NCBI RefSeq assembly: GCF_902827225.1
Contig: NZ_LR792632.1
Span: forward strand, 887,030-951,029
Direction of reading: 5' to 3'
DNA length: 64,000 nt
Source: Methanocaldococcus lauensis
Lineage (GTDB): Archaea > AGJL01 > Methanococci > Methanococcales > Methanocaldococcaceae
How positions within the stretch are numbered: position 1 is the first letter of the stretch; each line of letters begins with the position of its first letter. The notes beneath the pieces were generated by a model. That model was not told the origin of the DNA and made no database searches. It was given only the letters and a program-made list of their open reading frames with translations. The position numbers and the translations under genes are program-made. This document shows positions 1 to 64,000 of this stretch, piece by piece.

Positions 1-645
1 ATTGATGGAGATGAATCTAATATCAGTTTGCACAAATTTTTAGGGATGAATCAACCAAAAGATTTTATAGAATACTTAGGCGGCAGAAAAATTTTCATGC
101 AAAAGGTAAAATCTAAAAAAAATGTTGATTTATTTGATGAAATGACAATTGACGATTTACCAAAAGATTACATAGTTGAGAAAGACAATATAAAACTTTT
201 AGCTATGGGTAAAATCCACGATTTTGGAGAAGGTTGTGCATGTCCAATGGGTGTTTTATTAAGAGAACTATTAAAGAGTTTAAAATTGAAAGATAATGAA
301 ATAGTTATCGTAGATACTGAGGCTGGAATTGAGCATTTTGGAAGAGGTGTTGAAGGAGGCTGTGATATAATTATTGGAATCGTTGATCCAACTTATGAGT
401 CTATAAGATTGGCAAAAAAAATAGAGGAAATTGGAGAAAAACTTGGTAAGAAAGTTTATTTCATAGTAAATAAGGTAGATGATGAAACTAAAGATTTAGT
501 ACTCGAAAATATTAACAAAGATAAAGTAATAGCTATAATTCCTACAAACAAAGATATAGTAAAATTGTGTCTAAGAGGGGAAGAGCTAAATATTGAACTT
601 CCAGAAATTAACAAAGTAGTCGAATTTTTAATTAACCAAAATTAA
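1..645 (+). CDS. CooC/MinD-like ATP-binding protein, 5' end outside window
   Basis: The open frame runs in from the left edge with no stop, so the N-terminus with the P-loop is missing. The first visible residues, IDGDESN, correspond to the switch I region (DADPDSN) of CooC-type ATPases. Later come a Cys-x-Cys pair (GCACPMG) and VDTEAGIEHFGRG, both typical of the CooC family, which uses ATP to help insert nickel into CO dehydrogenase-type enzymes. A complete relative lies at 11243-11998. Apparent internal starts, such as the TTG at 28, should not be used. The exact target enzyme is not deducible from this fragment. Confidence 0.8.
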   Translation: MDGDESNISLHKFLGMNQPKDFIEYLGGRKIFMQKVKSKKNVDLFDEMTIDDLPKDYIVEKDNIKLLAMGKIHDFGEGCACPMGVLLRELLKSLKLKDNEIVIVDTEAGIEHFGRGVEGGCDIIIGIVDPTYESIRLAKKIEEIGEKLGKKVYFIVNKVDDETKDLVLENINKDKVIAIIPTNKDIVKLCLRGEELNIELPEINKVVEFLINQN

Positions 646-757
646 AATTTCTATTTTAAATTTATTTAATCAATTTAATCAAATATAATTTACAGAATCT
701 TCAATCATTGGATCTTTTTTGTCCATAATATTAACAAAAACTTTTAAAGTGATTATT

Positions 758-1975
758 ATGGTAGAGTTATTATCTCCTGCAAATGATATAATATGTCTAA
801 AAACAGCTATTGATTATGGAGCTGATGCTGTTTATTGTGGTTTGAAAGAGTTAAATATGAGGGCTAATGCAAAGAACTTTACAAGAGAGGAGTTAATTGA
901 AGGAGTTAAATATGCTCATGATAATAATAAAAAGGTTTATCTCTGCACAAATACAGTTGTTTATGAGAAAGATTTAAAAAAAGTTATGGAAATTTTAGAT
1001 TTTGCAAATTCTGCTGAGGTTGATGCAGTTATTGTTTCAGACATTGGAACTATGCAGTTGGCAAAAGAGTATGGTTTAAGAGTTCATGCAAGTGTTCAAT
1101 GTAATATAACAAATTCTTTAACATCTAAATTTTACTCTAAATTTGCTAAGAGAGTTATATTATCAAGAGAATTAACTTTAAATCAAATAAGAGAGATTAG
1201 AAAAAATTTAAAAAAAGATAATGTAGATTTAGAGTTAGAAGGGTTTGTTCATGGGGCTTTATGTGTTGCTATAAGTGGTAGATGCTTTTTAAGTGCATAT
1301 TTGTTTAATAGGCATGCAAACTGTGGCGACTGCTTACAGCCATGTAGGAGAAGGTGGAAGTTAATTAATGAGCATTTTGATGGAACCTATGAAGTAGTTT
1401 GTGAAGGAAAATATCTGTTATCTCCAAAAGATTTATGCATGATAGAGCATATTCCAGAATTATTGGAGGTTTTTGATTCATTTAAAATTGAAGGTAGAGC
1501 TAAAAATGCTGATTATGTTATGAGAACAACAAAAATTTATAGAGAAGCAATTGATAGCGTTTTTGATGGAACTTACTACGAAAAACTCCATTACTTCAAA
1601 AAAGAGCTACAAAAAGTATATAATAGAGGATATGATACTGGATTCTACTTTAGAGATGTTAATAAAAATCATGATTTCCAATACAATATAGAGGGTAATG
1701 CTTCAAAGTATAGAAAAATAGAAATAGGAAGAGTAGTTAATTTCTATAAAAAAGTTAGTGTGGCAGAGATTGAATTATGGGATGATTTAAAAATTGGAGA
1801 CACTATATTGATAGTAGGAAAAACTACTGGATGCGTTGAAGAAACAGTAAAATCAATGCAAATAAACCATAAAGATGTTAAAGTAGCAAAAAAAGGAGAT
1901 AGAGTTGGAGTTAAATTAAATCACTTAGTTAGGGAGGGAGATAGAGTTTATATATTAAAAGAAATTAGTAATTAA
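758..1975 (+). CDS. Peptidase U32 family protein
   Basis: About 405 residues. The N-terminus (ELLSPANDI, GADAVYCG) and the central Cys-rich segment (RCFLSAYLFNRHANCGDCLQPC) followed by FKIEGR are the hallmarks of the U32 family. Bacterial members act in prephenate-dependent tRNA hydroxylation or 23S rRNA C2501 hydroxylation rather than as simple proteases; the substrate in methanogens is not established. The start at 758 is chosen because GTGAT lies seven bases upstream; an in-frame upstream TTG at 719 lacks a ribosome site. The gene is followed within 20 bases by the exchanger gene and is probably co-transcribed with it. Confidence 0.85.
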   Translation: MVELLSPANDIICLKTAIDYGADAVYCGLKELNMRANAKNFTREELIEGVKYAHDNNKKVYLCTNTVVYEKDLKKVMEILDFANSAEVDAVIVSDIGTMQLAKEYGLRVHASVQCNITNSLTSKFYSKFAKRVILSRELTLNQIREIRKNLKKDNVDLELEGFVHGALCVAISGRCFLSAYLFNRHANCGDCLQPCRRRWKLINEHFDGTYEVVCEGKYLLSPKDLCMIEHIPELLEVFDSFKIEGRAKNADYVMRTTKIYREAIDSVFDGTYYEKLHYFKKELQKVYNRGYDTGFYFRDVNKNHDFQYNIEGNASKYRKIEIGRVVNFYKKVSVAEIELWDDLKIGDTILIVGKTTGCVEETVKSMQINHKDVKVAKKGDRVGVKLNHLVREGDRVYILKEISN

Positions 1976-1992
1976 GCAATTTGGGAGATAAA

Positions 1993-2919
1993 ATGCTAAT
2001 ATTAGGAATATTTTATTTTTTATTAGGGCTTATACTGTTATATTATGGAAGTGATTGGTTTGTATTAGGTAGTGAGAGATTAGCAAAATATATTAATGTA
2101 TCTAATTTTGTTATTGGTGCTACGGTAGTGGCTATGGGGACATCTCTACCAGAAATATTAACTTCTGTGTATGCATCTTATACTCATATTTCTGGAATAG
2201 CGATTGGAAACGCTATCGGTTCATGCATTTGTAATATTGGAGTAGTTTTAGGACTTAGTGCTATTGTAATGCCATTAAGTATTAACAATAATTTAAGAAG
2301 TAATATACTCTTTTATCTTTTGTATGTTATTCTTACGGCAATCCTTGGAGTTAATGGATTTTCTTGGATTGATGGAGCTATATTATTGGTAATTTTTTTA
2401 ATATATTTAAGATGGACAATAAAAAATGGATATATTGATAACATAGAAATAGAGAAAATAGAGAAAGATATTGAAAAACATAATATTTCCTTAGCCTTTT
2501 CGTTAGTTTTATCAATTGTTGGATTAATTGGTGTTTTAGTAGGGGCAAAACTATTTGTTGATGGAGCAAAAAATATAGCTATTGCTTTAAATATCTCTGA
2601 TAAAATTATTGGATTTACCTTAGTGGCTTTTGGAACCTCTGTTCCTGAGTTGATGGTTTCATTAGCGGCGGCAAAGAGAAATTTAGGTGGCATAATATTA
2701 GGAAATGTTATTGGTAGTAATATGGCAGACATTGGAGGGGCTTTGGCTATTAGTTGCTTATTTACCAATTTACCCTCAGCAAACATTCAAATGGTAATTT
2801 TAATAGTTATGAGTTTTTTAATATATCTATTTGCAAGATTTGGAAAGATTAATAGGTTGCATGGACTTATATTATTAATCATTTATATAATTTCAATAGC
2901 AACATTAAGGATGGGATAA
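1993..2919 (+). CDS. Na+/Ca2+ exchanger family membrane protein
   Basis: A 308-residue integral membrane protein of the CaCA (YrbG-like) family. Two inverted homologous halves each carry the ion-binding alpha repeat: GATVVAMGTSLPE near residue 41 and GFTLVAFGTSVPE near residue 210. The acidic residue in each PE is the expected cation ligand. About ten hydrophobic segments are visible, with a charged cytoplasmic stretch (EKIEKDIEKH) between the halves. The start at 1993 follows GGGAG; a TTG at 1981 overlaps that ribosome site and is rejected. The stop overlaps the ATG of the next gene (TAATG), so the two are translationally coupled. The transported ion is inferred from the family only. Confidence 0.9.
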   Translation: MLILGIFYFLLGLILLYYGSDWFVLGSERLAKYINVSNFVIGATVVAMGTSLPEILTSVYASYTHISGIAIGNAIGSCICNIGVVLGLSAIVMPLSINNNLRSNILFYLLYVILTAILGVNGFSWIDGAILLVIFLIYLRWTIKNGYIDNIEIEKIEKDIEKHNISLAFSLVLSIVGLIGVLVGAKLFVDGAKNIAIALNISDKIIGFTLVAFGTSVPELMVSLAAAKRNLGGIILGNVIGSNMADIGGALAISCLFTNLPSANIQMVILIVMSFLIYLFARFGKINRLHGLILLIIYIISIATLRMG

Positions 2920-4388
2920 TGGTAAAAATAAAGATTAAAAGATGTGATGGAAAAAAAAGTTATTATGAAAGTTATGAAGTTCCAGAAGGTTTAACAGTGT
3001 TGGAGGCATTGGAATACATAAATAACAACTATGGAGCGAATATTTTGTTTAGGGCTTCTTGTAGAAATGGACAGTGTGGTTCTTGTGCAATGACTATAAA
3101 TGGAGAGCCAAAATTGGCGTGTGAGACAAAAGTAAAGGATAATATGGTTATTGAACCACTAAAAGGATTTAAAGTTATTATAGATTTAATTGTCGATAGG
3201 GAATCATACTACAAAAAATTATTAAATATAAAAAATTATTTGATAAGAAAAGAGTATCCAAAAGATTTAGAGATAATTCCTCAAAAGTATGTTGAAGAAA
3301 ATAAAAATTTAAGGGGATGTATAGACTGTTTATCTTGCCTATCTATATGTCCATCAAGAGAAGTAAGTGACTATCCTGGACCAACATTTATGAGACAGCT
3401 TGCAAGGTTTGCCTTCGATAGGAGAGATGAAGATAATAGAGAAATAACTGCATATTTTGAAAATATTTACAATTGCACAACCTGTGCCAAGTGTGTTGAG
3501 GTTTGTCCAAAAGAGATTGACATAGTTCATAATGCAATAGAAAAATTGAGGGCGTTATCATTTAGTAAAGGTTATTTAATAAAGAATCACTTAAAAGTTA
3601 GAGAGAATGTTTTAAAATACAATAGGAGTGTTGTTGAGGAAAATACACCACTATTAAAGCAAGTAAATAACATTTATGAAGCAGAAAATGAAAAGTTAAG
3701 AGTAGCGTTTTTTACCGGCTGTTTGGTAGATTTCAGATTACAAGATGTTGGTAAAAATGCTATAAAGGTTTTAAATGCTCATGGTGTTTCTGTATATATA
3801 CCAAAAGAGCAAGTTTGCTGTGGTTCTCCATTTTTTAGAACTGGACAGAGAGATGTCGCTGAAAAGTTAAAAAAGAAAAATTTGGAGATATTTAATAAAT
3901 TAGATGTTGATTATATAGTTACTATATGTGCTGGCTGTGGTTCAACATTAAAAAATGATTATAAAGAGAGAGAGTTTGAAGTTAAGGATATTACAGAGGT
4001 TTTAACTGAGGTTGGCTTATTAAAATACAAACCACTGAAAATTAGAGTAACCTATCACGATCCATGCCATTTAAAGAGGGGACAAGGAATATATGAGCAA
4101 CCAAGAAAAATAATTAAGAGTATTCCAGAAATTGAATTCATAGATATAGAGGCGAGATGTTGTGGAGCTGGAGGAGGCGTGAGAAGTGGAAAGCCAGATA
4201 TTGCATACTTAATTGGTAAAAGAAGGGCTAAGATGATTTATGATACTAATGCAGATGCAGTAATTACAGTTTGCCCATTTTGTGAGTATCACTTAAAAGA
4301 TTCCTTAAAAAAATACAAAGAAGAAAATAACTTAAAAAAAGACATAGAAGTTATGAATATTGTTTCATTACTAAGTAAAGTGATTTAA
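2919..4388 (+). CDS. tfrB: Thiol:fumarate reductase iron-sulfur subunit B (TfrB)
   Basis: A 489-residue cytoplasmic iron-sulfur protein. Residues 1-95 form a 2Fe-2S ferredoxin domain with Cys48, 53, 56 and 68. Two 4Fe-4S motifs follow near 134-144 (CIDCLSCLSICP) and 186-197 (CTTCAKCVEVCP). The C-terminal half holds two CCG domains (CCGSPFFRTG and [11 protein letters not shown]), the kind that splits heterodisulfides in HdrB. Methanogen TfrB pairs with the flavoprotein TfrA to reduce fumarate with coenzyme M and coenzyme B thiols, giving succinate plus CoM-S-S-CoB. No tfrA is in the window, so its partner must be encoded elsewhere, as in relatives. A succinate dehydrogenase B-like role is the only serious alternative. 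Confidence 0.9.
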   Translation: MVKIKIKRCDGKKSYYESYEVPEGLTVLEALEYINNNYGANILFRASCRNGQCGSCAMTINGEPKLACETKVKDNMVIEPLKGFKVIIDLIVDRESYYKKLLNIKNYLIRKEYPKDLEIIPQKYVEENKNLRGCIDCLSCLSICPSREVSDYPGPTFMRQLARFAFDRRDEDNREITAYFENIYNCTTCAKCVEVCPKEIDIVHNAIEKLRALSFSKGYLIKNHLKVRENVLKYNRSVVEENTPLLKQVNNIYEAENEKLRVAFFTGCLVDFRLQDVGKNAIKVLNAHGVSVYIPKEQVCCGSPFFRTGQRDVAEKLKKKNLEIFNKLDVDYIVTICAGCGSTLKNDYKEREFEVKDITEVLTEVGLLKYKPLKIRVTYHDPCHLKRGQGIYEQPRKIIKSIPEIEFIDIEARCCGAGGGVRSGKPDIAYLIGKRRAKMIYDTNADAVITVCPFCEYHLKDSLKKYKEENNLKKDIEVMNIVSLLSKVI

Positions 4389-4395
4389 AATAATT

Positions 4396-4824
4396 CTAAA
4401 TTCCAACATATATTTTTTTGTCCAATACTTCTATAACTTCCTTTTCTCCTTCTGGCATCTCTTCAACTATTTCAATATAATCTCTATTAGCAATATCATT
4501 GCTTAAAACATTTAGTATATATTTTAATTCTTCATCGTCAGTATAAATCTTTGCTTTAACCTTAAACTTCCTTGCCAATCTTGCAATATCTCTCAACGCT
4601 AACTTTGCCTCAGTGAGTAATTTTAAATACTCTTTTGCTTTTTTTAACTGTTCCTCTTTTCCAATTAAGACAGGATATTTTACATTATAAAATTCATCCT
4701 CTCTAACATCAAATTTTACATCACATAGTTCTATTAATCTGGCGATTATTGACTGAGGCAAACCTGGAGGAAGAACTAATTCCTTTTCATCAATATCATA
4801 GCATTTAAAATTAAAGTTACTCAT
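4396..4824 (-). CDS. Conserved hypothetical protein of methanogens
   Basis: A 142-residue soluble protein, acidic with alternating charged helices. It has no cysteine clusters, membrane segments or signal peptide. A segment at residues 55-75 (EEQLKKAKEYLKLLTEAK) looks helical. The start has a strong GGGGG ribosome site. It lies immediately downstream of the methanogenesis marker 7 gene on the same strand, 15 bases away, which suggests a shared transcript and possibly a shared process around methyl-coenzyme M reductase. I do not recognise a named family and infer no activity. Confidence 0.75.
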   Translation of the reverse strand: MSNFNFKCYDIDEKELVLPPGLPQSIIARLIELCDVKFDVREDEFYNVKYPVLIGKEEQLKKAKEYLKLLTEAKLALRDIARLARKFKVKAKIYTDDEELKYILNVLSNDIANRDYIEIVEEMPEGEKEVIEVLDKKIYVGI

Positions 4825-4839
4825 AATATTTCCCCCAAA

Positions 4840-5760
4840 TTATTCATTCTTAATGTGCATTTCAAATTCTACTTCTGACTTTGGCTTTATCTTTATAAGT
4901 ATATAATTCTTCATTTCACTTCTTTTAATGTTTGCAATATCTTTCAAAATGTAATTTTTAACTTTAACTTCTTTTATATTATCAACAAATTTATCATAAT
5001 CTAACTTAACTCTCAGACCATCCAACTGTGTAACTATTGGCATAGGAGATAGTATAGAATATATTTCATCAACTTGCTTTTCAATTTCATCTTTAACGAC
5101 TACTGGTGGAACGATTGGAGGATCGTAAGACAATTCTTTTCTTTTTTCATTTATAAGTTCAGTTATCACTTCAACCATTTTTCTTAAGGCTCTAATTTCT
5201 TCTCCATGTCTCAATCTATGACTTCTCCTTCCTAAATTACCAACATAAGGATAAGGAATATCTACCTTTTCAGGACCTCCAGTAACTACAACTGGAATAT
5301 CTACATCAAATAAATGAGTTTTATCTTTAATACACGCTTCAAAATTACCCATTACATAAACAGCCAAATCATGCTCTTCTATTAATCTTTTCTCTTTTTC
5401 TCTTAATTGAGCAATATCTTTCCCTACTCCTCTTGCTAAGCCAATCATATTTGGCTTAGCTCCAAATCTTCTTAGGTATTCAGAAACATCACAGGCAATA
5501 TGGGGGAGATGATGCCTTGACAAACTTGGGGCTACAACTGCTATTTCAGTTCCAGCCAATGGTGTTTCTATTATCTTCCCTTTATATTTCTTAGCCTCTT
5601 CTTTAAGATTTTCTAATTCATTTTGTGGAATAGCCAATGTCATATAAACATCTAACTGCATAATATGTTCCTGTAAGATAAAACCCCCAATATCTTCAAT
5701 CCATTCTTTGAAAATGTTGTTTTTATAAACTCCTCCTTCATATCTAACTATTTCATACAT
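4840..5760 (-). CDS. Methanogenesis marker protein 7
   Basis: A 306-residue soluble protein matching the methanogen-restricted marker 7 family. Recognisable segments are PLAGTEIAVVAPSLSRHHLP near residue 70, the ARGVGKDIAQLREKE stretch, and VVVTGGPEKVDIPYPYVGNLG near 165-185. The family occurs in organisms with methyl-coenzyme M reductase, and its members are linked to assembly or activation of that enzyme. The precise reaction is not known to me. The start at 5760 is the ATG nearest the GGTGAT site; in-frame GTG and TTG codons upstream overlap that site. It sits in a minus-strand cluster with DUF2209 and aIF2-beta genes. Confidence 0.88.
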   Translation of the reverse strand: MYEIVRYEGGVYKNNIFKEWIEDIGGFILQEHIMQLDVYMTLAIPQNELENLKEEAKKYKGKIIETPLAGTEIAVVAPSLSRHHLPHIACDVSEYLRRFGAKPNMIGLARGVGKDIAQLREKEKRLIEEHDLAVYVMGNFEACIKDKTHLFDVDIPVVVTGGPEKVDIPYPYVGNLGRRSHRLRHGEEIRALRKMVEVITELINEKRKELSYDPPIVPPVVVKDEIEKQVDEIYSILSPMPIVTQLDGLRVKLDYDKFVDNIKEVKVKNYILKDIANIKRSEMKNYILIKIKPKSEVEFEMHIKNE

Positions 5761-5785
5761 CAAAATCACCAACAGTTATTTACAG

Positions 5786-6184
5786 TTATTTATTGTTTTT
5801 ATTTTTACATATTTTCTGTTTTTCTATTAATATCTTTCTAACTGAATATGATACATGATGAGCAATATTTATAGCTTCAAACTCTCCCTGTGTCTTTGGA
5901 TGAATAACTTCTTTTTTTAAAATAGTTGATATTATATCTTTAGATATATTAAAGAATTCCCCTTTTTCACAAAGGATATAGTCAAAATCTTTCCCAATTT
6001 TTTCAATTAGTTCTTTAACCTCTTTAATAATATCTCTCAACTTTTGAGATTCTTTCTCTTTAACCATAATATCTATTTTTTCAACATGGACAATTCTATC
6101 TGCCTTAATTTCTACTAAAACTCCAGCATAGACTCTAAAAAATTTATCATCTTCGTGATGTCTTCCAGAAATATCTATAGCCAA
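5786..6184 (-). CDS. DUF2209-type conserved protein
   Basis: About 132 residues. It opens with AIDISGRHHEDDKFFRVYAGV, an RNase H-like beta-hairpin pattern with an early aspartate, and ends in a lysine/asparagine-rich tail. The family assignment is from memory of archaeal DUF2209 proteins, and the function is unknown. The start is uncertain. TTG at 6184 is the first conventional codon, but GGTGAT (6197-6202) is placed ideally for an ATT at 6191-6193, which would give the natural-looking N-terminus (M)KVLAIDISG. It lies between marker 7 and the SpoIIM-like gene. Confidence 0.7.
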   Translation of the reverse strand: MAIDISGRHHEDDKFFRVYAGVLVEIKADRIVHVEKIDIMVKEKESQKLRDIIKEVKELIEKIGKDFDYILCEKGEFFNISKDIISTILKKEVIHPKTQGEFEAINIAHHVSYSVRKILIEKQKICKNKNNK

Positions 6185-6213
6185 TACTTTAATCTTATCA
6201 CCTCAAAATAAAA

Positions 6214-6993
6214 CTAAATAATATATACTAAACTTAAAAGTAGATGTTTATATACAGTTATAATGGCATGTAATAATGGAATGTTATATATTTGTGAATA
6301 GTAATATATTGCCCAATCAATAGGTTCTAACATTCCAGCAATGAAAATAAAAATAAATGAACATAAAATTAATGCCATAATTTTTTTGTAAGATATATTT
6401 TTTTTAACTATTGGACAAATCTTATTTGCCAACTCTAAGCCAACAACAATACTTATTGCAAATCCTAAAAACTCAAATAAACCATGAGGTAAAACAACGA
6501 TTAAATCTAAATATTTAAGATTTATACCAATTAATCCAGTTAGAGGATTTATAACAGTGAATACAAACAGTATAAATAAATATTTTGTGTAGTTTTTAAT
6601 TATCTCTTCTTTTTCTTTAATTGATCTTACTTTCTCTAAATCTTTTTTATATAAATATCCAAGTGCAGCTAAAGCAAAAATTATAATTAAACAACTGGTA
6701 AAATTAGAAATTATATAAGAAAAAGAGTAATCTAAATACATATTTTTAACGCCAACTGTTTTTGATATTGTATGAGAAACAGTAGTAAATTTAGCCGTTC
6801 CAATAGTTTGTGCAACTTTGGCTGGTTTTAATATATAATTATTTTTTAAAATAGTTGATAAATATAATAAAAATTTTCCAAGTGAAAATGAAAATAAAAA
6901 CCCCGTCCAACATAAGAGATATGTTACAAAAACTTTTTTAATAATATTTAAAGACAGATATTTTATAAAATACTTTATCAATTTTTCCTTCAT
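6214..6993 (-). CDS. SpoIIM-like (stage II sporulation M / DUF95) membrane protein
   Basis: A 259-residue membrane protein with about six hydrophobic segments. Near residue 165 it has LPHGLFEFLGFAISIVVGLELA, the PHG-x-x-E signature of the SpoIIM/DUF95 family. In Bacillus, SpoIIM works in a peptidoglycan hydrolysis complex during engulfment. Archaea lack that process, so the role here is unknown. The N-terminus is Lys-rich before the first membrane span. GTGAAAAT precedes the ATG. Confidence 0.72.
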   Translation of the reverse strand: MKEKLIKYFIKYLSLNIIKKVFVTYLLCWTGFLFSFSLGKFLLYLSTILKNNYILKPAKVAQTIGTAKFTTVSHTISKTVGVKNMYLDYSFSYIISNFTSCLIIIFALAALGYLYKKDLEKVRSIKEKEEIIKNYTKYLFILFVFTVINPLTGLIGINLKYLDLIVVLPHGLFEFLGFAISIVVGLELANKICPIVKKNISYKKIMALILCSFIFIFIAGMLEPIDWAIYYYSQIYNIPLLHAIITVYKHLLLSLVYII

Positions 6994-7011
6994 ATTTTCA
7001 CTAAATAATTG

Positions 7012-7440
7012 TTAAATCATTCTTATAGGTCTTATTGCCCCACAAGCCATACATTTGAGTAAATGAACTCTTCCCTCTTTGATAATTTTAGTATCTGGCT
7101 TACCGCACTCTCTACAAATAACATATTCCCTCAAGAAATCATTAATTCTTGATTTCAATAGTTCTGGGTTGATTTTTCTCTGAAGTATTAATCTACCTCC
7201 CTCTAAGTTACCAGCACTACCAGTTTCCTTTAAAAGATACTTAGCAAAGAATTCTTCATCCCTATTAACTGCCTTAGCTAATTCTCTAAAGTTTCTAATT
7301 ATAGTTCTATTCCCTTCTATTAATATTTCAATTGGAGGGAGTTCAAATCTATCTTTCTGAAAAACATAATCTGGAATCTGACTTCTTGCTCTCTTTAATA
7401 ACGTTTTATAATCGTAGTAATCGATATTTTCAAGACTCAT
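7012..7440 (-). CDS. Translation initiation factor aIF2 subunit beta
   Basis: A 142-residue protein matching archaeal aIF2-beta in full. An N-terminal helix binds the gamma subunit, the central alpha-beta domain carries the LIEGNRTIIRNF motif, and a C-terminal zinc ribbon holds Cys-x2-Cys (CRECGKPD) and Cys-x2-Cys (CMACGAIRPI). With alpha and gamma it forms the GTPase that delivers initiator Met-tRNA to the small subunit. The start at 7440 follows GGTGAT. The ribosomal protein L37e gene lies 80 bases upstream on the same strand, a common archaeal pairing. Confidence 0.97.
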   Translation of the reverse strand: MSLENIDYYDYKTLLKRARSQIPDYVFQKDRFELPPIEILIEGNRTIIRNFRELAKAVNRDEEFFAKYLLKETGSAGNLEGGRLILQRKINPELLKSRINDFLREYVICRECGKPDTKIIKEGRVHLLKCMACGAIRPIRMI

Positions 7441-7520
7441 ATTATCACCACTATCTCAATATAAAAAACTAAAAAATAGTAAAATAAAATTTAATTTTTA
7501 GGTAATTTTAATTATTATTC

Positions 7521-7706
7521 TTATTTAATTCTCCTTCCATTAACTTTTTTGTTTTGCCATGAGTATTTTCTCATTCTTTTATTTGGATAACCACATGCAG
7601 CACATCTCTTTTTTCTTACATGGTATGCTCTTCTTCCACATCTCCTACATCTAATGTGATATGAACCTTTGTTTCTTTTACCCATTGATGGAGTACCTTT
7701 TGACAT
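7521..7706 (-). CDS. rpl37e: Large-subunit ribosomal protein L37e
   Basis: A 61-residue basic zinc-ribbon protein. The N-terminus [16 protein letters not shown] and the two Cys-x2-Cys knuckles ([10 protein letters not shown] and [16 protein letters not shown]) are diagnostic of L37e, which binds 23S rRNA. The start follows a GGTGAT site. It is the first gene of the minus-strand cluster running to 4396 and lies divergent from the tRNA-Cys gene. Confidence 0.97.
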
Positions 7707-7869
7707 AATTTATCACCTTAAAATCTTAATTAGTGTTTATTTTTCAACTATCTAAAAATAATAAAAATTTTAAGATTAAAATATTAAATGATGTAATATT
7801 AAATTGTGCTATTTAAACTTTACTTTTATTGCGATATATTTCTACTTATATAAATGCTGAACCATAAAA

Positions 7870-7880
7870 TTTATATATCA
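7870..7880 (+). promoter_or_regulatory. TATA box of the tRNA-Cys gene
   Basis: TTTATATATC preceded by an A-rich BRE-like stretch (ACCATAAAA). Initiation about 25 bases downstream, near 7900, would give a short 5' leader before the tRNA at 7927. Confidence 0.7.
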
Positions 7881-7926
7881 CTTCTTTATAGTTAATGTAT
7901 GCAAAGTATCTGATAGGATATAAAGA

Positions 7927-8001
7927 GCCGGGGTAGTCTAGGGGCTAGGCAGCGGACTGCAGATCCGCCTTACGTGGGTTCAAATCCCACCCCCGGCTCC
8001 A
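7927..8001 (+). tRNA. tRNA-Cys (GCA anticodon), CCA encoded
   Basis: A full cloverleaf can be folded. The acceptor stem pairs GCCGGGG with CCCCGGC. The anticodon stem GCGGA/TCCGC encloses loop CTGCAGA, giving anticodon GCA. The T-arm is GTGGG-TTCAAAT-CCCAC. The discriminator base is U, followed by an encoded CCA. In Methanocaldococcus this tRNA is charged with phosphoserine by SepRS and converted to Cys-tRNA by SepCysS; that is known of the group and cannot be seen here. Confidence 0.97.
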
Positions 8002-8009
8002 TTTTTTTT
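8002..8009 (+). terminator. Oligo-T terminator after tRNA-Cys
   Basis: A run of eight T directly follows the encoded CCA. This is the usual archaeal intrinsic termination signal for tRNA genes. Confidence 0.75.
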
Positions 8010-8172
8010 ATAGATTTTTTATTAACTAACAATGTTTCACTAACATTCTTTTTTTGTTTTTTATTTAGTAGGATAATAAGATATAAATATAACCTTACCA
8101 AATTAATACTAAGTCTTGTTTTATAATTTTAATTCATTTAAAATTAAAAAACTAATTGGAAGAGGTGTAAAA

Positions 8173-8619
8173 ATGGTAACTGTCTATGATGTTCCTGCAG
8201 ATAAATTAATCCAAAAAACTGCTGAAAAATTAAAAGAAATGGATATAGAAGTTCCAGAGTGGGTTCCTTTTGTTAAAACGGGAGTTAGTAGAGAAAGGAG
8301 ACCTGAGCAAGATGATTGGTGGTATATTAGATGTGCTTCTATTTTAAGAAAAATATACATATACGGCCCTGTTGGAGTTTCAAGATTAAGAACAGCTTAC
8401 GGTGGAAGAAAGAACAGAGGACACGAGCCAGAGCACTTTTATAAGGGTAGTGGAAATATTATAAGGAAAGCCTTACAAGAATTGGAAAAATTAGGTTTAG
8501 TTGAAAAGAGACCAGAAGGAAGAGTAATAACTTCAAAAGGTAGAAGTTTCTTGGATAACATTGCCAAAGAAGTTTATGACGAAATAGTTAAAGAAATCCC
8601 AGCTCTTGCTAAATACTAA
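8173..8619 (+). CDS. rps19e: Small-subunit ribosomal protein S19e
   Basis: A 148-residue winged-helix ribosomal protein. The segments [19 protein letters not shown] and [16 protein letters not shown], and the C-terminal LEKLGLVEK...GR..T..GR, match S19e. The protein is required for small-subunit maturation in archaea and eukaryotes. The start at 8173 follows GAGGTGT; an in-frame upstream TTG (8116) would add an implausible 19-residue Phe/Asn/Lys-rich leader. It heads a plus-strand operon with the PDCD5-like protein, the PP-loop protein and L39e. Confidence 0.97.
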
Positions 8620-8630
8620 GGGGATATTTT

Positions 8631-8960
8631 ATGGATATTGAAGAAATTAAAAGAAAAAAACTTCTTGAATTACAAAAAAAATTGGCTGAACAACAACAGC
8701 AAGAAGAGGCATTGTTAGAGGCTGAACTTCAAAAAAGAGCATTATTAAGAAAAATACTAACTCCTGAAGCAAGAGAGAGATTAGAGAGAATAAGGTTAGC
8801 AAGACCTGAATTTGCCGAAATGGTAGAAGTTCAATTAATTCAACTGGCTCAACTTGGAAGATTACCTATCCCTCTAAAAGATAAAGAATTTAAAGCATTA
8901 CTTGAAAAATTAAGTGCTATGACTAAGAAGAAAAGAGATATTAAAATCATTAGAAAGTGA
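8631..8960 (+). CDS. PDCD5-like DNA-binding protein
   Basis: A 109-residue, highly charged, all-helical protein. A Gln/Lys-rich N-terminal helix is followed by ILTPEARERLERIRLARPEFAEMVE and the C-terminal KKKRDIKI. These are the conserved features of the archaeal/eukaryotic PDCD5 (TFAR19) family, described as DNA-binding in archaea, but the cellular role is unclear. Its place between S19e and L39e is a conserved archaeal arrangement and suggests a translation-linked or nucleic-acid role. Confidence 0.93.
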   Translation: MDIEEIKRKKLLELQKKLAEQQQQEEALLEAELQKRALLRKILTPEARERLERIRLARPEFAEMVEVQLIQLAQLGRLPIPLKDKEFKALLEKLSAMTKKKRDIKIIRK

Positions 8961-8966
8961 AACAGT

Positions 8967-9560
8967 ATGGATGTTTATGTTCTATTTAGTGGAGGGAAGG
9001 ATAGTTCCCTATCGGCGGTTATATTAAAAAAACTTGGATACAATCCTCATTTAATAACAATAAATTTTGGTGTTATACCCTCTTATAAATTAGCTGAAGA
9101 GACATCTAAGATTTTGGGATTTAAGCATAAAGTTATAACATTGGATAGAAAAATCGTTGAAAAAGCGGCTGATATGGTTGTTGAATATAAATATCCCTCT
9201 CCTGCAATACAGTATGTTCATAAAACTGTCTTAGAAACATTGGCTGATGAATACAAGATTTTAGCAGATGGAACAAGAAGAGATGATAAAGTTCCAAAAC
9301 TTAGCTATTCAGAAATTCAAAGTTTAGAGATGAGGAAAAATATTCAATATATAACCCCACTTATGGGTTTTGGATATAAAACCTTAAGAGATTTAGCAAA
9401 TGAATTTTTCATAATGGAAGAGATAAAAAGTGGAACTAAATTGAGTTCTGATTACGAGGCTGAAATTAGGCATATTCTTAAAGAGAGAGGAGAAAATCCT
9501 GAAAGATATTTCCCTGAACATAAACAAACAAGAGTAGTTGGATTAAAAAAGGAAATTTAG
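8967..9560 (+). CDS. PP-loop (ATP-pyrophosphatase/AANH-like) protein
   Basis: A 197-residue protein with the PP-loop SGGKDSSLSAVILKKLGY at residues 8-25, the signature of enzymes that adenylate a substrate and release pyrophosphate. LADGTRRDDKVP near residue 110 resembles the second conserved segment of asparagine-synthase/tRNA-thiolase-like members. There are no zinc-binding cysteines, so it is not a TtcA-type thiolase. The substrate is not known. Six bases separate it from the upstream gene and nine from L39e, so it belongs to the ribosomal operon. Confidence 0.85.
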   Translation: MDVYVLFSGGKDSSLSAVILKKLGYNPHLITINFGVIPSYKLAEETSKILGFKHKVITLDRKIVEKAADMVVEYKYPSPAIQYVHKTVLETLADEYKILADGTRRDDKVPKLSYSEIQSLEMRKNIQYITPLMGFGYKTLRDLANEFFIMEEIKSGTKLSSDYEAEIRHILKERGENPERYFPEHKQTRVVGLKKEI

Positions 9561-9569
9561 GTGAGAAAA

Positions 9570-9725
9570 ATGGGGAGTAACAAGCCATTAGGAAAAAAGT
9601 TGAGATTAGCTAAGGCTTTAAAGCAGAATAGAAGAGTTCCATTGTTTGTTATTGTTAAAACAAGAGGAGCTGTAAGATACCACCCAAAAATGAGATACTG
9701 GAGAAGAACTAAATTAAAGGCATAA
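9570..9725 (+). CDS. rpl39e: Large-subunit ribosomal protein L39e
   Basis: A short gene of 51 codons with start ATG preceded by GTGA. The translation begins [17 protein letters not shown] and ends [15 protein letters not shown]. This is the Arg/Lys-rich L39e that lines the ribosomal exit tunnel. It is the last gene of the S19e operon. Confidence 0.95.
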
Positions 9726-9726
9726 T

Positions 9727-10152
9727 TTATATGGATTTTTGTTTTCTATTTTCGTATATGTAAAACACTTCTCCTTTGTACGATTTTAATTTTAATCCTT
9801 CTATAACTTCCTCATTTAAAAGAGGTCTTATTATTAAATGGGCTTTAACTTTTTTTGATAAATTTAAAATATATATCTGTAAATCTCTTGGAGGTCTTAT
9901 GGAATATATTAAATCAATATTTTTATATAGTTCAATATTCGGATTAAATAGATTATCTTCATAAGCGTTTAATCCTAACAGTTTACCTTTTTCAATAGAT
10001 TTTTTATTAATATCTGTAACCATTACATCAAAATACTTACTTAACTCTTTTGCAATGTCAAATTTAAACCCAATCCCAACCTCAGCAATTTTTTTGATTT
10101 TATGTTTTTCTGCATAATTTTTTATAAATTCAACTATTACATCTACATTCAT
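9727..10152 (-). CDS. UPF0146 family protein (Rossmann-like)
   Basis: A 141-residue protein matching UPF0146, which looks like a reduced SAM-methyltransferase fold. IAEVGIGFKFDIAKEL near residue 22 corresponds to the glycine-rich motif I, VTDINKKSIEKG to motif II, and DLIYSIRPPRDLQ near 80 is the family signature. No activity has been assigned to my knowledge. It converges on L39e with only one base between the stops. Confidence 0.85.
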   Translation of the reverse strand: MNVDVIVEFIKNYAEKHKIKKIAEVGIGFKFDIAKELSKYFDVMVTDINKKSIEKGKLLGLNAYEDNLFNPNIELYKNIDLIYSIRPPRDLQIYILNLSKKVKAHLIIRPLLNEEVIEGLKLKSYKGEVFYIYENRKQKSI

Positions 10153-10234
10153 TTTATCACATCTTTAAAGATTTAGAAATGTTTAAATACTTATTTGTGT
10201 ATAATTAATTTTCATTAAACTTTGGAGGGGTAGG

Positions 10235-11230
10235 ATGAAATATAAATACATATTTCTTTCTCTATTTTTAGTTGTGGGTGTTTTCTTTGCAGGATGTACC
10301 CAGCAGATGAATGCAGATGAGATAGCAAAGAAAATGCAAGAAAAGTATAATAATATTAATACTATGGAAGGAAATATGATGATAACATTAACAGTAAATG
10401 GAATAACAAAATCAGTGGAATATAATTATGCTTTTAAAAAGCCAAATAAATTCTATATGGAAAATAAAGATATGTTGATAGTTTCAGATGGAAAGATAAT
10501 GTATATTTATGATAAGAAGAGCAACAAATATATGAAAACAGAAATTAATGGAGAAGAAAATCCATACAACCCAGATTACGGGAAATTTATTAAAAATATG
10601 TTAAAGTTATATGATGTCAAATACTTAGGAGAAGAAACTTATGATAATAAAAAGTGCTATGTTTTAGAGTTAATTTCTAAAAAAGACCCAACAATTAAAA
10701 TAAAAATGTATGTTGATGAAAATTACTGGCAGCCACTTAAAATAGAATCAAAAGATATGACTATTGAATATAAAAATGTTAAATTTAATGTAGATATTCC
10801 AGACAGTAAGTTTATATTTACACCTCCAAAAGGGGCTGAGTTAATAGGTTCTGGAAAAGTATTAACTTCAACTAATATAGATGAGATTCAAAAAGAGGTT
10901 AATTTCAAAATATTAGTTCCAAAATACACTGCAAATCTTAAACTACAAAGTGCTAAGTTAGTAAAACAAGATATAAATGGAGAAGAGTTCGAAATGGTTA
11001 ATTTAATCTATGGAAATATGGGAGATTTAAATATTATAGAAATGAAAGATATAGGTAATCAGATAGATGTTGGAAATAAAATTACATTAAATAATGGAGT
11101 TAATGCTACAATCTATGAAAGTAATGGATATACATCATTAACATTCTCCTATAATGGAGTTAGAGTAAGTATAATGAGTAAATTAAGCAAAGATGAAGTA
11201 ATAAAAATAGCAAATTCAATGATTGAGTAA
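10235..11230 (+). CDS. Secreted lipoprotein with LolA-like domain
   Basis: A 331-residue lipoprotein precursor. The first 20 residues form a signal peptide ending in a lipobox (FFAGC, Cys21). Residues 25-200 resemble the LolA/outer-membrane-lipoprotein-sorting fold (ADEIAKKMQEKYNNINTMEGNM, KPNKFYMENKD, LISDGKIMYIYDKKS-type strands). A second domain follows, ending in a short regulatory-like repeat (NGVRVSIMSKLSKDEVIKIANSM). Archaea of this type lack an outer membrane, so it probably acts on the outer face of the cytoplasmic membrane. GGAGGGG gives a strong ribosome site. Confidence 0.8.
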   Translation: MKYKYIFLSLFLVVGVFFAGCTQQMNADEIAKKMQEKYNNINTMEGNMMITLTVNGITKSVEYNYAFKKPNKFYMENKDMLIVSDGKIMYIYDKKSNKYMKTEINGEENPYNPDYGKFIKNMLKLYDVKYLGEETYDNKKCYVLELISKKDPTIKIKMYVDENYWQPLKIESKDMTIEYKNVKFNVDIPDSKFIFTPPKGAELIGSGKVLTSTNIDEIQKEVNFKILVPKYTANLKLQSAKLVKQDINGEEFEMVNLIYGNMGDLNIIEMKDIGNQIDVGNKITLNNGVNATIYESNGYTSLTFSYNGVRVSIMSKLSKDEVIKIANSMIE

Positions 11231-11242
11231 AATCCATAATAA

Positions 11243-11998
11243 TTATTTTTTAATTATTTTCTCAGCAATCTCTTCAACTTTTTTATAAACCTCATTATCC
11301 TCTGGAAGGTTCCAGAGAGGAATTCCTTTTAAGTCATATTCTGCTATTTCTTTGTTATAAGGAAGTTTTCCAATCAAATTTAAATTAAGTTCCTTTGCAT
11401 ACTCTTCAATTAATTTTTCATACTCTGGCTTAACCTTATTTGCCACTACATAAATATCTTTAAATTTAACCTCTAACTCATTAGCTAACTTTTTTATTCT
11501 CTTAGCAGTTCCTAAACCTCTTTTTGATGCATCAGTTATAACAATCATAACATCTACATTCTGAGTAGTTCTTCTACTAAGATGCTCTAATCCAGCTTCA
11601 GTATCTATAATTACAAATTCATAATATTTAGATAAATTATCAATTATCTGCCTTAGCCAGTTATTTACACTACAATAACAACCACTACCTTCTGGTCTTC
11701 CCATAACCAATAAATCATAATTATCTGTCTCAACTAAAATTTCGTATATTTTACTTTTTAAATAATCAAATTTTGTCATTCCTGAGGGTATTTCATTTTT
11801 TTCAATTAATTTTTTTAATTCCTCTCTAATATCTCCAACTGTCTTTTCTACCTCAACACCTAAGGTTTCTGGTAAATTTGAGTCGGGGTCAGCATCTACA
11901 ACTAAGATACTGTTTGTTTTTTTAGATAACGCTTTAATTAATAATGTTGTAAATACTGTCTTACCAACACCACCTTTTCCACTAACAGCAATAATCAT
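11243..11998 (-). CDS. CooC-type nickel-insertion ATPase / MinD superfamily
   Basis: A 251-residue P-loop ATPase with deviant Walker A GKGGVGKT at residues 7-14, switch I DADPDSNLPE near 40, Cys-x-Cys (GCYCSV) near 108, and VIIDTEAGLEHLSRR near 130. The CxC pair and the DTEAGLEH motif define CooC, a dimeric ATPase that helps load nickel into CO dehydrogenase/acetyl-CoA synthase. It is a full-length relative of the truncated gene at the window start. It stands alone, divergent from the aminotransferase gene. Confidence 0.88.
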   Translation of the reverse strand: MIIAVSGKGGVGKTVFTTLLIKALSKKTNSILVVDADPDSNLPETLGVEVEKTVGDIREELKKLIEKNEIPSGMTKFDYLKSKIYEILVETDNYDLLVMGRPEGSGCYCSVNNWLRQIIDNLSKYYEFVIIDTEAGLEHLSRRTTQNVDVMIVITDASKRGLGTAKRIKKLANELEVKFKDIYVVANKVKPEYEKLIEEYAKELNLNLIGKLPYNKEIAEYDLKGIPLWNLPEDNEVYKKVEEIAEKIIKK

Positions 11999-12095
11999 TT
12001 TATGTCACCATAGTAAAATATTTGATTTAGGTTGAATTTATTGGTATTAATAATTAATAATTGTTTGTTTTTAATATTTATAATGGTGATGTATA

Positions 12096-13208
12096 ATGTT
12101 ATCAAAGCGACTTTTAAATTTTGAATCATTTGAAGTTATGGATATTTTGGCTTTAGCTCAAAAACTTGAAAGTGAAAAAAAGGTTATACATTTAGAGATA
12201 GGGGAGCCAGACTTTAATACTCCAAAGTCAATAGTTGAAGAGGGGATTAAATCTTTAAAAGATGGATTAACTCATTATACAGACAGTAGAGGGATTTTAG
12301 AGTTAAGAGAAAAGATTAGCAATTTATATAAAGGTAAATATAAAACAGATATAAATTCAGATAACATAATCATTACTGGAGGTAGTTCTTTAGGATTATT
12401 TTTTGCTCTATCTTCAATAATTGATGAGGGAGATGAAGTTTTAATTCAAAATCCCTCATATCCATGTTATAAAAATTTTATTAAGTTTTTAGGGGGAAAA
12501 CCAGTATTTTGTGATTTTACAGTTGAAAGTTTAGAAAAGGCAATATCTAATAAAACTAAGGCAATAATCATAAATTCCCCATCCAATCCATTAGGAGAGG
12601 TTGTAGATAAAGAGATTTATGAATTTGCTTATGAATATATTCCTTACATTATCTCAGATGAAATCTACAACGGCTTAGTTTATGAAGGAAAATGCTATTC
12701 AGCAATTGAGTTTGATGAAAATTTGGAAAAAACAATATTGGTTAATGGATTCTCTAAGCTTTATGCGATGACTGGATGGAGAATAGGCTATGTTCTATCA
12801 AACGAAAAAATTATTGAAGCAGTATTAAAATTACAGCAAAATTTATTCATCTCAGCTCCAACAATGTCTCAATATGCCGCGTTAAAGGCATTTGAAAAAG
12901 AAACTGAAAAAGAAATAAATAATATGATAAAAGAATTTAATAGAAGGAGAAAATTGGTTTTAAAATATGTTAAATATTTTGGATGGAAAGTTAATAATCC
13001 AATTGCTGCCTATTATGTATTTCCAAACATTGGAGAAGATGGGAGAGAATTTGCTTACAAATTATTGAAAGAGAAATATGTGGCTTTAACTCCAGGAATA
13101 GGTTTTGGAAGTAAAGGAAAGAATTGTGTTAGAATAAGTTATGCAAATTCTTATGAAAACATTAAAGAGGGCTTAGAAAGGATTAAAGAATTTTTAGATG
13201 AGAAATAA
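12096..13208 (+). CDS. Class I PLP-dependent aminotransferase
   Basis: A 370-residue fold-type I enzyme. EIGEPDFNTP near residue 34, INSPSNPLG near 160, SDEIYNGLVYEG near 187 and the PLP lysine in NGFSKLYAMTGWRIGY near 225 are the expected active-site motifs, and R in CVRISYAN near 347 would bind the substrate carboxylate. Family members use aspartate, aromatic or aminoadipate-type substrates; sequence alone does not decide which. GGTGATGTATA precedes the ATG. No biosynthetic genes adjoin it. Confidence 0.9.
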   Translation: MLSKRLLNFESFEVMDILALAQKLESEKKVIHLEIGEPDFNTPKSIVEEGIKSLKDGLTHYTDSRGILELREKISNLYKGKYKTDINSDNIIITGGSSLGLFFALSSIIDEGDEVLIQNPSYPCYKNFIKFLGGKPVFCDFTVESLEKAISNKTKAIIINSPSNPLGEVVDKEIYEFAYEYIPYIISDEIYNGLVYEGKCYSAIEFDENLEKTILVNGFSKLYAMTGWRIGYVLSNEKIIEAVLKLQQNLFISAPTMSQYAALKAFEKETEKEINNMIKEFNRRRKLVLKYVKYFGWKVNNPIAAYYVFPNIGEDGREFAYKLLKEKYVALTPGIGFGSKGKNCVRISYANSYENIKEGLERIKEFLDEK

Positions 13209-13310
13209 AGTATTTAAAGCTTTCTAAGCAGACTTTTAAATTTATGTTAAATAAAGAATTTAATTTATTAAGAAAGATTTTGGAGTTTAAATAAATTATC
13301 TTTAAATGCT

Positions 13311-14591
13311 TTAATTAAGTTTTAAGCTAAATGTTCTTCTTTTTCTATAGAAACACTCAAATAAAAATGCTAACAAAAATGTTATAATAATTCCATAGAA
13401 AGCCAGTTTATTGTTACACCATTGATAATATAAAAGGATTAAAAAAACAATAAATATTATAGAAAAATTAAATTTAAGAATCCATTTTTTTCCTCCAACT
13501 TCGTTTATAAGTTTGTAGTGAGACAGGATAACAAACAAATATATCATTATAAAGACAGCACTTGTTATTGAAGCTACCCCCTCCATATTAAAAAGTAATG
13601 CAAATAGATAACCTAAGATAGCGGTTATATACAACCCTTCAGAGGAGCCAAACCAAACTTTCCTTTCAAAAAATTCTGGCAACTCCCCCTCTTTTGCCAA
13701 AGCATAGGCAATATTAGCCCCACCATAAATTGTGGCGTTCATTGCTGAGGATATAGAAAATAACGCCCCAATAGATATTAATAAAAATCCTAAATTCCCC
13801 AAAACAGGTTTGGCTGCTACTGCCAAAGCATTTTCACTATATTTTATTAATTCATCAATTGGTAAAGAACCTAAAGCTACTACAGAAACTCCAACATATA
13901 TAAACATCACAATAATAATACTAAGTAGTATCGCCAAAGGAACATTTTTCTTTGGATTTTCAATATGTTCAGATGCGTTAGTTATTACACCAAAACCCAT
14001 ATAGGATAAGAAAAATATAGCAGATGCTGAAAATAAACCAAATGTTGTGGAGTTGGGGGGATATAAATAAGAAGGATTTAAAACTAAAAATCCAGATAAT
14101 ATAAATAATAGGAGTATGGAAACTTTAATTGAAACAATAAGAAACTCAGCTTTTCCAACAGCTTTACTACCAAAAAAGTTTAATACCACAAAGAACGCTA
14201 TTATTATTAATTCAACCAAACCTGTAGTTAATGGAGTTATGCTTATATTAACCAGAGGTAAAAAGTATCCTGCAAATCCTTTAGCAAATAAAGCTATAGA
14301 GATAACGTAACTCAGCCACATCAAAATAGCTAAAACCCCAGTAATTATACTATCTCCAAAGGCTTTGTGAATATAAGCTATAGGTCCAGCATCAGAAACA
14401 ATAACTCTGCTTAACTTAATATATGAATAAGCTACTAAAAAAGCATAGATTCCTGCCAATACAAAAGATTCTGGTAATAAATTTCCAGCTATTTTAATAC
14501 CTGTCCCAAATATGGAGAAAATACTTGCTCCTATCATTACACCAATGCCCATAGATACTGCCTCATATAAGGAAAGTTTTTTATTTTTCAT
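13311..14591 (-). CDS. APC-superfamily amino acid transporter, ApcT-like
   Basis: A 426-residue, 12-helix transporter. The unwound helix 1 motif GIGVMIGASIFSIFGTG lies at residues 16-32. ASAIFFLSYMGFGVITNASEHIENPKKN near 190 and ISIGALFSISSAMNATIYGGANIAYALAKEGELP near 275 are nearly identical to the structurally known M. jannaschii ApcT. The helix 5 lysine that replaces a sodium ion in ApcT is retained (EFLIVSIK), so proton coupling is inferred. The C-terminal tail differs from ApcT, so this may be a paralogue. GGGGGTAGT precedes the start. Confidence 0.88.
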   Translation of the reverse strand: MKNKKLSLYEAVSMGIGVMIGASIFSIFGTGIKIAGNLLPESFVLAGIYAFLVAYSYIKLSRVIVSDAGPIAYIHKAFGDSIITGVLAILMWLSYVISIALFAKGFAGYFLPLVNISITPLTTGLVELIIIAFFVVLNFFGSKAVGKAEFLIVSIKVSILLLFILSGFLVLNPSYLYPPNSTTFGLFSASAIFFLSYMGFGVITNASEHIENPKKNVPLAILLSIIIVMFIYVGVSVVALGSLPIDELIKYSENALAVAAKPVLGNLGFLLISIGALFSISSAMNATIYGGANIAYALAKEGELPEFFERKVWFGSSEGLYITAILGYLFALLFNMEGVASITSAVFIMIYLFVILSHYKLINEVGGKKWILKFNFSIIFIVFLILLYYQWCNNKLAFYGIIITFLLAFLFECFYRKRRTFSLKLN

Positions 14592-14702
14592 ACTACCCCC
14601 TAAAATAAATATAATGAGTTTATTGAGTTTATTTAAAGAATATATAAGAGTTTTATTAATTATAATAATATATTATGAAAACATATATTTTAACTTAGAA
14701 TG

Positions 14703-14762
14703 GGACTTTCACAAAAATAGATACGTAAATGCATATATTAAATATATAAACTGCGAAAGTCC
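14703..14762 (+). promoter_or_regulatory. rtcB promoter: TATA box inside a 10-bp inverted repeat
   Basis: GGACTTTCAC (14703-14712) and GCGAAAGTCC (14753-14762) are inverted copies matching at 9 of 10 positions. Between them lies the TATA-like ATTAAATATATAAA (14737-14750). Initiation is expected near 14770-14775, leaving a short leader before the ATG at 14802. The right arm falls between TATA box and start site, where an archaeal repressor would act. The bound factor is unknown. Confidence 0.55.
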
Positions 14763-14801
14763 TATTAAAATTAGAATTTAAAATTATTATGGGTGAAAAT
14801 T

Positions 14802-17800
14802 ATGAAAGATATTTTAAAGAGAGTTTCTGATGTAGTTTGGGAATTACCTAAAGGTTATAAAGATTGTATGAGAGTTCCTGGAAGAATATATTTAAATGAG
14901 ATTCTTTTAGATGAGTTAGAGCCAGAGGTTTTAGAGCAAGTAGCCAATGTTGCATGCCTACCTGGAATTTATAAGCATTCTATAGCCATGCCTGATGTGC
15001 ATTATGGATATGGATTCTGCCTTCACCCTGATGCAAAAGTATTAACTGAACATGGTTTCTACTATAAAATAAAAGATTATGAAAACTTAAAAGATGAAAA
15101 AGTTAAGGTTTTCAATACAGAAGACAAAAAAATAGAAAATACAGATGTTGAAAGGTTCTTTAAATTAAAACCTTATTGTAAAGTTTATAGAGTTAAAACT
15201 AAATTAGGATATGAAACAATAGCCACAGAAGACCATCCTTTCTATACACCAAATGGAATGATAGAACTTAAACACTTAAAGATTGGTGATTCTATAGGAA
15301 TTTATCCATTTGAGGGAATTGAATATGAAGAACCTTCAGATGAAATAATTATTGATGAAAATTCCATAGTAGAATGTATGGAAAAATTGAATTTAAGTGA
15401 AAAGAGTAAAGAAATCATTTTAAGAAAACTAAAAGAGAAAGAATTAATTCCATTAACCTACAACCATAAAAAATTGCCTTACTTATTGAAAATTATGGGC
15501 TTTATCTTTGGAGACGGCTCTATGAACTTCATAGGAAAAAGAAAAGATGGAATAATTCAATTCTCTTCAAAAAATCCAAATGACTTAGAGGAGATTAGAA
15601 AAGATATTATAAAATTAGGATACACTCCTTCAAAAGTTTATGAAAAGGATAATTGCTACTTCTTTGTAGTAAATTCCACAAGTTTATTAGTTTATCTCTA
15701 TACTTTGGGAGTTCCAATAGGAAATAAGACATTAAAAGAATATGAGTTCCCAGAATGGATATTCAAATGTAAATTATGGCAGAAGAGATTGTTCTTAGCG
15801 TCATTCTTTGGAGCAGAGTTGAGAAAACCATATCCAAGAAAAGATAGAAAAGCCCTCTTTACATTCCCAACATTAGAGATGGCTAAAGATTTAAAAATTA
15901 AAGAAGATGCTTTAAAATTCTTAGGAAATATTGTCAAATTGTTAAGTGAATTTGGTATTGAAGCAACAATTAAAAAGAGAAATTCAACACACAAAAGAAA
16001 AGATGGTGTAGAGACAGTTAGATATGTTTTAACAATAAATGGAACTCCTAAGAACTTAATAAATCTATGGTCTAAGATTGGCTATGAATACAATAGAGAG
16101 AGACAAGAACTCGGATGTTATGCAGTGGCATATTTAAAGTATAGAGAAAGAGAAATAAATAGAAAAAAAGAACTCGTAGAAAAAGTAAAAGAGTTATTTG
16201 AAAAAGGAAAAAAACCTTCAGAAATTATAAAACTATTAAATGTAGATAAATCTGATGAAAGATTTGTCAAAGATGTTTGGAATAAATTGAAAAATGGAAA
16301 AGATATTAATGAGATAAGAATTTCCTCAAAATTCCCAAGATTTGAAGAATTCATTAAAGAAAAAAAGGTTGGGGATGGACTAATTTGGGATGAGATTGAA
16401 AGTATAGAGGAAGTTGATGATATAGAGGAGGTTTATGACTTTACTATAAATCACAAAGACCACAACTTTATAGCAGATAACTTCTTAGTTTCAAATTGTA
16501 TTGGAGGAGTAGCAGCTTTTGACATAAGGGAGGGGGTTATAAGCCCTGGAGGGGTAGGTTTTGATATAAATTGCCTTACTCCAGACACAAAAATATTAAC
16601 AGAAGACGGATATTTCATAAAATTGGAAAAACTAAAAGAAAAATTAGATTTAGAGATTAAGATTTATAACACAGAAGAAGGAAAAGAAAAATCCTCTAAT
16701 ATATTATTTGTTTCTGAAAGGGATGCAGAAGAAAAAATAATAAGAATAAAAACAGAATCTGGAAGAATCTTAGAAGGTAGTAAAGACCATCCAGTTTTAA
16801 CATTAAATGGCTATGTTCCAATGGGTATGCTAAAAGAAGGAGAAAATATAATAGTTTATCCATTTGAAGGAGTTGAATATGAAGAACCTTCAGATGAAGT
16901 AATATTAGATGAAAAAGATTTTGCAGATTGTGATAAACAAATTATAAAATATCTAAAGGATAGAGATTTATTACCATTTAAAATGAACGATAGAAATATT
17001 GGAATTATTGCAAGGTTGTTGGGCTTTGCTTATGGAGATGGAAGTATAGTTAAAGAGAAGGGAGGTAAATTATATTTAGCATTCTATGGAAAGGAAGAGA
17101 CACTTATTAAAATTAAAGAAGATTTAGAGAAATTAGGAGTAAAATCTTCAAAAATATATTCAAGGAAGAGAGAAATTGGAGATGAATATACAAGTTTATG
17201 TGAAGACAACTATATAAAAATAACTTCAAAGGCTTTTGCATTGTTTATGCATAAATTAGGAATGCCAATTGGTAAAAAGACAGAGCAAAAATATAATATT
17301 CCAGAGTGGATAAAGAAGGCACCAAAATGGGTAAAGAGGAATTTCTTGGCTGGTTTGTTTGGAGCAGATGGAAGTAGAGTAGTGTTTAAAAACTACACAT
17401 CATTGCCAATAAATCTAACAATGTCAAAGAGTGAAGAGTTAAAAGCTAATATTTTAGAGTTTTTAAATGAGATTAAACTCTTGTTGAAAGAGTTTGAAAT
17501 TGAAAGTGTGATTTATGATATAAAATCATTAGAGGGAAGAGTTTCATATAGATTAGCAATTGTTGAAGAAGAGAGTATAAGACACTTCTTAGGAAAAATA
17601 AACTATGAATATTCAGAAGAGAAGAAAGTTATTGGATTATTATCTTATGAATACTTAAAGAAAAAGAATGCTATAAAAGAGATAAGAAGGAAATGTATTG
17701 AAAAAGCAAAAGAACTATATGAAGAAGGATTAACTATTTCAGAAATTTTAAAAATGGATGAATTTAGAAATGAGTTTATAAACAGGAGGTTAATAGAAAG

Positions 17801-20573
17801 AGCAATATATGGAAAATTAGACAGAGAGGATGTAAGGGTTTCAACAAAATTCCCAAAGTTTGAAGAATTCATTAAAAAATATGGAGTTAAAGGAGGATTT
17901 GTAATAGATAAAATAATAAAAATTGAAGAGATTCCTTACAAATCAAAGTTATATGATGTTGGAATTGTAAGTAAGGAGCACAACTTTATAGCAAATAATA
18001 TAGTTGTTCATAACTGTGGAGTTAGATTAATAAGAACTAATTTAACAAAAGATGAAGTAGAACCGAAAATAAAAGAGCTTATAAAAACATTATTTAAAAA
18101 TGTCCCTTCTGGTTTAGGTAGTAAAGGAATTGTTAAGTTCAGTAAGGGAGTTATGGATGATGTTTTAGAAGAGGGTGTTAGGTGGGCTGTTAGAGAGGGT
18201 TATGGTTGGAAAGATGATTTAGAGTTTATTGAAGAAAATGGATGTATGAGAGAGGCAGATTCTTCTTATGTATCAGACAAGGCAAAAGAAAGAGGTAGAG
18301 TTCAGTTAGGTAGCTTAGGTAGTGGAAATCATTTCTTAGAAGTGCAATATGTTGAGAGAGTATTTGATGAAGAAGCGGCAGAAGTTTATGGAATAGAGGA
18401 AAATCAAGTTGTTGTTATGGTGCATTGCCTACCGGAAGATGCAAAAATAATGACTGAATATGGATATTATATAAAGATTAAAGATTTAGAAAACTGTTAT
18501 GATAAAGTTAAACTTCTAATCTATGACAAAGAAAATAAAACATTAATTCCAGCAAAAATTAAAAAGTTTTGGAAATTCAAAAATAATAAGAAAATATATA
18601 AAATAAAAACTTTCACTGGAAAAGAACTTATTTGCACAGAAGACCATCCAATATGGACGCCCTCAGGATGGAAACAATGTAAAGATTTAAAAATAAATGA
18701 TTTAGTCTTAATATATCCATTTGAAGGTGTTGAGTATGAAAAACCAGACGATATTACAATAGTAGATGAAGAAGATATTATTAATGCAGGGGGAACTCCA
18801 AGAATGATTAAAAATCTAAAGAAAAAAGGATTACTACCTCTAAAATTAAACCATGAAAAGATAGGAATTATTGCAAGATTGGTAGGATATGCCATTGGTG
18901 ATGCATGGGTAGGTGGAAAAAGACCAACAGTTAAATTTATTGATAATTTAGATGTATTAAATGAAATAAAATCTGATTTGGAAGAGTTGGGCTTTTCATC
19001 AACATTAGTAAAATTAAAGAAACATAAATCAGAAATAACTCACATTAATAGTAGTGGAGACCTAATAAAGCATAATTTTGAGGGAGAAGGATATCAATTA
19101 GTAGTTAGAGCCCCATCCTTTGCCATATTCCTAAAAGCATTAGGAGTTCCATATGGTAAAAAATCAGATATTCCATTCTCTGTCCCAGAATGGATAAAAC
19201 AAAGTCCAAAATGGATAAAAAGATTGTTCTTAGCTGGATACTTTGGGGCTGAAATGAATATTATTAGTCCAAGAAAAAATGAACCATATAGAGTAGAAAA
19301 CCTAAAAGTATCTTTAAACAAAGTTGAGGATTTAGTAGATAATGGAATTAAATTTATGGAAGAAATTAAACAATTATTAGAAGAATTCGATATTAAAGGA
19401 AGTATCTATGTAAAACCATACACCAAAAGAAAAGATGGAAAAACAAGTTATAAAATAATACTAAAATTGAGTGGAAAAATAGATAATGTTATAAAATTTG
19501 CAAGTAAAATTGGATACGAATACAATAAGAAGAGACAGTCAATGCTAATGAAATCATTACAATATTACATATACAAGAAAAAAATTATAAAACAAGAGTC
19601 AATTGAAACTGGAATAAGTGAAAAAAAATTACTAATAACTTCATACAAATATAGGAAAACAAAAATGGAGCAATTTGACACATATATATCAAAGTATTCT
19701 AACGGGGACTTAACCTTATGGGATATTGTAGTATCAGTAGAAGAAGTTAAAGAAAACATAGATATAGTTTATGATTTAACAATAGATAACGAAAATCATA
19801 ACTTCATTGCAAATAATTTCATAGTTAGTAATACAGGTTCAAGAGGGCTTGGACACCAAATCTGTACAGATTATTTAAGAATTTTAGAGAAAGCAGCTAA
19901 GAACTATGGAATAAAGTTGCCAGATAGACAATTGGCATGTGCTCCATTTGAATCAGAAGAAGGACAGAGTTACTTTAAGGCAATGTGCTGTGGAGCAAAC
20001 TATGCATGGGCAAATAGGCAGATGATTACACACTGGGTTAGAGAGAGCTTTGAGGAAGTATTTAAAATACATGCTGAGGATTTAGAAATGAGTATAGTGT
20101 ATGATGTAGCTCACAACATTGCCAAAAAAGAGGAACACATAATAGATGGAAAAAAAGTAAAGGTTATAGTTCATAGAAAAGGAGCTACAAGGGCATTCCC
20201 TCCAAAGCATGAGGCGATTCCAAAAGAATATAGAGATATTGGACAACCAGTATTGCTTCCAGGAGACATGGGAACTGCATCATATTTAATGAAAGGAACT
20301 GAAATAGCTATGAAAGAAACATTTGGTTCAACAGCTCATGGAGCAGGAAGAAAATTGAGTAGAGCAAAGGCATTAAAGCTATGGAAAGGTAAAGAAATTC
20401 AAAGAAAATTGGCTGAAATGGGAATTATCGCATTGAGTGATTCAAAGGCAGTATTGGCTGAGGAAGCTCCAGACGCATATAAAAACATAGACTTAGTCGC
20501 TGATACATGCCATATAGCAGGAATATCTTTAAAAGTAGCAAGAATGAAGCCATTAGGAGTTATTAAAGGATAA
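14802..20573 (+). CDS. rtcB: RNA-splicing ligase RtcB precursor with three inteins
   Basis: A 1923-residue precursor. Removing three inteins leaves a normal 480-residue RtcB, in extein blocks of 72, 25, 137 and 246 residues. RtcB joins 2',3'-cyclic phosphate or 3'-phosphate RNA ends to 5'-hydroxyl ends in tRNA splicing and RNA repair, using Mn2+ and GTP. The spliced numbering coincides with that of P. horikoshii RtcB: Asp95 and Cys98 (GFDIN/C), His203 (GSGNHFLE), His234 (VMVH/T), the AHNIA histidine, and the GMP-accepting His in [12 protein letters not shown]. The start at 14802 follows GGGTGA; the GTG at 14793 overlaps that site. Splicing of all three inteins is required for activity. Confidence 0.95.
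15018..16496 (+). mobile_element. RtcB intein 1 with LAGLIDADG homing endonuclease (493 aa)
   Basis: It begins at Cys ([14 protein letters not shown]) after GYGF and ends [12 protein letters not shown], with Cys as the +1 extein residue (CIGGVAAF). Block B is TEDHPFY. Dodecapeptide blocks [14 protein letters not shown] and [13 protein letters not shown] keep their acidic residues, so the endonuclease may be active. The penultimate residue is Ser instead of the usual His. RtcB homologues normally have Pro (GYGFPIGG) at the position occupied here by Cys73. Confidence 0.93.
16572..18014 (+). mobile_element. RtcB intein 2 with LAGLIDADG homing endonuclease (481 aa)
   Basis: It begins [15 protein letters not shown] and ends [12 protein letters not shown] with Cys +1, which is the metal-binding Cys98 of RtcB ([10 protein letters not shown]). 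The penultimate His is standard. Block B is SKDHPVL. Endonuclease blocks [15 protein letters not shown] and [14 protein letters not shown] both retain Asp. The insertion site splits the DxxC metal motif. Confidence 0.94.
18426..19832 (+). mobile_element. RtcB intein 3 with LAGLIDADG homing endonuclease (469 aa)
   Basis: It begins [15 protein letters not shown] directly after metal ligand His234 and ends [12 protein letters not shown], with Thr as +1 residue (TGSRGLGHQ). Block B is TEDHPIW. Endonuclease blocks [15 protein letters not shown] and [13 protein letters not shown] retain the acidic positions. The penultimate residue is Ser, as in intein 1. Confidence 0.93.
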
Positions 20574-20639
20574 TCCAAATATTTTTAACGTTTTCTAATT
20601 TTTTTAACTTTTAATAAACTTTTAAAGATTTCTAATATA

Positions 20640-20700
20640 TTACTGTCAGTTAATTTGAAGTAATAAGTTTTAAATATAACTATCAATTATTTTACAGTAA
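20640..20700 (+). promoter_or_regulatory. Transketolase operon promoter with flanking 7-bp inverted repeat
   Basis: A TATA-like TTTTAAATATAAC lies near 20668-20680. It is flanked by TTACTGT (20640-20646) and its complement ACAGTAA (20694-20700). The arms are short and could be chance in AT-rich DNA, but their placement either side of the TATA box resembles the rtcB promoter. A 5' leader of about 90 bases would follow. Confidence 0.35.
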
Positions 20701-20797
20701 AGTAAAGATATGGATTCTCTATTTTAGTAATTAGATTTTTAGTTTTATTTTTTATTTTTTAGTATTTTTGAAATTTAACTAATAAAAAGGTGAAACT

Positions 20798-21631
20798 ATG
20801 GTTAATAAAGTTAATAAAGATGAAATTGAAAAACTAAAAAAAATTGCAAAAAGGGTTAGATACAAAATTGTAAAAATGGTAGGTTTAGCAAAGTCGGGAC
20901 ATCCTGGAGGTAGTTTATCAGCAACTGATATAATTGTAGCTTTGTATTTTAAAATAATGAATTATGATCCAAAAAATCCATATAAAAAAGATAGAGATAG
21001 GTTTGTTTTGAGTAAAGGTCATGCGGCTCCAGCATTGTATGCCGTTTTATCTGAGTTAGGAATTATAGAGGAAGAAGAACTTTGGAAATTGAGAAGATTG
21101 GAAGGTAAATTACAGGGACATCCCTCAATGGATACTCCTGGAGTTGAAATTTGTACAGGTTCTTTAGGGCAAGGATTTTCAGCAAGTGTTGGAATGGCTT
21201 TAGGATGTAGATTAGATAAATTAAACAACTATATCTATGTTTTATTGGGTGATGGTGAATGTCAAGAAGGCATTGTATGGGAAGCGGCAATGGCAGCATC
21301 TCATTACAAATTGGACAACTTAATAGCGTTTGTTGATAGAAATAAATTACAGATTGATGGAAATACTGAAGATGTTATGAGTTTAGGAGATTTAAAAGCT
21401 AAATTTGAAGCGTTTGGCTGGGATGTTTTTGAAATAGATGGCCATAACTTTGAGGAAATTATAAATACTGTTGAAAAAGCTAAAAGTCTAAAAAATGGAA
21501 AGCCAAAGATGATTATTGCATATACAGTTAAAGGTAAAGGCGTTTCATTTATGGAGCATAATGTTGGATTTCATGGAAAAGCTCCAAATGAAGAGCAGTT
21601 AAAGAAAGCATTAGAAGAATTGAGTGAATAA
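20798..21631 (+). CDS. Transketolase, N-terminal (ThDP-binding) subunit
   Basis: A 277-residue subunit equal to the first half of bacterial transketolase. It carries [51 protein letters not shown], and the ThDP motif [18 protein letters not shown]...DRNKLQIDG, with HGKAP near the end. It transfers two-carbon units between sugar phosphates, joining the other half encoded at 22399. The ribulose-phosphate epimerase gene lies between the halves. GGTGAAACT precedes the ATG. Confidence 0.95.
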
Positions 21632-21696
21632 TGAAAGCTTAGTATAATAATTTAATAATTGAATATACTTTTAAAATTTATTTTTGGTGAGTTAAC

Positions 21697-22362
21697 ATGG
21701 TTAAAATTGGAGCCTCGATATTATCTGCTGATTTCGGATATTTAAAAAAAGAAATTGAGAAAGTTGAAGAAGCAGGAGTAGATTTAATTCATGTTGATAT
21801 GATGGATGGACATTTTGTTCCTAACATTAGTATGGGTATTGGAATAGCAAAGTATGTTAAAAAGATAACTAAATTGCCAGTTGATGTGCATCTGATGGTT
21901 AATAATGTTGATTTATTTATTGATGAGTTTAAAGATATGGATTATATAACATTTCATATAGAGGCTGTAAAATTTCCTTTTAGAATAATAAACAAAATTA
22001 AAAATATGGGAATTAAACCAATAGTGGCTATAAATCCAGCAACACCATTAGATACAATTGAATATATTTTGAATGATGTTTATGGAGTGTTAGTAATGAC
22101 AGTTGAACCTGGATTTTCTGGACAGAAATTTATTCCAATCATGACCAAAAAGATTGAAAAATTAAAAAATATGATTGTTGAAAATAAATATGACACTAAA
22201 ATCTTCGTTGATGGTGGAATTAATATTAAAACTGCTCCTTTAGCAGTTAAAGCTGGAGCAGATGTATTAATTGCGGCATCAGCAATATTTGGAAGTGATG
22301 ATGTAAAAACAGCTGTTAAAAACTTAAAAGAATCGGCTTTAAGTTCTTTACAGTCAAAATAA
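21697..22362 (+). CDS. rpe: Ribulose-phosphate 3-epimerase
   Basis: A 221-residue TIM barrel. ASILSADFGYLKKEIEKV at the N-terminus, HVDMMDGHFVPNISMG near 30, VHLMV near 60, MTVEPGFSGQKFI near 134 and DGGI near 170 carry the catalytic aspartates and histidines. It interconverts ribulose 5-phosphate and xylulose 5-phosphate and so feeds the transketolase encoded on both sides of it. The ATG follows GGTGAGTTAAC. Confidence 0.96.
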   Translation: MVKIGASILSADFGYLKKEIEKVEEAGVDLIHVDMMDGHFVPNISMGIGIAKYVKKITKLPVDVHLMVNNVDLFIDEFKDMDYITFHIEAVKFPFRIINKIKNMGIKPIVAINPATPLDTIEYILNDVYGVLVMTVEPGFSGQKFIPIMTKKIEKLKNMIVENKYDTKIFVDGGINIKTAPLAVKAGADVLIAASAIFGSDDVKTAVKNLKESALSSLQSK

Positions 22363-22398
22363 ATAAAAATAATAAAATCAATTACTTAGGTGAAACTA

Positions 22399-23340
22399 AT
22401 GGTTAAACTAACTGGTATTTATAAGGGTATGAGAAAAGGATATGGAGAGACACTTATAGAGTTAGGTAAAAAATATGAAAATGTTGTAGTTTTAGATGCA
22501 GATTTATCTGGCTCCACACAGACAGCGATGTTTGCTAAGGAATTTCCTGAAAGATTTTTTAATGCTGGAGTTGCAGAGCAAAATATGATTGGAATGGCGG
22601 CAGGTTTGGCAACTACTGGAAAAATTGTCTTTGCTTCCTCATTCTCAATGTTTGCCAGTGGAAGAGCGTGGGAGATTATAAGAAACTTAGTAGCATATCC
22701 TAAGTTAAATGTTAAAGTAGTTGCTACACACGCAGGAATTACCGTTGGAGAGGATGGAGCTTCCCACCAAATGTGCGAAGACATAGCAATAATGAGGGTT
22801 ATTCCAAACATGGTAGTTATTGCACCGACTGATTATTATCATACAAAAAATGTCATTAGAACTATAGCAGAGTATAAAGGGCCAGTTTATGTTAGAATGC
22901 CAAGAAGAGATACGGAGATAATTTATGAAAATGAGGAAGAGGCTACATTTGAGATTGGAAAAGGGAAAATTTTAAATGATGGAGATGATTTAACTATTAT
23001 AGCAACAGGAGAAGAAGTGCCAGAAGCCTTAAGGGCGGCAATAATATTAAAAGAAAATGGAATCTCTGCTGAAATCGTAGAGATGGCTACAATAAAACCA
23101 ATAGATGAAAAGATTATAGAAAAATCAAAAGATTTTATTGTTACAGTTGAAGATCACAGTATTATCGGAGGTTTAGGAGGGGCTGTAGCTGAAGTTATTG
23201 CTTCAAAAGGTTTGAACAAAAAACTTTTAAGAATAGGAATAAATGATGTATTTGGAAGAAGTGGGAAGGCAGATGAGTTATTAAAATACTATGGCTTAGA
23301 TGGAGAAAGCATAGCAAAAAAAATAATAGAAATATATTAA
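22399..23340 (+). CDS. Transketolase, C-terminal (pyrimidine-binding) subunit
   Basis: A 313-residue partner of the N-terminal transketolase subunit. It includes LDADLSGSTQTAMFAKEFP, GVAEQNMIGMAAGLA with the catalytic Glu, SSFSMFASGRAWE, THAGITVGEDGASHQ, and the C-terminal TVEDHSIIGGLGGAVAEV. The start at 22399 follows GGTGAAACTA; an in-frame GTG at 22390 is part of that site. With Rpe it completes a compact pentose-phosphate cassette, probably the source of ribose and erythrose phosphates in this autotroph. Confidence 0.95.
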   Translation: MVKLTGIYKGMRKGYGETLIELGKKYENVVVLDADLSGSTQTAMFAKEFPERFFNAGVAEQNMIGMAAGLATTGKIVFASSFSMFASGRAWEIIRNLVAYPKLNVKVVATHAGITVGEDGASHQMCEDIAIMRVIPNMVVIAPTDYYHTKNVIRTIAEYKGPVYVRMPRRDTEIIYENEEEATFEIGKGKILNDGDDLTIIATGEEVPEALRAAIILKENGISAEIVEMATIKPIDEKIIEKSKDFIVTVEDHSIIGGLGGAVAEVIASKGLNKKLLRIGINDVFGRSGKADELLKYYGLDGESIAKKIIEIY

Positions 23341-23421
23341 ACAACCTATGAAATAATTAATATTAAATCAAAATAATTAATTTAAATTTATCATTAATAA
23401 TTAAATTTTTGGAGGGAGAGT

Positions 23422-24414
23422 ATGAAAAAAGGAACTGATTTGTTAAAGAAAGGATTTGCTAAAATGGTTAAACATGGAGTAGTTATGGATGTAACTAATG
23501 TAGAACAAGCTCAAATAGCCGAAGAGGCTGGAGCTGTAGCAGTTATGGCTTTGGAAAAAGTTCCAGCCGATATTAGAGCCTCTGGTGGAGTTGCAAGAAT
23601 GTCAGACCCAGCTTTAATTGAGGAGATAATGGATGCAGTTTCAATTCCAGTTATGGCTAAGTGTAGAATTGGACATACAAAAGAGGCAGAAGTTTTAGAG
23701 GCAATTGGAGTAGATATGATAGATGAAAGTGAAGTTTTAACACAGGCAGATCCATTTTTCCACATTTATAAAAAAAGATTTAACGTTCCATTTGTTTGTG
23801 GGGCAAGAAATTTAGGAGAGGCTGTTAGAAGAATCTGGGAAGGAGCGGCAATGATAAGAACAAAAGGAGAGGCAGGAACTGGAAACATAGTTGAAGCTGT
23901 TAGACACATGAGGTTAATGAATGAAGCTATAGCTCAACTACAAAGAATGAGTGATGAGGAAATATATGGAGTTGCTAAATTTTACGCTCAAAGATATGCT
24001 GAATTAGCTAAGACAGTTAGAGAAGGACTGGGATTGCCAGCAACTGTTTTAGAAAATGAGCCAATCTACGAAGGCTTTACATTATCAGAAATTATCGATG
24101 GATTGTATAAAGTTTTATTAGAAGTTAAGAAATTAAATAGATTACCAGTAGTTAATTTCGCCGCTGGAGGAGTTGCTACACCAGCAGATGCGGCATTAAT
24201 GATGCAACTTGGTTCTGATGGAGTTTTCGTAGGTTCAGGAATATTTAAATCAGAGAACCCATTAGAAAGAGCAAGAGCAATTGTTGAAGCAACTTACAAT
24301 TATGATAAGCCAGAAATTATTGCAGAGGTTAGTAAGAACTTAGGAGAACCTATGAAAGGAATAGATATAACCCAAATAAGCGAAGCTGAAAAAATGCAAT
24401 ATAGAGGAGATTAA
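23422..24414 (+). CDS. pdxS: Pyridoxal 5'-phosphate synthase subunit PdxS
   Basis: A 330-residue TIM-barrel synthase. [31 protein letters not shown] holds the substrate lysine, and [20 protein letters not shown] the phosphate-binding region. The segment around residues 190-225 ([20 protein letters not shown]) is an insertion typical of Methanococcales PdxS and makes it longer than the usual 290 or so residues. It builds PLP from ribose 5-phosphate, glyceraldehyde 3-phosphate and ammonia. PdxT, the glutaminase, is not in the window. GGAGGGAG is a strong ribosome site. Confidence 0.96.
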
Positions 24415-24547
24415 ATTTGGTTATTTATCTCTATTTTTTTATTTTAGTAATTATTTTTGGTCATGTTGATTAAACTTAGATTCAGTGAAGGACTATAAAT
24501 TAAACATCAAAATATTTAAGTATTCAATAAAGTTAAAGAGTGAGATT

Positions 24548-25555
24548 ATGAAAATCACAAGAATGCATGGAGCTGGAGGAAAGGTAATGCAGGAACTTAT
24601 AAAAGATGTAATATTGAAAAATTTAGAGATAACATCAGTTAATGGAGGAATTGGGTTAGAGAGTTTAGATGATTCAGCAACTATTCCATTAGGAGATAAA
24701 GAAATTGTCTTTACAGTAGATGGGCATACAGTTAAACCTATTTTTTTCCCAGGCGGAGATATTGGCAGATTAGCAGTTAGTGGAACAGTAAATGACTTAG
24801 CAGTTATGGGAGCTAAGCCATTGGCATTATCTCTATCTTTAATAATTCCTGAAGGTTTTAAGTTAGAAGACTTGGAGAGGATTATTAAATCTATAAATGA
24901 AACTTCCAAAGAGGCTGAAGTGGCAATAATAACTGGAGACACTAAAGTTTCTGATGGTGTTGATGATATTATTATTTCAACTTCTGGGATAGGAATAGTT
25001 GATAGAGGTAAAGCTATTAGAGATTGTAATGTTCAAGAGGGAGATGCAATAATTGTATCAGGCAATATAGGGGAGCATGGATTATCTATTTTATTGTCGA
25101 GGGAAGGTTTTGATTTTGATGTTAATATAAAATCAGATGTAGCCCCAATAAATAAATTGATTGAGAAGGTTTTAGAAGAAGGAATTCAAATAAATGCAAT
25201 GAAAGACCCTACAAGGGGAGGTTTGGCAGATGCGTTAAATGAGATGGCTGAAAAAAGCAATATAGGAATAACTATATTTGAGGACAAAATTCCTATAAGT
25301 GATGAAGTTCAGTCAATTTGTGATATTCTTGGCTTAGATCCATTAACTATAGCTAATGAGGGAAAAGTAGTAATGGCTGTTAAAAAAGAAGATGCCGAAA
25401 GATGTTTAGAGATTTTGAGAGAACATCCATTGGGAAAAAATGCAGAAATTATTGGCTATGCTACAAAAGAGCATAAAGGAGTTATAATGGAAACTATTGT
25501 AGGTAGGAGAATTGTAGATATGCCAATCGGTGATCCTATACCAAGAGTTTGTTAA
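24548..25555 (+). CDS. hypE: Hydrogenase maturation protein HypE
   Basis: A 335-residue protein of the PurM/AIR-synthase fold. MHGAGGKVMQELI at the N-terminus, DDSATIPLGDKEIVFTVDGHTVKP near 45, and the C-terminal GDPIPRVC ending at the cysteine that carries the thiocarboxamide are diagnostic. It dehydrates a carbamoyl group received from HypF to thiocyanate, the source of CN ligands for [NiFe] hydrogenase. The start at 24548 follows GTGAGATT; the longer frame upstream has no ribosome site. Confidence 0.96.
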   Translation: MKITRMHGAGGKVMQELIKDVILKNLEITSVNGGIGLESLDDSATIPLGDKEIVFTVDGHTVKPIFFPGGDIGRLAVSGTVNDLAVMGAKPLALSLSLIIPEGFKLEDLERIIKSINETSKEAEVAIITGDTKVSDGVDDIIISTSGIGIVDRGKAIRDCNVQEGDAIIVSGNIGEHGLSILLSREGFDFDVNIKSDVAPINKLIEKVLEEGIQINAMKDPTRGGLADALNEMAEKSNIGITIFEDKIPISDEVQSICDILGLDPLTIANEGKVVMAVKKEDAERCLEILREHPLGKNAEIIGYATKEHKGVIMETIVGRRIVDMPIGDPIPRVC

Positions 25556-25588
25556 TTCTATAATTTTTTATTTTTAAGAGGGAGATTT

Positions 25589-26338
25589 ATGAACCAAACA
25601 ATTAAAAAACTTATTATAGAACTATTAATTTATCCTTTTTATAGAGAAAATTATAAAAAAACATTATTGGGTGGCTTAGTAATTTTATCTCTTTGGATAT
25701 TAACTTTATTTCCAAATATTTTATGCTATATCTTATTTGGAGGTATCGTTGGAATTTTTGTATTAGGATACTGTCTTACAGTTTTTATATCCACTCTTAA
25801 AAATATAGACTCTCTTCCAAACTTAAAAAATAAGGAAATATTTATTAATGGTTTAAAAATTTTTGTAGTTATGTTATTTTTATCTATTCCGAGTTTATTA
25901 ATTTCTCTATTTTTGGTAGAGTCATATATTCTAAAATTTTTAATCTGGATTCATATATTTTTATCTTTAATACTACTTATATTTGTCTGTCTGTTATTTC
26001 CATATCCAATTTCTACTGAAACACTCTTGTATATCCAAAATTATGATGTTAGATTATTTATAATTTTAGCGATTTTTTATTATTTCTTACCGCTAATAAT
26101 TTATAAATTATATAATAGAAAAATAAGGATTAATAACTTAGTTAAAGTTTTAGTTTCTCCTAAATATGTTTTAATTGTTGGAATATCTTTAATCTACCTA
26201 ATTTTTATTTTGAAAGTTGCTATTTATTTAATGTTTTTAAAATCTTTCATTGTTTTTTATTTCCTTATTGTAATAGCACGAATGTTTGGAATTTATTTTA
26301 AAGGGGAGTTTTATTTACTCAATACCCAATTTCTTTAA
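25589..26338 (+). CDS. Multi-pass membrane protein (DUF4013-like)
   Basis: A 249-residue, very hydrophobic protein with about six or seven membrane spans and few conserved polar residues. The N-terminal pattern ([24 protein letters not shown], then [19 protein letters not shown]) resembles archaeal DUF4013 proteins, an assignment I hold loosely. The function is unknown. Its 3' end overlaps the convergent hdrB gene by 24 bases. GAGGGAG precedes the ATG. Confidence 0.65.
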
Positions 26339-27202
26339 AACTGGATCTACTGGAATAGCATGGACACTAACTGCTAACTCTTCAGGTTTCATTCCAAATG
26401 CTAAACCTAACAACTGACTTAAGTGCAAAACAGGAAGTTTGTATTCCTCACCAAACTTTTCTTTAATTTCTACCTGTCCTCTATCAAACTGCAAGTGACA
26501 GAATGGACAGACATTGACAGTACAGTCAGCATTTGCATCTAACATGTTTCTAATTTTTTCTCTTGTCATATCTAACGCTGTTGGTAAAAATCTTGCTCTA
26601 ACTCCTCCTCCAGCTCCACAACACATTAAGTAATCTCTATACATAACTGGCTTAGCTCCTGTTGCTGAAACTATTTCTTCTAACAGTTTTGGTCTTTCTG
26701 GGCTGTCAAGGTGCTTAACATCACTTGGCTTTAAAAAGTGACACCCATAGTGTATAGCAACATTTAACTTATCTAATGGTCTTACAACTTTTTCTTTTAT
26801 TTTTTCAGTTCCTATCTCCTTATAAATTAATTCTGCAAAGTGATAAACTTTAACAGTTCCTTTATACTGCTTACCAATTTTATCCAACTTTTCATTTACA
26901 AAGTCTAATGCCTCTTTATTTTCATGTAGTATATGTGCCGCTTCAAATAAGGAACCATAACATCCGTTACATACTGTTACTATATCTAACCCTAACTCCT
27001 CAGCAATACATAAGTTTCTTGCGGCAATTGTAAGCCATGTCTTTAAATCGAAAGAACCAAATACCCCTGGAGCAGGACAGCAAGATGCTCCTGGCATGTA
27101 TTCTAATTCAACTCCTAACTCGCCCATAACTTTTTTTGTAGCTAATTCAACTCCTGGATATCTATGTGGCATTATACAACCTAAGAAAAATGCATATTTC
27201 AT
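26315..27202 (-). CDS. hdrB: CoB-CoM heterodisulfide reductase subunit B
   Basis: A 295-residue protein with two CCG domains: [14 protein letters not shown]...CNGCYGS and CHFLKP...[15 protein letters not shown]...CPFCHLQFD. The cysteines hold the noncubane 4Fe-4S clusters that cleave CoM-S-S-CoB. With HdrC and HdrA it forms the cytoplasmic electron-bifurcating reductase; HdrA is not in the window. The start at 27202 follows GGTGATAACA. hdrC lies 42 bases upstream on the same strand. Confidence 0.96.
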
Positions 27203-27244
27203 TGTTATCACCATAATATAATTTTATTTAAATTTAAATTAATT

Positions 27245-27805
27245 TTATTCTTTTAAGTCCATTTTTTCCCAGTCAAATTCTATTAACTCATCAAATTTTA
27301 ACTCTTTAACTAATGTTCTAACTTCTTCTAAGTCTTTTTCAGAAAATTGAGCTGTTGGTGATTCTGGAGGCAATCCTAACTTTCCTCTTAATTCAACAAT
27401 TTGCTTATTTGCTGGAACTGCATGGCCAAATCTCAAAACATAAGATGCTGTTTTTCTATGAGCCAATGCCATATTCCCCTTTTTAGCGGCAATGTTTCTC
27501 AATGTTTTTATAATCTCAGTAATTTTTACATCTCTTGGACATCTCTCATAGCAAGTATAGCATGTTGTGCAATACCAAATATCGTCTGAATCCAATACAT
27601 CATCTAAACCTAAAAGAACTTTTCTTAAAACTTTTCTTGTTCTATATGCTGTTCTTCTTCCGCTTGGACAACTTCCTGTGCAAGTTCCACACTGATAGCA
27701 TGCTTTAATAGATTTTACAACATCTTCACCTAAAACCAACTTTCCTTCCTCTACAACTTCATTTACGAAATTTTTATTAACCTTGTTCATATTTATTACA
27801 GCCAT
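27245..27805 (-). CDS. hdrC: CoB-CoM heterodisulfide reductase subunit C
   Basis: A 186-residue ferredoxin-like subunit with two 4Fe-4S motifs, CYQCGTCTGSCPSGRRTAYR near residue 36 and CTTCYTCYERCPRDVKITE near 78. It passes electrons from HdrA to the HdrB active site in the final step of methanogenesis. GAGGTGATAGT precedes the ATG. It is transcribed with hdrB, divergent from the B12/radical SAM gene at 27940. Confidence 0.96.
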   Translation of the reverse strand: MAVINMNKVNKNFVNEVVEEGKLVLGEDVVKSIKACYQCGTCTGSCPSGRRTAYRTRKVLRKVLLGLDDVLDSDDIWYCTTCYTCYERCPRDVKITEIIKTLRNIAAKKGNMALAHRKTASYVLRFGHAVPANKQIVELRGKLGLPPESPTAQFSEKDLEEVRTLVKELKFDELIEFDWEKMDLKE

Positions 27806-27939
27806 ACTATCACCTCACATTATAACTAATAATTATTGAGACTATATATATATAGAAACTTTGAGTATTTGCATTTGACATCTGTAAAATAGTAATTATT
27901 AAAATATTCATAATTATAAAACAATATAAAGGGGATTGT

Positions 27940-29265
27940 ATGAGAATTACAATTTACTGTCCAGAGGTTTATACTTATGGGGCAATGGTGGTAGGAAAAA
28001 TTTTAAAAAACAAAGGGCATAAAGTTTATTTAATTAGAAAAATGGATAAAACACTATTTTTAAAATCAGATGTAGTTATATTTAGTTTATATTCTACTTT
28101 GCACATATTGGATAAAAAAATTAGAGAAACTATTGAAATTTTAAAAAAATCTAAAAAGAATAAAATTAAAATATACATTGCTGGATGTGTTTCAGCATAT
28201 CCAGAGATTATATTAAATGAACTAAATGTAGATGGAGTTATAGTTGGAGAAGGTGAATTAACAACCCCAAAAATTATAGAGGGATATGAGGAAGGTTTAG
28301 CATACAAAAATGGAGATGAAATTGTAGTAAATTATCCAAAAGAAAGACCAGATTTAAATCATCCAATTCCTTTAATACCAAAAGACATTGGACAACAGTG
28401 GATTAGAGGGGCTAATGTTTATATAGAAACTCATAGGGGTTGTTTAGGAAATTGCACTTTTTGTCAAGTTCCAAAATTTTTTGGAAAGAAAATTAGAAGT
28501 AGAGAAGTTGAAGATGTTGTTGAAGAAGTTAAAGCTTTTAAAAAGGCAGGGGCTAAGAGAATAGCAATAAGTGGAGGAACTGGAAGTTTATATGCATTTA
28601 AAAAGTCAGTAAATAAAAATAAGTTCTTTGAGTTGTTAGAAAGAATTTCAGAAATTGTTGGGAGAAACAATTTATCAGTTCCAGATATGAGAGTAGATTA
28701 TGTTGATGATGACATCTTAGAGGCTATAAAAAATTATACTATTGGATGGGTGTTTTATGGAATAGAGAGTGGAAGTGATAAAGTATTAAGAGATATGAAA
28801 AAAGGAATTAATAGAGAAAAGGTATTAGATGCTATAAAGTTGGCAAAGGATTGTAATGTTAAGGTAGGGGGAAGTTTTATAGTAGCTTATCCAACAGAGA
28901 CAGAAAAAGATTATCTATTAACTAAAGATTTAATTGTAGATGCTGAACTTGATGATGTTTTTGTATCTATTGCAGAGCCAATTCCTACAACAGAACTATG
29001 TGATTTAGTTTTATCAACTCCAAAAGAAGAAAATTTATTATATAAGCCACATGAAGGAATTTATAAAAAACTTGGATTAAGTGAGGCAGAGGCAAGGTGT
29101 TTTGATTTATTAATACATTCTGAAATGTGGAAATCTAATCCAAAACCTTTAACTCCACAACTCTATAATATATATTTAAATGAGGCAAAGATGCAAGGAA
29201 AAGATATAAGAGATATAACTGAACTATTATTTAAGTATAAAGATATATTACTCCAAAAGAAATAA
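27940..29265 (+). CDS. B12-binding domain / radical SAM protein, MJ_0865 family
   Basis: A 441-residue protein. The N-terminal 120 residues form a cobalamin-binding-type Rossmann fold (YCPEVYTYGAMVVGKILKNKG; AGCVSAYPEI; GVIVGEGE). The radical SAM motif is RGCLGNCTFCQVPKF near residue 168, followed by SGGTG and FYGIESGSDKVLR. B12-dependent radical SAM enzymes typically methylate unactivated carbons. I assign it to the archaeal family named after MJ_0865; its substrate is not known. It lies next to hdrCB, and its start follows GGGGATTGT. Confidence 0.85.
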   Translation: MRITIYCPEVYTYGAMVVGKILKNKGHKVYLIRKMDKTLFLKSDVVIFSLYSTLHILDKKIRETIEILKKSKKNKIKIYIAGCVSAYPEIILNELNVDGVIVGEGELTTPKIIEGYEEGLAYKNGDEIVVNYPKERPDLNHPIPLIPKDIGQQWIRGANVYIETHRGCLGNCTFCQVPKFFGKKIRSREVEDVVEEVKAFKKAGAKRIAISGGTGSLYAFKKSVNKNKFFELLERISEIVGRNNLSVPDMRVDYVDDDILEAIKNYTIGWVFYGIESGSDKVLRDMKKGINREKVLDAIKLAKDCNVKVGGSFIVAYPTETEKDYLLTKDLIVDAELDDVFVSIAEPIPTTELCDLVLSTPKEENLLYKPHEGIYKKLGLSEAEARCFDLLIHSEMWKSNPKPLTPQLYNIYLNEAKMQGKDIRDITELLFKYKDILLQKK

Positions 29266-29276
29266 AAGGTGAAATA

Positions 29277-29666
29277 ATGTGTATTTTCTGCAAAATAGTA
29301 AATGGAGAAATTCCAGCAAAGATTGTTTATGAAGATGAGCATGTATTGGCGTTCTTAGATATTAATCCAAGAAATAAAGGGCACACATTAGTTGTTCCAA
29401 AAAAGCACTATGAGAGATTTGACGAGATGCCAGATGAGGAATTATGTAATTTTATAAAAGGCGTAAAAAAAACTGTAAATATTTTAAAAAAATTAGGTTT
29501 TGATGGATACAATATAGTAAATAACAATGGTAAAGTGGCTGGACAGGAAGTTAATCATGTTCATTTTCACATAATACCAAGATATGAAGGAGATGGAGAA
29601 GTTGTTAAATTTGGAGAAGTTAAAAAAATTGATTTAGATGAAGTTTTAAAAGAAATTAAGGAATAA
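29277..29666 (+). CDS. HIT family nucleotide-binding hydrolase
   Basis: A 129-residue histidine-triad protein. CIFCKIVNGEIPAKIVYEDEHVLAFLDINPRNKGHTLVVPKKHY at the N-terminus and the triad VNHVHFHIIPRYEGD near residue 97 are classical. Members hydrolyse nucleotide phosphoramidates or dinucleoside polyphosphates; the physiological substrate is not clear. It follows the B12/radical SAM gene by 11 bases, and its 3' end overlaps the convergent methylthiotransferase gene by 11 bases. Confidence 0.95.
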   Translation: MCIFCKIVNGEIPAKIVYEDEHVLAFLDINPRNKGHTLVVPKKHYERFDEMPDEELCNFIKGVKKTVNILKKLGFDGYNIVNNNGKVAGQEVNHVHFHIIPRYEGDGEVVKFGEVKKIDLDEVLKEIKE

Positions 29667-30915
29667 TTTCCCCTTTCAATCCAAATGTTTTAGCGTCAGT
29701 TATTTTTACTTTTACAAACTCTCCAATTTCTCCGCCTTCAAACTTAACTACTTTAAAGTTTTCAGTGTATCCTTTTCCTTCATCTAAAACTAATGTCTTT
29801 AATGTTTTTCCAATGTATTTTTTATTGTTCAAATAACTTAATTCTCTTCTTAATTTATCTAATATTTCACTCCTCCTTTTTCTAATCTTTGTATCTACTT
29901 GTTTCATCTTTGCCGCTTCTGTTCCTCTTCTTTGTGAATACTTTGCTCCATGAATATAATCTGGCTTTAACTCTTTTAAAACTTCTAAGGTGTTTTGAAA
30001 TTGCTCCTCTGTCTCTCCGGGAAATCCAACTATAACATCGGTTGTAAAGCAGAGATTTTTAACTTTTCTTTTAAATTCATTAACAATTTCTTTAAATTCA
30101 TCTACCGTATAACCTCTCTTCATTTTCTTTAAAATTTCATCATCTCCACTTTGAATAGGTAGATGTAAAAATTTTCCAACTTTTTCATTTTGATAAACCT
30201 CTATTACTTCATCTAAAATTGGCTGAACATTTTTAGCGTGCATCATTCCTACTCTCATTATAAACTCTCCCTCTATTTGGGTTAAATCATTTAATAAATT
30301 AACTAAGTTATCTCCAATATCTAACCCATAGCTTGCAGTATCTTGGGCAGTAATAAATAAACACTTAACACCACTTTTTATTAATTCTTCTGCTTTTTTA
30401 ACGATTTTTTCTCTTGGATAAGATATTAAATTACCTCTTGCTATTTTTACTATACAGTATGAGCAGTTTCCTATACATCCTTCACATATTGGTAGTGGAG
30501 TAATTAAAGAGGGTTTTATATAATCTAATTTTTTGTATAGTGTTTTATTAATCTCTTCCTCAACATATTTTTTTCTTTTTTTATTCTCCAAATAATATTT
30601 TAAAATTTCTCCTGCTTTATGTGCTTCTCTTGGATATATGTGTAAAAATCCTTTAACCTTATTTTTTAAAGCCTTTGGTAAGCATCCAGCAACCACTACC
30701 TCTTTTCCTAAATTTTTAATCTCATTTATTCTGTAAATCATTCTATTTTCAGTTTCTAATCTAACAACGCATGTGTTTATTATTACGATATTTGCCTCTT
30801 TTAAGTTATCAACTACTATAAAGCCACACTCTCTTAAAGAATTTTTTATAATTTCAGTGTCAGCAGTGTTTAATACGCATCCATATCCTTCCACATAAAC
30901 TTTATAATTTTTCAT
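29656..30915 (-). CDS. tRNA (t6A37) methylthiotransferase, MiaB/CDKAL1-like
   Basis: A 419-residue enzyme with three domains. UPF0004 has cysteines in VEGYGCVLN, INTCVVR and VAGCLPKA. The radical SAM domain has CEGCIGNCSYCIVKIARG near residue 148, with LHLPIQSGDDEILKKMKRGYT later. A C-terminal TRAM domain covers roughly the last 60 residues. Archaeal/eukaryal members (e-MtaB) turn t6A37 of tRNA into ms2t6A, inserting sulfur and a methyl group. The start at 30915 follows GGTGAATATT. Confidence 0.93.
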   Translation of the reverse strand: MKNYKVYVEGYGCVLNTADTEIIKNSLRECGFIVVDNLKEANIVIINTCVVRLETENRMIYRINEIKNLGKEVVVAGCLPKALKNKVKGFLHIYPREAHKAGEILKYYLENKKRKKYVEEEINKTLYKKLDYIKPSLITPLPICEGCIGNCSYCIVKIARGNLISYPREKIVKKAEELIKSGVKCLFITAQDTASYGLDIGDNLVNLLNDLTQIEGEFIMRVGMMHAKNVQPILDEVIEVYQNEKVGKFLHLPIQSGDDEILKKMKRGYTVDEFKEIVNEFKRKVKNLCFTTDVIVGFPGETEEQFQNTLEVLKELKPDYIHGAKYSQRRGTEAAKMKQVDTKIRKRRSEILDKLRRELSYLNNKKYIGKTLKTLVLDEGKGYTENFKVVKFEGGEIGEFVKVKITDAKTFGLKGEIIP

Positions 30916-31037
30916 AATATTCACCAAAAAATATTTTTATTATATAATATATTAATTTATATTAATTATTGTAGAACCCTAAGGTCAGAAATTATGTGTG
31001 CAAAATTTTTAATTCTTATATTGAAAAGGATGAAATT

Positions 31038-31781
31038 ATGAAATATCAAAAGGTAGGAGATGTTGTTATTGTTAAAAAAGAGTTAAATAAAGATGAAATT
31101 AATGAAATTATAAATAAAACCAAATGTAAAACTATTGTTCTATATACTACACAAATAACAGGAGAATTTAGAGCTCCTCATATAAAAATTTTATATGGAA
31201 GTGAAACAGAAACGATACATAAAGAATATGGCTGTCTATTTAAGTTAGATGTTTCTAAAATAATGTGGAGTCAGGGAAATATTAAAGAAAGGGTAAGAAT
31301 GGCTCATATAAGTAATGAGAATGAAACTGTCATAGATATGTTTGCTGGAATTGGATATTTTACAATTCCTTTGGCTAAATATTCAAAGCCAAAATTAGTT
31401 TATGCAATTGAAAAAAACCCTATAGCCTATCATTACTTATGCGAAAACATTAAATTAAATAAGTTAAATAATGTTACTCCAATTTTATCTGACAATAGAG
31501 AAGTTAAATTAAAAGATGTTGCTGACAGAGTAATTATGGGCTATGTTCATAAAACTCATAAATTTTTAGATAAAGCATTTGAATTTTTGAAAGATAGAGG
31601 GGTTATACATTATCACGAAACTGTTGCAGAAAAAATTATGTTTGAGAGACCTATTGAGAGATTAAAATTTTATTCTAAAAAAAATAATTATAAACTCCTT
31701 AATTATAAAATAGTAAAAATTAAAAAATATGCTCCTGGTGTATGGCATATAGTTGTAGATGCTGAATTTAAAAAATTATAA
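31038..31781 (+). CDS. taw2: Wybutosine-pathway aminocarboxypropyltransferase Taw2 (TYW2-like)
   Basis: A 247-residue Trm5/TYW2-type SAM-binding protein. GEFRAPHIKILYG and GCLFKLDVSKIMWSQGNIKERVRM are followed by the SAM motif DMFAGIGYFTIPLAKY near residue 105 and AIEKNP. The Trm5 catalytic NLP-type motif is absent; RVIMGYVHKTHKFLDKA stands in its place, fitting the Taw2 enzymes that transfer the aminocarboxypropyl group of SAM to imG-14 at tRNA-Phe position 37. It lacks the N-terminal D1 domain found in Trm5b. The start at 31038 follows GGATGAAATT. Confidence 0.85.
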   Translation: MKYQKVGDVVIVKKELNKDEINEIINKTKCKTIVLYTTQITGEFRAPHIKILYGSETETIHKEYGCLFKLDVSKIMWSQGNIKERVRMAHISNENETVIDMFAGIGYFTIPLAKYSKPKLVYAIEKNPIAYHYLCENIKLNKLNNVTPILSDNREVKLKDVADRVIMGYVHKTHKFLDKAFEFLKDRGVIHYHETVAEKIMFERPIERLKFYSKKNNYKLLNYKIVKIKKYAPGVWHIVVDAEFKKL

Positions 31782-31801
31782 AAAGATAGAGAGGAGAAAA
31801 A

Positions 31802-32074
31802 ATGAGTAGAGTAGTTATTTCTGTAATTGGACAGGACAGAACTGGAATTGTAGCAGGAATATCAAAAGTTTTAGCAGAGAATAATATAAATATTTTAGAT
31901 ATTAGCCAAACAATTTTAAATGACCTCTTTGCGATGATTATGCTCGTAGATATTTCAAAAGCCAAAGTAGATTTTACAACATTAAAAAAAGAACTTGAAG
32001 ATGTAGGAAAACAGTTAGGAGTTCAAGTTATAGTTCAGCATGAAGATATTTTAAAATATATGCATAGAATCTAA
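31802..32074 (+). CDS. ACT domain protein, UPF0237 family
   Basis: A 90-residue single-domain protein. VVISVIGQDRTGIVAGISKVLAENNINILDISQTI is a clear ACT fold of the UPF0237 type. ACT domains bind small ligands, usually amino acids, and regulate enzymes; nothing here shows the ligand. It is 20 bases downstream of taw2 and ends four bases into the convergent transporter gene. GAGGAGAAAA precedes the ATG. Confidence 0.9.
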   Translation: MSRVVISVIGQDRTGIVAGISKVLAENNINILDISQTILNDLFAMIMLVDISKAKVDFTTLKKELEDVGKQLGVQVIVQHEDILKYMHRI

Positions 32075-33252
32075 TTATTTAGTTGTTTTTTAATTTTTAA
32101 ATAACACAAACTACCTAAAAATAGCACTAAAATAGATGAAATCTTATACATATTAGATAATCCTACAAAATCAGCCAATACTCCAAAGATTACTGCTCCA
32201 AAAAACATACCTATGTTAAAACTCGTAGTAAATAGCCCCATTGCCTCTCCTTTTCTCTCTGGAGGAATATCTCTAATAGCCAATGACATTGCAGATGTCC
32301 CAACCATTGCCATTCCTATTGCTACAACCATTAAAGAAAATATAAGCGTAAAAAATGTTGTTGATAAAGAGATAAGATACATCCCTATAGACAAAATTAT
32401 TATTCCCAATATTATAACTACAATTCCAAACTTATCAAACAATCTGCCTATATATCTTTGTAATAATGCAGATAAAATATTTGTTGATGCAATCATAAAA
32501 CCGACTTGTGTTAAGGTTATTTTAAAGGATACTGCATATATTGCTAAATAAACTATAATACTTGCGTTTGAGATAATAGATAATGTGTTAATAATATATG
32601 ACAATAAAAATAATCTATTTTTTAAAAATTCTATGGAAAACAGTTTGTTTATATTTATCTCTACTTCTCTCTTTATTGGCAGTTCTTCCAATTTTATAAG
32701 TGCTATGATAGATGCTAATATTCCCAAAAATCCGCATATATAAAATGGTGTCTGTATTCCATACATATCTGCCAAAAAACCTCCAATAAATGGACCTATA
32801 GCAAAACCTAAATTTATTGATGCATTAAAAATTCCCATATATTCTCCTAATCTTTCCTTTGGAGCAAGGTTAGCAACATAAGAGCCAGCAATAGGAGTTA
32901 CAAAAGCAGAAAAAAATCCTGTAATACTTCTAATAATTAATAATCCTAAAACAGAACCAACAATATTATACATTAGAGTAAAAACTCCATAAAAAAATGT
33001 TCCTATAACAATGAATGGCTTTTTTCCAAAAATATCTGACAAAATTCCAACTGGTATTTGAGATATAGTTCTAAATAAAGCAAAAACTCCAAATATAATA
33101 CCTATCTCTGTATTTGTGGCTCCCAAACTTTCTGCAAATATTGACATTATAGGAGCTATTAAACCAATCCCAAGCATTGTTGTAAATGTAGTAATCCAAA
33201 TAACTGCTAAATTACTGATTTTGTTAAAATCGTCATTAATATTACCACCCAA
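32071..33252 (-). CDS. Major facilitator superfamily transporter
   Basis: A 12-helix MFS protein of about 393 residues. The loop 2-3 motif GILSDIFGKKPFIVIGTF near residue 72 and the motif-C-like GSYVANLAPKERLGEYMGIFNASINLGFAIGPFIGG near 127 resemble drug-efflux antiporters (NorA/TetA type). The substrate is not deducible. The start is unsure: TTG at 33252 overlaps the GGGTGGT ribosome site, which is instead well spaced for an ATT at 33238-33240. The ATG nearby is out of frame. Confidence 0.85.
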   Translation of the reverse strand: MGGNINDDFNKISNLAVIWITTFTTMLGIGLIAPIMSIFAESLGATNTEIGIIFGVFALFRTISQIPVGILSDIFGKKPFIVIGTFFYGVFTLMYNIVGSVLGLLIIRSITGFFSAFVTPIAGSYVANLAPKERLGEYMGIFNASINLGFAIGPFIGGFLADMYGIQTPFYICGFLGILASIIALIKLEELPIKREVEININKLFSIEFLKNRLFLLSYIINTLSIISNASIIVYLAIYAVSFKITLTQVGFMIASTNILSALLQRYIGRLFDKFGIVVIILGIIILSIGMYLISLSTTFFTLIFSLMVVAIGMAMVGTSAMSLAIRDIPPERKGEAMGLFTTSFNIGMFFGAVIFGVLADFVGLSNMYKISSILVLFLGSLCYLKIKKQLNN

Positions 33253-33306
33253 AAAATTATAAAAAAATAAAATTAAATAAAGTAGATTTAAGGATTAAAA
33301 TAACCG

Positions 33307-34974
33307 TTATTCATGGTTTTTTCTATTTTTCATAAACTTTATATATATTCCTATAATTATCACCAATATTATTGTTCCTATCAATATAGGAACTATTGTG
33401 CTTCCATTAGAACTAATAACATTAACTTTTAAAGGTTCCTGATAAATATAGACATTATTATCGCCTTCATCACTATCTCCAGCACATCGTATTTCAAGTG
33501 TTATTATGTATGGTTTTGTAGGAGCTGATTTATCAACATCTATACTTATAACACCCACTCCAGTTTGATTAGGATATAGTGTTCCTATAGTATCTGACTT
33601 TATAGGATAATCAAATGGCTGACCTGAATTTTTGATTACTGAAATTTTAACCCTTTCTGCTTTTTCTGAACCTATATTTTTTATTTTTATATAAACTTTA
33701 TTTTCTTTTCCTGCAGTTACATTTACCTCTTTTGTTAAAATTTCAAACAGTGGTTTTGATTTAACATATATATCAATATATTTAATCCCTTTATGCTTAT
33801 TATCTTGTGGGTCTAAATAACTAAATTCTATTGGCAATTGATAATGCTCTGTTTTTGCATACTTATTCACATCCACAAAGAAAGAAACCGTCTTTGACTC
33901 TCCGGGTTTTAAATTACCTATATCTTTTATATTACAGTTACTCCAACTATCTTTAAATGGATATTTTGTAATTAATTTCAATTTTACATCTTTTGCCTCT
34001 GCGTGGCCGTTGTTAGTTATAGTAGTATCAATTCTTACATAGTTATCTCCAGGCTTAATCTCTTTTGGGTCAGTAACAACATTTGATATACTTAAAATAA
34101 TATCTCCCTTTACATAAACTCCCAAACTTATTTGCTCTGCCTTTTTACTACCATCTTCATCTGTCCATGTAACGACTATAGGAATTTGATAAACTCCTTC
34201 AACAAGATTAGGAGATACGTGGAACTTTACATTTATAGTTTTTTTACTATCTGGCTTTAAAGCTCCGAGGTAAAACTTTGTTATATCTACCGGAGAGATT
34301 GGAAGATCAGTTAAAGAAATAACTGTTGGATAAATAATATTTTTTTGTTCTTCTGTAGTAATCCCTCCAGGATATTCAACTGTTTTTATTTCTGATCCAA
34401 CTGGTGTAGGATTTAATTTATAACCTATATATACATTGACCTCTTTTGCTGTACCAGTTCCAGTATTTTTTATATTTATTGGAACTACTTCTGTTTTTGC
34501 TGGGGTTAAATTTGTATTTCCACTAATTTCAAAACTTGCAGTTCCATATATGTGAATATAATATACTTTAGTAAAGTTATAATGAACAACTGTTTCCTTT
34601 CCATTGTCTTCATATACTTCATCGTAATTCACTTTAACATCTATTCTATAATCATTTGAAGGGGCATTTTCATTAACATGTAGTTTAAAGTATGCCGTAT
34701 AGGGTTCTCCAGGATTTAAACTGTTAATAATAACTTTTCCTTTAGTAGGATTAACTTGCCTTAACTCAAATGGATAGTGAGGAGTTACTTCAACAACGAT
34801 ATTTTTAACTTTATTTTCATAATTATCATTTACAATTTTAATCCACAAATCTACATCGTCTCCTGGATGTATTATCTTTGGTTGATATTCTGGTTCCTCT
34901 ATCTGTAATCCGTAAGATATGGTAGAAATTATAAGCATAGATAACAAACCAATTAATAATTTTCTAAGATTCAT
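33307..34974 (-). CDS. Secreted, membrane-anchored protein with CARDB-like repeats (COG1361 type)
   Basis: A 555-residue protein with an N-terminal signal peptide (MNLRKLLIGLLSMLIISTIS), four or five immunoglobulin-like repeats, and a C-terminal membrane anchor (VPILIGTIILVIIIGIYI) before a basic tail. The repeats share patterns such as NTGTGTAKEVNVYI, NNGHAEAKDVKLKL and NIGSEKAERVKISV. It probably stands on the outer face of the cell membrane. It starts two bases after the RND gene, so the two are very likely a functional pair, possibly as transporter plus extracytoplasmic adaptor. Confidence 0.8.
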   Translation of the reverse strand: MNLRKLLIGLLSMLIISTISYGLQIEEPEYQPKIIHPGDDVDLWIKIVNDNYENKVKNIVVEVTPHYPFELRQVNPTKGKVIINSLNPGEPYTAYFKLHVNENAPSNDYRIDVKVNYDEVYEDNGKETVVHYNFTKVYYIHIYGTASFEISGNTNLTPAKTEVVPINIKNTGTGTAKEVNVYIGYKLNPTPVGSEIKTVEYPGGITTEEQKNIIYPTVISLTDLPISPVDITKFYLGALKPDSKKTINVKFHVSPNLVEGVYQIPIVVTWTDEDGSKKAEQISLGVYVKGDIILSISNVVTDPKEIKPGDNYVRIDTTITNNGHAEAKDVKLKLITKYPFKDSWSNCNIKDIGNLKPGESKTVSFFVDVNKYAKTEHYQLPIEFSYLDPQDNKHKGIKYIDIYVKSKPLFEILTKEVNVTAGKENKVYIKIKNIGSEKAERVKISVIKNSGQPFDYPIKSDTIGTLYPNQTGVGVISIDVDKSAPTKPYIITLEIRCAGDSDEGDNNVYIYQEPLKVNVISSNGSTIVPILIGTIILVIIIGIYIKFMKNRKNHE

Positions 34975-34976
34975 AT

Positions 34977-36131
34977 TTACTCACCTTTTGATCTTATTTT
35001 TCTAATAAATGGCATTATGTAATAATCTTCAATAACAATTAAGGCAGGTAATAGGGTTAAGACAACAATCATTGAGAATGTTATACCTAAAGCACATGTT
35101 TCCCCTAAATGTTTCATCATAGGCAGTGGAGCCAACACCAATGCTAAAAAACCAACTACGGTTGTTGCAGTTGTAGCCAATACAGCAGTTCCAGTTTCAA
35201 CAACTGCTATTTCTATAGCCTTTTCAGTAGGTAATCCTTTTTTCTTCTCTTCGTTGAATCTGTGTATTAGATGAATTCCATAATCAATACCCAATCCAAG
35301 AATTAACGACCCAATACCAGCGGTAGCCATATCTAATGGAATTCCTAAGAGACCCATAGCCCCACCAGTCCAAATGACAGAGATAATGACTGGCAACAGT
35401 GGGAGTATTGAGGCAATAGGTCTCTTAAAGTATGCTATTAATATAATCAAAATTCCTAACAAACCAAATATCGTCGTAAACTCTTGACTTTCTTTCATAA
35501 GAATGCTTAATAAATCTCTCAACGCTGGAGTTCCAGTTGGTATAATTTCTACTCCTGGAGGTAAAGGTGTTTCTTCAATTCTTTCTTTAATATCCTGCAT
35601 CAATCTAACATTCTTTTTCTCATTTCCACCAACATCTGTAAAGGCATTTATTGTCATCATTGAATAGTCTGAATTAAATAATTTCTTTCTTTGATCTTCT
35701 GGAAGTTTATTTAGTAATCTTTTAACTGTATCAATATCTTGAGGTAAAACTCCTCCATTTAATTTTTCAAGAGTATCTACTGGAGAACTTACCCCAGTAA
35801 TTCCATCTACAGTTCTTAAACTTTCTTCCAACTCTTTCACAGCCCTTAAAACTCTTGGGTCCCTTATATCCACAACCTTGTCTGGATTATTTGATGGTTT
35901 TATTTTTACTGCTAAAATTACAACATCTGTTCCTCCAAATTCATCTCTAACCTCATATAATGTTTGAACTATAGGATCATCTTGAGGAAGCATTTTTTCA
36001 AAAGAAGTCTGTGTCTTTATATTTGTGGCAGAAATTCCAGCAAATATTGTAATAATTAAAATAATCAAAATCATAAGAAATGGCTTTTTTTCTGCAAAAT
36101 TTGCAAGATTTCTTAAAATATTTCTTATCAT
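34977..36131 (-). CDS. RND/MMPL-type exporter, single-repeat form
   Basis: A 384-residue membrane protein with the plan of one half of a usual RND pump: helix 1 (PFLMILIILIITIFAGISA), an extracytoplasmic domain of about 170 residues, then five helices. GIGSLILGLGIDYGIHLIHRFNEE is the conserved helix 4 region with the coupling Asp, and IAVVETGTAVLATTATTVVGFLAL is typical of MMPL/SecD-like pumps. It must dimerise or trimerise to make a full pump. It lies between the GbsR-type regulator and the CARDB-like protein in one operon. Confidence 0.87.
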   Translation of the reverse strand: MIRNILRNLANFAEKKPFLMILIILIITIFAGISATNIKTQTSFEKMLPQDDPIVQTLYEVRDEFGGTDVVILAVKIKPSNNPDKVVDIRDPRVLRAVKELEESLRTVDGITGVSSPVDTLEKLNGGVLPQDIDTVKRLLNKLPEDQRKKLFNSDYSMMTINAFTDVGGNEKKNVRLMQDIKERIEETPLPPGVEIIPTGTPALRDLLSILMKESQEFTTIFGLLGILIILIAYFKRPIASILPLLPVIISVIWTGGAMGLLGIPLDMATAGIGSLILGLGIDYGIHLIHRFNEEKKKGLPTEKAIEIAVVETGTAVLATTATTVVGFLALVLAPLPMMKHLGETCALGITFSMIVVLTLLPALIVIEDYYIMPFIRKIRSKGE

Positions 36132-36144
36132 TCTTAATCACCAT

Positions 36145-36591
36145 TTAGGATAATTCGCTATTAAGAACATCTAAAATCTTTTCTGAAACCTTCTTCATTT
36201 TTTCTATTTTGTCCAATTTTTTGCTAATAAATTCTTTATTTTCCTTGTTACTTTGAGCGATATTTTTTAAAGATTCATAAGATTCTGAGATTAGTTTATG
36301 TTTCTTTTTAGCAATGTCTTTAATTGAAGAAAAATCACCAACTGCTTCATAATAATTCTTTCTTTCTCCTTTTATCCAGACTTTTCTAATTAATCCAAGT
36401 TCTTCCAACTTTCTTAACGACATGCTTACATTTCCTTTGCTAATTTTCAACTCTTCCATAATTTCAGAGATCGTCATCGGCTTTTCGTAAAAAAATAAAA
36501 TACCATAAACTGCTCCAACAGACCTACTCAATCCGTGAATCTCAGCAATTCCAGAAAATAACTTAATAATAATTTCTTTAGCATTTTCCAT
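36145..36591 (-). CDS. GbsR/MarR-type winged-helix transcription regulator
   Basis: A 148-residue DNA-binding protein. [13 protein letters not shown] and [36 protein letters not shown] form the winged helix of the GbsR branch of MarR proteins, followed by a charged coiled-coil-like dimerisation region. It is the first gene of a three-gene operon with the RND pump and the CARDB-like protein and probably represses it. Three related 16-bp sites lie directly upstream. Confidence 0.9.
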
Positions 36592-36609
36592 AACAATCCC
36601 ATCCCTTAG

Positions 36610-36661
36610 TTCAATATATTCAAAATGTTTAATATATTCAAAAAATTTTGAACGAATTGAA
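36610..36661 (-). promoter_or_regulatory. Operator array of the GbsR-type regulator (three 16-bp sites)
   Basis: TTCAATATATTCAAAA (36610-36625) and TTTAATATATTCAAAA (36628-36643) are direct repeats at 18-base spacing. TTTTGAACGAATTGAA (36646-36661) is an inverted copy. They lie between the TATA box and the start codon of the regulator gene. Autorepression is inferred. Confidence 0.6.
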
Positions 36662-36680
36662 CAAAGTGTAATTAATTATC

Positions 36681-36697
36681 AGCTTATATTTAAATAT
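36681..36697 (-). promoter_or_regulatory. TATA box of the regulator/RND operon
   Basis: On the minus strand the sequence reads AATATTTAAATATAAGCT, a plausible TATA element. Initiation would fall near 36655-36665, so the operator sites overlap the start point and leader. Confidence 0.45.
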
Positions 36698-36753
36698 TAC
36701 TTAAAAGTGTAAAATTGTGTCACAAACTTAAAAAATTTTAAATATTATAAATA

Positions 36754-37839
36754 TTATGAGATTACCTTATCAATCATATTCAACTGTAAAGCCATTTTAA
36801 TTTCTCTTGCAATTCTTTGTCCCATACTTAATGGCTCACCATTGTATAAGAAAGAGTATGGACTTCCATTCATAAAGGTATTAGAACCTCCATCAGTTCT
36901 TGCACTCATTTCAAAGACAACTAATTCTAAGTCTTCATTACACAAACACTGTAAGCAGAATGGACCAATCATTCCAGGAGGTATTAGTTCTTTTGCCTTA
37001 CTTACTAATTTATCTCCAATTTCAAAAACTTGTGGCAATAAACTTTCTCTAATTACAACAGGAATATTTCCAGTAATTACATAACTTGGATTAACATTTA
37101 ATTCTAATTGGTCTTTTGCTGGAATCCTAACTAATCCATCTATATTACTTTCATATCTTCTATCCATTCCCAACAATTCTACTTCATCTTTTAATGGAGA
37201 GTAAAAGTAGTGTATGCAGAAGTTAGTTCCAACGACATATTCTTCTATATGTGCATTGGCTATATCTTCATCAGTCAATATTCCTCTCTTCTTTAAATCT
37301 TCTGCCTTCTTATAAAACTCCTCTGTTGATGAAGCAATAAAGTATCCTCTCCCTCCTCTTGCTCCAGGGAATTTAACGATAACAGTTTTATCAATGTCTT
37401 CCGGACTCTCATATTTTTTAGGAACTCTTATTCCAGATTCTTTTAATAGTTTTCTTTCTAAACTTCTTTCAGATTCCCATCTTAAAATTCTTCTATTACC
37501 AAACATTGGAACTAAAAAATTATTTTCTACATTGTCTAAACCACAATAGGCAATAAAAGAGCCATGAGGAACTACAATAGAATTTAACTCCCTCAACTTT
37601 TCTTGAATCTCTTCATTTTTTATATCTGAGAAATTATCTACATATATAAATTTATCAGCAACTTTAAACCTCTTGTATGGAACATCTCTACCTTTCATAG
37701 TTATACAAACTGTAGAAAAACCTTCCAATTTTGCTCCTTTTAAAATATGTAAGGATGTATGACTTCCCAATGTTGCTATTGTTATCTCATCTTTATTATA
37801 TTTTTCAAAAACTTCTAAAATCTCGTTCTTTGAAATCAT
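36754..37839 (-). CDS. purP: IMP biosynthesis enzyme PurP (formate-dependent FAICAR synthetase)
   Basis: A 361-residue ATP-grasp enzyme that makes FAICAR from AICAR, formate and ATP in archaeal purine synthesis. TLGSHTSLHILKGAKLEGF, VPHGSFIAYCG, FPGARGGRGYFIA and VVFEMSARTDGGSN are characteristic. Length agrees with the M. jannaschii enzyme. GGAGGGATACA precedes the start. It ends close to the leader of the regulator operon but is transcribed separately. Confidence 0.95.
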   Translation of the reverse strand: MISKNEILEVFEKYNKDEITIATLGSHTSLHILKGAKLEGFSTVCITMKGRDVPYKRFKVADKFIYVDNFSDIKNEEIQEKLRELNSIVVPHGSFIAYCGLDNVENNFLVPMFGNRRILRWESERSLERKLLKESGIRVPKKYESPEDIDKTVIVKFPGARGGRGYFIASSTEEFYKKAEDLKKRGILTDEDIANAHIEEYVVGTNFCIHYFYSPLKDEVELLGMDRRYESNIDGLVRIPAKDQLELNVNPSYVITGNIPVVIRESLLPQVFEIGDKLVSKAKELIPPGMIGPFCLQCLCNEDLELVVFEMSARTDGGSNTFMNGSPYSFLYNGEPLSMGQRIAREIKMALQLNMIDKVIS

Positions 37840-38016
37840 TGTATCCCTCCAAAATTCTGAAATTTTAAAAATCTAAATTTAAAAAAGTTAAGTGAATACT
37901 ATTTAAATTATTTCTTAGCAGAATTAATATAAAATCCTTACTTCTTAAATTAAGTAGAAATTTTTAAATAGGTAAAACTTAACCTTAAAAAACTTCAATT
38001 TATATTGGTGATTAAA

Positions 38017-38706
38017 ATGATAATTATAGGAGTTGATGAGGCAGGAAGAGGGCCAGTTATAGGACCTATGGTAGTATGCGCCTATGCCATTGAAAAGGAG
38101 AAAGAAGGAGAGTTAAAAAAATTAGGAGTTAAAGATAGTAAAGCATTAACTAAAAATAAAAGAAGTCTGTTAAAAAAATCCCTTGAAAGTTTGGGATACT
38201 CTGAAAAGTTAATCTTAGAGGTAAATAAAATAAATGAACTAATGAATAGAATTAATTTAAATGAGATTGAAATTAATGCTTTCTCTAAAGTTACTAAAAA
38301 TTTAATAGAAAAATTAGATATAAAAGATGAAGAGGTTGAGATTTATTTAGATGCATGTAGCACAAATGCTAAAAAATTTGAAGATAGCTTTAGAGATAAG
38401 ATAGAAGACATAATTAAAGAGAGGAATTTAGATGTTAAAATTATAGCAGAGCATAAGGCTGATGCTAAATATCCTATAGTTTCATCAGCTTCAATAATTG
38501 CAAAAGTTGAGAGGGATAATTTGATTGAAAAATATAAAAAAACTTACGGAGATTTTGGAAGTGGTTATCCATCTGATAGAAAAACTATAAAATTCCTTGA
38601 AGATTATTATAAAAAGCATAAGAAACTTCCAGACATTACAAGGATACACTGGAAAACTTGTCAAAATATAATAAACAAATATAAACAAACAAAATTAACT
38701 TTATGA
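38017..38706 (+). CDS. rnhB: Ribonuclease HII
   Basis: A 229-residue enzyme. IIIGVDEAGRGPVIGPMVVCA contains the Asp-Glu pair near residues 6-7, LDACSTN near 110 the third acidic residue, and AEHKADAKYPIVSSASIIAKVERD the fourth. It cuts RNA in RNA-DNA hybrids and removes single ribonucleotides. The start at 38017 follows GGTGATTAAA. Its stop sits a few bases before the trmI start. Confidence 0.96.
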   Translation: MIIIGVDEAGRGPVIGPMVVCAYAIEKEKEGELKKLGVKDSKALTKNKRSLLKKSLESLGYSEKLILEVNKINELMNRINLNEIEINAFSKVTKNLIEKLDIKDEEVEIYLDACSTNAKKFEDSFRDKIEDIIKERNLDVKIIAEHKADAKYPIVSSASIIAKVERDNLIEKYKKTYGDFGSGYPSDRKTIKFLEDYYKKHKKLPDITRIHWKTCQNIINKYKQTKLTL

Positions 38707-38715
38707 GTGATGTTT

Positions 38716-39564
38716 ATGTTTGCCTATAAACTGTTAGTAGATGAGAGAGGGAAGAGATATTTATTAAAAAAGGATGTTAAAAAATTTGGAACAGATTTGG
38801 GAATAGTAGATTTAGAGAATGTTGAAGAAGGAGTTGAACTAAAATCTCATAAAGGGTATAGATTTTATTTGGTAGAGCCTACAATGTTTGACATATTAAA
38901 AAGAATGAAGAGAACTGTAACTACTTTATTACCAAAAGATATTGGCTTTATTATAAGTATAGCTGGAATTAGAGAGGGAGAAACTGTTGTAGAAGCAGGA
39001 ACTGGTTCAGGAGCATTAACTATGTATTTGTCAAATGCTGTTGGAAAAACTGGGAAAGTAATAACCTACGATATTAGACCAGAATTTGCCAAAGTTGCAA
39101 GAAAAAATTTATTAAGAGTTGGGGCTATAAGAAAAGGACAAAAAATTATTGGATTGGATGAAGATTTTGACGATGAGGATGAAATTGAAATAGAAGATGG
39201 TTTATTTAATGTAATTCAAAAAATTGGAGATGTTAGAGAAAAAATTGATGAAAAAGATGTGGATGTAATCGTTTTAGATTTGCCAGATCCTTGGAATGTT
39301 GTAGAGAATGCAAAAAAGGCATTGAATAAAAAAAGAGGGAGGATAGTTACATATCTTCCATATATAGAGCAGGTTAAAAAAACTGTTGAAAAACTTAAAA
39401 AAGAAGGATTCTGGGATATACATACTTATGAACTTATTGAAAGAGAGATTGAAGTTTCTGAGAAAGGAGTTAGACCTTCAACGAGGATGATTGGGCATAC
39501 CGGCTATATAACTGTTGCAAGAGTTCCACCTAAACCAATTGATGAAAATATAGAAGAAAAATAA
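38716..39564 (+). CDS. trmI: tRNA (adenine-N1)-methyltransferase TrmI
   Basis: A 282-residue SAM-dependent enzyme. An N-terminal beta domain (YKLLVDERGKRYLLKKD) is followed by GETVVEAGTGSGALTMYLSNAVG near 95, TYDIRPEFAKVARKNL and VIVLDLPDPWNVV. Archaeal TrmI methylates A57/A58 in the T-loop of tRNA, stabilising it at high temperature. An acidic loop (DEDFDDEDEIEIEDG) interrupts the fold. The start at 38716 is favoured by GAGTGATG; ATG 38710 is possible. Confidence 0.92.
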   Translation: MFAYKLLVDERGKRYLLKKDVKKFGTDLGIVDLENVEEGVELKSHKGYRFYLVEPTMFDILKRMKRTVTTLLPKDIGFIISIAGIREGETVVEAGTGSGALTMYLSNAVGKTGKVITYDIRPEFAKVARKNLLRVGAIRKGQKIIGLDEDFDDEDEIEIEDGLFNVIQKIGDVREKIDEKDVDVIVLDLPDPWNVVENAKKALNKKRGRIVTYLPYIEQVKKTVEKLKKEGFWDIHTYELIEREIEVSEKGVRPSTRMIGHTGYITVARVPPKPIDENIEEK

Positions 39565-39610
39565 ATAAAAAATATTTTATTTACACATTTATTATATTGA
39601 AGGGGACAAT

Positions 39611-40417
39611 ATGTTAATATTTGGCACCGCAGGAGTTCCAATATCTGCAGAGGATGAATTTAAAGGAATAGATGTTTTAAGAAAATTAAATTTGGGAGCT
39701 ATGGAATTGGAATTTGTTAAAGGAGTTTATATGAAAGAAGACTATGCAAAAAAGTTAAAGGAATATGGAAAGGATATTGTTTTCTCTGCTCATGCTCCTC
39801 ACTTTATAAATCTCAATGCAAATGAAGAGTATAAAATTAAAAATAGTATTGAGAGAATTATTAAAACTGCCAAAGTATTAAATAACTGTGGAAGAAACTT
39901 AGTTTTTCATCCTGGATATTACTTAAAGAAAAGTAAAGAAACCACATATAATATAATAAAGTCAAACATTCAAAAAATTTTAGAAAAATTAGAATTATTA
40001 AATTTAAATGTTATGTTAAGACCAGAGACATCTGGAAGAGTATCTCAATTTGGAGATGTTGAGGAAACTTTAAATTTATGCTATGACTTAAATCTTCTCC
40101 CATGTATCGACTTTGCCCATATTTATGCAAGAAGTAGAGGAAGAATAAATAACTATGATTCCTTTTATAAGATACTTGAAAAAGTTGAGAATATGTTAGG
40201 AAAAGAAAGTTTAAAGGATATGCATATCCATTTATCAGGAATAGAGTATGGAAAGGGAGGGGAAAGAAGGCATCTACCTTTAAAAGAATCTAATTTTAAT
40301 TATAAGGATGCATTAAAGGCGTTGAAAGATTTTAATACCTCTGGAACTGTAATATGTGAAAGTCCTTTATTGGAATATGATGCTGTTTTGCTTATGAAGT
40401 GTTATAATGAACTATAA
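39611..40417 (+). CDS. Endonuclease IV-like TIM-barrel protein
   Basis: A 268-residue protein of the AP endonuclease 2 / xylose isomerase-like TIM barrel superfamily. Metal-ligand positions can be seen in FSAHAPHFINLNA, VFHPGYYL, MLRPETSG, CIDFAHIYARS, MHIHLSG and the final CESPLLEYDA. The FAHIYAR and HIHLSG segments agree with endonuclease IV, which cuts DNA at abasic sites using three zinc ions. A sugar-phosphate isomerase role cannot be excluded. AAGGGG precedes the ATG. Confidence 0.82.
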   Translation: MLIFGTAGVPISAEDEFKGIDVLRKLNLGAMELEFVKGVYMKEDYAKKLKEYGKDIVFSAHAPHFINLNANEEYKIKNSIERIIKTAKVLNNCGRNLVFHPGYYLKKSKETTYNIIKSNIQKILEKLELLNLNVMLRPETSGRVSQFGDVEETLNLCYDLNLLPCIDFAHIYARSRGRINNYDSFYKILEKVENMLGKESLKDMHIHLSGIEYGKGGERRHLPLKESNFNYKDALKALKDFNTSGTVICESPLLEYDAVLLMKCYNEL

Positions 40418-40437
40418 AAATATTTATGGTGCTTAAA

Positions 40438-41349
40438 ATGAGTGAAGACATTATAAAAGAAACTTATGAAAAAATTAAAAATATGGAAATTAGAGGGGCT
40501 GGAAGAATTGGAAGAGCGGCGGCAAAAGCTTTAAAAGAATATGCTATAAAAATCTCTCATTTAAGTGATGATGAATTTATAAAAAAAATGAAAGAGGCGG
40601 GAAATTTATTAATCTCTGCCAGACCTACTGCTGTCTCCTTACCAAATGCAGTTAAATATGTATTAAAAGGATTAAATGAAGATAATCCAAAGGAGAGAGT
40701 TATAGAGAGATCTGATGAATTTATAGAATCCTCATTAAAGGCTATTGAAAAAATAGGTAAGTATGGGGCAAATAGAATAAAAGATGGTTATACAATACTA
40801 ACTCACTGCAATTCTGAAGCTGCTATAAGTGTTATAAAAACTGCCTATGATGAAGGAAAAGATATTAAAGTTTTTTGCACAGAAACAAGACCAAGAAATC
40901 AAGGATATATTACAGCAAAAACTCTCTATGATTATGGAATTGATGTTACATTAATAGTCGATTCTGCAGTTAGATACTTTATAAAAGATATAGATATTGT
41001 AATTGTGGGGGCTGATGCTATAACTGCAAACGGCTGTCTTGTAAATAAAATAGGAACTTCTCAAATTGCATTAATTGCTAATGAAAGTAGAGTTCCTTTT
41101 TTAACAGCCGCAGAAACTTACAAATTTCATCCAAAAACTATAGTAGGAGAGTTAATAGAGATTGAAGAAAGAGACCCTAAGGAAGTGGTAGTATTTAAAG
41201 ATAAGTATAAAGGTATTAAAGTGAGGAATCCTGCATTTGATGTAACTCCATCTAAATATATAGATGCAATAATTACAGAGGTTGGTTTAATCCCTCCTCA
41301 AGGTGCTTGGTATATTATAGAAAAATACTTTGGCTGGCTTGAGAAATAA
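40438..41349 (+). CDS. Ribose 1,5-bisphosphate isomerase
   Basis: A 303-residue member of the eIF2B-alpha/MTNA family. IRGAGRIGRAAAKAL at the N-terminus, SARPTAVSLPNAV near 60, THCNSEAAISVIK near 125, CTETRPRNQGYITAKTL and VGADAITANGCLVNKIGTSQIA near 190-210 carry the catalytic Cys and Asp. The archaeal enzyme converts ribose 1,5-bisphosphate to ribulose 1,5-bisphosphate for Rubisco in AMP salvage. GGTGCTTAAA precedes the start at 40438. Neither Rubisco nor AMP phosphorylase is in the window. Confidence 0.9.
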   Translation: MSEDIIKETYEKIKNMEIRGAGRIGRAAAKALKEYAIKISHLSDDEFIKKMKEAGNLLISARPTAVSLPNAVKYVLKGLNEDNPKERVIERSDEFIESSLKAIEKIGKYGANRIKDGYTILTHCNSEAAISVIKTAYDEGKDIKVFCTETRPRNQGYITAKTLYDYGIDVTLIVDSAVRYFIKDIDIVIVGADAITANGCLVNKIGTSQIALIANESRVPFLTAAETYKFHPKTIVGELIEIEERDPKEVVVFKDKYKGIKVRNPAFDVTPSKYIDAIITEVGLIPPQGAWYIIEKYFGWLEK

Positions 41350-41396
41350 TAATTTTGTGGTAAAAAATATATACCCCATTTTTAATAAATAAATAT

Positions 41397-41522
41397 ATGT
41401 CTCAGGTGGCGACCCTCCATAGGGATGAAACCACCTCGACATTCTACCCACAAGGCGGCCGTGCCGAGTAGCCACTACGGCTTCGATGAAGGCCACGGTT
41501 TTCCAAGGGTAGATACACATTT
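41397..41522 (+). ncRNA. GC-rich structured noncoding RNA
   Basis: Of the 120 bases at 41401-41520, 68 are G or C, far above the surrounding DNA. Stems: GGTGG (41405-41409) with CCACC (41431-41435), enclosing CCCT/AGGG; CTACCC (41444-41449) with GGGTAG (41507-41512), enclosing CCGTG (41459-41463)/CACGG (41494-41498), inside which two hairpins form (CCG-TAG/CTA-CGG and CTTC/GAAG). A TATA-like AAAAATATATA (41363-41373) upstream and a T7 run at 41520 support the plus strand. It resembles the high-GC RNAs reported for AT-rich hyperthermophiles; an H/ACA guide is possible, with AUA or ACA after the last stem. Confidence 0.75.
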
Positions 41523-41673
41523 TTTTAATTAATAATACCCAAAAATATTATTTTATTAGCATTAATCTATATATTTAGATAAAGTAATATAATTTAAATC
41601 ATAAATAATAAATATTCAGAACTAATTAAAAATTTATTATCAAAATAGCTGTTTTAAATCTAAGGTGATTTTA

Positions 41674-42702
41674 ATGGTTAATGTTTTAATAAACGGTTAT
41701 GGGTCAATTGGTAAAAGAGTGGCAGATGCTGTTTCAATGCAAGATGATATGAAGGTTGTAGGAGTTACTAAAACCAAACCTGATTTTGAAGCAAGGTTAG
41801 CAGTAGAAAAAGGTTACAAGTTATTTGTAGCAATTCCAGATAAAGAGAGAGTTAAATTATTTGAAGACGCTGGAATCCCTGTAGAAGGAACAATATTAGA
41901 TATTATAGAAGATGTTGATATTGTAGTTGATGGTGCCCCAAAAAAGATAGGAAAGCAGAATTTAGAAAATATTTATAAGCCACACAAAGTTAAGGCTATA
42001 CTACAAGGAGGAGAAAAGGCAAAAGATGTTGAAGATAATTTCAACGCTCTTTGGAGTTATGACAGATGCTATGGAAAAGATTATGTAAGAGTTGTCTCTT
42101 GTAATACAACTGGTTTATGTAGAATATTATACGCTATAAATTCAGTTGCAGACATTAAAAAGGCAAGAGTAGTATTAGTTAGAAGAGCGGCAGATCCAAA
42201 TGATGACAAAAGAGGGCCTGTTAATGCCATAGTTCCTAATCCTGTAACTGTCCCTTCCCATCATGGTCCTGATGTAGTTTCAGTAGTTCCTGAATTTGAA
42301 GGGAAGATAGTAACATCAGCTGTAATTGTTCCTACAACTTTGATGCATCAGCATACATTGATGGTTGAAGTAGAAAATAATGTTAGTAGAGATGAAGTTT
42401 TAGAATCTATTGAGAAAACTCCAAGAATTATAACTGTTAAATATGAGGATGGATTTACATCAACTGCACAGATAATAGAGTATGGAAGAGATTTAGGTAG
42501 ATTGAGATACGATATAAATGAGTTAGTTGTTTGGGAGGAAAGTGTTAATGTTGTAGATAATGAGATATTCTTAATGCAGGCAGTTCATCAAGAGAGTATA
42601 GTTATTCCAGAGAATATTGACTGTATAAGGACTATGCTTCAATTAGAAGAAGATAAATTTAAATCAATTGAAAAAACTAATAAGGCTATGGGAATCAAAT
42701 AA
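41674..42702 (+). CDS. gap: Glyceraldehyde-3-phosphate dehydrogenase, archaeal type II
   Basis: A 342-residue enzyme. The Rossmann motif [15 protein letters not shown] is near the N-terminus, the catalytic Cys lies in [15 protein letters not shown] near 140, and [30 protein letters not shown] follows. HQHTLMVEV near 227 is the usual archaeal segment. It oxidises glyceraldehyde 3-phosphate with NADP+ or runs in reverse for gluconeogenesis. The start at 41674 follows GGTGATTTTA. Confidence 0.96.
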
Positions 42703-42858
42703 AATTAATTTTTTATTTTATTTTTCATTTTTTATTTTCAGAATATTAATTGTATATTTTAAATATTTAAATTAATAAAACTACAAAAAATTTTAATATT
42801 AATAAAATAAATTTTAATTTGAATTATAATGAATATTTTTCATATTTTTAACCAAAAA

Positions 42859-42896
42859 TTTTATATATGATAATACTAACTTAAAATATAGTATTA
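42859..42896 (+). promoter_or_regulatory. Promoter and 8-bp inverted repeat upstream of a 65-residue protein gene
   Basis: TTTTATATATG (42859-42869) is a good TATA box. TAATACTA (42871-42878) and TAGTATTA (42889-42896) are perfect inverted arms with a 10-base spacer around the expected start of transcription. This could be an operator or a short hairpin at the mRNA 5' end just before the ribosome site (GGTGG, 42901). Confidence 0.45.
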
Positions 42897-42908
42897 AAAG
42901 GTGGTATT

Positions 42909-43106
42909 ATGGATGACATTGATAAGAGGGCTATAAATTTATTAATTAACGCCACCTTAATGAGCGAAAATGAGATAGAAAAAACTTTAAAAATATTAAG
43001 GGACTTAGCAAAAATTAAAAAAAGAAAAGATAAAAACTTAAAGTCAATAAAAGATGTTTTAGATTATTGGGCTTGTCAGGCATATGAGTATTCAATGAAA
43101 GCTTAA
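42909..43106 (+). CDS. Small helical hypothetical protein
   Basis: A 65-residue protein, mostly charged helices ([34 protein letters not shown]), with a Trp-Ala-Cys-x-Ala-Tyr-Glu-Tyr end. It has no membrane segment or known motif. A strong AAAAGGTGG ribosome site and a clear TATA box support expression. I do not recognise the family. An inverted repeat between TATA box and start codon hints at specific regulation. Confidence 0.7.
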
Positions 43107-43121
43107 TATCTTTTTTGTTTT

Positions 43122-43361
43122 TTATAAAATTGAGAGTAAAATTAAGATAAATACTCCAATTATTCCCCCAAATGCTATTATTAATAAGTTTATTAAGGTT
43201 AGTTTTATATGCACAATTCCGAGGAAATTTAAAATTCCTACCAATATCAAACCAATTATTGTATTTACCGCTAAATATCTCAATATTTTATAAGTTAGCT
43301 TAAAGAATAAAATCCCTACTGCAATTATTAATATCAATAAAATTAGATGTTCCAAAACCAT
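43122..43361 (-). CDS. BofA-like small membrane protein
   Basis: A 79-residue protein with three hydrophobic segments: EHLILLILIIAVGILFFKL, LAVNTIIGLILVGILNFLGI and LTLINLLIIAFGGIIGVFILILLSIL. The order matches the BofA (pro-sigma-K processing) family, with N-x-x-x-G-L in the second span and a glycine-rich end. In Bacillus BofA inhibits an intramembrane protease; archaeal relatives have no assigned role. The start at 43361 is chosen because GAGGTGGG precedes it; the longer frame from 43376 overlaps that site. Confidence 0.7.
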   Translation of the reverse strand: MVLEHLILLILIIAVGILFFKLTYKILRYLAVNTIIGLILVGILNFLGIVHIKLTLINLLIIAFGGIIGVFILILLSIL

Positions 43362-43424
43362 AAATACCCACCTCATAGATACTATTTTACAATAAACTTA
43401 GATAAAAACTTTTTGTGATGCAGT

Positions 43425-45414
<1,990 letters not shown>

Positions 45415-45420
45415 TTATTC

Positions 45421-46056
45421 TCACCTTAAATTTTTTAATCTTGATATGAGTTCATCAACATCAACCAAAGTATTTATACACCCATCCCTTAATAAAGGTT
45501 GTCCTTGTGAAGGAATTCCTTTTCTTGATAACATATTCATTCCATAAAATAAATCCCTATTGCACGCTACTCCAAACACTGCCTCTGGCTTTTCTTCTTT
45601 TAAAATTCTCTTTAAGAATGTTGAGCCTGGGACTATATAAACTTTGTAATTGTTTTCCTTTGCCACTTTTATAATGTCTCCTATTTTACATCTTCCACAG
45701 AATATGCATTCAACACCATTAGGGGTTAATTTAGCAGGACATTTTGAATCTCTTAAACAGTGTGGAAGAACCAAAACCTTATTTTTTGCTTTTTTAAATG
45801 CATCTTCATAATATTTATTGTAAAATTCTATTCCTACTCTATAAAAAGTATCTTCTGTCCCAATTAATAGAAAAACTTTTAATAGTATTGAATAAAAATT
45901 ATCCATTAAGAATAAAGCCAAATTTGGAAATATCAACCTATCCTTTTTTAATAATATATATCCGATAATTAAAATTAAGATGGATACTATAAATATTAAT
46001 ATAAATACTGTTAATGTTATCAAACCTACAATCTGCAAAAATTCCTCTAAAATCAA
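45421..46056 (-). CDS. DUF116 family membrane-associated protein
   Basis: About 212 residues. A long N-terminal hydrophobic segment (LITLTVFILIFIVSILILIIGYILL) anchors a cytoplasmic domain with clustered cysteines: LPHCLRDSKCPAKLTPNGVECIFCGRCKIGDI near residue 110 and GVACNRDLFYGM further on. The pattern fits a metal or Fe-S site. The function of DUF116 is not known. The TTG start at 46056 is chosen for the AGGAGGG site before it; the longer frame would run into the divergent comB. Confidence 0.8.
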   Translation of the reverse strand: MILEEFLQIVGLITLTVFILIFIVSILILIIGYILLKKDRLIFPNLALFLMDNFYSILLKVFLLIGTEDTFYRVGIEFYNKYYEDAFKKAKNKVLVLPHCLRDSKCPAKLTPNGVECIFCGRCKIGDIIKVAKENNYKVYIVPGSTFLKRILKEEKPEAVFGVACNRDLFYGMNMLSRKGIPSQGQPLLRDGCINTLVDVDELISRLKNLR

Positions 46057-46112
46057 AACATATCCCTCCTTTTTATATTCCTTAATATAAAATAAAAAAT
46101 GATGGGGTAGAT

Positions 46113-46790
46113 ATGATAACTCTATGTAATAAATTTGCTGATCATAAATGTTATGATATAGCAATAGTTGTAGATGTTTTAAGAGCATCAACTACAATAG
46201 TAACTCTTCTATCATTTATCGATGAGGTATATATAACTACATCTACACAGAGAGAAGAAGAAAATGCCATATACATTGGAGAGAGAAAGGGCAGAAAAAT
46301 AGAGAACTTTGATTTTGGAAATTCCCCAACTGAGATTTTAGCAAATAAAGATATTATAAAGGAAAGATATGAAAATGGAGAAAAGATTATATTATCAACT
46401 ACAAATGGAACGAGAGTTTTAAAAAACTTAAACTCTAAATATATTTTTATAGGAGCGATAGTTAATGCAAAGTATGTCGCTGAAGCAGTTAAGGATTTTG
46501 AAAATGTCAGTTTAGTTCCATGTCATAGAGAAAATAACTTTTCAATAGACGATTTTATTGGCTGTGGAATTATTGCTAAGTATCTCAATAGAGAGTATGA
46601 TGATTTTATTAAAGCAGCAGTAGAATTAACTAAATATGACTGGATGTCTTTAATTTTAGAATCATCATCTGCTAAAAATTTAAAAAATCTTGGATATGAA
46701 AAAGATATAACCTTTGCAATGTTGGAGAATAGCATTGATGCCGTAGGAATTTACAAAAAAGAAGAGAACAAAGTTGTAAGAGTTAAATAA
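46113..46790 (+). CDS. comB: 2-phosphosulfolactate phosphatase ComB
   Basis: A 225-residue enzyme of coenzyme M synthesis. AIVVDVLRASTTIVTLLS near residue 18, IGERKGRKIENFDFGNSPTEI near 54, LSTTNGTRVLKN near 94 and PCHRENNFSIDDFIGCG near 135 are typical. It removes phosphate from 2-phosphosulfolactate with Mg2+ to give sulfolactate. It is divergent from DUF116 and followed by the RNase P gene 13 bases later. Confidence 0.95.
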   Translation: MITLCNKFADHKCYDIAIVVDVLRASTTIVTLLSFIDEVYITTSTQREEENAIYIGERKGRKIENFDFGNSPTEILANKDIIKERYENGEKIILSTTNGTRVLKNLNSKYIFIGAIVNAKYVAEAVKDFENVSLVPCHRENNFSIDDFIGCGIIAKYLNREYDDFIKAAVELTKYDWMSLILESSSAKNLKNLGYEKDITFAMLENSIDAVGIYKKEENKVVRVK

Positions 46791-46803
46791 ACTTTGTGAT
46801 ATT

Positions 46804-47493
46804 ATGAGAATTGACATTAATAGAATAAAAGATGAAGAAGATATTAAAATGCTAAAAGAGTTAAAATGGAACGGATTTGTTTTTTATCAGTATGATTATG
46901 AATTTGACAAAGAATTATTTGAAGAGGTAAAATCTATTGGTGAAAGTTATAAATTAAAAGTTTATTCAGGAGTGAAAATAAAAACAGAGAATTCTAAAGA
47001 ATTGAGAAAAAAGGTAAAGAAATTTAGAAATAAATGTCATATAATATTAGTTGAAGGAGGAATTTTAAAAATAAATAGAGCATCTGTGGAAATGCACGAT
47101 GTAGATATACTATCAACTCCTGAATTGGGTAGAAAAGATAGCGGAATAGACCATGTATTGGCGAGATTGGCATCAACTCACAGAGTGGCTATTGAAATAA
47201 ATTTAAAAAATCTTTTAAGTAAAGATGGTTATGAAAGGGCGAGAACATTACTATTTTTTAGAAATAACTTAAAATTAGCAAAAAAGTATGATGTTCCAGT
47301 TGTAATTTCTACGGATGCTGAAAATAAATACCAAATTAAAAATCCCTACGATTTAAGAGCATTTTTAAACACTTTGATAGATGTCAATTACTCAAAAAAA
47401 ATTATGGAAACCACTTATAAAATATGCGAATTTAGAGATTATTTAATGAAAGACAATGTTGTTAGATATGGAGTTGAAATTATAAAAGAGTGA
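46804..47493 (+). CDS. rnp3: Ribonuclease P protein component 3 (Rpp30)
   Basis: A 229-residue TIM-barrel-like protein. ILVEGGILKINRASVEMHDVDILSTPELGRKDSGIDHVLARLAS near residue 80 and VVISTDAENKYQIKNPYDLRAFL near 164 match archaeal Rpp30. With Pop5 and the RNase P RNA it processes tRNA 5' ends. It is probably co-transcribed with comB. GTGATATT precedes the ATG. Confidence 0.95.
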   Translation: MRIDINRIKDEEDIKMLKELKWNGFVFYQYDYEFDKELFEEVKSIGESYKLKVYSGVKIKTENSKELRKKVKKFRNKCHIILVEGGILKINRASVEMHDVDILSTPELGRKDSGIDHVLARLASTHRVAIEINLKNLLSKDGYERARTLLFFRNNLKLAKKYDVPVVISTDAENKYQIKNPYDLRAFLNTLIDVNYSKKIMETTYKICEFRDYLMKDNVVRYGVEIIKE

Positions 47494-47538
47494 AAAAGAA
47501 TAAATCTTTTTTAATAAAACTGCAAAAGTCATCTTAAA

Positions 47539-48069
47539 TTATTGAGTTACTGATTGTATTTGGTTAGTGTTTAAGTTATTTAAATTACTTAATTGATTTA
47601 ACATCTCTTCTTTTACTATTGCAGAGACATCTATTTCCTGTTGAATATCTATTGGAATACTTACTGTTGTAACTATTAAGTTAATTGATATATTTCCTTT
47701 AATTTCAATAGGTATTTTTGTGCTTTTACCCTTTACAGCAACTTCAATAAGTTTTTTGTTAGATATTTCTATTGGTAAAGTGAAAGTATTGTTTCCAGAT
47801 GTTATTTTAATATTTCTCTGCTCTCCATGTCCTAAATAAACTTTTTCACCATTAACCAATGCATATATATCAAATGATATTTTATTTATAGTTATTCCAA
47901 TAGGATTTGGATTACTTACCAATACTTGAATTTCTATCTTTGTATTATCTGCGTTTAATTTTTGGATTTTTTGACTAACAATTTCAACTTTTGGCTGTTC
48001 TAAGCATCCTGATGTGCCAACTACAATTATCATTGGTATTAGTATGAAGAATATTTTTTTAATCACCAT
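47539..48069 (-). CDS. LEA type 2 family lipoprotein
   Basis: A 176-residue secreted lipoprotein. The signal peptide ends at SGCLEQP, and a single LEA14-like beta domain follows (VSNPNPIGITINKISFDIYALVNGEKV, then EISNKKLIEVAVKGKSTKIPIEIKGNISI). The C-terminus is Asn/Gln-rich (NNLNTNQIQSVTQ). It probably sits on the outer membrane face; the role is unknown. GAGGGAAAAT precedes the ATG. Confidence 0.8.
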   Translation of the reverse strand: MVIKKIFFILIPMIIVVGTSGCLEQPKVEIVSQKIQKLNADNTKIEIQVLVSNPNPIGITINKISFDIYALVNGEKVYLGHGEQRNIKITSGNNTFTLPIEISNKKLIEVAVKGKSTKIPIEIKGNISINLIVTTVSIPIDIQQEIDVSAIVKEEMLNQLSNLNNLNTNQIQSVTQ

Positions 48070-48155
48070 ATTTTCCCTCTATATGTATAAATAATAATTA
48101 AATTTTAGTATTTATTATATATAAACATTTGTATTAAATAAAAAAGGTTGAAAGC

Positions 48156-48749
48156 TTGAGAGAGTTATATAGACAAACAATTCATTTAATTGCGGGAGTT
48201 ATAATATCTTTTTCTGTCTTGATATTTAAAAAACTTTTAATAATTCCTTTATTTGTCAGTATAATAGTAGGGATTTTTTTATATTTTTTGTGTAAAAAAC
48301 ATTATATTCCAATAATTTCAGATTTACTAAATCTATGTAAAAGAGAAGGTGAAAATGGAGAAGGGGCTATATATTTTGCTGTTGGTTTATTAATATCTTT
48401 AATTTTTATTAATGATATAAAGGCAATATTTTTTGGAACCTTAGTATTTGCTGTTGGAGATTCATTAGCCACAATTATTGGAATAAATGGAAAAATTAAA
48501 ATAAAATATTTTGGTAAAACAATTGAGGGATTTTTGGCATTTTTTATATCATCATCTTTGATATTATTTCCATTTTATGGAATTTATGGAATTTTTGTCT
48601 CATTACTTGCGGCATTCTTTGAATTTATTAGCAAAAAAATAAAAATAGATGATAACTTATATCTCCCCTTCATTGTGTCATTTATTTTAAGTATTTGCCC
48701 ATATAAACTCCAATTTTTTCATATCCTAACTTTCTGTAGTATTCTCTAA
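48156..48749 (+). CDS. Dolichol kinase / phosphatidate cytidylyltransferase-like membrane protein
   Basis: A 197-residue protein with about six membrane segments. RQTIHLIAGVIISFSV near the N-terminus, FAVGDSLATIIG near 105 and KTIEGFLAFFISSSL near 125 are the conserved CTP-binding and lipid-binding motifs of the SEC59/VTE5 dolichol or phytol kinase family. It may phosphorylate a polyprenol or an archaeal lipid alcohol. Translation seems to start at TTG (48156) after AAAGGTTGA. The last 68 bases overlap the convergent elp3 gene. Confidence 0.8.
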   Translation: MRELYRQTIHLIAGVIISFSVLIFKKLLIIPLFVSIIVGIFLYFLCKKHYIPIISDLLNLCKREGENGEGAIYFAVGLLISLIFINDIKAIFFGTLVFAVGDSLATIIGINGKIKIKYFGKTIEGFLAFFISSSLILFPFYGIYGIFVSLLAAFFEFISKKIKIDDNLYLPFIVSFILSICPYKLQFFHILTFCSIL

Positions 48750-50295
48750 CTCCTATACCACTCGTTACTAAGATTTTCTTTTTACCAAATTCCTCTTTAG
48801 CAATTCTTTCTGCCTCCTCTAAGAGTTTTCTTCCATATCCTTTATGTTGCCAAGTAATTTCTTTCAAATCCTTAGTTAATGGTTTCTCTTGACCACATAC
48901 ATGAAGTTGTCTAACTAATATAGTATTATCATCAATCTCTTTTCTAAATGGTTTATATGGCTCTCTCAATCTTAAGAAAGCAATTAATATATCATTTTTT
49001 ACATCTTCATAAGATAAAAATATCTCAGTTCCACCACTTGCCTTATATTCTTCTCTACATAACTTTATATGTTCTATATCTGGTATTATTCCTTTTTTAT
49101 ACATCACATGTCCTACTTCTCTGCATCTTATACATCTACACTTAATTCCATGTTTTTCCATATACTTATAGACTAACTCTCCTAAGTTGCTTTTCTTAAC
49201 TCCATCAACTATTACAGTGGCAGGAATATCCCTCTGAATTCTTGAAGTTCTAACCCACTTGGGCATTATTGATTTGGCATAACTTATAACTTCAATAGCC
49301 TCCTCTTCTCTGTATGGCTTATATTCCCCTCTCTTCCACATCTCATAAAGTTCAGTCCCTTCTATAACCAAACAAGGATAGATTTTAACCATATCTGGCA
49401 TAAAATCTGGGTTTGTAAAAATTTCTTTAAACATCTTTTTATCCATCTCCATATCAGAGCCAGGCATTCCAGGCATTAAGTGATAAGATACTTTTAAACC
49501 ACTATCTTTTAATAATTGAGTAGCCTTTATAGTGTCTTCAACTGTATGTCCTCTTTTACAAAATTCTAAAATTTCATTGTAAATTGTTTGAACACCCAAC
49601 TCTACTCTTGTAGTTCCTAATTTTAACATTTGATTTATCTCTTTCTCTCCACAGTAATCTGGTCTTGTTTCAATGCAGAGAGCTACACATCTATGCTCTG
49701 CCGTTTCGTTAATTTTTTGAGCCTCTTCTAAACTTTTTGCCTCAACTTTATTCATAGCGTCTAAGCATCTCTTAATAAACCAATCTTGATAATCTATCTC
49801 TCTCGCTGGAAATGTTCCACCCATTATTATAAGTTCTATTTTGTTCGTTGGATGACCTACTTTTTCTAACTGCTCAATTCTTGCTTTTGTTTGTAAATAT
49901 GGGTCGAAGTTAAACATTAAGCCTCTCATAGTTGCTGGCTCTCTCCCAGTATAACTTTGTGGGACATCTCCAAATACACTCCCTACTCCTCCCGGACAGA
50001 ATATACATTTTCCATGAGGACATCTTTCTGGAGACGTCATAACTGCTACAACAGCAACACCAGAGATTGTTCTAACAGGTTTCTTCCTCAATATAGGAAT
50101 TAGCAATTTTTTTTCTTCTTCTGTAGCATACTGCAAAATTTCTGAATTAGATGGATGTCCAATTCCCAATTTATAAATTCTTAAACATTCTGCTTTAATT
50201 TGTTCTATTCTTTTTTTATCTAAAGATTTATTTTTTTCATATTCTTCTAAGATTTTTTTAATTATACATCTCATTAACTTTGTTTTTTCATCCAT
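48682..50295 (-). CDS. elp3: tRNA U34 carboxymethyltransferase Elp3
   Basis: A 537-residue enzyme with a radical SAM domain (Cys92, Cys97 and Cys100 in RCPHGKCIFCPGG) and a C-terminal GNAT acetyltransferase domain (QHKGYGRKLLEEAERIAKEEFG). Between them lie VELGVQTIYNEIL, MPGMPGSDMEMD and a zinc-site region (IKCRCIRCREVGH). Archaeal Elp3 alone uses acetyl-CoA and SAM to add carboxymethyl groups to wobble uridine. The start at 50295 follows GGTGATGATT. Confidence 0.96.
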   Translation of the reverse strand: MDEKTKLMRCIIKKILEEYEKNKSLDKKRIEQIKAECLRIYKLGIGHPSNSEILQYATEEEKKLLIPILRKKPVRTISGVAVVAVMTSPERCPHGKCIFCPGGVGSVFGDVPQSYTGREPATMRGLMFNFDPYLQTKARIEQLEKVGHPTNKIELIIMGGTFPAREIDYQDWFIKRCLDAMNKVEAKSLEEAQKINETAEHRCVALCIETRPDYCGEKEINQMLKLGTTRVELGVQTIYNEILEFCKRGHTVEDTIKATQLLKDSGLKVSYHLMPGMPGSDMEMDKKMFKEIFTNPDFMPDMVKIYPCLVIEGTELYEMWKRGEYKPYREEEAIEVISYAKSIMPKWVRTSRIQRDIPATVIVDGVKKSNLGELVYKYMEKHGIKCRCIRCREVGHVMYKKGIIPDIEHIKLCREEYKASGGTEIFLSYEDVKNDILIAFLRLREPYKPFRKEIDDNTILVRQLHVCGQEKPLTKDLKEITWQHKGYGRKLLEEAERIAKEEFGKKKILVTSGIGVREYYRKLGYEKIGVYMGKYLK

Positions 50296-50749
50296 AATCA
50301 TCACCAATAAACTTTAAACTTACATATATAAATATACTCATAAATAATGATTTAAAATGAATTAATTTATACTATACAGTTGAACAGCAGTTTCCATTAA
50401 GAATTTACATATTTATGTATTTGGTGTAATTATATCTAAGATTTTGAAGTTATAAGTGAATAGGATGTGTCTATGACCTAAACCTTTTTTGGATATAGCT
50501 CGAATATATATTTAGAAGTTCATTTTGATGAATTTTCTTAATTTTTTCAATATAATAAGAAAATAATTTAATAATATTTAATCTTTTAATACTTTCGAAA
50601 TAAACTTTTCTAAGTATTATACGCTTAATCTTTGGTATCTTCGATTTTATCATATTTTTATCGCTTTTATTTCTTTATTTTATAAAATTACATCATTAGA
50701 TTTATATTTACCCATTTGATGGAAATTGAGGTAAAACTATACCGCTATG
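50296..50749. other. Long intergenic region between elp3 and the STAND-like gene
   Basis: About 450 AT-rich bases without a supported gene. The right end has TATA-like and repeat elements belonging to the NTPase gene. A 60-codon minus-strand frame at 50471-50653 has no good ribosome site and no recognisable family; it could be a decayed remnant. No flanking target duplication or terminal inverted repeats were found by eye. Confidence 0.5.
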
Positions 50750-50780
50750 TTTATATATATCGTTTGATGAAAATTAATAA
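50698..50780 (+). repeat. Imperfect tandem duplication carrying two TATA-like units
   Basis: TTTATATTTACCCATTTGATGGAAATT (ending at 50726) and TTTATATATATCGTTTGATGAAAATT (ending at 50775) share TTTATAT followed by TTTGATG(G/A)AAATT, about 49 bases apart. The second copy contains the apparent TATA box (50750-50760) of the gene at 50792. Confidence 0.5.
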
Positions 50781-50791
50781 GGGGGTTATTT

Positions 50792-53700
50792 ATGTTTATG
50801 AAATCGGAAGTAGAAAATAGAAGTTATGGGATGCGTAGATATGTAGTAAGAGGTTTTGAAGATAGGGTTATCAATGTTTTAAAGTCAGATAATGCATGTA
50901 TTTTTGGTTTAGCGGGGATGGGGAAAACGACAACTGCAAGATACATTTATGTAAAATTGAAACGAGAAGGAAAAAAGGTTATTTATCTAACCCGAGAAGA
51001 GATAGATATTGAATTTAGAGATGAAAATGGGAAGAAAGAAGAAATTAGAAGTATATCATTGCGGGAAGTTTGGAGAGGAGATAGAAAAGATGATGAAGTT
51101 GAAATTTTGGCTTATGCAGTAGTTATTGCTTTGAATGGAACGCTTCTTCATAGATTAGGTAAAAAAGGTTGGGGATCTTTAAAATGGATTGTAGAGAAGT
51201 TTGGTAGTAAAAAACTCGAAAAGCTTGAAGATCTGCATACAAAAATATGTATAGGAATATCAGAAGTAAAAGAAGTTGCAGAAAAACTTTATGATTGGTT
51301 TGAAGATAGTTTTGGTATAGAAGTTGTAAATACATTTGGAAAAAATGAAATAATTGGTAAGATGTTAGAATTTTTCAGAAAAAATATTTTAAATGATAGT
51401 TTATTAAGCATCTTGTTAAATCTTTCAGCATTTTTAATCTTAGGGTTAACTGTCTCTTCTACTATTAACAATATAAAAGAATTAATAAAAGAATTACTTG
51501 AGAAAAATCCTCTTTCAAAAATTGATGAGGATATGGTTTTTATAGTTGATGATTTGGCAGACTTTGACGAGGATGAAATTAAAAATCTTGTTAGATTTTT
51601 AAAGGTTGTAAATGAAAGAGGAGTAAAGATTTTATTTGTAAAGAGGATTGATGATACTGATGAAGAATGTTTAGAAACATATTTTAAACTATTAAGGTTT
51701 ATGTATGATACTAAGAAAAGAGTACCAGACCTTAACAAACTGCTTTTTAGAGGAGCTAAGGACTTTTTAAAAATAAGGATTAGAGAAAAACTGTTCTTTA
51801 TGGATTCTGCAGATAAAGAAAAGTTTGTAGAGTTATTAAACGCTAATGGATATACGGCTGAGGTTATAGAGAATAAGTTTAAAATCAAGTTTAATGAAGC
51901 TCTTGATACTATTTACAAGGTTTCAGCTGGAACTATTTGTATTGCACTATATCTACTTGAATTAGACTTTACTATGGATGAGATGAGAAAAATTGGTGAA
52001 GCAGAGATGTATTATACATTTTCGGAGATTGTAAAAGCTAATGAAGACGAAAAGAGATTGATGGTTGAATCAAATAAAACTCTCAAGTTGAGTAGTTTGT
52101 TCGAGATTTACAGTAAATTAAAAGAATATCCATGCTACATAGCTATAATTTTGAATGATCTATCGGAAGATGAAATTGAAATGTTCTGTGAAGATGAAAG
52201 GATTTATAAAAGATTTGGAAAATGTAGCATAATAAGTTCTACAGACAAATATTATAGAATTATTATTGAGAGTTATAAAGAAGATTGGAAAGGAAAAAAG
52301 AGGAAAGTATATAGAGCAAAAGAAATGTGGAAAAAGTTTGAAATTTTTCTCGATGCTCTTTGCGAGTTCTATACTGATGAAGAGAAGGAAGATCTTGAAA
52401 AAGATTTGTCCATTATAAGAGAGGTTATAATAGATATTTTTGATAGAGAATTTGAAGAAAGCGGCAGATTTAAATATAGAATGTTAATATTTGCTCTGAA
52501 AAATTTAGAATGGCTACATTTAAAGGGCATTAAAAAACCAAAATCTACATTCCTCTGGAGTAGTATTGCTTTGAATAAGTTACCAAGAGTAAGTTTAAGA
52601 TTTCTTCCAATCGTTTTTGAAGTTTGGGATGAGAGATTACAAAAGGAAAACCTTTTATATGCCTTAGTATTCGCAAGGACTTTAGCAGAGTTTGGTCCGT
52701 ATATATTTGAAAATGATGGATACAGATGGATTTCTCACAATCTTAATGAAAAAATCTCAGATGTTGATGGGGACGATGTTGTTTTATGTTGGAAGATATG
52801 GACATATTCAAGCCTTGCAAAAGGTTTGAATGAATATGGTTTTTTTAATGATGGATATTATTGTTTGATGAAGGCTGAGGAAGAATTGGAGAAAATGAAG
52901 GATGACAATCTCAAAAACCTTGCAGAGGTATTATTTTTAATTAATAAAGCAGAGATTACAAGGACATTTAATCCAGTGAAGGCTTTATACAATCTATACC
53001 AGTGTCTTAGCAATCTTGAGGGTTTGAAGTTCGAAGATAGCTTGAAAGAAGTTTTCAAACCGTTAGGTGGCAAAGCTGAAGAGAAATTTAAAGATCAGTT
53101 AAAAGAATTGAGGAGATCTGTCTACTACAGACTCGGAGTAACTAATTATCTGATAGATTTAAACGAATCTGAGCGGTTTTTCAGAGACTGCTTGAAGCTT
53201 TCAGAAACAATTAATAATAAATTATCCTTACTTAGTTACATTGGAAGAATAAATGTAATCAGATCATTTGAATTTGAGTTTGAGGTTAATAGAGGCTTGT
53301 GTGACTTTGAAAGACTCTGGAATATTTGCAAAGAAAATCTACCAAAAATTCCAAATGATGGTGTAGCTCATAGATGCGCTGAGTACCTTGTTCAATCCAT
53401 ACTGAATGGAGAATTTAAAGGAAAGGAAGATCTTTTAAGATATTTGGAATTAGATAATACTGTAAAAACCCTTTTTTACGGGTTAAGCTATATTTTTGGT
53501 TGTGAATTGGAAGATCTAAATAAAATTGTGAAAATGCTTAGAGATTTTGATTTAAGCAAGTTTCCAGAATTTCGTGATCCTGAAATGGCTGTTATAGTAG
53601 GGGAAATTAAGATCGAAGTGGAGGAGATGTATAACTGTTATCTCAAAGGGGATAAGGATTATTATGAAAAATACAAAAAACTCATCCAGGATGATGAGGC

Positions 53701-53950
53701 TTATAACTCAACTTATAGCTTAATTCAAACCCTTACAAGGATACTCTTCTTCTACATAACTGGTGATCTTGAAACTGCTATGAAACTTGCAGAGTTAAAA
53801 AGTAAAGAGTATCCAAAAGTTCTTAACAAGCTTTTTAAAGATCTGAGTGAGGTCATTGGTAAAGAATTAAAAGCTAAATCGAATGAGAAAGATATGGCTC
53901 ATGAAGATGTTAAAAAGGCCTTTGTAAAGTTGTTCTATTTCTTTGTCTAA
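50792..53950 (+). CDS. Large STAND-like P-loop NTPase, possibly a defence protein
   Basis: A 1052-residue protein. Walker A is GLAGMGKTT at residues 39-47 and Walker B is MVFIVDD near 248-254, followed by a sensor-like strand ILFVKRID. A hydrophobic stretch lies near 205-225. From about residue 450 onward the protein is all-helical, and the last 400 residues look like degenerate TPR-type repeats. This plan (NTPase plus helical sensor) is that of STAND ATPases, which act as regulators or antiviral sensors. No effector domain is recognisable before the NTPase. It uses CGT/CGA/CGG arginine codons and frequent GATC, unlike its neighbours, so it is probably acquired. GGGGG precedes the start; ATG 50798 is also possible. 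Confidence 0.75.
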   Translation: MFMKSEVENRSYGMRRYVVRGFEDRVINVLKSDNACIFGLAGMGKTTTARYIYVKLKREGKKVIYLTREEIDIEFRDENGKKEEIRSISLREVWRGDRKDDEVEILAYAVVIALNGTLLHRLGKKGWGSLKWIVEKFGSKKLEKLEDLHTKICIGISEVKEVAEKLYDWFEDSFGIEVVNTFGKNEIIGKMLEFFRKNILNDSLLSILLNLSAFLILGLTVSSTINNIKELIKELLEKNPLSKIDEDMVFIVDDLADFDEDEIKNLVRFLKVVNERGVKILFVKRIDDTDEECLETYFKLLRFMYDTKKRVPDLNKLLFRGAKDFLKIRIREKLFFMDSADKEKFVELLNANGYTAEVIENKFKIKFNEALDTIYKVSAGTICIALYLLELDFTMDEMRKIGEAEMYYTFSEIVKANEDEKRLMVESNKTLKLSSLFEIYSKLKEYPCYIAIILNDLSEDEIEMFCEDERIYKRFGKCSIISSTDKYYRIIIESYKEDWKGKKRKVYRAKEMWKKFEIFLDALCEFYTDEEKEDLEKDLSIIREVIIDIFDREFEESGRFKYRMLIFALKNLEWLHLKGIKKPKSTFLWSSIALNKLPRVSLRFLPIVFEVWDERLQKENLLYALVFARTLAEFGPYIFENDGYRWISHNLNEKISDVDGDDVVLCWKIWTYSSLAKGLNEYGFFNDGYYCLMKAEEELEKMKDDNLKNLAEVLFLINKAEITRTFNPVKALYNLYQCLSNLEGLKFEDSLKEVFKPLGGKAEEKFKDQLKELRRSVYYRLGVTNYLIDLNESERFFRDCLKLSETINNKLSLLSYIGRINVIRSFEFEFEVNRGLCDFERLWNICKENLPKIPNDGVAHRCAEYLVQSILNGEFKGKEDLLRYLELDNTVKTLFYGLSYIFGCELEDLNKIVKMLRDFDLSKFPEFRDPEMAVIVGEIKIEVEEMYNCYLKGDKDYYEKYKKLIQDDEAYNSTYSLIQTLTRILFFYITGDLETAMKLAELKSKEYPKVLNKLFKDLSEVIGKELKAKSNEKDMAHEDVKKAFVKLFYFFV

Positions 53951-54037
53951 TTATGATTTTTTGATCAAACTGACTAAACTATTTATCGTATAACTATCCT
54001 ATCCTAATAATTTAGTTTAAAAAACTGTGGTGATTAA

Positions 54038-54505
54038 ATGCTAACCCATGTTGATGATAAAGGAGTTAAGATGGTTGATATCTCTAAAAAAGAAGATGTT
54101 TATAGAGAATGTATTGCTGAAGGTTATATAAAATTAAAACCAGAGACAATTAAATTGATAAAGGAACAAAAAATTAAAAAAGGTAATGTTTTAACTACTG
54201 CACAAATAGCTGGAATCTTGGCAGTTAAAAAAACATATGATCTAATTCCAATGTGCCACCCTATACCAATAACTTCAGTAAAAATTGACTTTGAAATATT
54301 TGAAGATAGAATAAAAGCAATATGTACTGTAAAAACCACATATAAGACAGGAATTGAAATGGAAGCTTTGACTGGTGTCTCTATAGCTCTATTGACAATT
54401 TGGGATATGGTTAAATCTGTTGAAAAAGATGAAAATGGGCAGTATAAAACTGCTGAGATTTTTGGAATAAGTGTTGTTAAAAAAGTAAAAAATACTGAAT
54501 TCTAA
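54038..54505 (+). CDS. moaC: Cyclic pyranopterin monophosphate synthase MoaC
   Basis: A 155-residue enzyme. [18 protein letters not shown] at the N-terminus, [18 protein letters not shown] near 70 and [27 protein letters not shown] near 107 are diagnostic, with the catalytic Lys and Asp in the last segment. It makes cyclic pyranopterin phosphate for molybdopterin, needed by the tungsten enzymes of this organism. It overlaps the convergent glycosyltransferase gene by four bases. Confidence 0.97.
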
Positions 54506-55545
54506 GATAAATTTTCATATATTTCTCTAACACTTTCAGCACATTTTTTCCAAGAGAATTTTTTTGAAAATTTTTCTCCATTCTTACCTAATGTTTTTCT
54601 TAAATCCTTATCATCTATCAATTTTTGAATTTTTTCTTTTAAATCTATAATATTCTCTTTTTTAAATAGTAATCCATTGTATCCATCAACAACTACCTCT
54701 TTTAAACCACCAACATCCGAAGCAATTACTGGTTTAGAGCAAGCCATTGCCTCAACTGCTACAAGACCAAAACCCTCACTTCTTGAAGGAATTACTAAAA
54801 AACTACACTTTCTCATAAATGAAGAGGTTTCATTAAAACTTTTTTTACCTAAAAGTTGAATATTCTCTAATTTATTTTTTATAATATAATCTTCTATTTT
54901 TTTATATAATTTACCACTCCCTATAAGTTTAAAATTAAAATCTATATCTTCAATAGCCTTTATTAAAATATCTACTCCTTTTTGTGGCACAAAAGCTCCA
55001 ACAAATAAACCAAAGTTATTATCGCTCTCATAATATAAATGCTCTCTATTAATTCCATTGTAAATAACTACTGCCTTATCTTTAATTTTATCATTTAGTT
55101 GATTTTTTATATAATTACTTACACAGATTATTTTATCTGAATTTTTTACAGCATATTTAAAAAAATATTTTCCTATTGCAGAGTTTTTTAATATTAATGC
55201 ATCACTGCCGTGAAGAGTTAAAATATGTGGAATGGAAAATTTGTTTTTTAATAATCCCCCTATACATCCTTGCGGAAATGCATAGTGAGAATGAATTATA
55301 TCAATTTCTTCCTTTTTAATAATTTCTTTTCCTATCTTGTAAGCGTTTATCAAATAACTAATTCCTCTAAATTTTTTAAGATGAGGAACTTTATGAACAA
55401 TTACATTTTTATATCTGTTTTCTTCAAACTTATCATAGGTTAATATATGGAATTCAATATCCTTTAAATGTCTAACAATATTCTCTACATGTATCGTAAT
55501 TCCTCCAATGTGTGGGTAGTATATAGTTGGCATTAAAACCTTCAT
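54502..55545 (-). CDS. Glycosyltransferase family 4 (GT-B fold)
   Basis: A 347-residue enzyme. [17 protein letters not shown] at the N-terminus is the acceptor-side glycine loop. [20 protein letters not shown] near 180 opens the donor domain, and [26 protein letters not shown] near 260 is the E-x7-E donor-binding motif. It probably transfers a sugar from a nucleotide sugar to a glycan, lipid or protein. The start at 55545 follows CCGTGATGCCA. No other glycosylation genes adjoin. Confidence 0.92.
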
Positions 55546-55563
55546 TGGCATCACGGGATAGTT

Positions 55564-56565
55564 ATGAAAGATTCGGAATTTAGAATAATTAGGAAAGCGA
55601 TAATTATAGGACTGTTGATAATGTTAATTTATATTATTTTTCCATTTATAGATGTTTTAGCTTATTCAGTAGCATTTTCGTATATGGCTTTACCATTGTA
55701 TAAATTATTAAATAAAAAATTTAGTAAAACTATATCAGCAGGTTTAGCAATTGTTATATTTATTTTACCAATTATGATAATAGGTATTTATACATTAGTT
55801 ACACTTATAGATATAGCATATTCTTTCAATCCAGAAACTATTGGAAGGTATTTAAATTTTATTTTTAATAATTTATACAACACTCCATTGAATAAATTTA
55901 TAGACGAACAAACTGTTATAAAATATATTAACGATTTCTTAAAATATTTGATTGGCGTAATTTCTAACAAAATTGTAGATCTTGGATATTTAATAATAAA
56001 AGTTATTATGGTTATATTTATAACATTCTACTTCTTAAGAGATGGTGCAAAAATTAAGAATTTAATTGTTTCCTTTATTCCTTACAATTATCGAGAAAAA
56101 ATGGAAATATATCTCGAATATTTGCATGAATCTTATAAAAATCTATTTATAAGTTGTATCACTATTTCATTGATAATAACTATATTGTCATATATTGGAT
56201 ATAAAATTATAAATGTTCCATATTCAGAACTGTTTGCGGCAGTAACTGGAATATTTGCTCTTCTTCCAATATTAGGAGGATGGATGGTATATATCCCTAT
56301 AGCCATATATTATTTTTTAAGCCAAGATTATACAAAAGCGATTTTTATCTTTATCTATGGAGAGTTATTTTTATCAATAGCTCCTGATTTTATAATAAGA
56401 CCTTACTTAGTAAAAAAAGAAGTAGATATACATCCAGTTCTCGTAGTTGTTGCATTTTTAATGGCTCCTCTTTCATTAGGATTTAGTGGGTTTGCCATAG
56501 GTCCTTTGGTTGTTGGTGCTTTAAATGCATTTTATTTGGCAAAGTATAGAGACAAAAAAATTTAA
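55564..56565 (+). CDS. AI-2E family (UPF0118) membrane transporter
   Basis: A 333-residue protein with about seven or eight membrane spans. Characteristic segments are VLAYSVAFSYMALPLYKLLNKK near 30, TFYFLRDGAKIKNLIVSFIP near 155 and FALLPILGGWMVYIPIAIYYFL near 230, with PDFIIRPYLVKKEVDIHPVLVVVAFL later. Family members export autoinducer-2 or exchange sodium and protons; the substrate here is unknown. Eleven bases separate it from ribL. Confidence 0.9.
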   Translation: MKDSEFRIIRKAIIIGLLIMLIYIIFPFIDVLAYSVAFSYMALPLYKLLNKKFSKTISAGLAIVIFILPIMIIGIYTLVTLIDIAYSFNPETIGRYLNFIFNNLYNTPLNKFIDEQTVIKYINDFLKYLIGVISNKIVDLGYLIIKVIMVIFITFYFLRDGAKIKNLIVSFIPYNYREKMEIYLEYLHESYKNLFISCITISLIITILSYIGYKIINVPYSELFAAVTGIFALLPILGGWMVYIPIAIYYFLSQDYTKAIFIFIYGELFLSIAPDFIIRPYLVKKEVDIHPVLVVVAFLMAPLSLGFSGFAIGPLVVGALNAFYLAKYRDKKI

Positions 56566-56576
56566 AGAGGTAGAAT

Positions 56577-57026
56577 ATGAACAAGAAAAAAAGAGTAGTT
56601 ACTGCTGGAACTTTTGATATTTTGCATCCCGGACATTATGAGCTATTAAAATTTTGTAAGAGTTTAGGTGATGAACTTATAGTTATCGTTGCAAGGGACG
56701 AAACCGTTAAAAAAATAAAAGGTAGAACTCCAATAATTCCAGAAGAACAAAGGAGAATAATGGTTGAAGCATTAAAACCAGTTGATAAAGCAATATTGGG
56801 AAGTTTAAAAAATAAATTAGAGCCAATATTAGAATTAAAACCAGACATTATTGTTTTAGGACCTGACCAAACAACTTTTGATGAAGAAACTCTAAAAAAA
56901 GAACTTGAAAAATATAATTTGCATCCTGAAATAGTTAGATTTAATAATTATGTAAAATGTCCATTTCACAGTTCTTTTGATATAGTTAAAGAAATTATTA
57001 GAAGATTTTGTAATAAGGAAATTTAA
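56577..57026 (+). CDS. ribL: FAD synthetase RibL (FMN adenylyltransferase)
   Basis: A 149-residue nucleotidyltransferase. [16 protein letters not shown] at residues 10-25 is the HxGH motif, and [18 protein letters not shown] near 50 its partner. Two C-terminal cysteines (VKCPFHSS and RRFCNKE) match those that make the M. jannaschii enzyme redox-sensitive. It joins AMP to FMN, producing FAD. ribC lies 3 kb downstream on the same strand. Confidence 0.93.
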
Positions 57027-57088
57027 ATTATTTAAATAATTCTTAATTCATCAACTTATCGTAACTAATATATTACAATATATCCATT

Positions 57089-57137
57089 TTCTTATAAGAA
57101 TAATCTTATGCAAAAAAATAAAAAATTTTATATATCA
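57089..57137 (+). promoter_or_regulatory. Promoter of the ABC-binding lipoprotein gene with upstream palindrome
   Basis: A TATA box TTTTATATATC lies at 57127-57137. TTCTTATAAGAA (57089-57100), a perfect 12-bp palindrome, lies about 26 bases upstream. Its location suggests an activator or repressor site; no regulator gene is next to it. Confidence 0.4.
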
Positions 57138-57180
57138 CATAATTAACATTTTTCTTTTAATGGTATATTGGGGTGATATC

Positions 57181-58332
57181 GTGAAAATGTCTTATCTTGT
57201 AGGAATATTAATATCAATAATATCTCTAATATTTGTAGTATCATTATCTGGATGTGTTCAAAATCAGGAAAGCTCAGGAGTTCCTACATTGACTGTGGCA
57301 TATTTACCAACAGACCACCATGCAGCGTTATTTGTAGCATGCTACTATCCAGATATATTTAAGAAAAGTTATGGAATATATTTAAAAGAAGTAAAACCTA
57401 AGGAAGAATATGAACTATATAAAGATGACAAAAAAATCGCTAATGTAAAACTCGTTATAGTTAAAACTGGTGGAGCAAGTATAATGAATTTAATGTCACA
57501 AGGACAAGTTGATGTTGCCTTATTAGGATATCCTCCAGCAATCTTTTATATTGATAGCGGAACAAAGGCAAAGGTTATAATGAACTTGCATACAGAAGGT
57601 TCAGCAGTTGTAGTTAGAAATGATATTCCTGTAAACAATTGGAAAGAGTTTATAAATTGGATAAAAGAACAGCATAAAAAAGGTTATCAAGTAAAGATAG
57701 GACATCCATTACCAACATCTATTCAATATGTTATGATTAAAGATGCCTTAAAAGCAGAGGGAATAACATACACTGAAAATCCAAACAACAAAAGTGCTAT
57801 GGTTTATTTAGACAATTGTAAAGGACAAGGAAACATGCCTCAAATGTTATCTCAAAAGCAAATAGATGCAGTAATTGCATGGGAGCCAATGCCTGAAATT
57901 ATACAAAGTAGAGGTATTGGTAAAGTAATTATATACAGTGGTGATTTACCAAGTGCTACTGGAGGTACATGGGCAAACCACCCATGTTGTTGTGTAGTAG
58001 CATCTGAAAACGCATTAACTAACAAAAAAGAAGCAGTTATTACTTTTGCTAAACTCTTAAAAGATGCAACAGATGAAATTAATAAAAATAAAGAGTTGGC
58101 GGTAAAAGCATCAGCAAAATGGCTTGGAACTAATATAACAGTTGAGGAATCATCAGTAAAACATATAAAATACGATTATAGATTAGAACCAGTCATTCCA
58201 AAAGTTATAAAGTTCGTAAATGCAATGGAATTGCAGGAATTAATTAATGGTAGATTAAAAAATGTCTCTGATAAGGAGGCAGAAAATATAATATTTGATT
58301 TAAAAACATATAAAGAAATAATAAATAATTAA
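57181..58332 (+). CDS. ABC transporter substrate-binding lipoprotein (SsuA/NMT1 type)
   Basis: A 383-residue lipoprotein. The signal peptide ends in the lipobox SLSGC. The mature part has [51 protein letters not shown], and [24 protein letters not shown], all typical of nitrate/sulfonate/thiamine-precursor binders. GTG start at 57181, chosen from the GGGGTGAT site before it; frames further upstream overlap that site. No permease or ATPase gene is nearby, so the partner is elsewhere. Confidence 0.85.
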
Positions 58333-58487
58333 AAAATCTTTATCTTTTTTATTTTATATTATATATTCATATATTTGGATGTATTTGAATAACTAATTAT
58401 GAATCAAAAATTATAAATATTTTTTAATAAGATATATGATTAATAAAAATGTAACTCTTTGGGCTTGTAAAATGTATGGGGGAGATT

Positions 58488-59564
58488 ATGCGTGTAGGGA
58501 TTATAGGAGCAGGAGTTTCTGGTTCTGTATTATATAGGTTGTTGTACGAAAAAGGTTTCTATATAAATATTTATGACCCATTATTAGTTAGAGGTTGTAA
58601 AAGCTCAACCTTTGTATTTTCTAAAAAGAGTGAATATTTACTAGTAAAAAAAATTTTAAAAAAATTAAATATTCACTTTCAAGATTATATTGTTAAAGAG
58701 ATTAACGAAATAGACATTAATGGAGTTAGTTATTTTTTAAATAAAAAAATTTACATTGTAAATAAACCTAAATTAATTGAAGATTTAGTTCCAAGGACTT
58801 TAATCAATCAGAGAGAATTTAAGCCTGCTATTAATAGATTTATTACAAAAGTTAGTACGACAGGGACTATAGTCAGGGAGTTTTCTACAGAAGATGAGGC
58901 TAAATATTATGATTTAGTTGTAGATGCCTCAGGAAATGCTAAAGTTCTTCAATTAAATAATAAATCTACAAATGATATTAAAGTATGTCAATTTTTAATA
59001 AATTCTTCAAAAAAAATTGATAATATCTTAATTGATAATATAAAAATATCTCATAGAAAACCACTTATAGGTTACTCTTGGGTAATTCCTATAGAAAATG
59101 AAATGTATCACATAGGATGTGCTTATTATAAAAATTCCAATAAGTTATTAGATTATTTAACTATCTATGTAAAGAAGATTTTTGGTAATGATTACACTAA
59201 AATTTGTTCATGTATCTCAAAAATTAATGGAAACCTATTATTTGAAAGTTTTATAAGTGGTCATTATCAAAAAAAATGTATAGCAAGTATTGGTGAAAGT
59301 ATAGGATTAGTAAGTCCATTTGGTCATGGTAATGTTTACGCAATTATTTCAGCATATATTCTATCAAAATTCATAAATAAATATGAACCTCGTGAAGGAG
59401 TAGTGAAATATAAAAATTATATGTTAAAAAATTTTGACTGGCTAGATAAGGATAAAAAATCTTTAAAGAATCTTAATTTATTAAAGATTACAAAACTACT
59501 TAAAGAATACTATAACATCCCTACTCACGAATCTATGAAAATTCTATTTAAGTCTATATATTAA
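58488..59564 (+). CDS. FAD-dependent oxidoreductase of the geranylgeranyl reductase type
   Basis: A 358-residue protein with dinucleotide motif VGIIGAGVSGSVLYRLL at residues 2-18, DLVVDASGNAKVLQL near 145 and GESIGLVSPFGHGNVYAIISAYIL near 270, the GD-type FAD segment slightly altered. Methanogen relatives saturate the isoprenoid chains of membrane lipids, but its sequence is divergent, so the substrate is open. The start at 58488 follows GGGGGAGATT. Confidence 0.78.
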   Translation: MRVGIIGAGVSGSVLYRLLYEKGFYINIYDPLLVRGCKSSTFVFSKKSEYLLVKKILKKLNIHFQDYIVKEINEIDINGVSYFLNKKIYIVNKPKLIEDLVPRTLINQREFKPAINRFITKVSTTGTIVREFSTEDEAKYYDLVVDASGNAKVLQLNNKSTNDIKVCQFLINSSKKIDNILIDNIKISHRKPLIGYSWVIPIENEMYHIGCAYYKNSNKLLDYLTIYVKKIFGNDYTKICSCISKINGNLLFESFISGHYQKKCIASIGESIGLVSPFGHGNVYAIISAYILSKFINKYEPREGVVKYKNYMLKNFDWLDKDKKSLKNLNLLKITKLLKEYYNIPTHESMKILFKSIY

Positions 59565-59577
59565 AAATGGTGAAAAA

Positions 59578-60542
<965 letters not shown>

Positions 60543-60551
60543 AATAAAAAA

Positions 60552-62441
60552 TTAATTAATTCTCCAGTCAATCCCTAAAAGTTCAGAATATTTCTCTAAA
60601 ACTCTTTTAACATATTCATCTACATTATTTTTGTCATCTTCAAATTTTTTAGACCATTCTTCATTGTTATACTCTTTTGCAAGACCTATAATTAAATCTC
60701 TAATCCTTTCACTTTCTATTTTAACAGGATATCCTAATTTTTTATTGTATTCACAGATGTCTCTATATAACTTTAAAGAATCTTCTACAATATTCTCTAT
60801 GCCTAAAAGTTCTTTAGTTAATTCATTTAATATAGGTTTTAACCATCTTCTATGGAATCTACAAATTCCTAAGTTTTCTATTGGTAGTTCTAATTTTATA
60901 CTATCAACAATTAACTCTGCCAATTTTTCTGGCTCGTTAAATTCTGGTTTGTAATATGTTAAATACCTCCCTTGAATAACCATAGGGATAAAGAATCCAG
61001 GAGTCCAGTATAGATTAGGAGCAATTTCTCCCCAGTTACCAAATGGGATATAGGCGGCAAAGTCGTTGAATTTTTTTCCAACTTTATTAACTCTATCTTT
61101 ATATTTTTCATTTAATATTTTTGATGCCTTTCTTTTTCCAAATGATAATATTTTGTAGATTTCATTTTCTTCTTTAACTAAATTGTGTAAAAATTTTACA
61201 GCCTGCTCTGCATTATGCTTAGATATTTCTTTAATATCTTCCTCACTACTTTCAATAATTTTTTTATAGTCAAATATTGGCTTCTTTATCTTTAACTCCT
61301 CTTCCTTTAATAATCCCACATCTAAAAGTTCAAAAACCCACGCAATTAAATTTCCTATCTCTATAGCATCAAATCCTAACTCATCTACAGTTTTTGTAAC
61401 TTTATCAGCCTCATATAAATCAAAGATTCCTAATAATGTCCCATTTGCCGCATATGGCTCATAATCAACTTTATTTCTATTTCTATATTTTTTACATAGA
61501 ACTGGACAAGGTTCCCCACAGTTAGTCCATTTTTTTGTCTCTATACTTTCTTTGTTGAAAGTTTCAAGATAGTATTTTAATATCCTCTCTAAGATCTTTT
61601 TTCTGTCCTCTTTGCTAATATATGGCATCCTCCAATTGAATATTGGAACTTTTTCTTTATATAAAAGCCAGTTATTTCCAAAGGTTCCCCCAGTTTTCGT
61701 TTCATCATTATATCTATATTTTTTAGTATGTTCTAATACAACTTTACTCATTGGCTTTTTATAGTAATTTTCAATAATTTCCTTAGCCTTTTCTTTTTTT
61801 TCTTTATCTTCCTTTCCATCACCAAAGAATATAATTCCAATGATGTTGTGAGCTCTATATAAAACAGAGCCTCCCCCTCCCCTTGCGGCCCAATCTTCTG
61901 AACCTTCAACAAATTTACCATTTCTAACGGTTTGAGAAAATAAACCTCCCATATTTGTTCTTTTTGCTGCCTCTCCAACAACTACACTCCTCATATTCTT
62001 ATCTTTGTAAAGTTCTAATGCATAGTTGCTAACTTCATAAACTGTCTTTAAGTCCTCTTTAACTTCAATAAAATCAATCTTTAATTGTCCTTCATATTCT
62101 ATAACTAAAAATGATGGCTTTTCACATCTTCCTATAATACCTACATTGTTTAATCCAGTATTTTTAAACTGGTATCCCGCTCCACCCATTGATGAAAAAT
62201 AGAACCCATCCCAGAGTGGAGATCTAAAAGAAAATATTAATCTATGCCCACCAATTATTGGCAATCCTCCAATCCCAAAACAAAAGACATTTTTTTCATC
62301 ATAGACATCATACTTCCATGTCTCAAATTTATTGTGCCAATATAACCCCCAATCTATTGGTAAAATATTTTTCTCTATAATTTCAAACTTTTTGGTTGTA
62401 GCGTTTATTAGAGCATTTTTCATAATTCTCATGCCTCGCAT
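60552..62441 (-). CDS. Aldehyde ferredoxin oxidoreductase family protein (tungsten enzyme)
   Basis: About 629 residues. The first 210 residues form the tungstopterin-binding domain (FGIGGLPIIGGHRLIFSFRSPLWDG, SMGGAGYQFKNTG). The Fe-S site has CGEPCPVLCKKYRN near 310 and a last Cys in LGICRFHRRWL near the C-terminus. It oxidises aldehydes to acids with ferredoxin; the substrate is unknown. Possible ATGs are 62441, 62432 and 62423; GCGAGG precedes 62432. It lies divergent from the tungstate-binding protein gene. Confidence 0.88.
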   Translation of the reverse strand: MRGMRIMKNALINATTKKFEIIEKNILPIDWGLYWHNKFETWKYDVYDEKNVFCFGIGGLPIIGGHRLIFSFRSPLWDGFYFSSMGGAGYQFKNTGLNNVGIIGRCEKPSFLVIEYEGQLKIDFIEVKEDLKTVYEVSNYALELYKDKNMRSVVVGEAAKRTNMGGLFSQTVRNGKFVEGSEDWAARGGGGSVLYRAHNIIGIIFFGDGKEDKEKKEKAKEIIENYYKKPMSKVVLEHTKKYRYNDETKTGGTFGNNWLLYKEKVPIFNWRMPYISKEDRKKILERILKYYLETFNKESIETKKWTNCGEPCPVLCKKYRNRNKVDYEPYAANGTLLGIFDLYEADKVTKTVDELGFDAIEIGNLIAWVFELLDVGLLKEEELKIKKPIFDYKKIIESSEEDIKEISKHNAEQAVKFLHNLVKEENEIYKILSFGKRKASKILNEKYKDRVNKVGKKFNDFAAYIPFGNWGEIAPNLYWTPGFFIPMVIQGRYLTYYKPEFNEPEKLAELIVDSIKLELPIENLGICRFHRRWLKPILNELTKELLGIENIVEDSLKLYRDICEYNKKLGYPVKIESERIRDLIIGLAKEYNNEEWSKKFEDDKNNVDEYVKRVLEKYSELLGIDWRIN

Positions 62442-62585
62442 TTTTGTAATTTTAATTTTTTCTTCATAAATTATTTTTGTAAATAGTATTAATTTATAAA
62501 TTTTGTTAATTGAAAATAATAAACATAATATTTAAATATGAAACCAAAATACATTTACTTTTAGAAACCTAATTAAAAAAGGTGA

Positions 62586-63596
<1,011 letters not shown>

Positions 63597-63610
63597 TTTA
63601 TAACTAAAAA

Positions 63611-64000
63611 CTAAATAATACTCTCTAAAAATTCTATATCTTTAATAATTACATCTATTTTTTCTTCTTTTGTTAGTTGATTTTTTTCTAACCTTCTATC
63701 ATCAATTTCTAAGTTAAACATTCCTTTATAGCCATAATCTATAAGTTGCTTTATATATGGAGTAAAGTCAATTTCAGATTTTATTAATGGAAAGTGGTCT
63801 TTTCTATTTACCACTCCAGAAATGTGAGTATGGACAATATAATCAATAACTCTCTCAAAAAAGTCTTCGATGTATTCTTTAGCGTGTGCAAAATCTAAGG
63901 TCATATACAATAAATTGTCATATTTTTTTAAAATCCACTCAACTTCTTCTGGATTCCATCCAATTCTATTAATTCTTTTGGGCATATTTTCTAAACATAA
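63611..64000 (-). CDS. TIM-barrel sugar isomerase/endonuclease IV-like protein, 5' end outside window
   Basis: The open frame continues beyond the right edge, with LCLEN preceding the first ATG, so the start is missing. The visible part covers the C-terminal half of an AP-endonuclease-2 superfamily barrel: YMTLDFAHAKEYIEDF, VHTHISGVVNRKDHFPLI and the final FNLEIDDRR, with the metal-binding Asp, His and Glu. It is more like sugar-phosphate isomerases than true endonuclease IV. Confidence 0.75.
   Translation of the reverse strand, partial: LCLENMPKRINRIGWNPEEVEWILKKYDNLLYMTLDFAHAKEYIEDFFERVIDYIVHTHISGVVNRKDHFPLIKSEIDFTPYIKQLIDYGYKGMFNLEIDDRRLEKNQLTKEEKIDVIIKDIEFLESII

Follow-up and report, generated by a model that had tools for sequence, protein, structure and literature searches.

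The window analysed here, a stretch of 64,000 nucleotides from Methanocaldococcus lauensis, carries on its forward strand an rtcB gene with three inteins in frame, referred to in the following as a, b and c. The open frame at 14802-20573 encodes 1923 amino acids and runs without interruption from the ATG at 14802 to the stop codon at 20571-20573; an in-frame GTG lies upstream of this ATG, at 14793. The intein junctions were set against rtcB genes from the same genus that lack inteins. The gene is composed as follows:

14802..15017, + strand: N-extein, RtcB residues 1-72, ending in HYGYGF (by comparison with intein-free rtcB and with RtcB of Pyrococcus horikoshii, PhRtcB)
15018..16496, + strand: intein a, 493 aa, with C1, block B TEDH, VSN end and then Cys at +1 (GYGF/a/CIGGVAA); two LAGLIDADG motifs of 12 residues each
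16497..16571, + strand: extein between sites a and b, 25 aa (CIGG...GFDIN)
16572..18014, + strand: intein b, 481 aa, with C1, block B SKDH, VHN end and then Cys at +1, which is Cys98 (DIN/b/CGVR); two LAGLIDADG motifs of 12 residues each
18015..18425, + strand: extein between sites b and c, 137 aa (CGVR...VVVMVH, the last residue being His234)
18426..19832, + strand: intein c, 469 aa, with C1, block B TEDH, VSN end and then Thr at +1 (VMVH/c/TGSRG); two LAGLIDADG motifs of 12 residues each
19833..20570, + strand: C-extein of RtcB, 246 aa (TGSRG...GVIKG), followed by the stop codon at 20571-20573

Joining of the exteins gives exactly 480 residues. These align over their full length with PhRtcB (residues 5-481, E ~1e-206, gaps of single residues only) and end to end with intein-free relatives, thus bearing out the claim of a sequence-only reading that the exteins rebuild a continuous RtcB. 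The number of inteins, their three lengths and the size of the ligase given in that reading were exact, and the three quarters of the gene that it ascribed to inserts correspond to 1443 of the 1923 residues, or 75% of the coding length. On the complete protein, Pfam recognises four RtcB pieces, three Intein_splicing stretches and, in two stretches, LAGLIDADG_3. Two NCBIfam families of intein-containing RtcB family proteins, NF038162 (2519 bits) and NF052663, match as well; because their models measure 961 and 626 aa, each can describe RtcB with one intein only.

Site a lies 75 nt upstream of site b, and site c 411 nt beyond b. The metal and catalytic ligands of RtcB (Asp95, Cys98, His203, His234, His329 and His404 in P. 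horikoshii numbering, PMC10630183) are all aligned in the extein and identical to those of PhRtcB. Cys98 directly follows intein b and His234 directly precedes intein c, and both residues bind manganese in the active site (PMC10630183). Because sites b and c adjoin these ligands, the unspliced precursor, with its metal site split apart, should be inactive. A PF01139 search found no second RtcB elsewhere in the genome, and rtcB is therefore single-copy; together with the position of sites b and c, this strongly implies that active ligase would need all three splicing events. The genome holds one gene for archease, the usual partner of RtcB.

As listed above, every intein combines C1, a block B motif, a terminal Asn and a Cys or Thr at +1. 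A penultimate His is present in b (HN) and missing in a and c (SN), with every allele agreeing. This residue is common in inteins and not obligatory, so that the SN ending of a and c does not bar them from being inteins. The two LAGLIDADG motifs of each intein contain their acidic residues. Splice and LAGLIDADG residues are kept in all alleles of a and c that we compared, and in all alleles of b except a degenerate one. With dN/dS values of about 0.1-0.4 in the endonuclease regions of all three inteins, the endonuclease domains are under purifying selection. The degenerate allele, from another genome (G008), is an intein b of only 367 aa whose two LAGLIDADG motifs have both lost their acidic residues (GNG, GAIG), while its splice residues are intact; its endonuclease is in decay.

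The fold was predicted for intein c, using a six-row alignment of the inteins of the window and of strain SG1. The AlphaFold model (mean pLDDT 83, pTM 0.85) found as its best Foldseek match the TliVMA intein (7qss, E 1.1e-17), and the closest solved structures were the homing-endonuclease inteins TliVMA, PhoVMA and PI-PfuI. Whole-chain TM-scores were only about 0.30-0.37 with large rmsd, and therefore the relative placement of the domains probably differs; the Hint part alone superposed on mini-inteins at 1.3-2 Å. Intein c is thus predicted to adopt a Hint-plus-homing-endonuclease fold.

The three inteins are related to one another. BLAST comparisons gave 285 bits for a-b, 279 for a-c and 248 for b-c, as against at most about 70 bits for any other intein of the same genome compared with a, b or c. 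In the tree, a, b and c fall together with the RpoA' intein of another genome (G004) and the RFC-3 inteins into one clade (support 100/99) apart from the other inteins compared; the clade is recovered from the endonuclease part alone (100/99) and from the splicing part alone (89/81). On this tree, the family must have moved anciently between non-allelic sites. AU tests of a grouping of the RtcB inteins that excludes RpoA' and RFC-3 neither supported nor rejected it (p 0.17-0.40). Relatedness of this kind is not general in multi-intein genes, since neither the three RFC inteins of G004 nor the two PolB inteins group by gene. The RFC inteins of G004 are mutually unrelated, and the third of them belongs to the RtcB intein family. 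For haloarchaea, movement between non-allelic sites has been judged rare, the evidence supporting no more than a single event (PMC4071816), which makes a gene with three related inteins a useful exception.

Two possible routes between the sites were rejected. Firstly, protein identity between a, b and c is about 36-39%, compared with 51-98% between alleles at the same site, so the repeats within the gene reflect homology at this level and not a recent intragenic duplication. Secondly, likeness of target DNA as a route for hopping found no signal among the three sites, where 9-12 of 30 bases match, compared with 8.8 in the background (P 0.15-0.54). A distantly related intein was also observed outside the methanogens, in a haloarchaeon: a plasmid of Natrinema thermotolerans (CP031304.1) has an intein of 477 aa inserted at site b of its rtcB, near an archease gene, and the endonuclease of this intein groups with those of methanogen site-a inteins (98/96).

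To describe occupancy, 36 genomes of the order were sampled, 34 of which have a recognisable rtcB. Site a is filled in eight of these, site b in 13 and site c in four, and 19 have no intein; the count for b includes G029, scored as occupied although its gene lies split between contigs. All three inteins occur in the genome of the window (G000), in strain SG1 of the same species (G005, LR792634.1), in a sister species (G009) and in a member of another family (G034), whose sister G035 has none of them. Sites a and b are both filled in six genomes. Within the clade of G000, G005 and G009, a further genome (G010) has a and b with an empty c site, and in G002 all three sites are empty. Occupancy in other Methanocaldococcus, a comparison already named in the sequence-only reading, is thus patchy and ranges from none to a+b+c. 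As a separate observation, the reading frame of rtcB in G012 appears shifted by one base some three codons ahead of site b, either through a sequencing error or as a real inactivation.

The inteins also differ in age. Silent divergence among G000, G005 and G009 is 2.0-2.9% in c, 7-11% in a, 6-11% in b and 15-21% in the exteins (c versus exteins, Fisher p 8e-13 to 3e-17); silent rates may differ between inteins and exteins for reasons other than age, and the difference between c and a or b in the same gene argues otherwise. Because of this low silent divergence, we take intein c to have spread very recently between these relatives, as the last arrival in the lineage. Extein sequence up to 60 aa away from site c has a silent divergence of 16-20%, as high as that of the remaining exteins, so c would have moved with little flanking DNA. 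No carriers of b or c were found in the viral contigs searched, and none of c in the phages searched.

One could suppose that the inteins have been domesticated and kept, with RtcB being activated through splicing only when redox state, metals or temperature are suitable. The metal ligands abutting sites b and c (PMC10630183), the lack of a second RtcB copy and the conditional splicing documented for RadA of a hyperthermophile (PMC5790916) would fit such regulation. However, the absence of c in G010 and of all three inteins in G002, among close relatives, speaks against it, as do the selection on the endonuclease domains and the recent spread of c. Patchiness, endonuclease selection and recent spread are what selfish homing predicts, and we consider regulation improbable.

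A second alternative is that all three inteins were passed on as a block, by inheritance or transfer of the filled gene, with other lineages having lost inteins. That c is always accompanied by a and b, in four of four genomes, would agree with this. Against it stand the different ages of the three inteins within the same genomes and the trees of inteins a and b, which conflict with the extein tree. Between G034 and the Methanocaldococcus alleles, silent divergence is 24% in a compared with 45% in the extein, and 19% in b compared with 40% (p ~1e-9), i.e. the a and b inteins of G034 are Methanocaldococcus-like; the stretch of 25 extein residues that separates them matches the intein-free sister G035 and is thus native to the genus of G034. 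In the case of c, the split between G034 and G000 is not detectably younger than that of the hosts (silent 35% versus 40%, p 0.18). Altogether, the differing ages, the conflicting trees and the native extein indicate that repeated single homing events, rather than delivery as a block, would have stacked the inteins, and block transfer appears very unlikely to us. The same history is in agreement with Haloferax experiments, in which two inteins home poorly together and doubles arise by invasion of singly occupied alleles (PMC10643990). Finally, repeated segments make a misassembly conceivable, but a frameshift or an assembly error (both named as refuting in the sequence-only reading), including a chimera or a collapsed assembly, and a pseudogene can be dismissed, given the same structure in the independent genomes G005/SG1, G009 and G034, the lack of stops and the strong purifying selection on the exteins.

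It is therefore very probable, in our assessment, that a single-copy rtcB was invaded at three positions next to the active site by related endonuclease-bearing inteins, stacked by separate homing. Translation would give the 1923-aa precursor, from which each class 1-type intein would excise by an acyl shift at Cys1, transfer to the Cys, Cys or Thr at +1 and cyclisation of Asn. Splicing would release three free endonucleases along with the 480-aa ligase. The target of each endonuclease is probably confined to its own site in the intein-free state, where repair of the cut would copy the intein in. The three inteins would represent one subfamily whose moves between sites took place long ago, and separate homing events would later have assembled a, b and c in one gene, with c coming last.

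Empty sites may in part be resistant to such homing. In the genus, +1 at empty site a is mostly Pro or Ala, and at occupied site a it is always Cys; Pro and Ala cannot serve splicing because neither is a splicing nucleophile. Cys at +1 of an empty site a was considered as a scar of intein loss and rejected, as the intein-free rtcB of G014-G017, from another genus of the order, also has Cys. In the case of site c, the empty allele of G010 carries silent substitutions relative to the c-bearing genomes of its clade at +3, +9, +10 and +12, counted from where the intein inserts (ACA GGT TCA AGA GGG to ACG GGT TCC CGT GGG), and its CGT is the only CGN codon for Arg among the eight rtcB exteins checked. 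This makes it a candidate homing-resistant allele, a single case from a draft genome. A wider reading, in which one lineage hopped within rtcB to fill the three positions near the active site, with offshoots to rpoA' and rfc, and G010 escaped renewed invasion by c because its silent changes had made the site resistant to cleavage, is possible and, to our mind, rather doubtful.

Site a resembles the Haloferax MCM-a and MCM-d system of neighbouring inteins, where Pro at +1 of empty alleles blocks splicing and co-conversion is needed (PMC10643990): Pro or Ala stands in many empty alleles and Cys in every occupied one. Unlike the MCM pair, RtcB has three sites, in hyperthermophilic methanogens, with a and b only 75 nt apart.

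Three-intein genes are already known, in the same genus and elsewhere. RFC of Methanocaldococcus jannaschii contains three inteins (PMC1635734), and a three-intein RFC was also found in G004; it is likewise one housekeeping gene, yet its inteins come from three different groups with 20-62 bits between them, unlike the mutually similar RtcB inteins. The polB of Haloquadratum walsbyi has three HEN-bearing inteins (PMC10643990) and so shares with rtcB three large inteins that all have endonuclease domains, in a different host gene. The three inteins in one gene are real, and their description as unusual in the sequence-only reading was overstated in view of these precedents and of the three other genomes with the same triple rtcB. 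We found no report of a three-intein RtcB in the literature covered, most subscription journals lying outside it. NF038162 and NF052663 likewise describe RtcB with an intein.

As far as checked, new aspects are the one shared family of a, b and c, its ancient moves between sites, the recent spread of c and the cluster of silent changes at the c target in G010, the closest relative lacking c. Relatedness of the inteins, recent spread of c and the graded alleles raise the value of the system moderately. One genus offers, in the same protein, a natural series of none, a, b, a+b and a+b+c, which allows tests of intein stacking, of whether inteins can spread to further sites within one host, and of resistance by silent changes or by the +1 residue.

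Two further observations concern exchange of DNA around the sites. Intein b of G007, a Methanocaldococcus, and of G029, from another family, share a different C-half of the endonuclease and are flanked by FDISC in place of FDINC, which suggests a cross-family transfer with co-conversion of the flank. In addition, the N-extein (14802-15017) is nearly identical at silent sites between G000 and G005 (dS 0.02, against 0.3-0.5 in the rest of the extein), which suggests that this segment forms a separate recombination tract.
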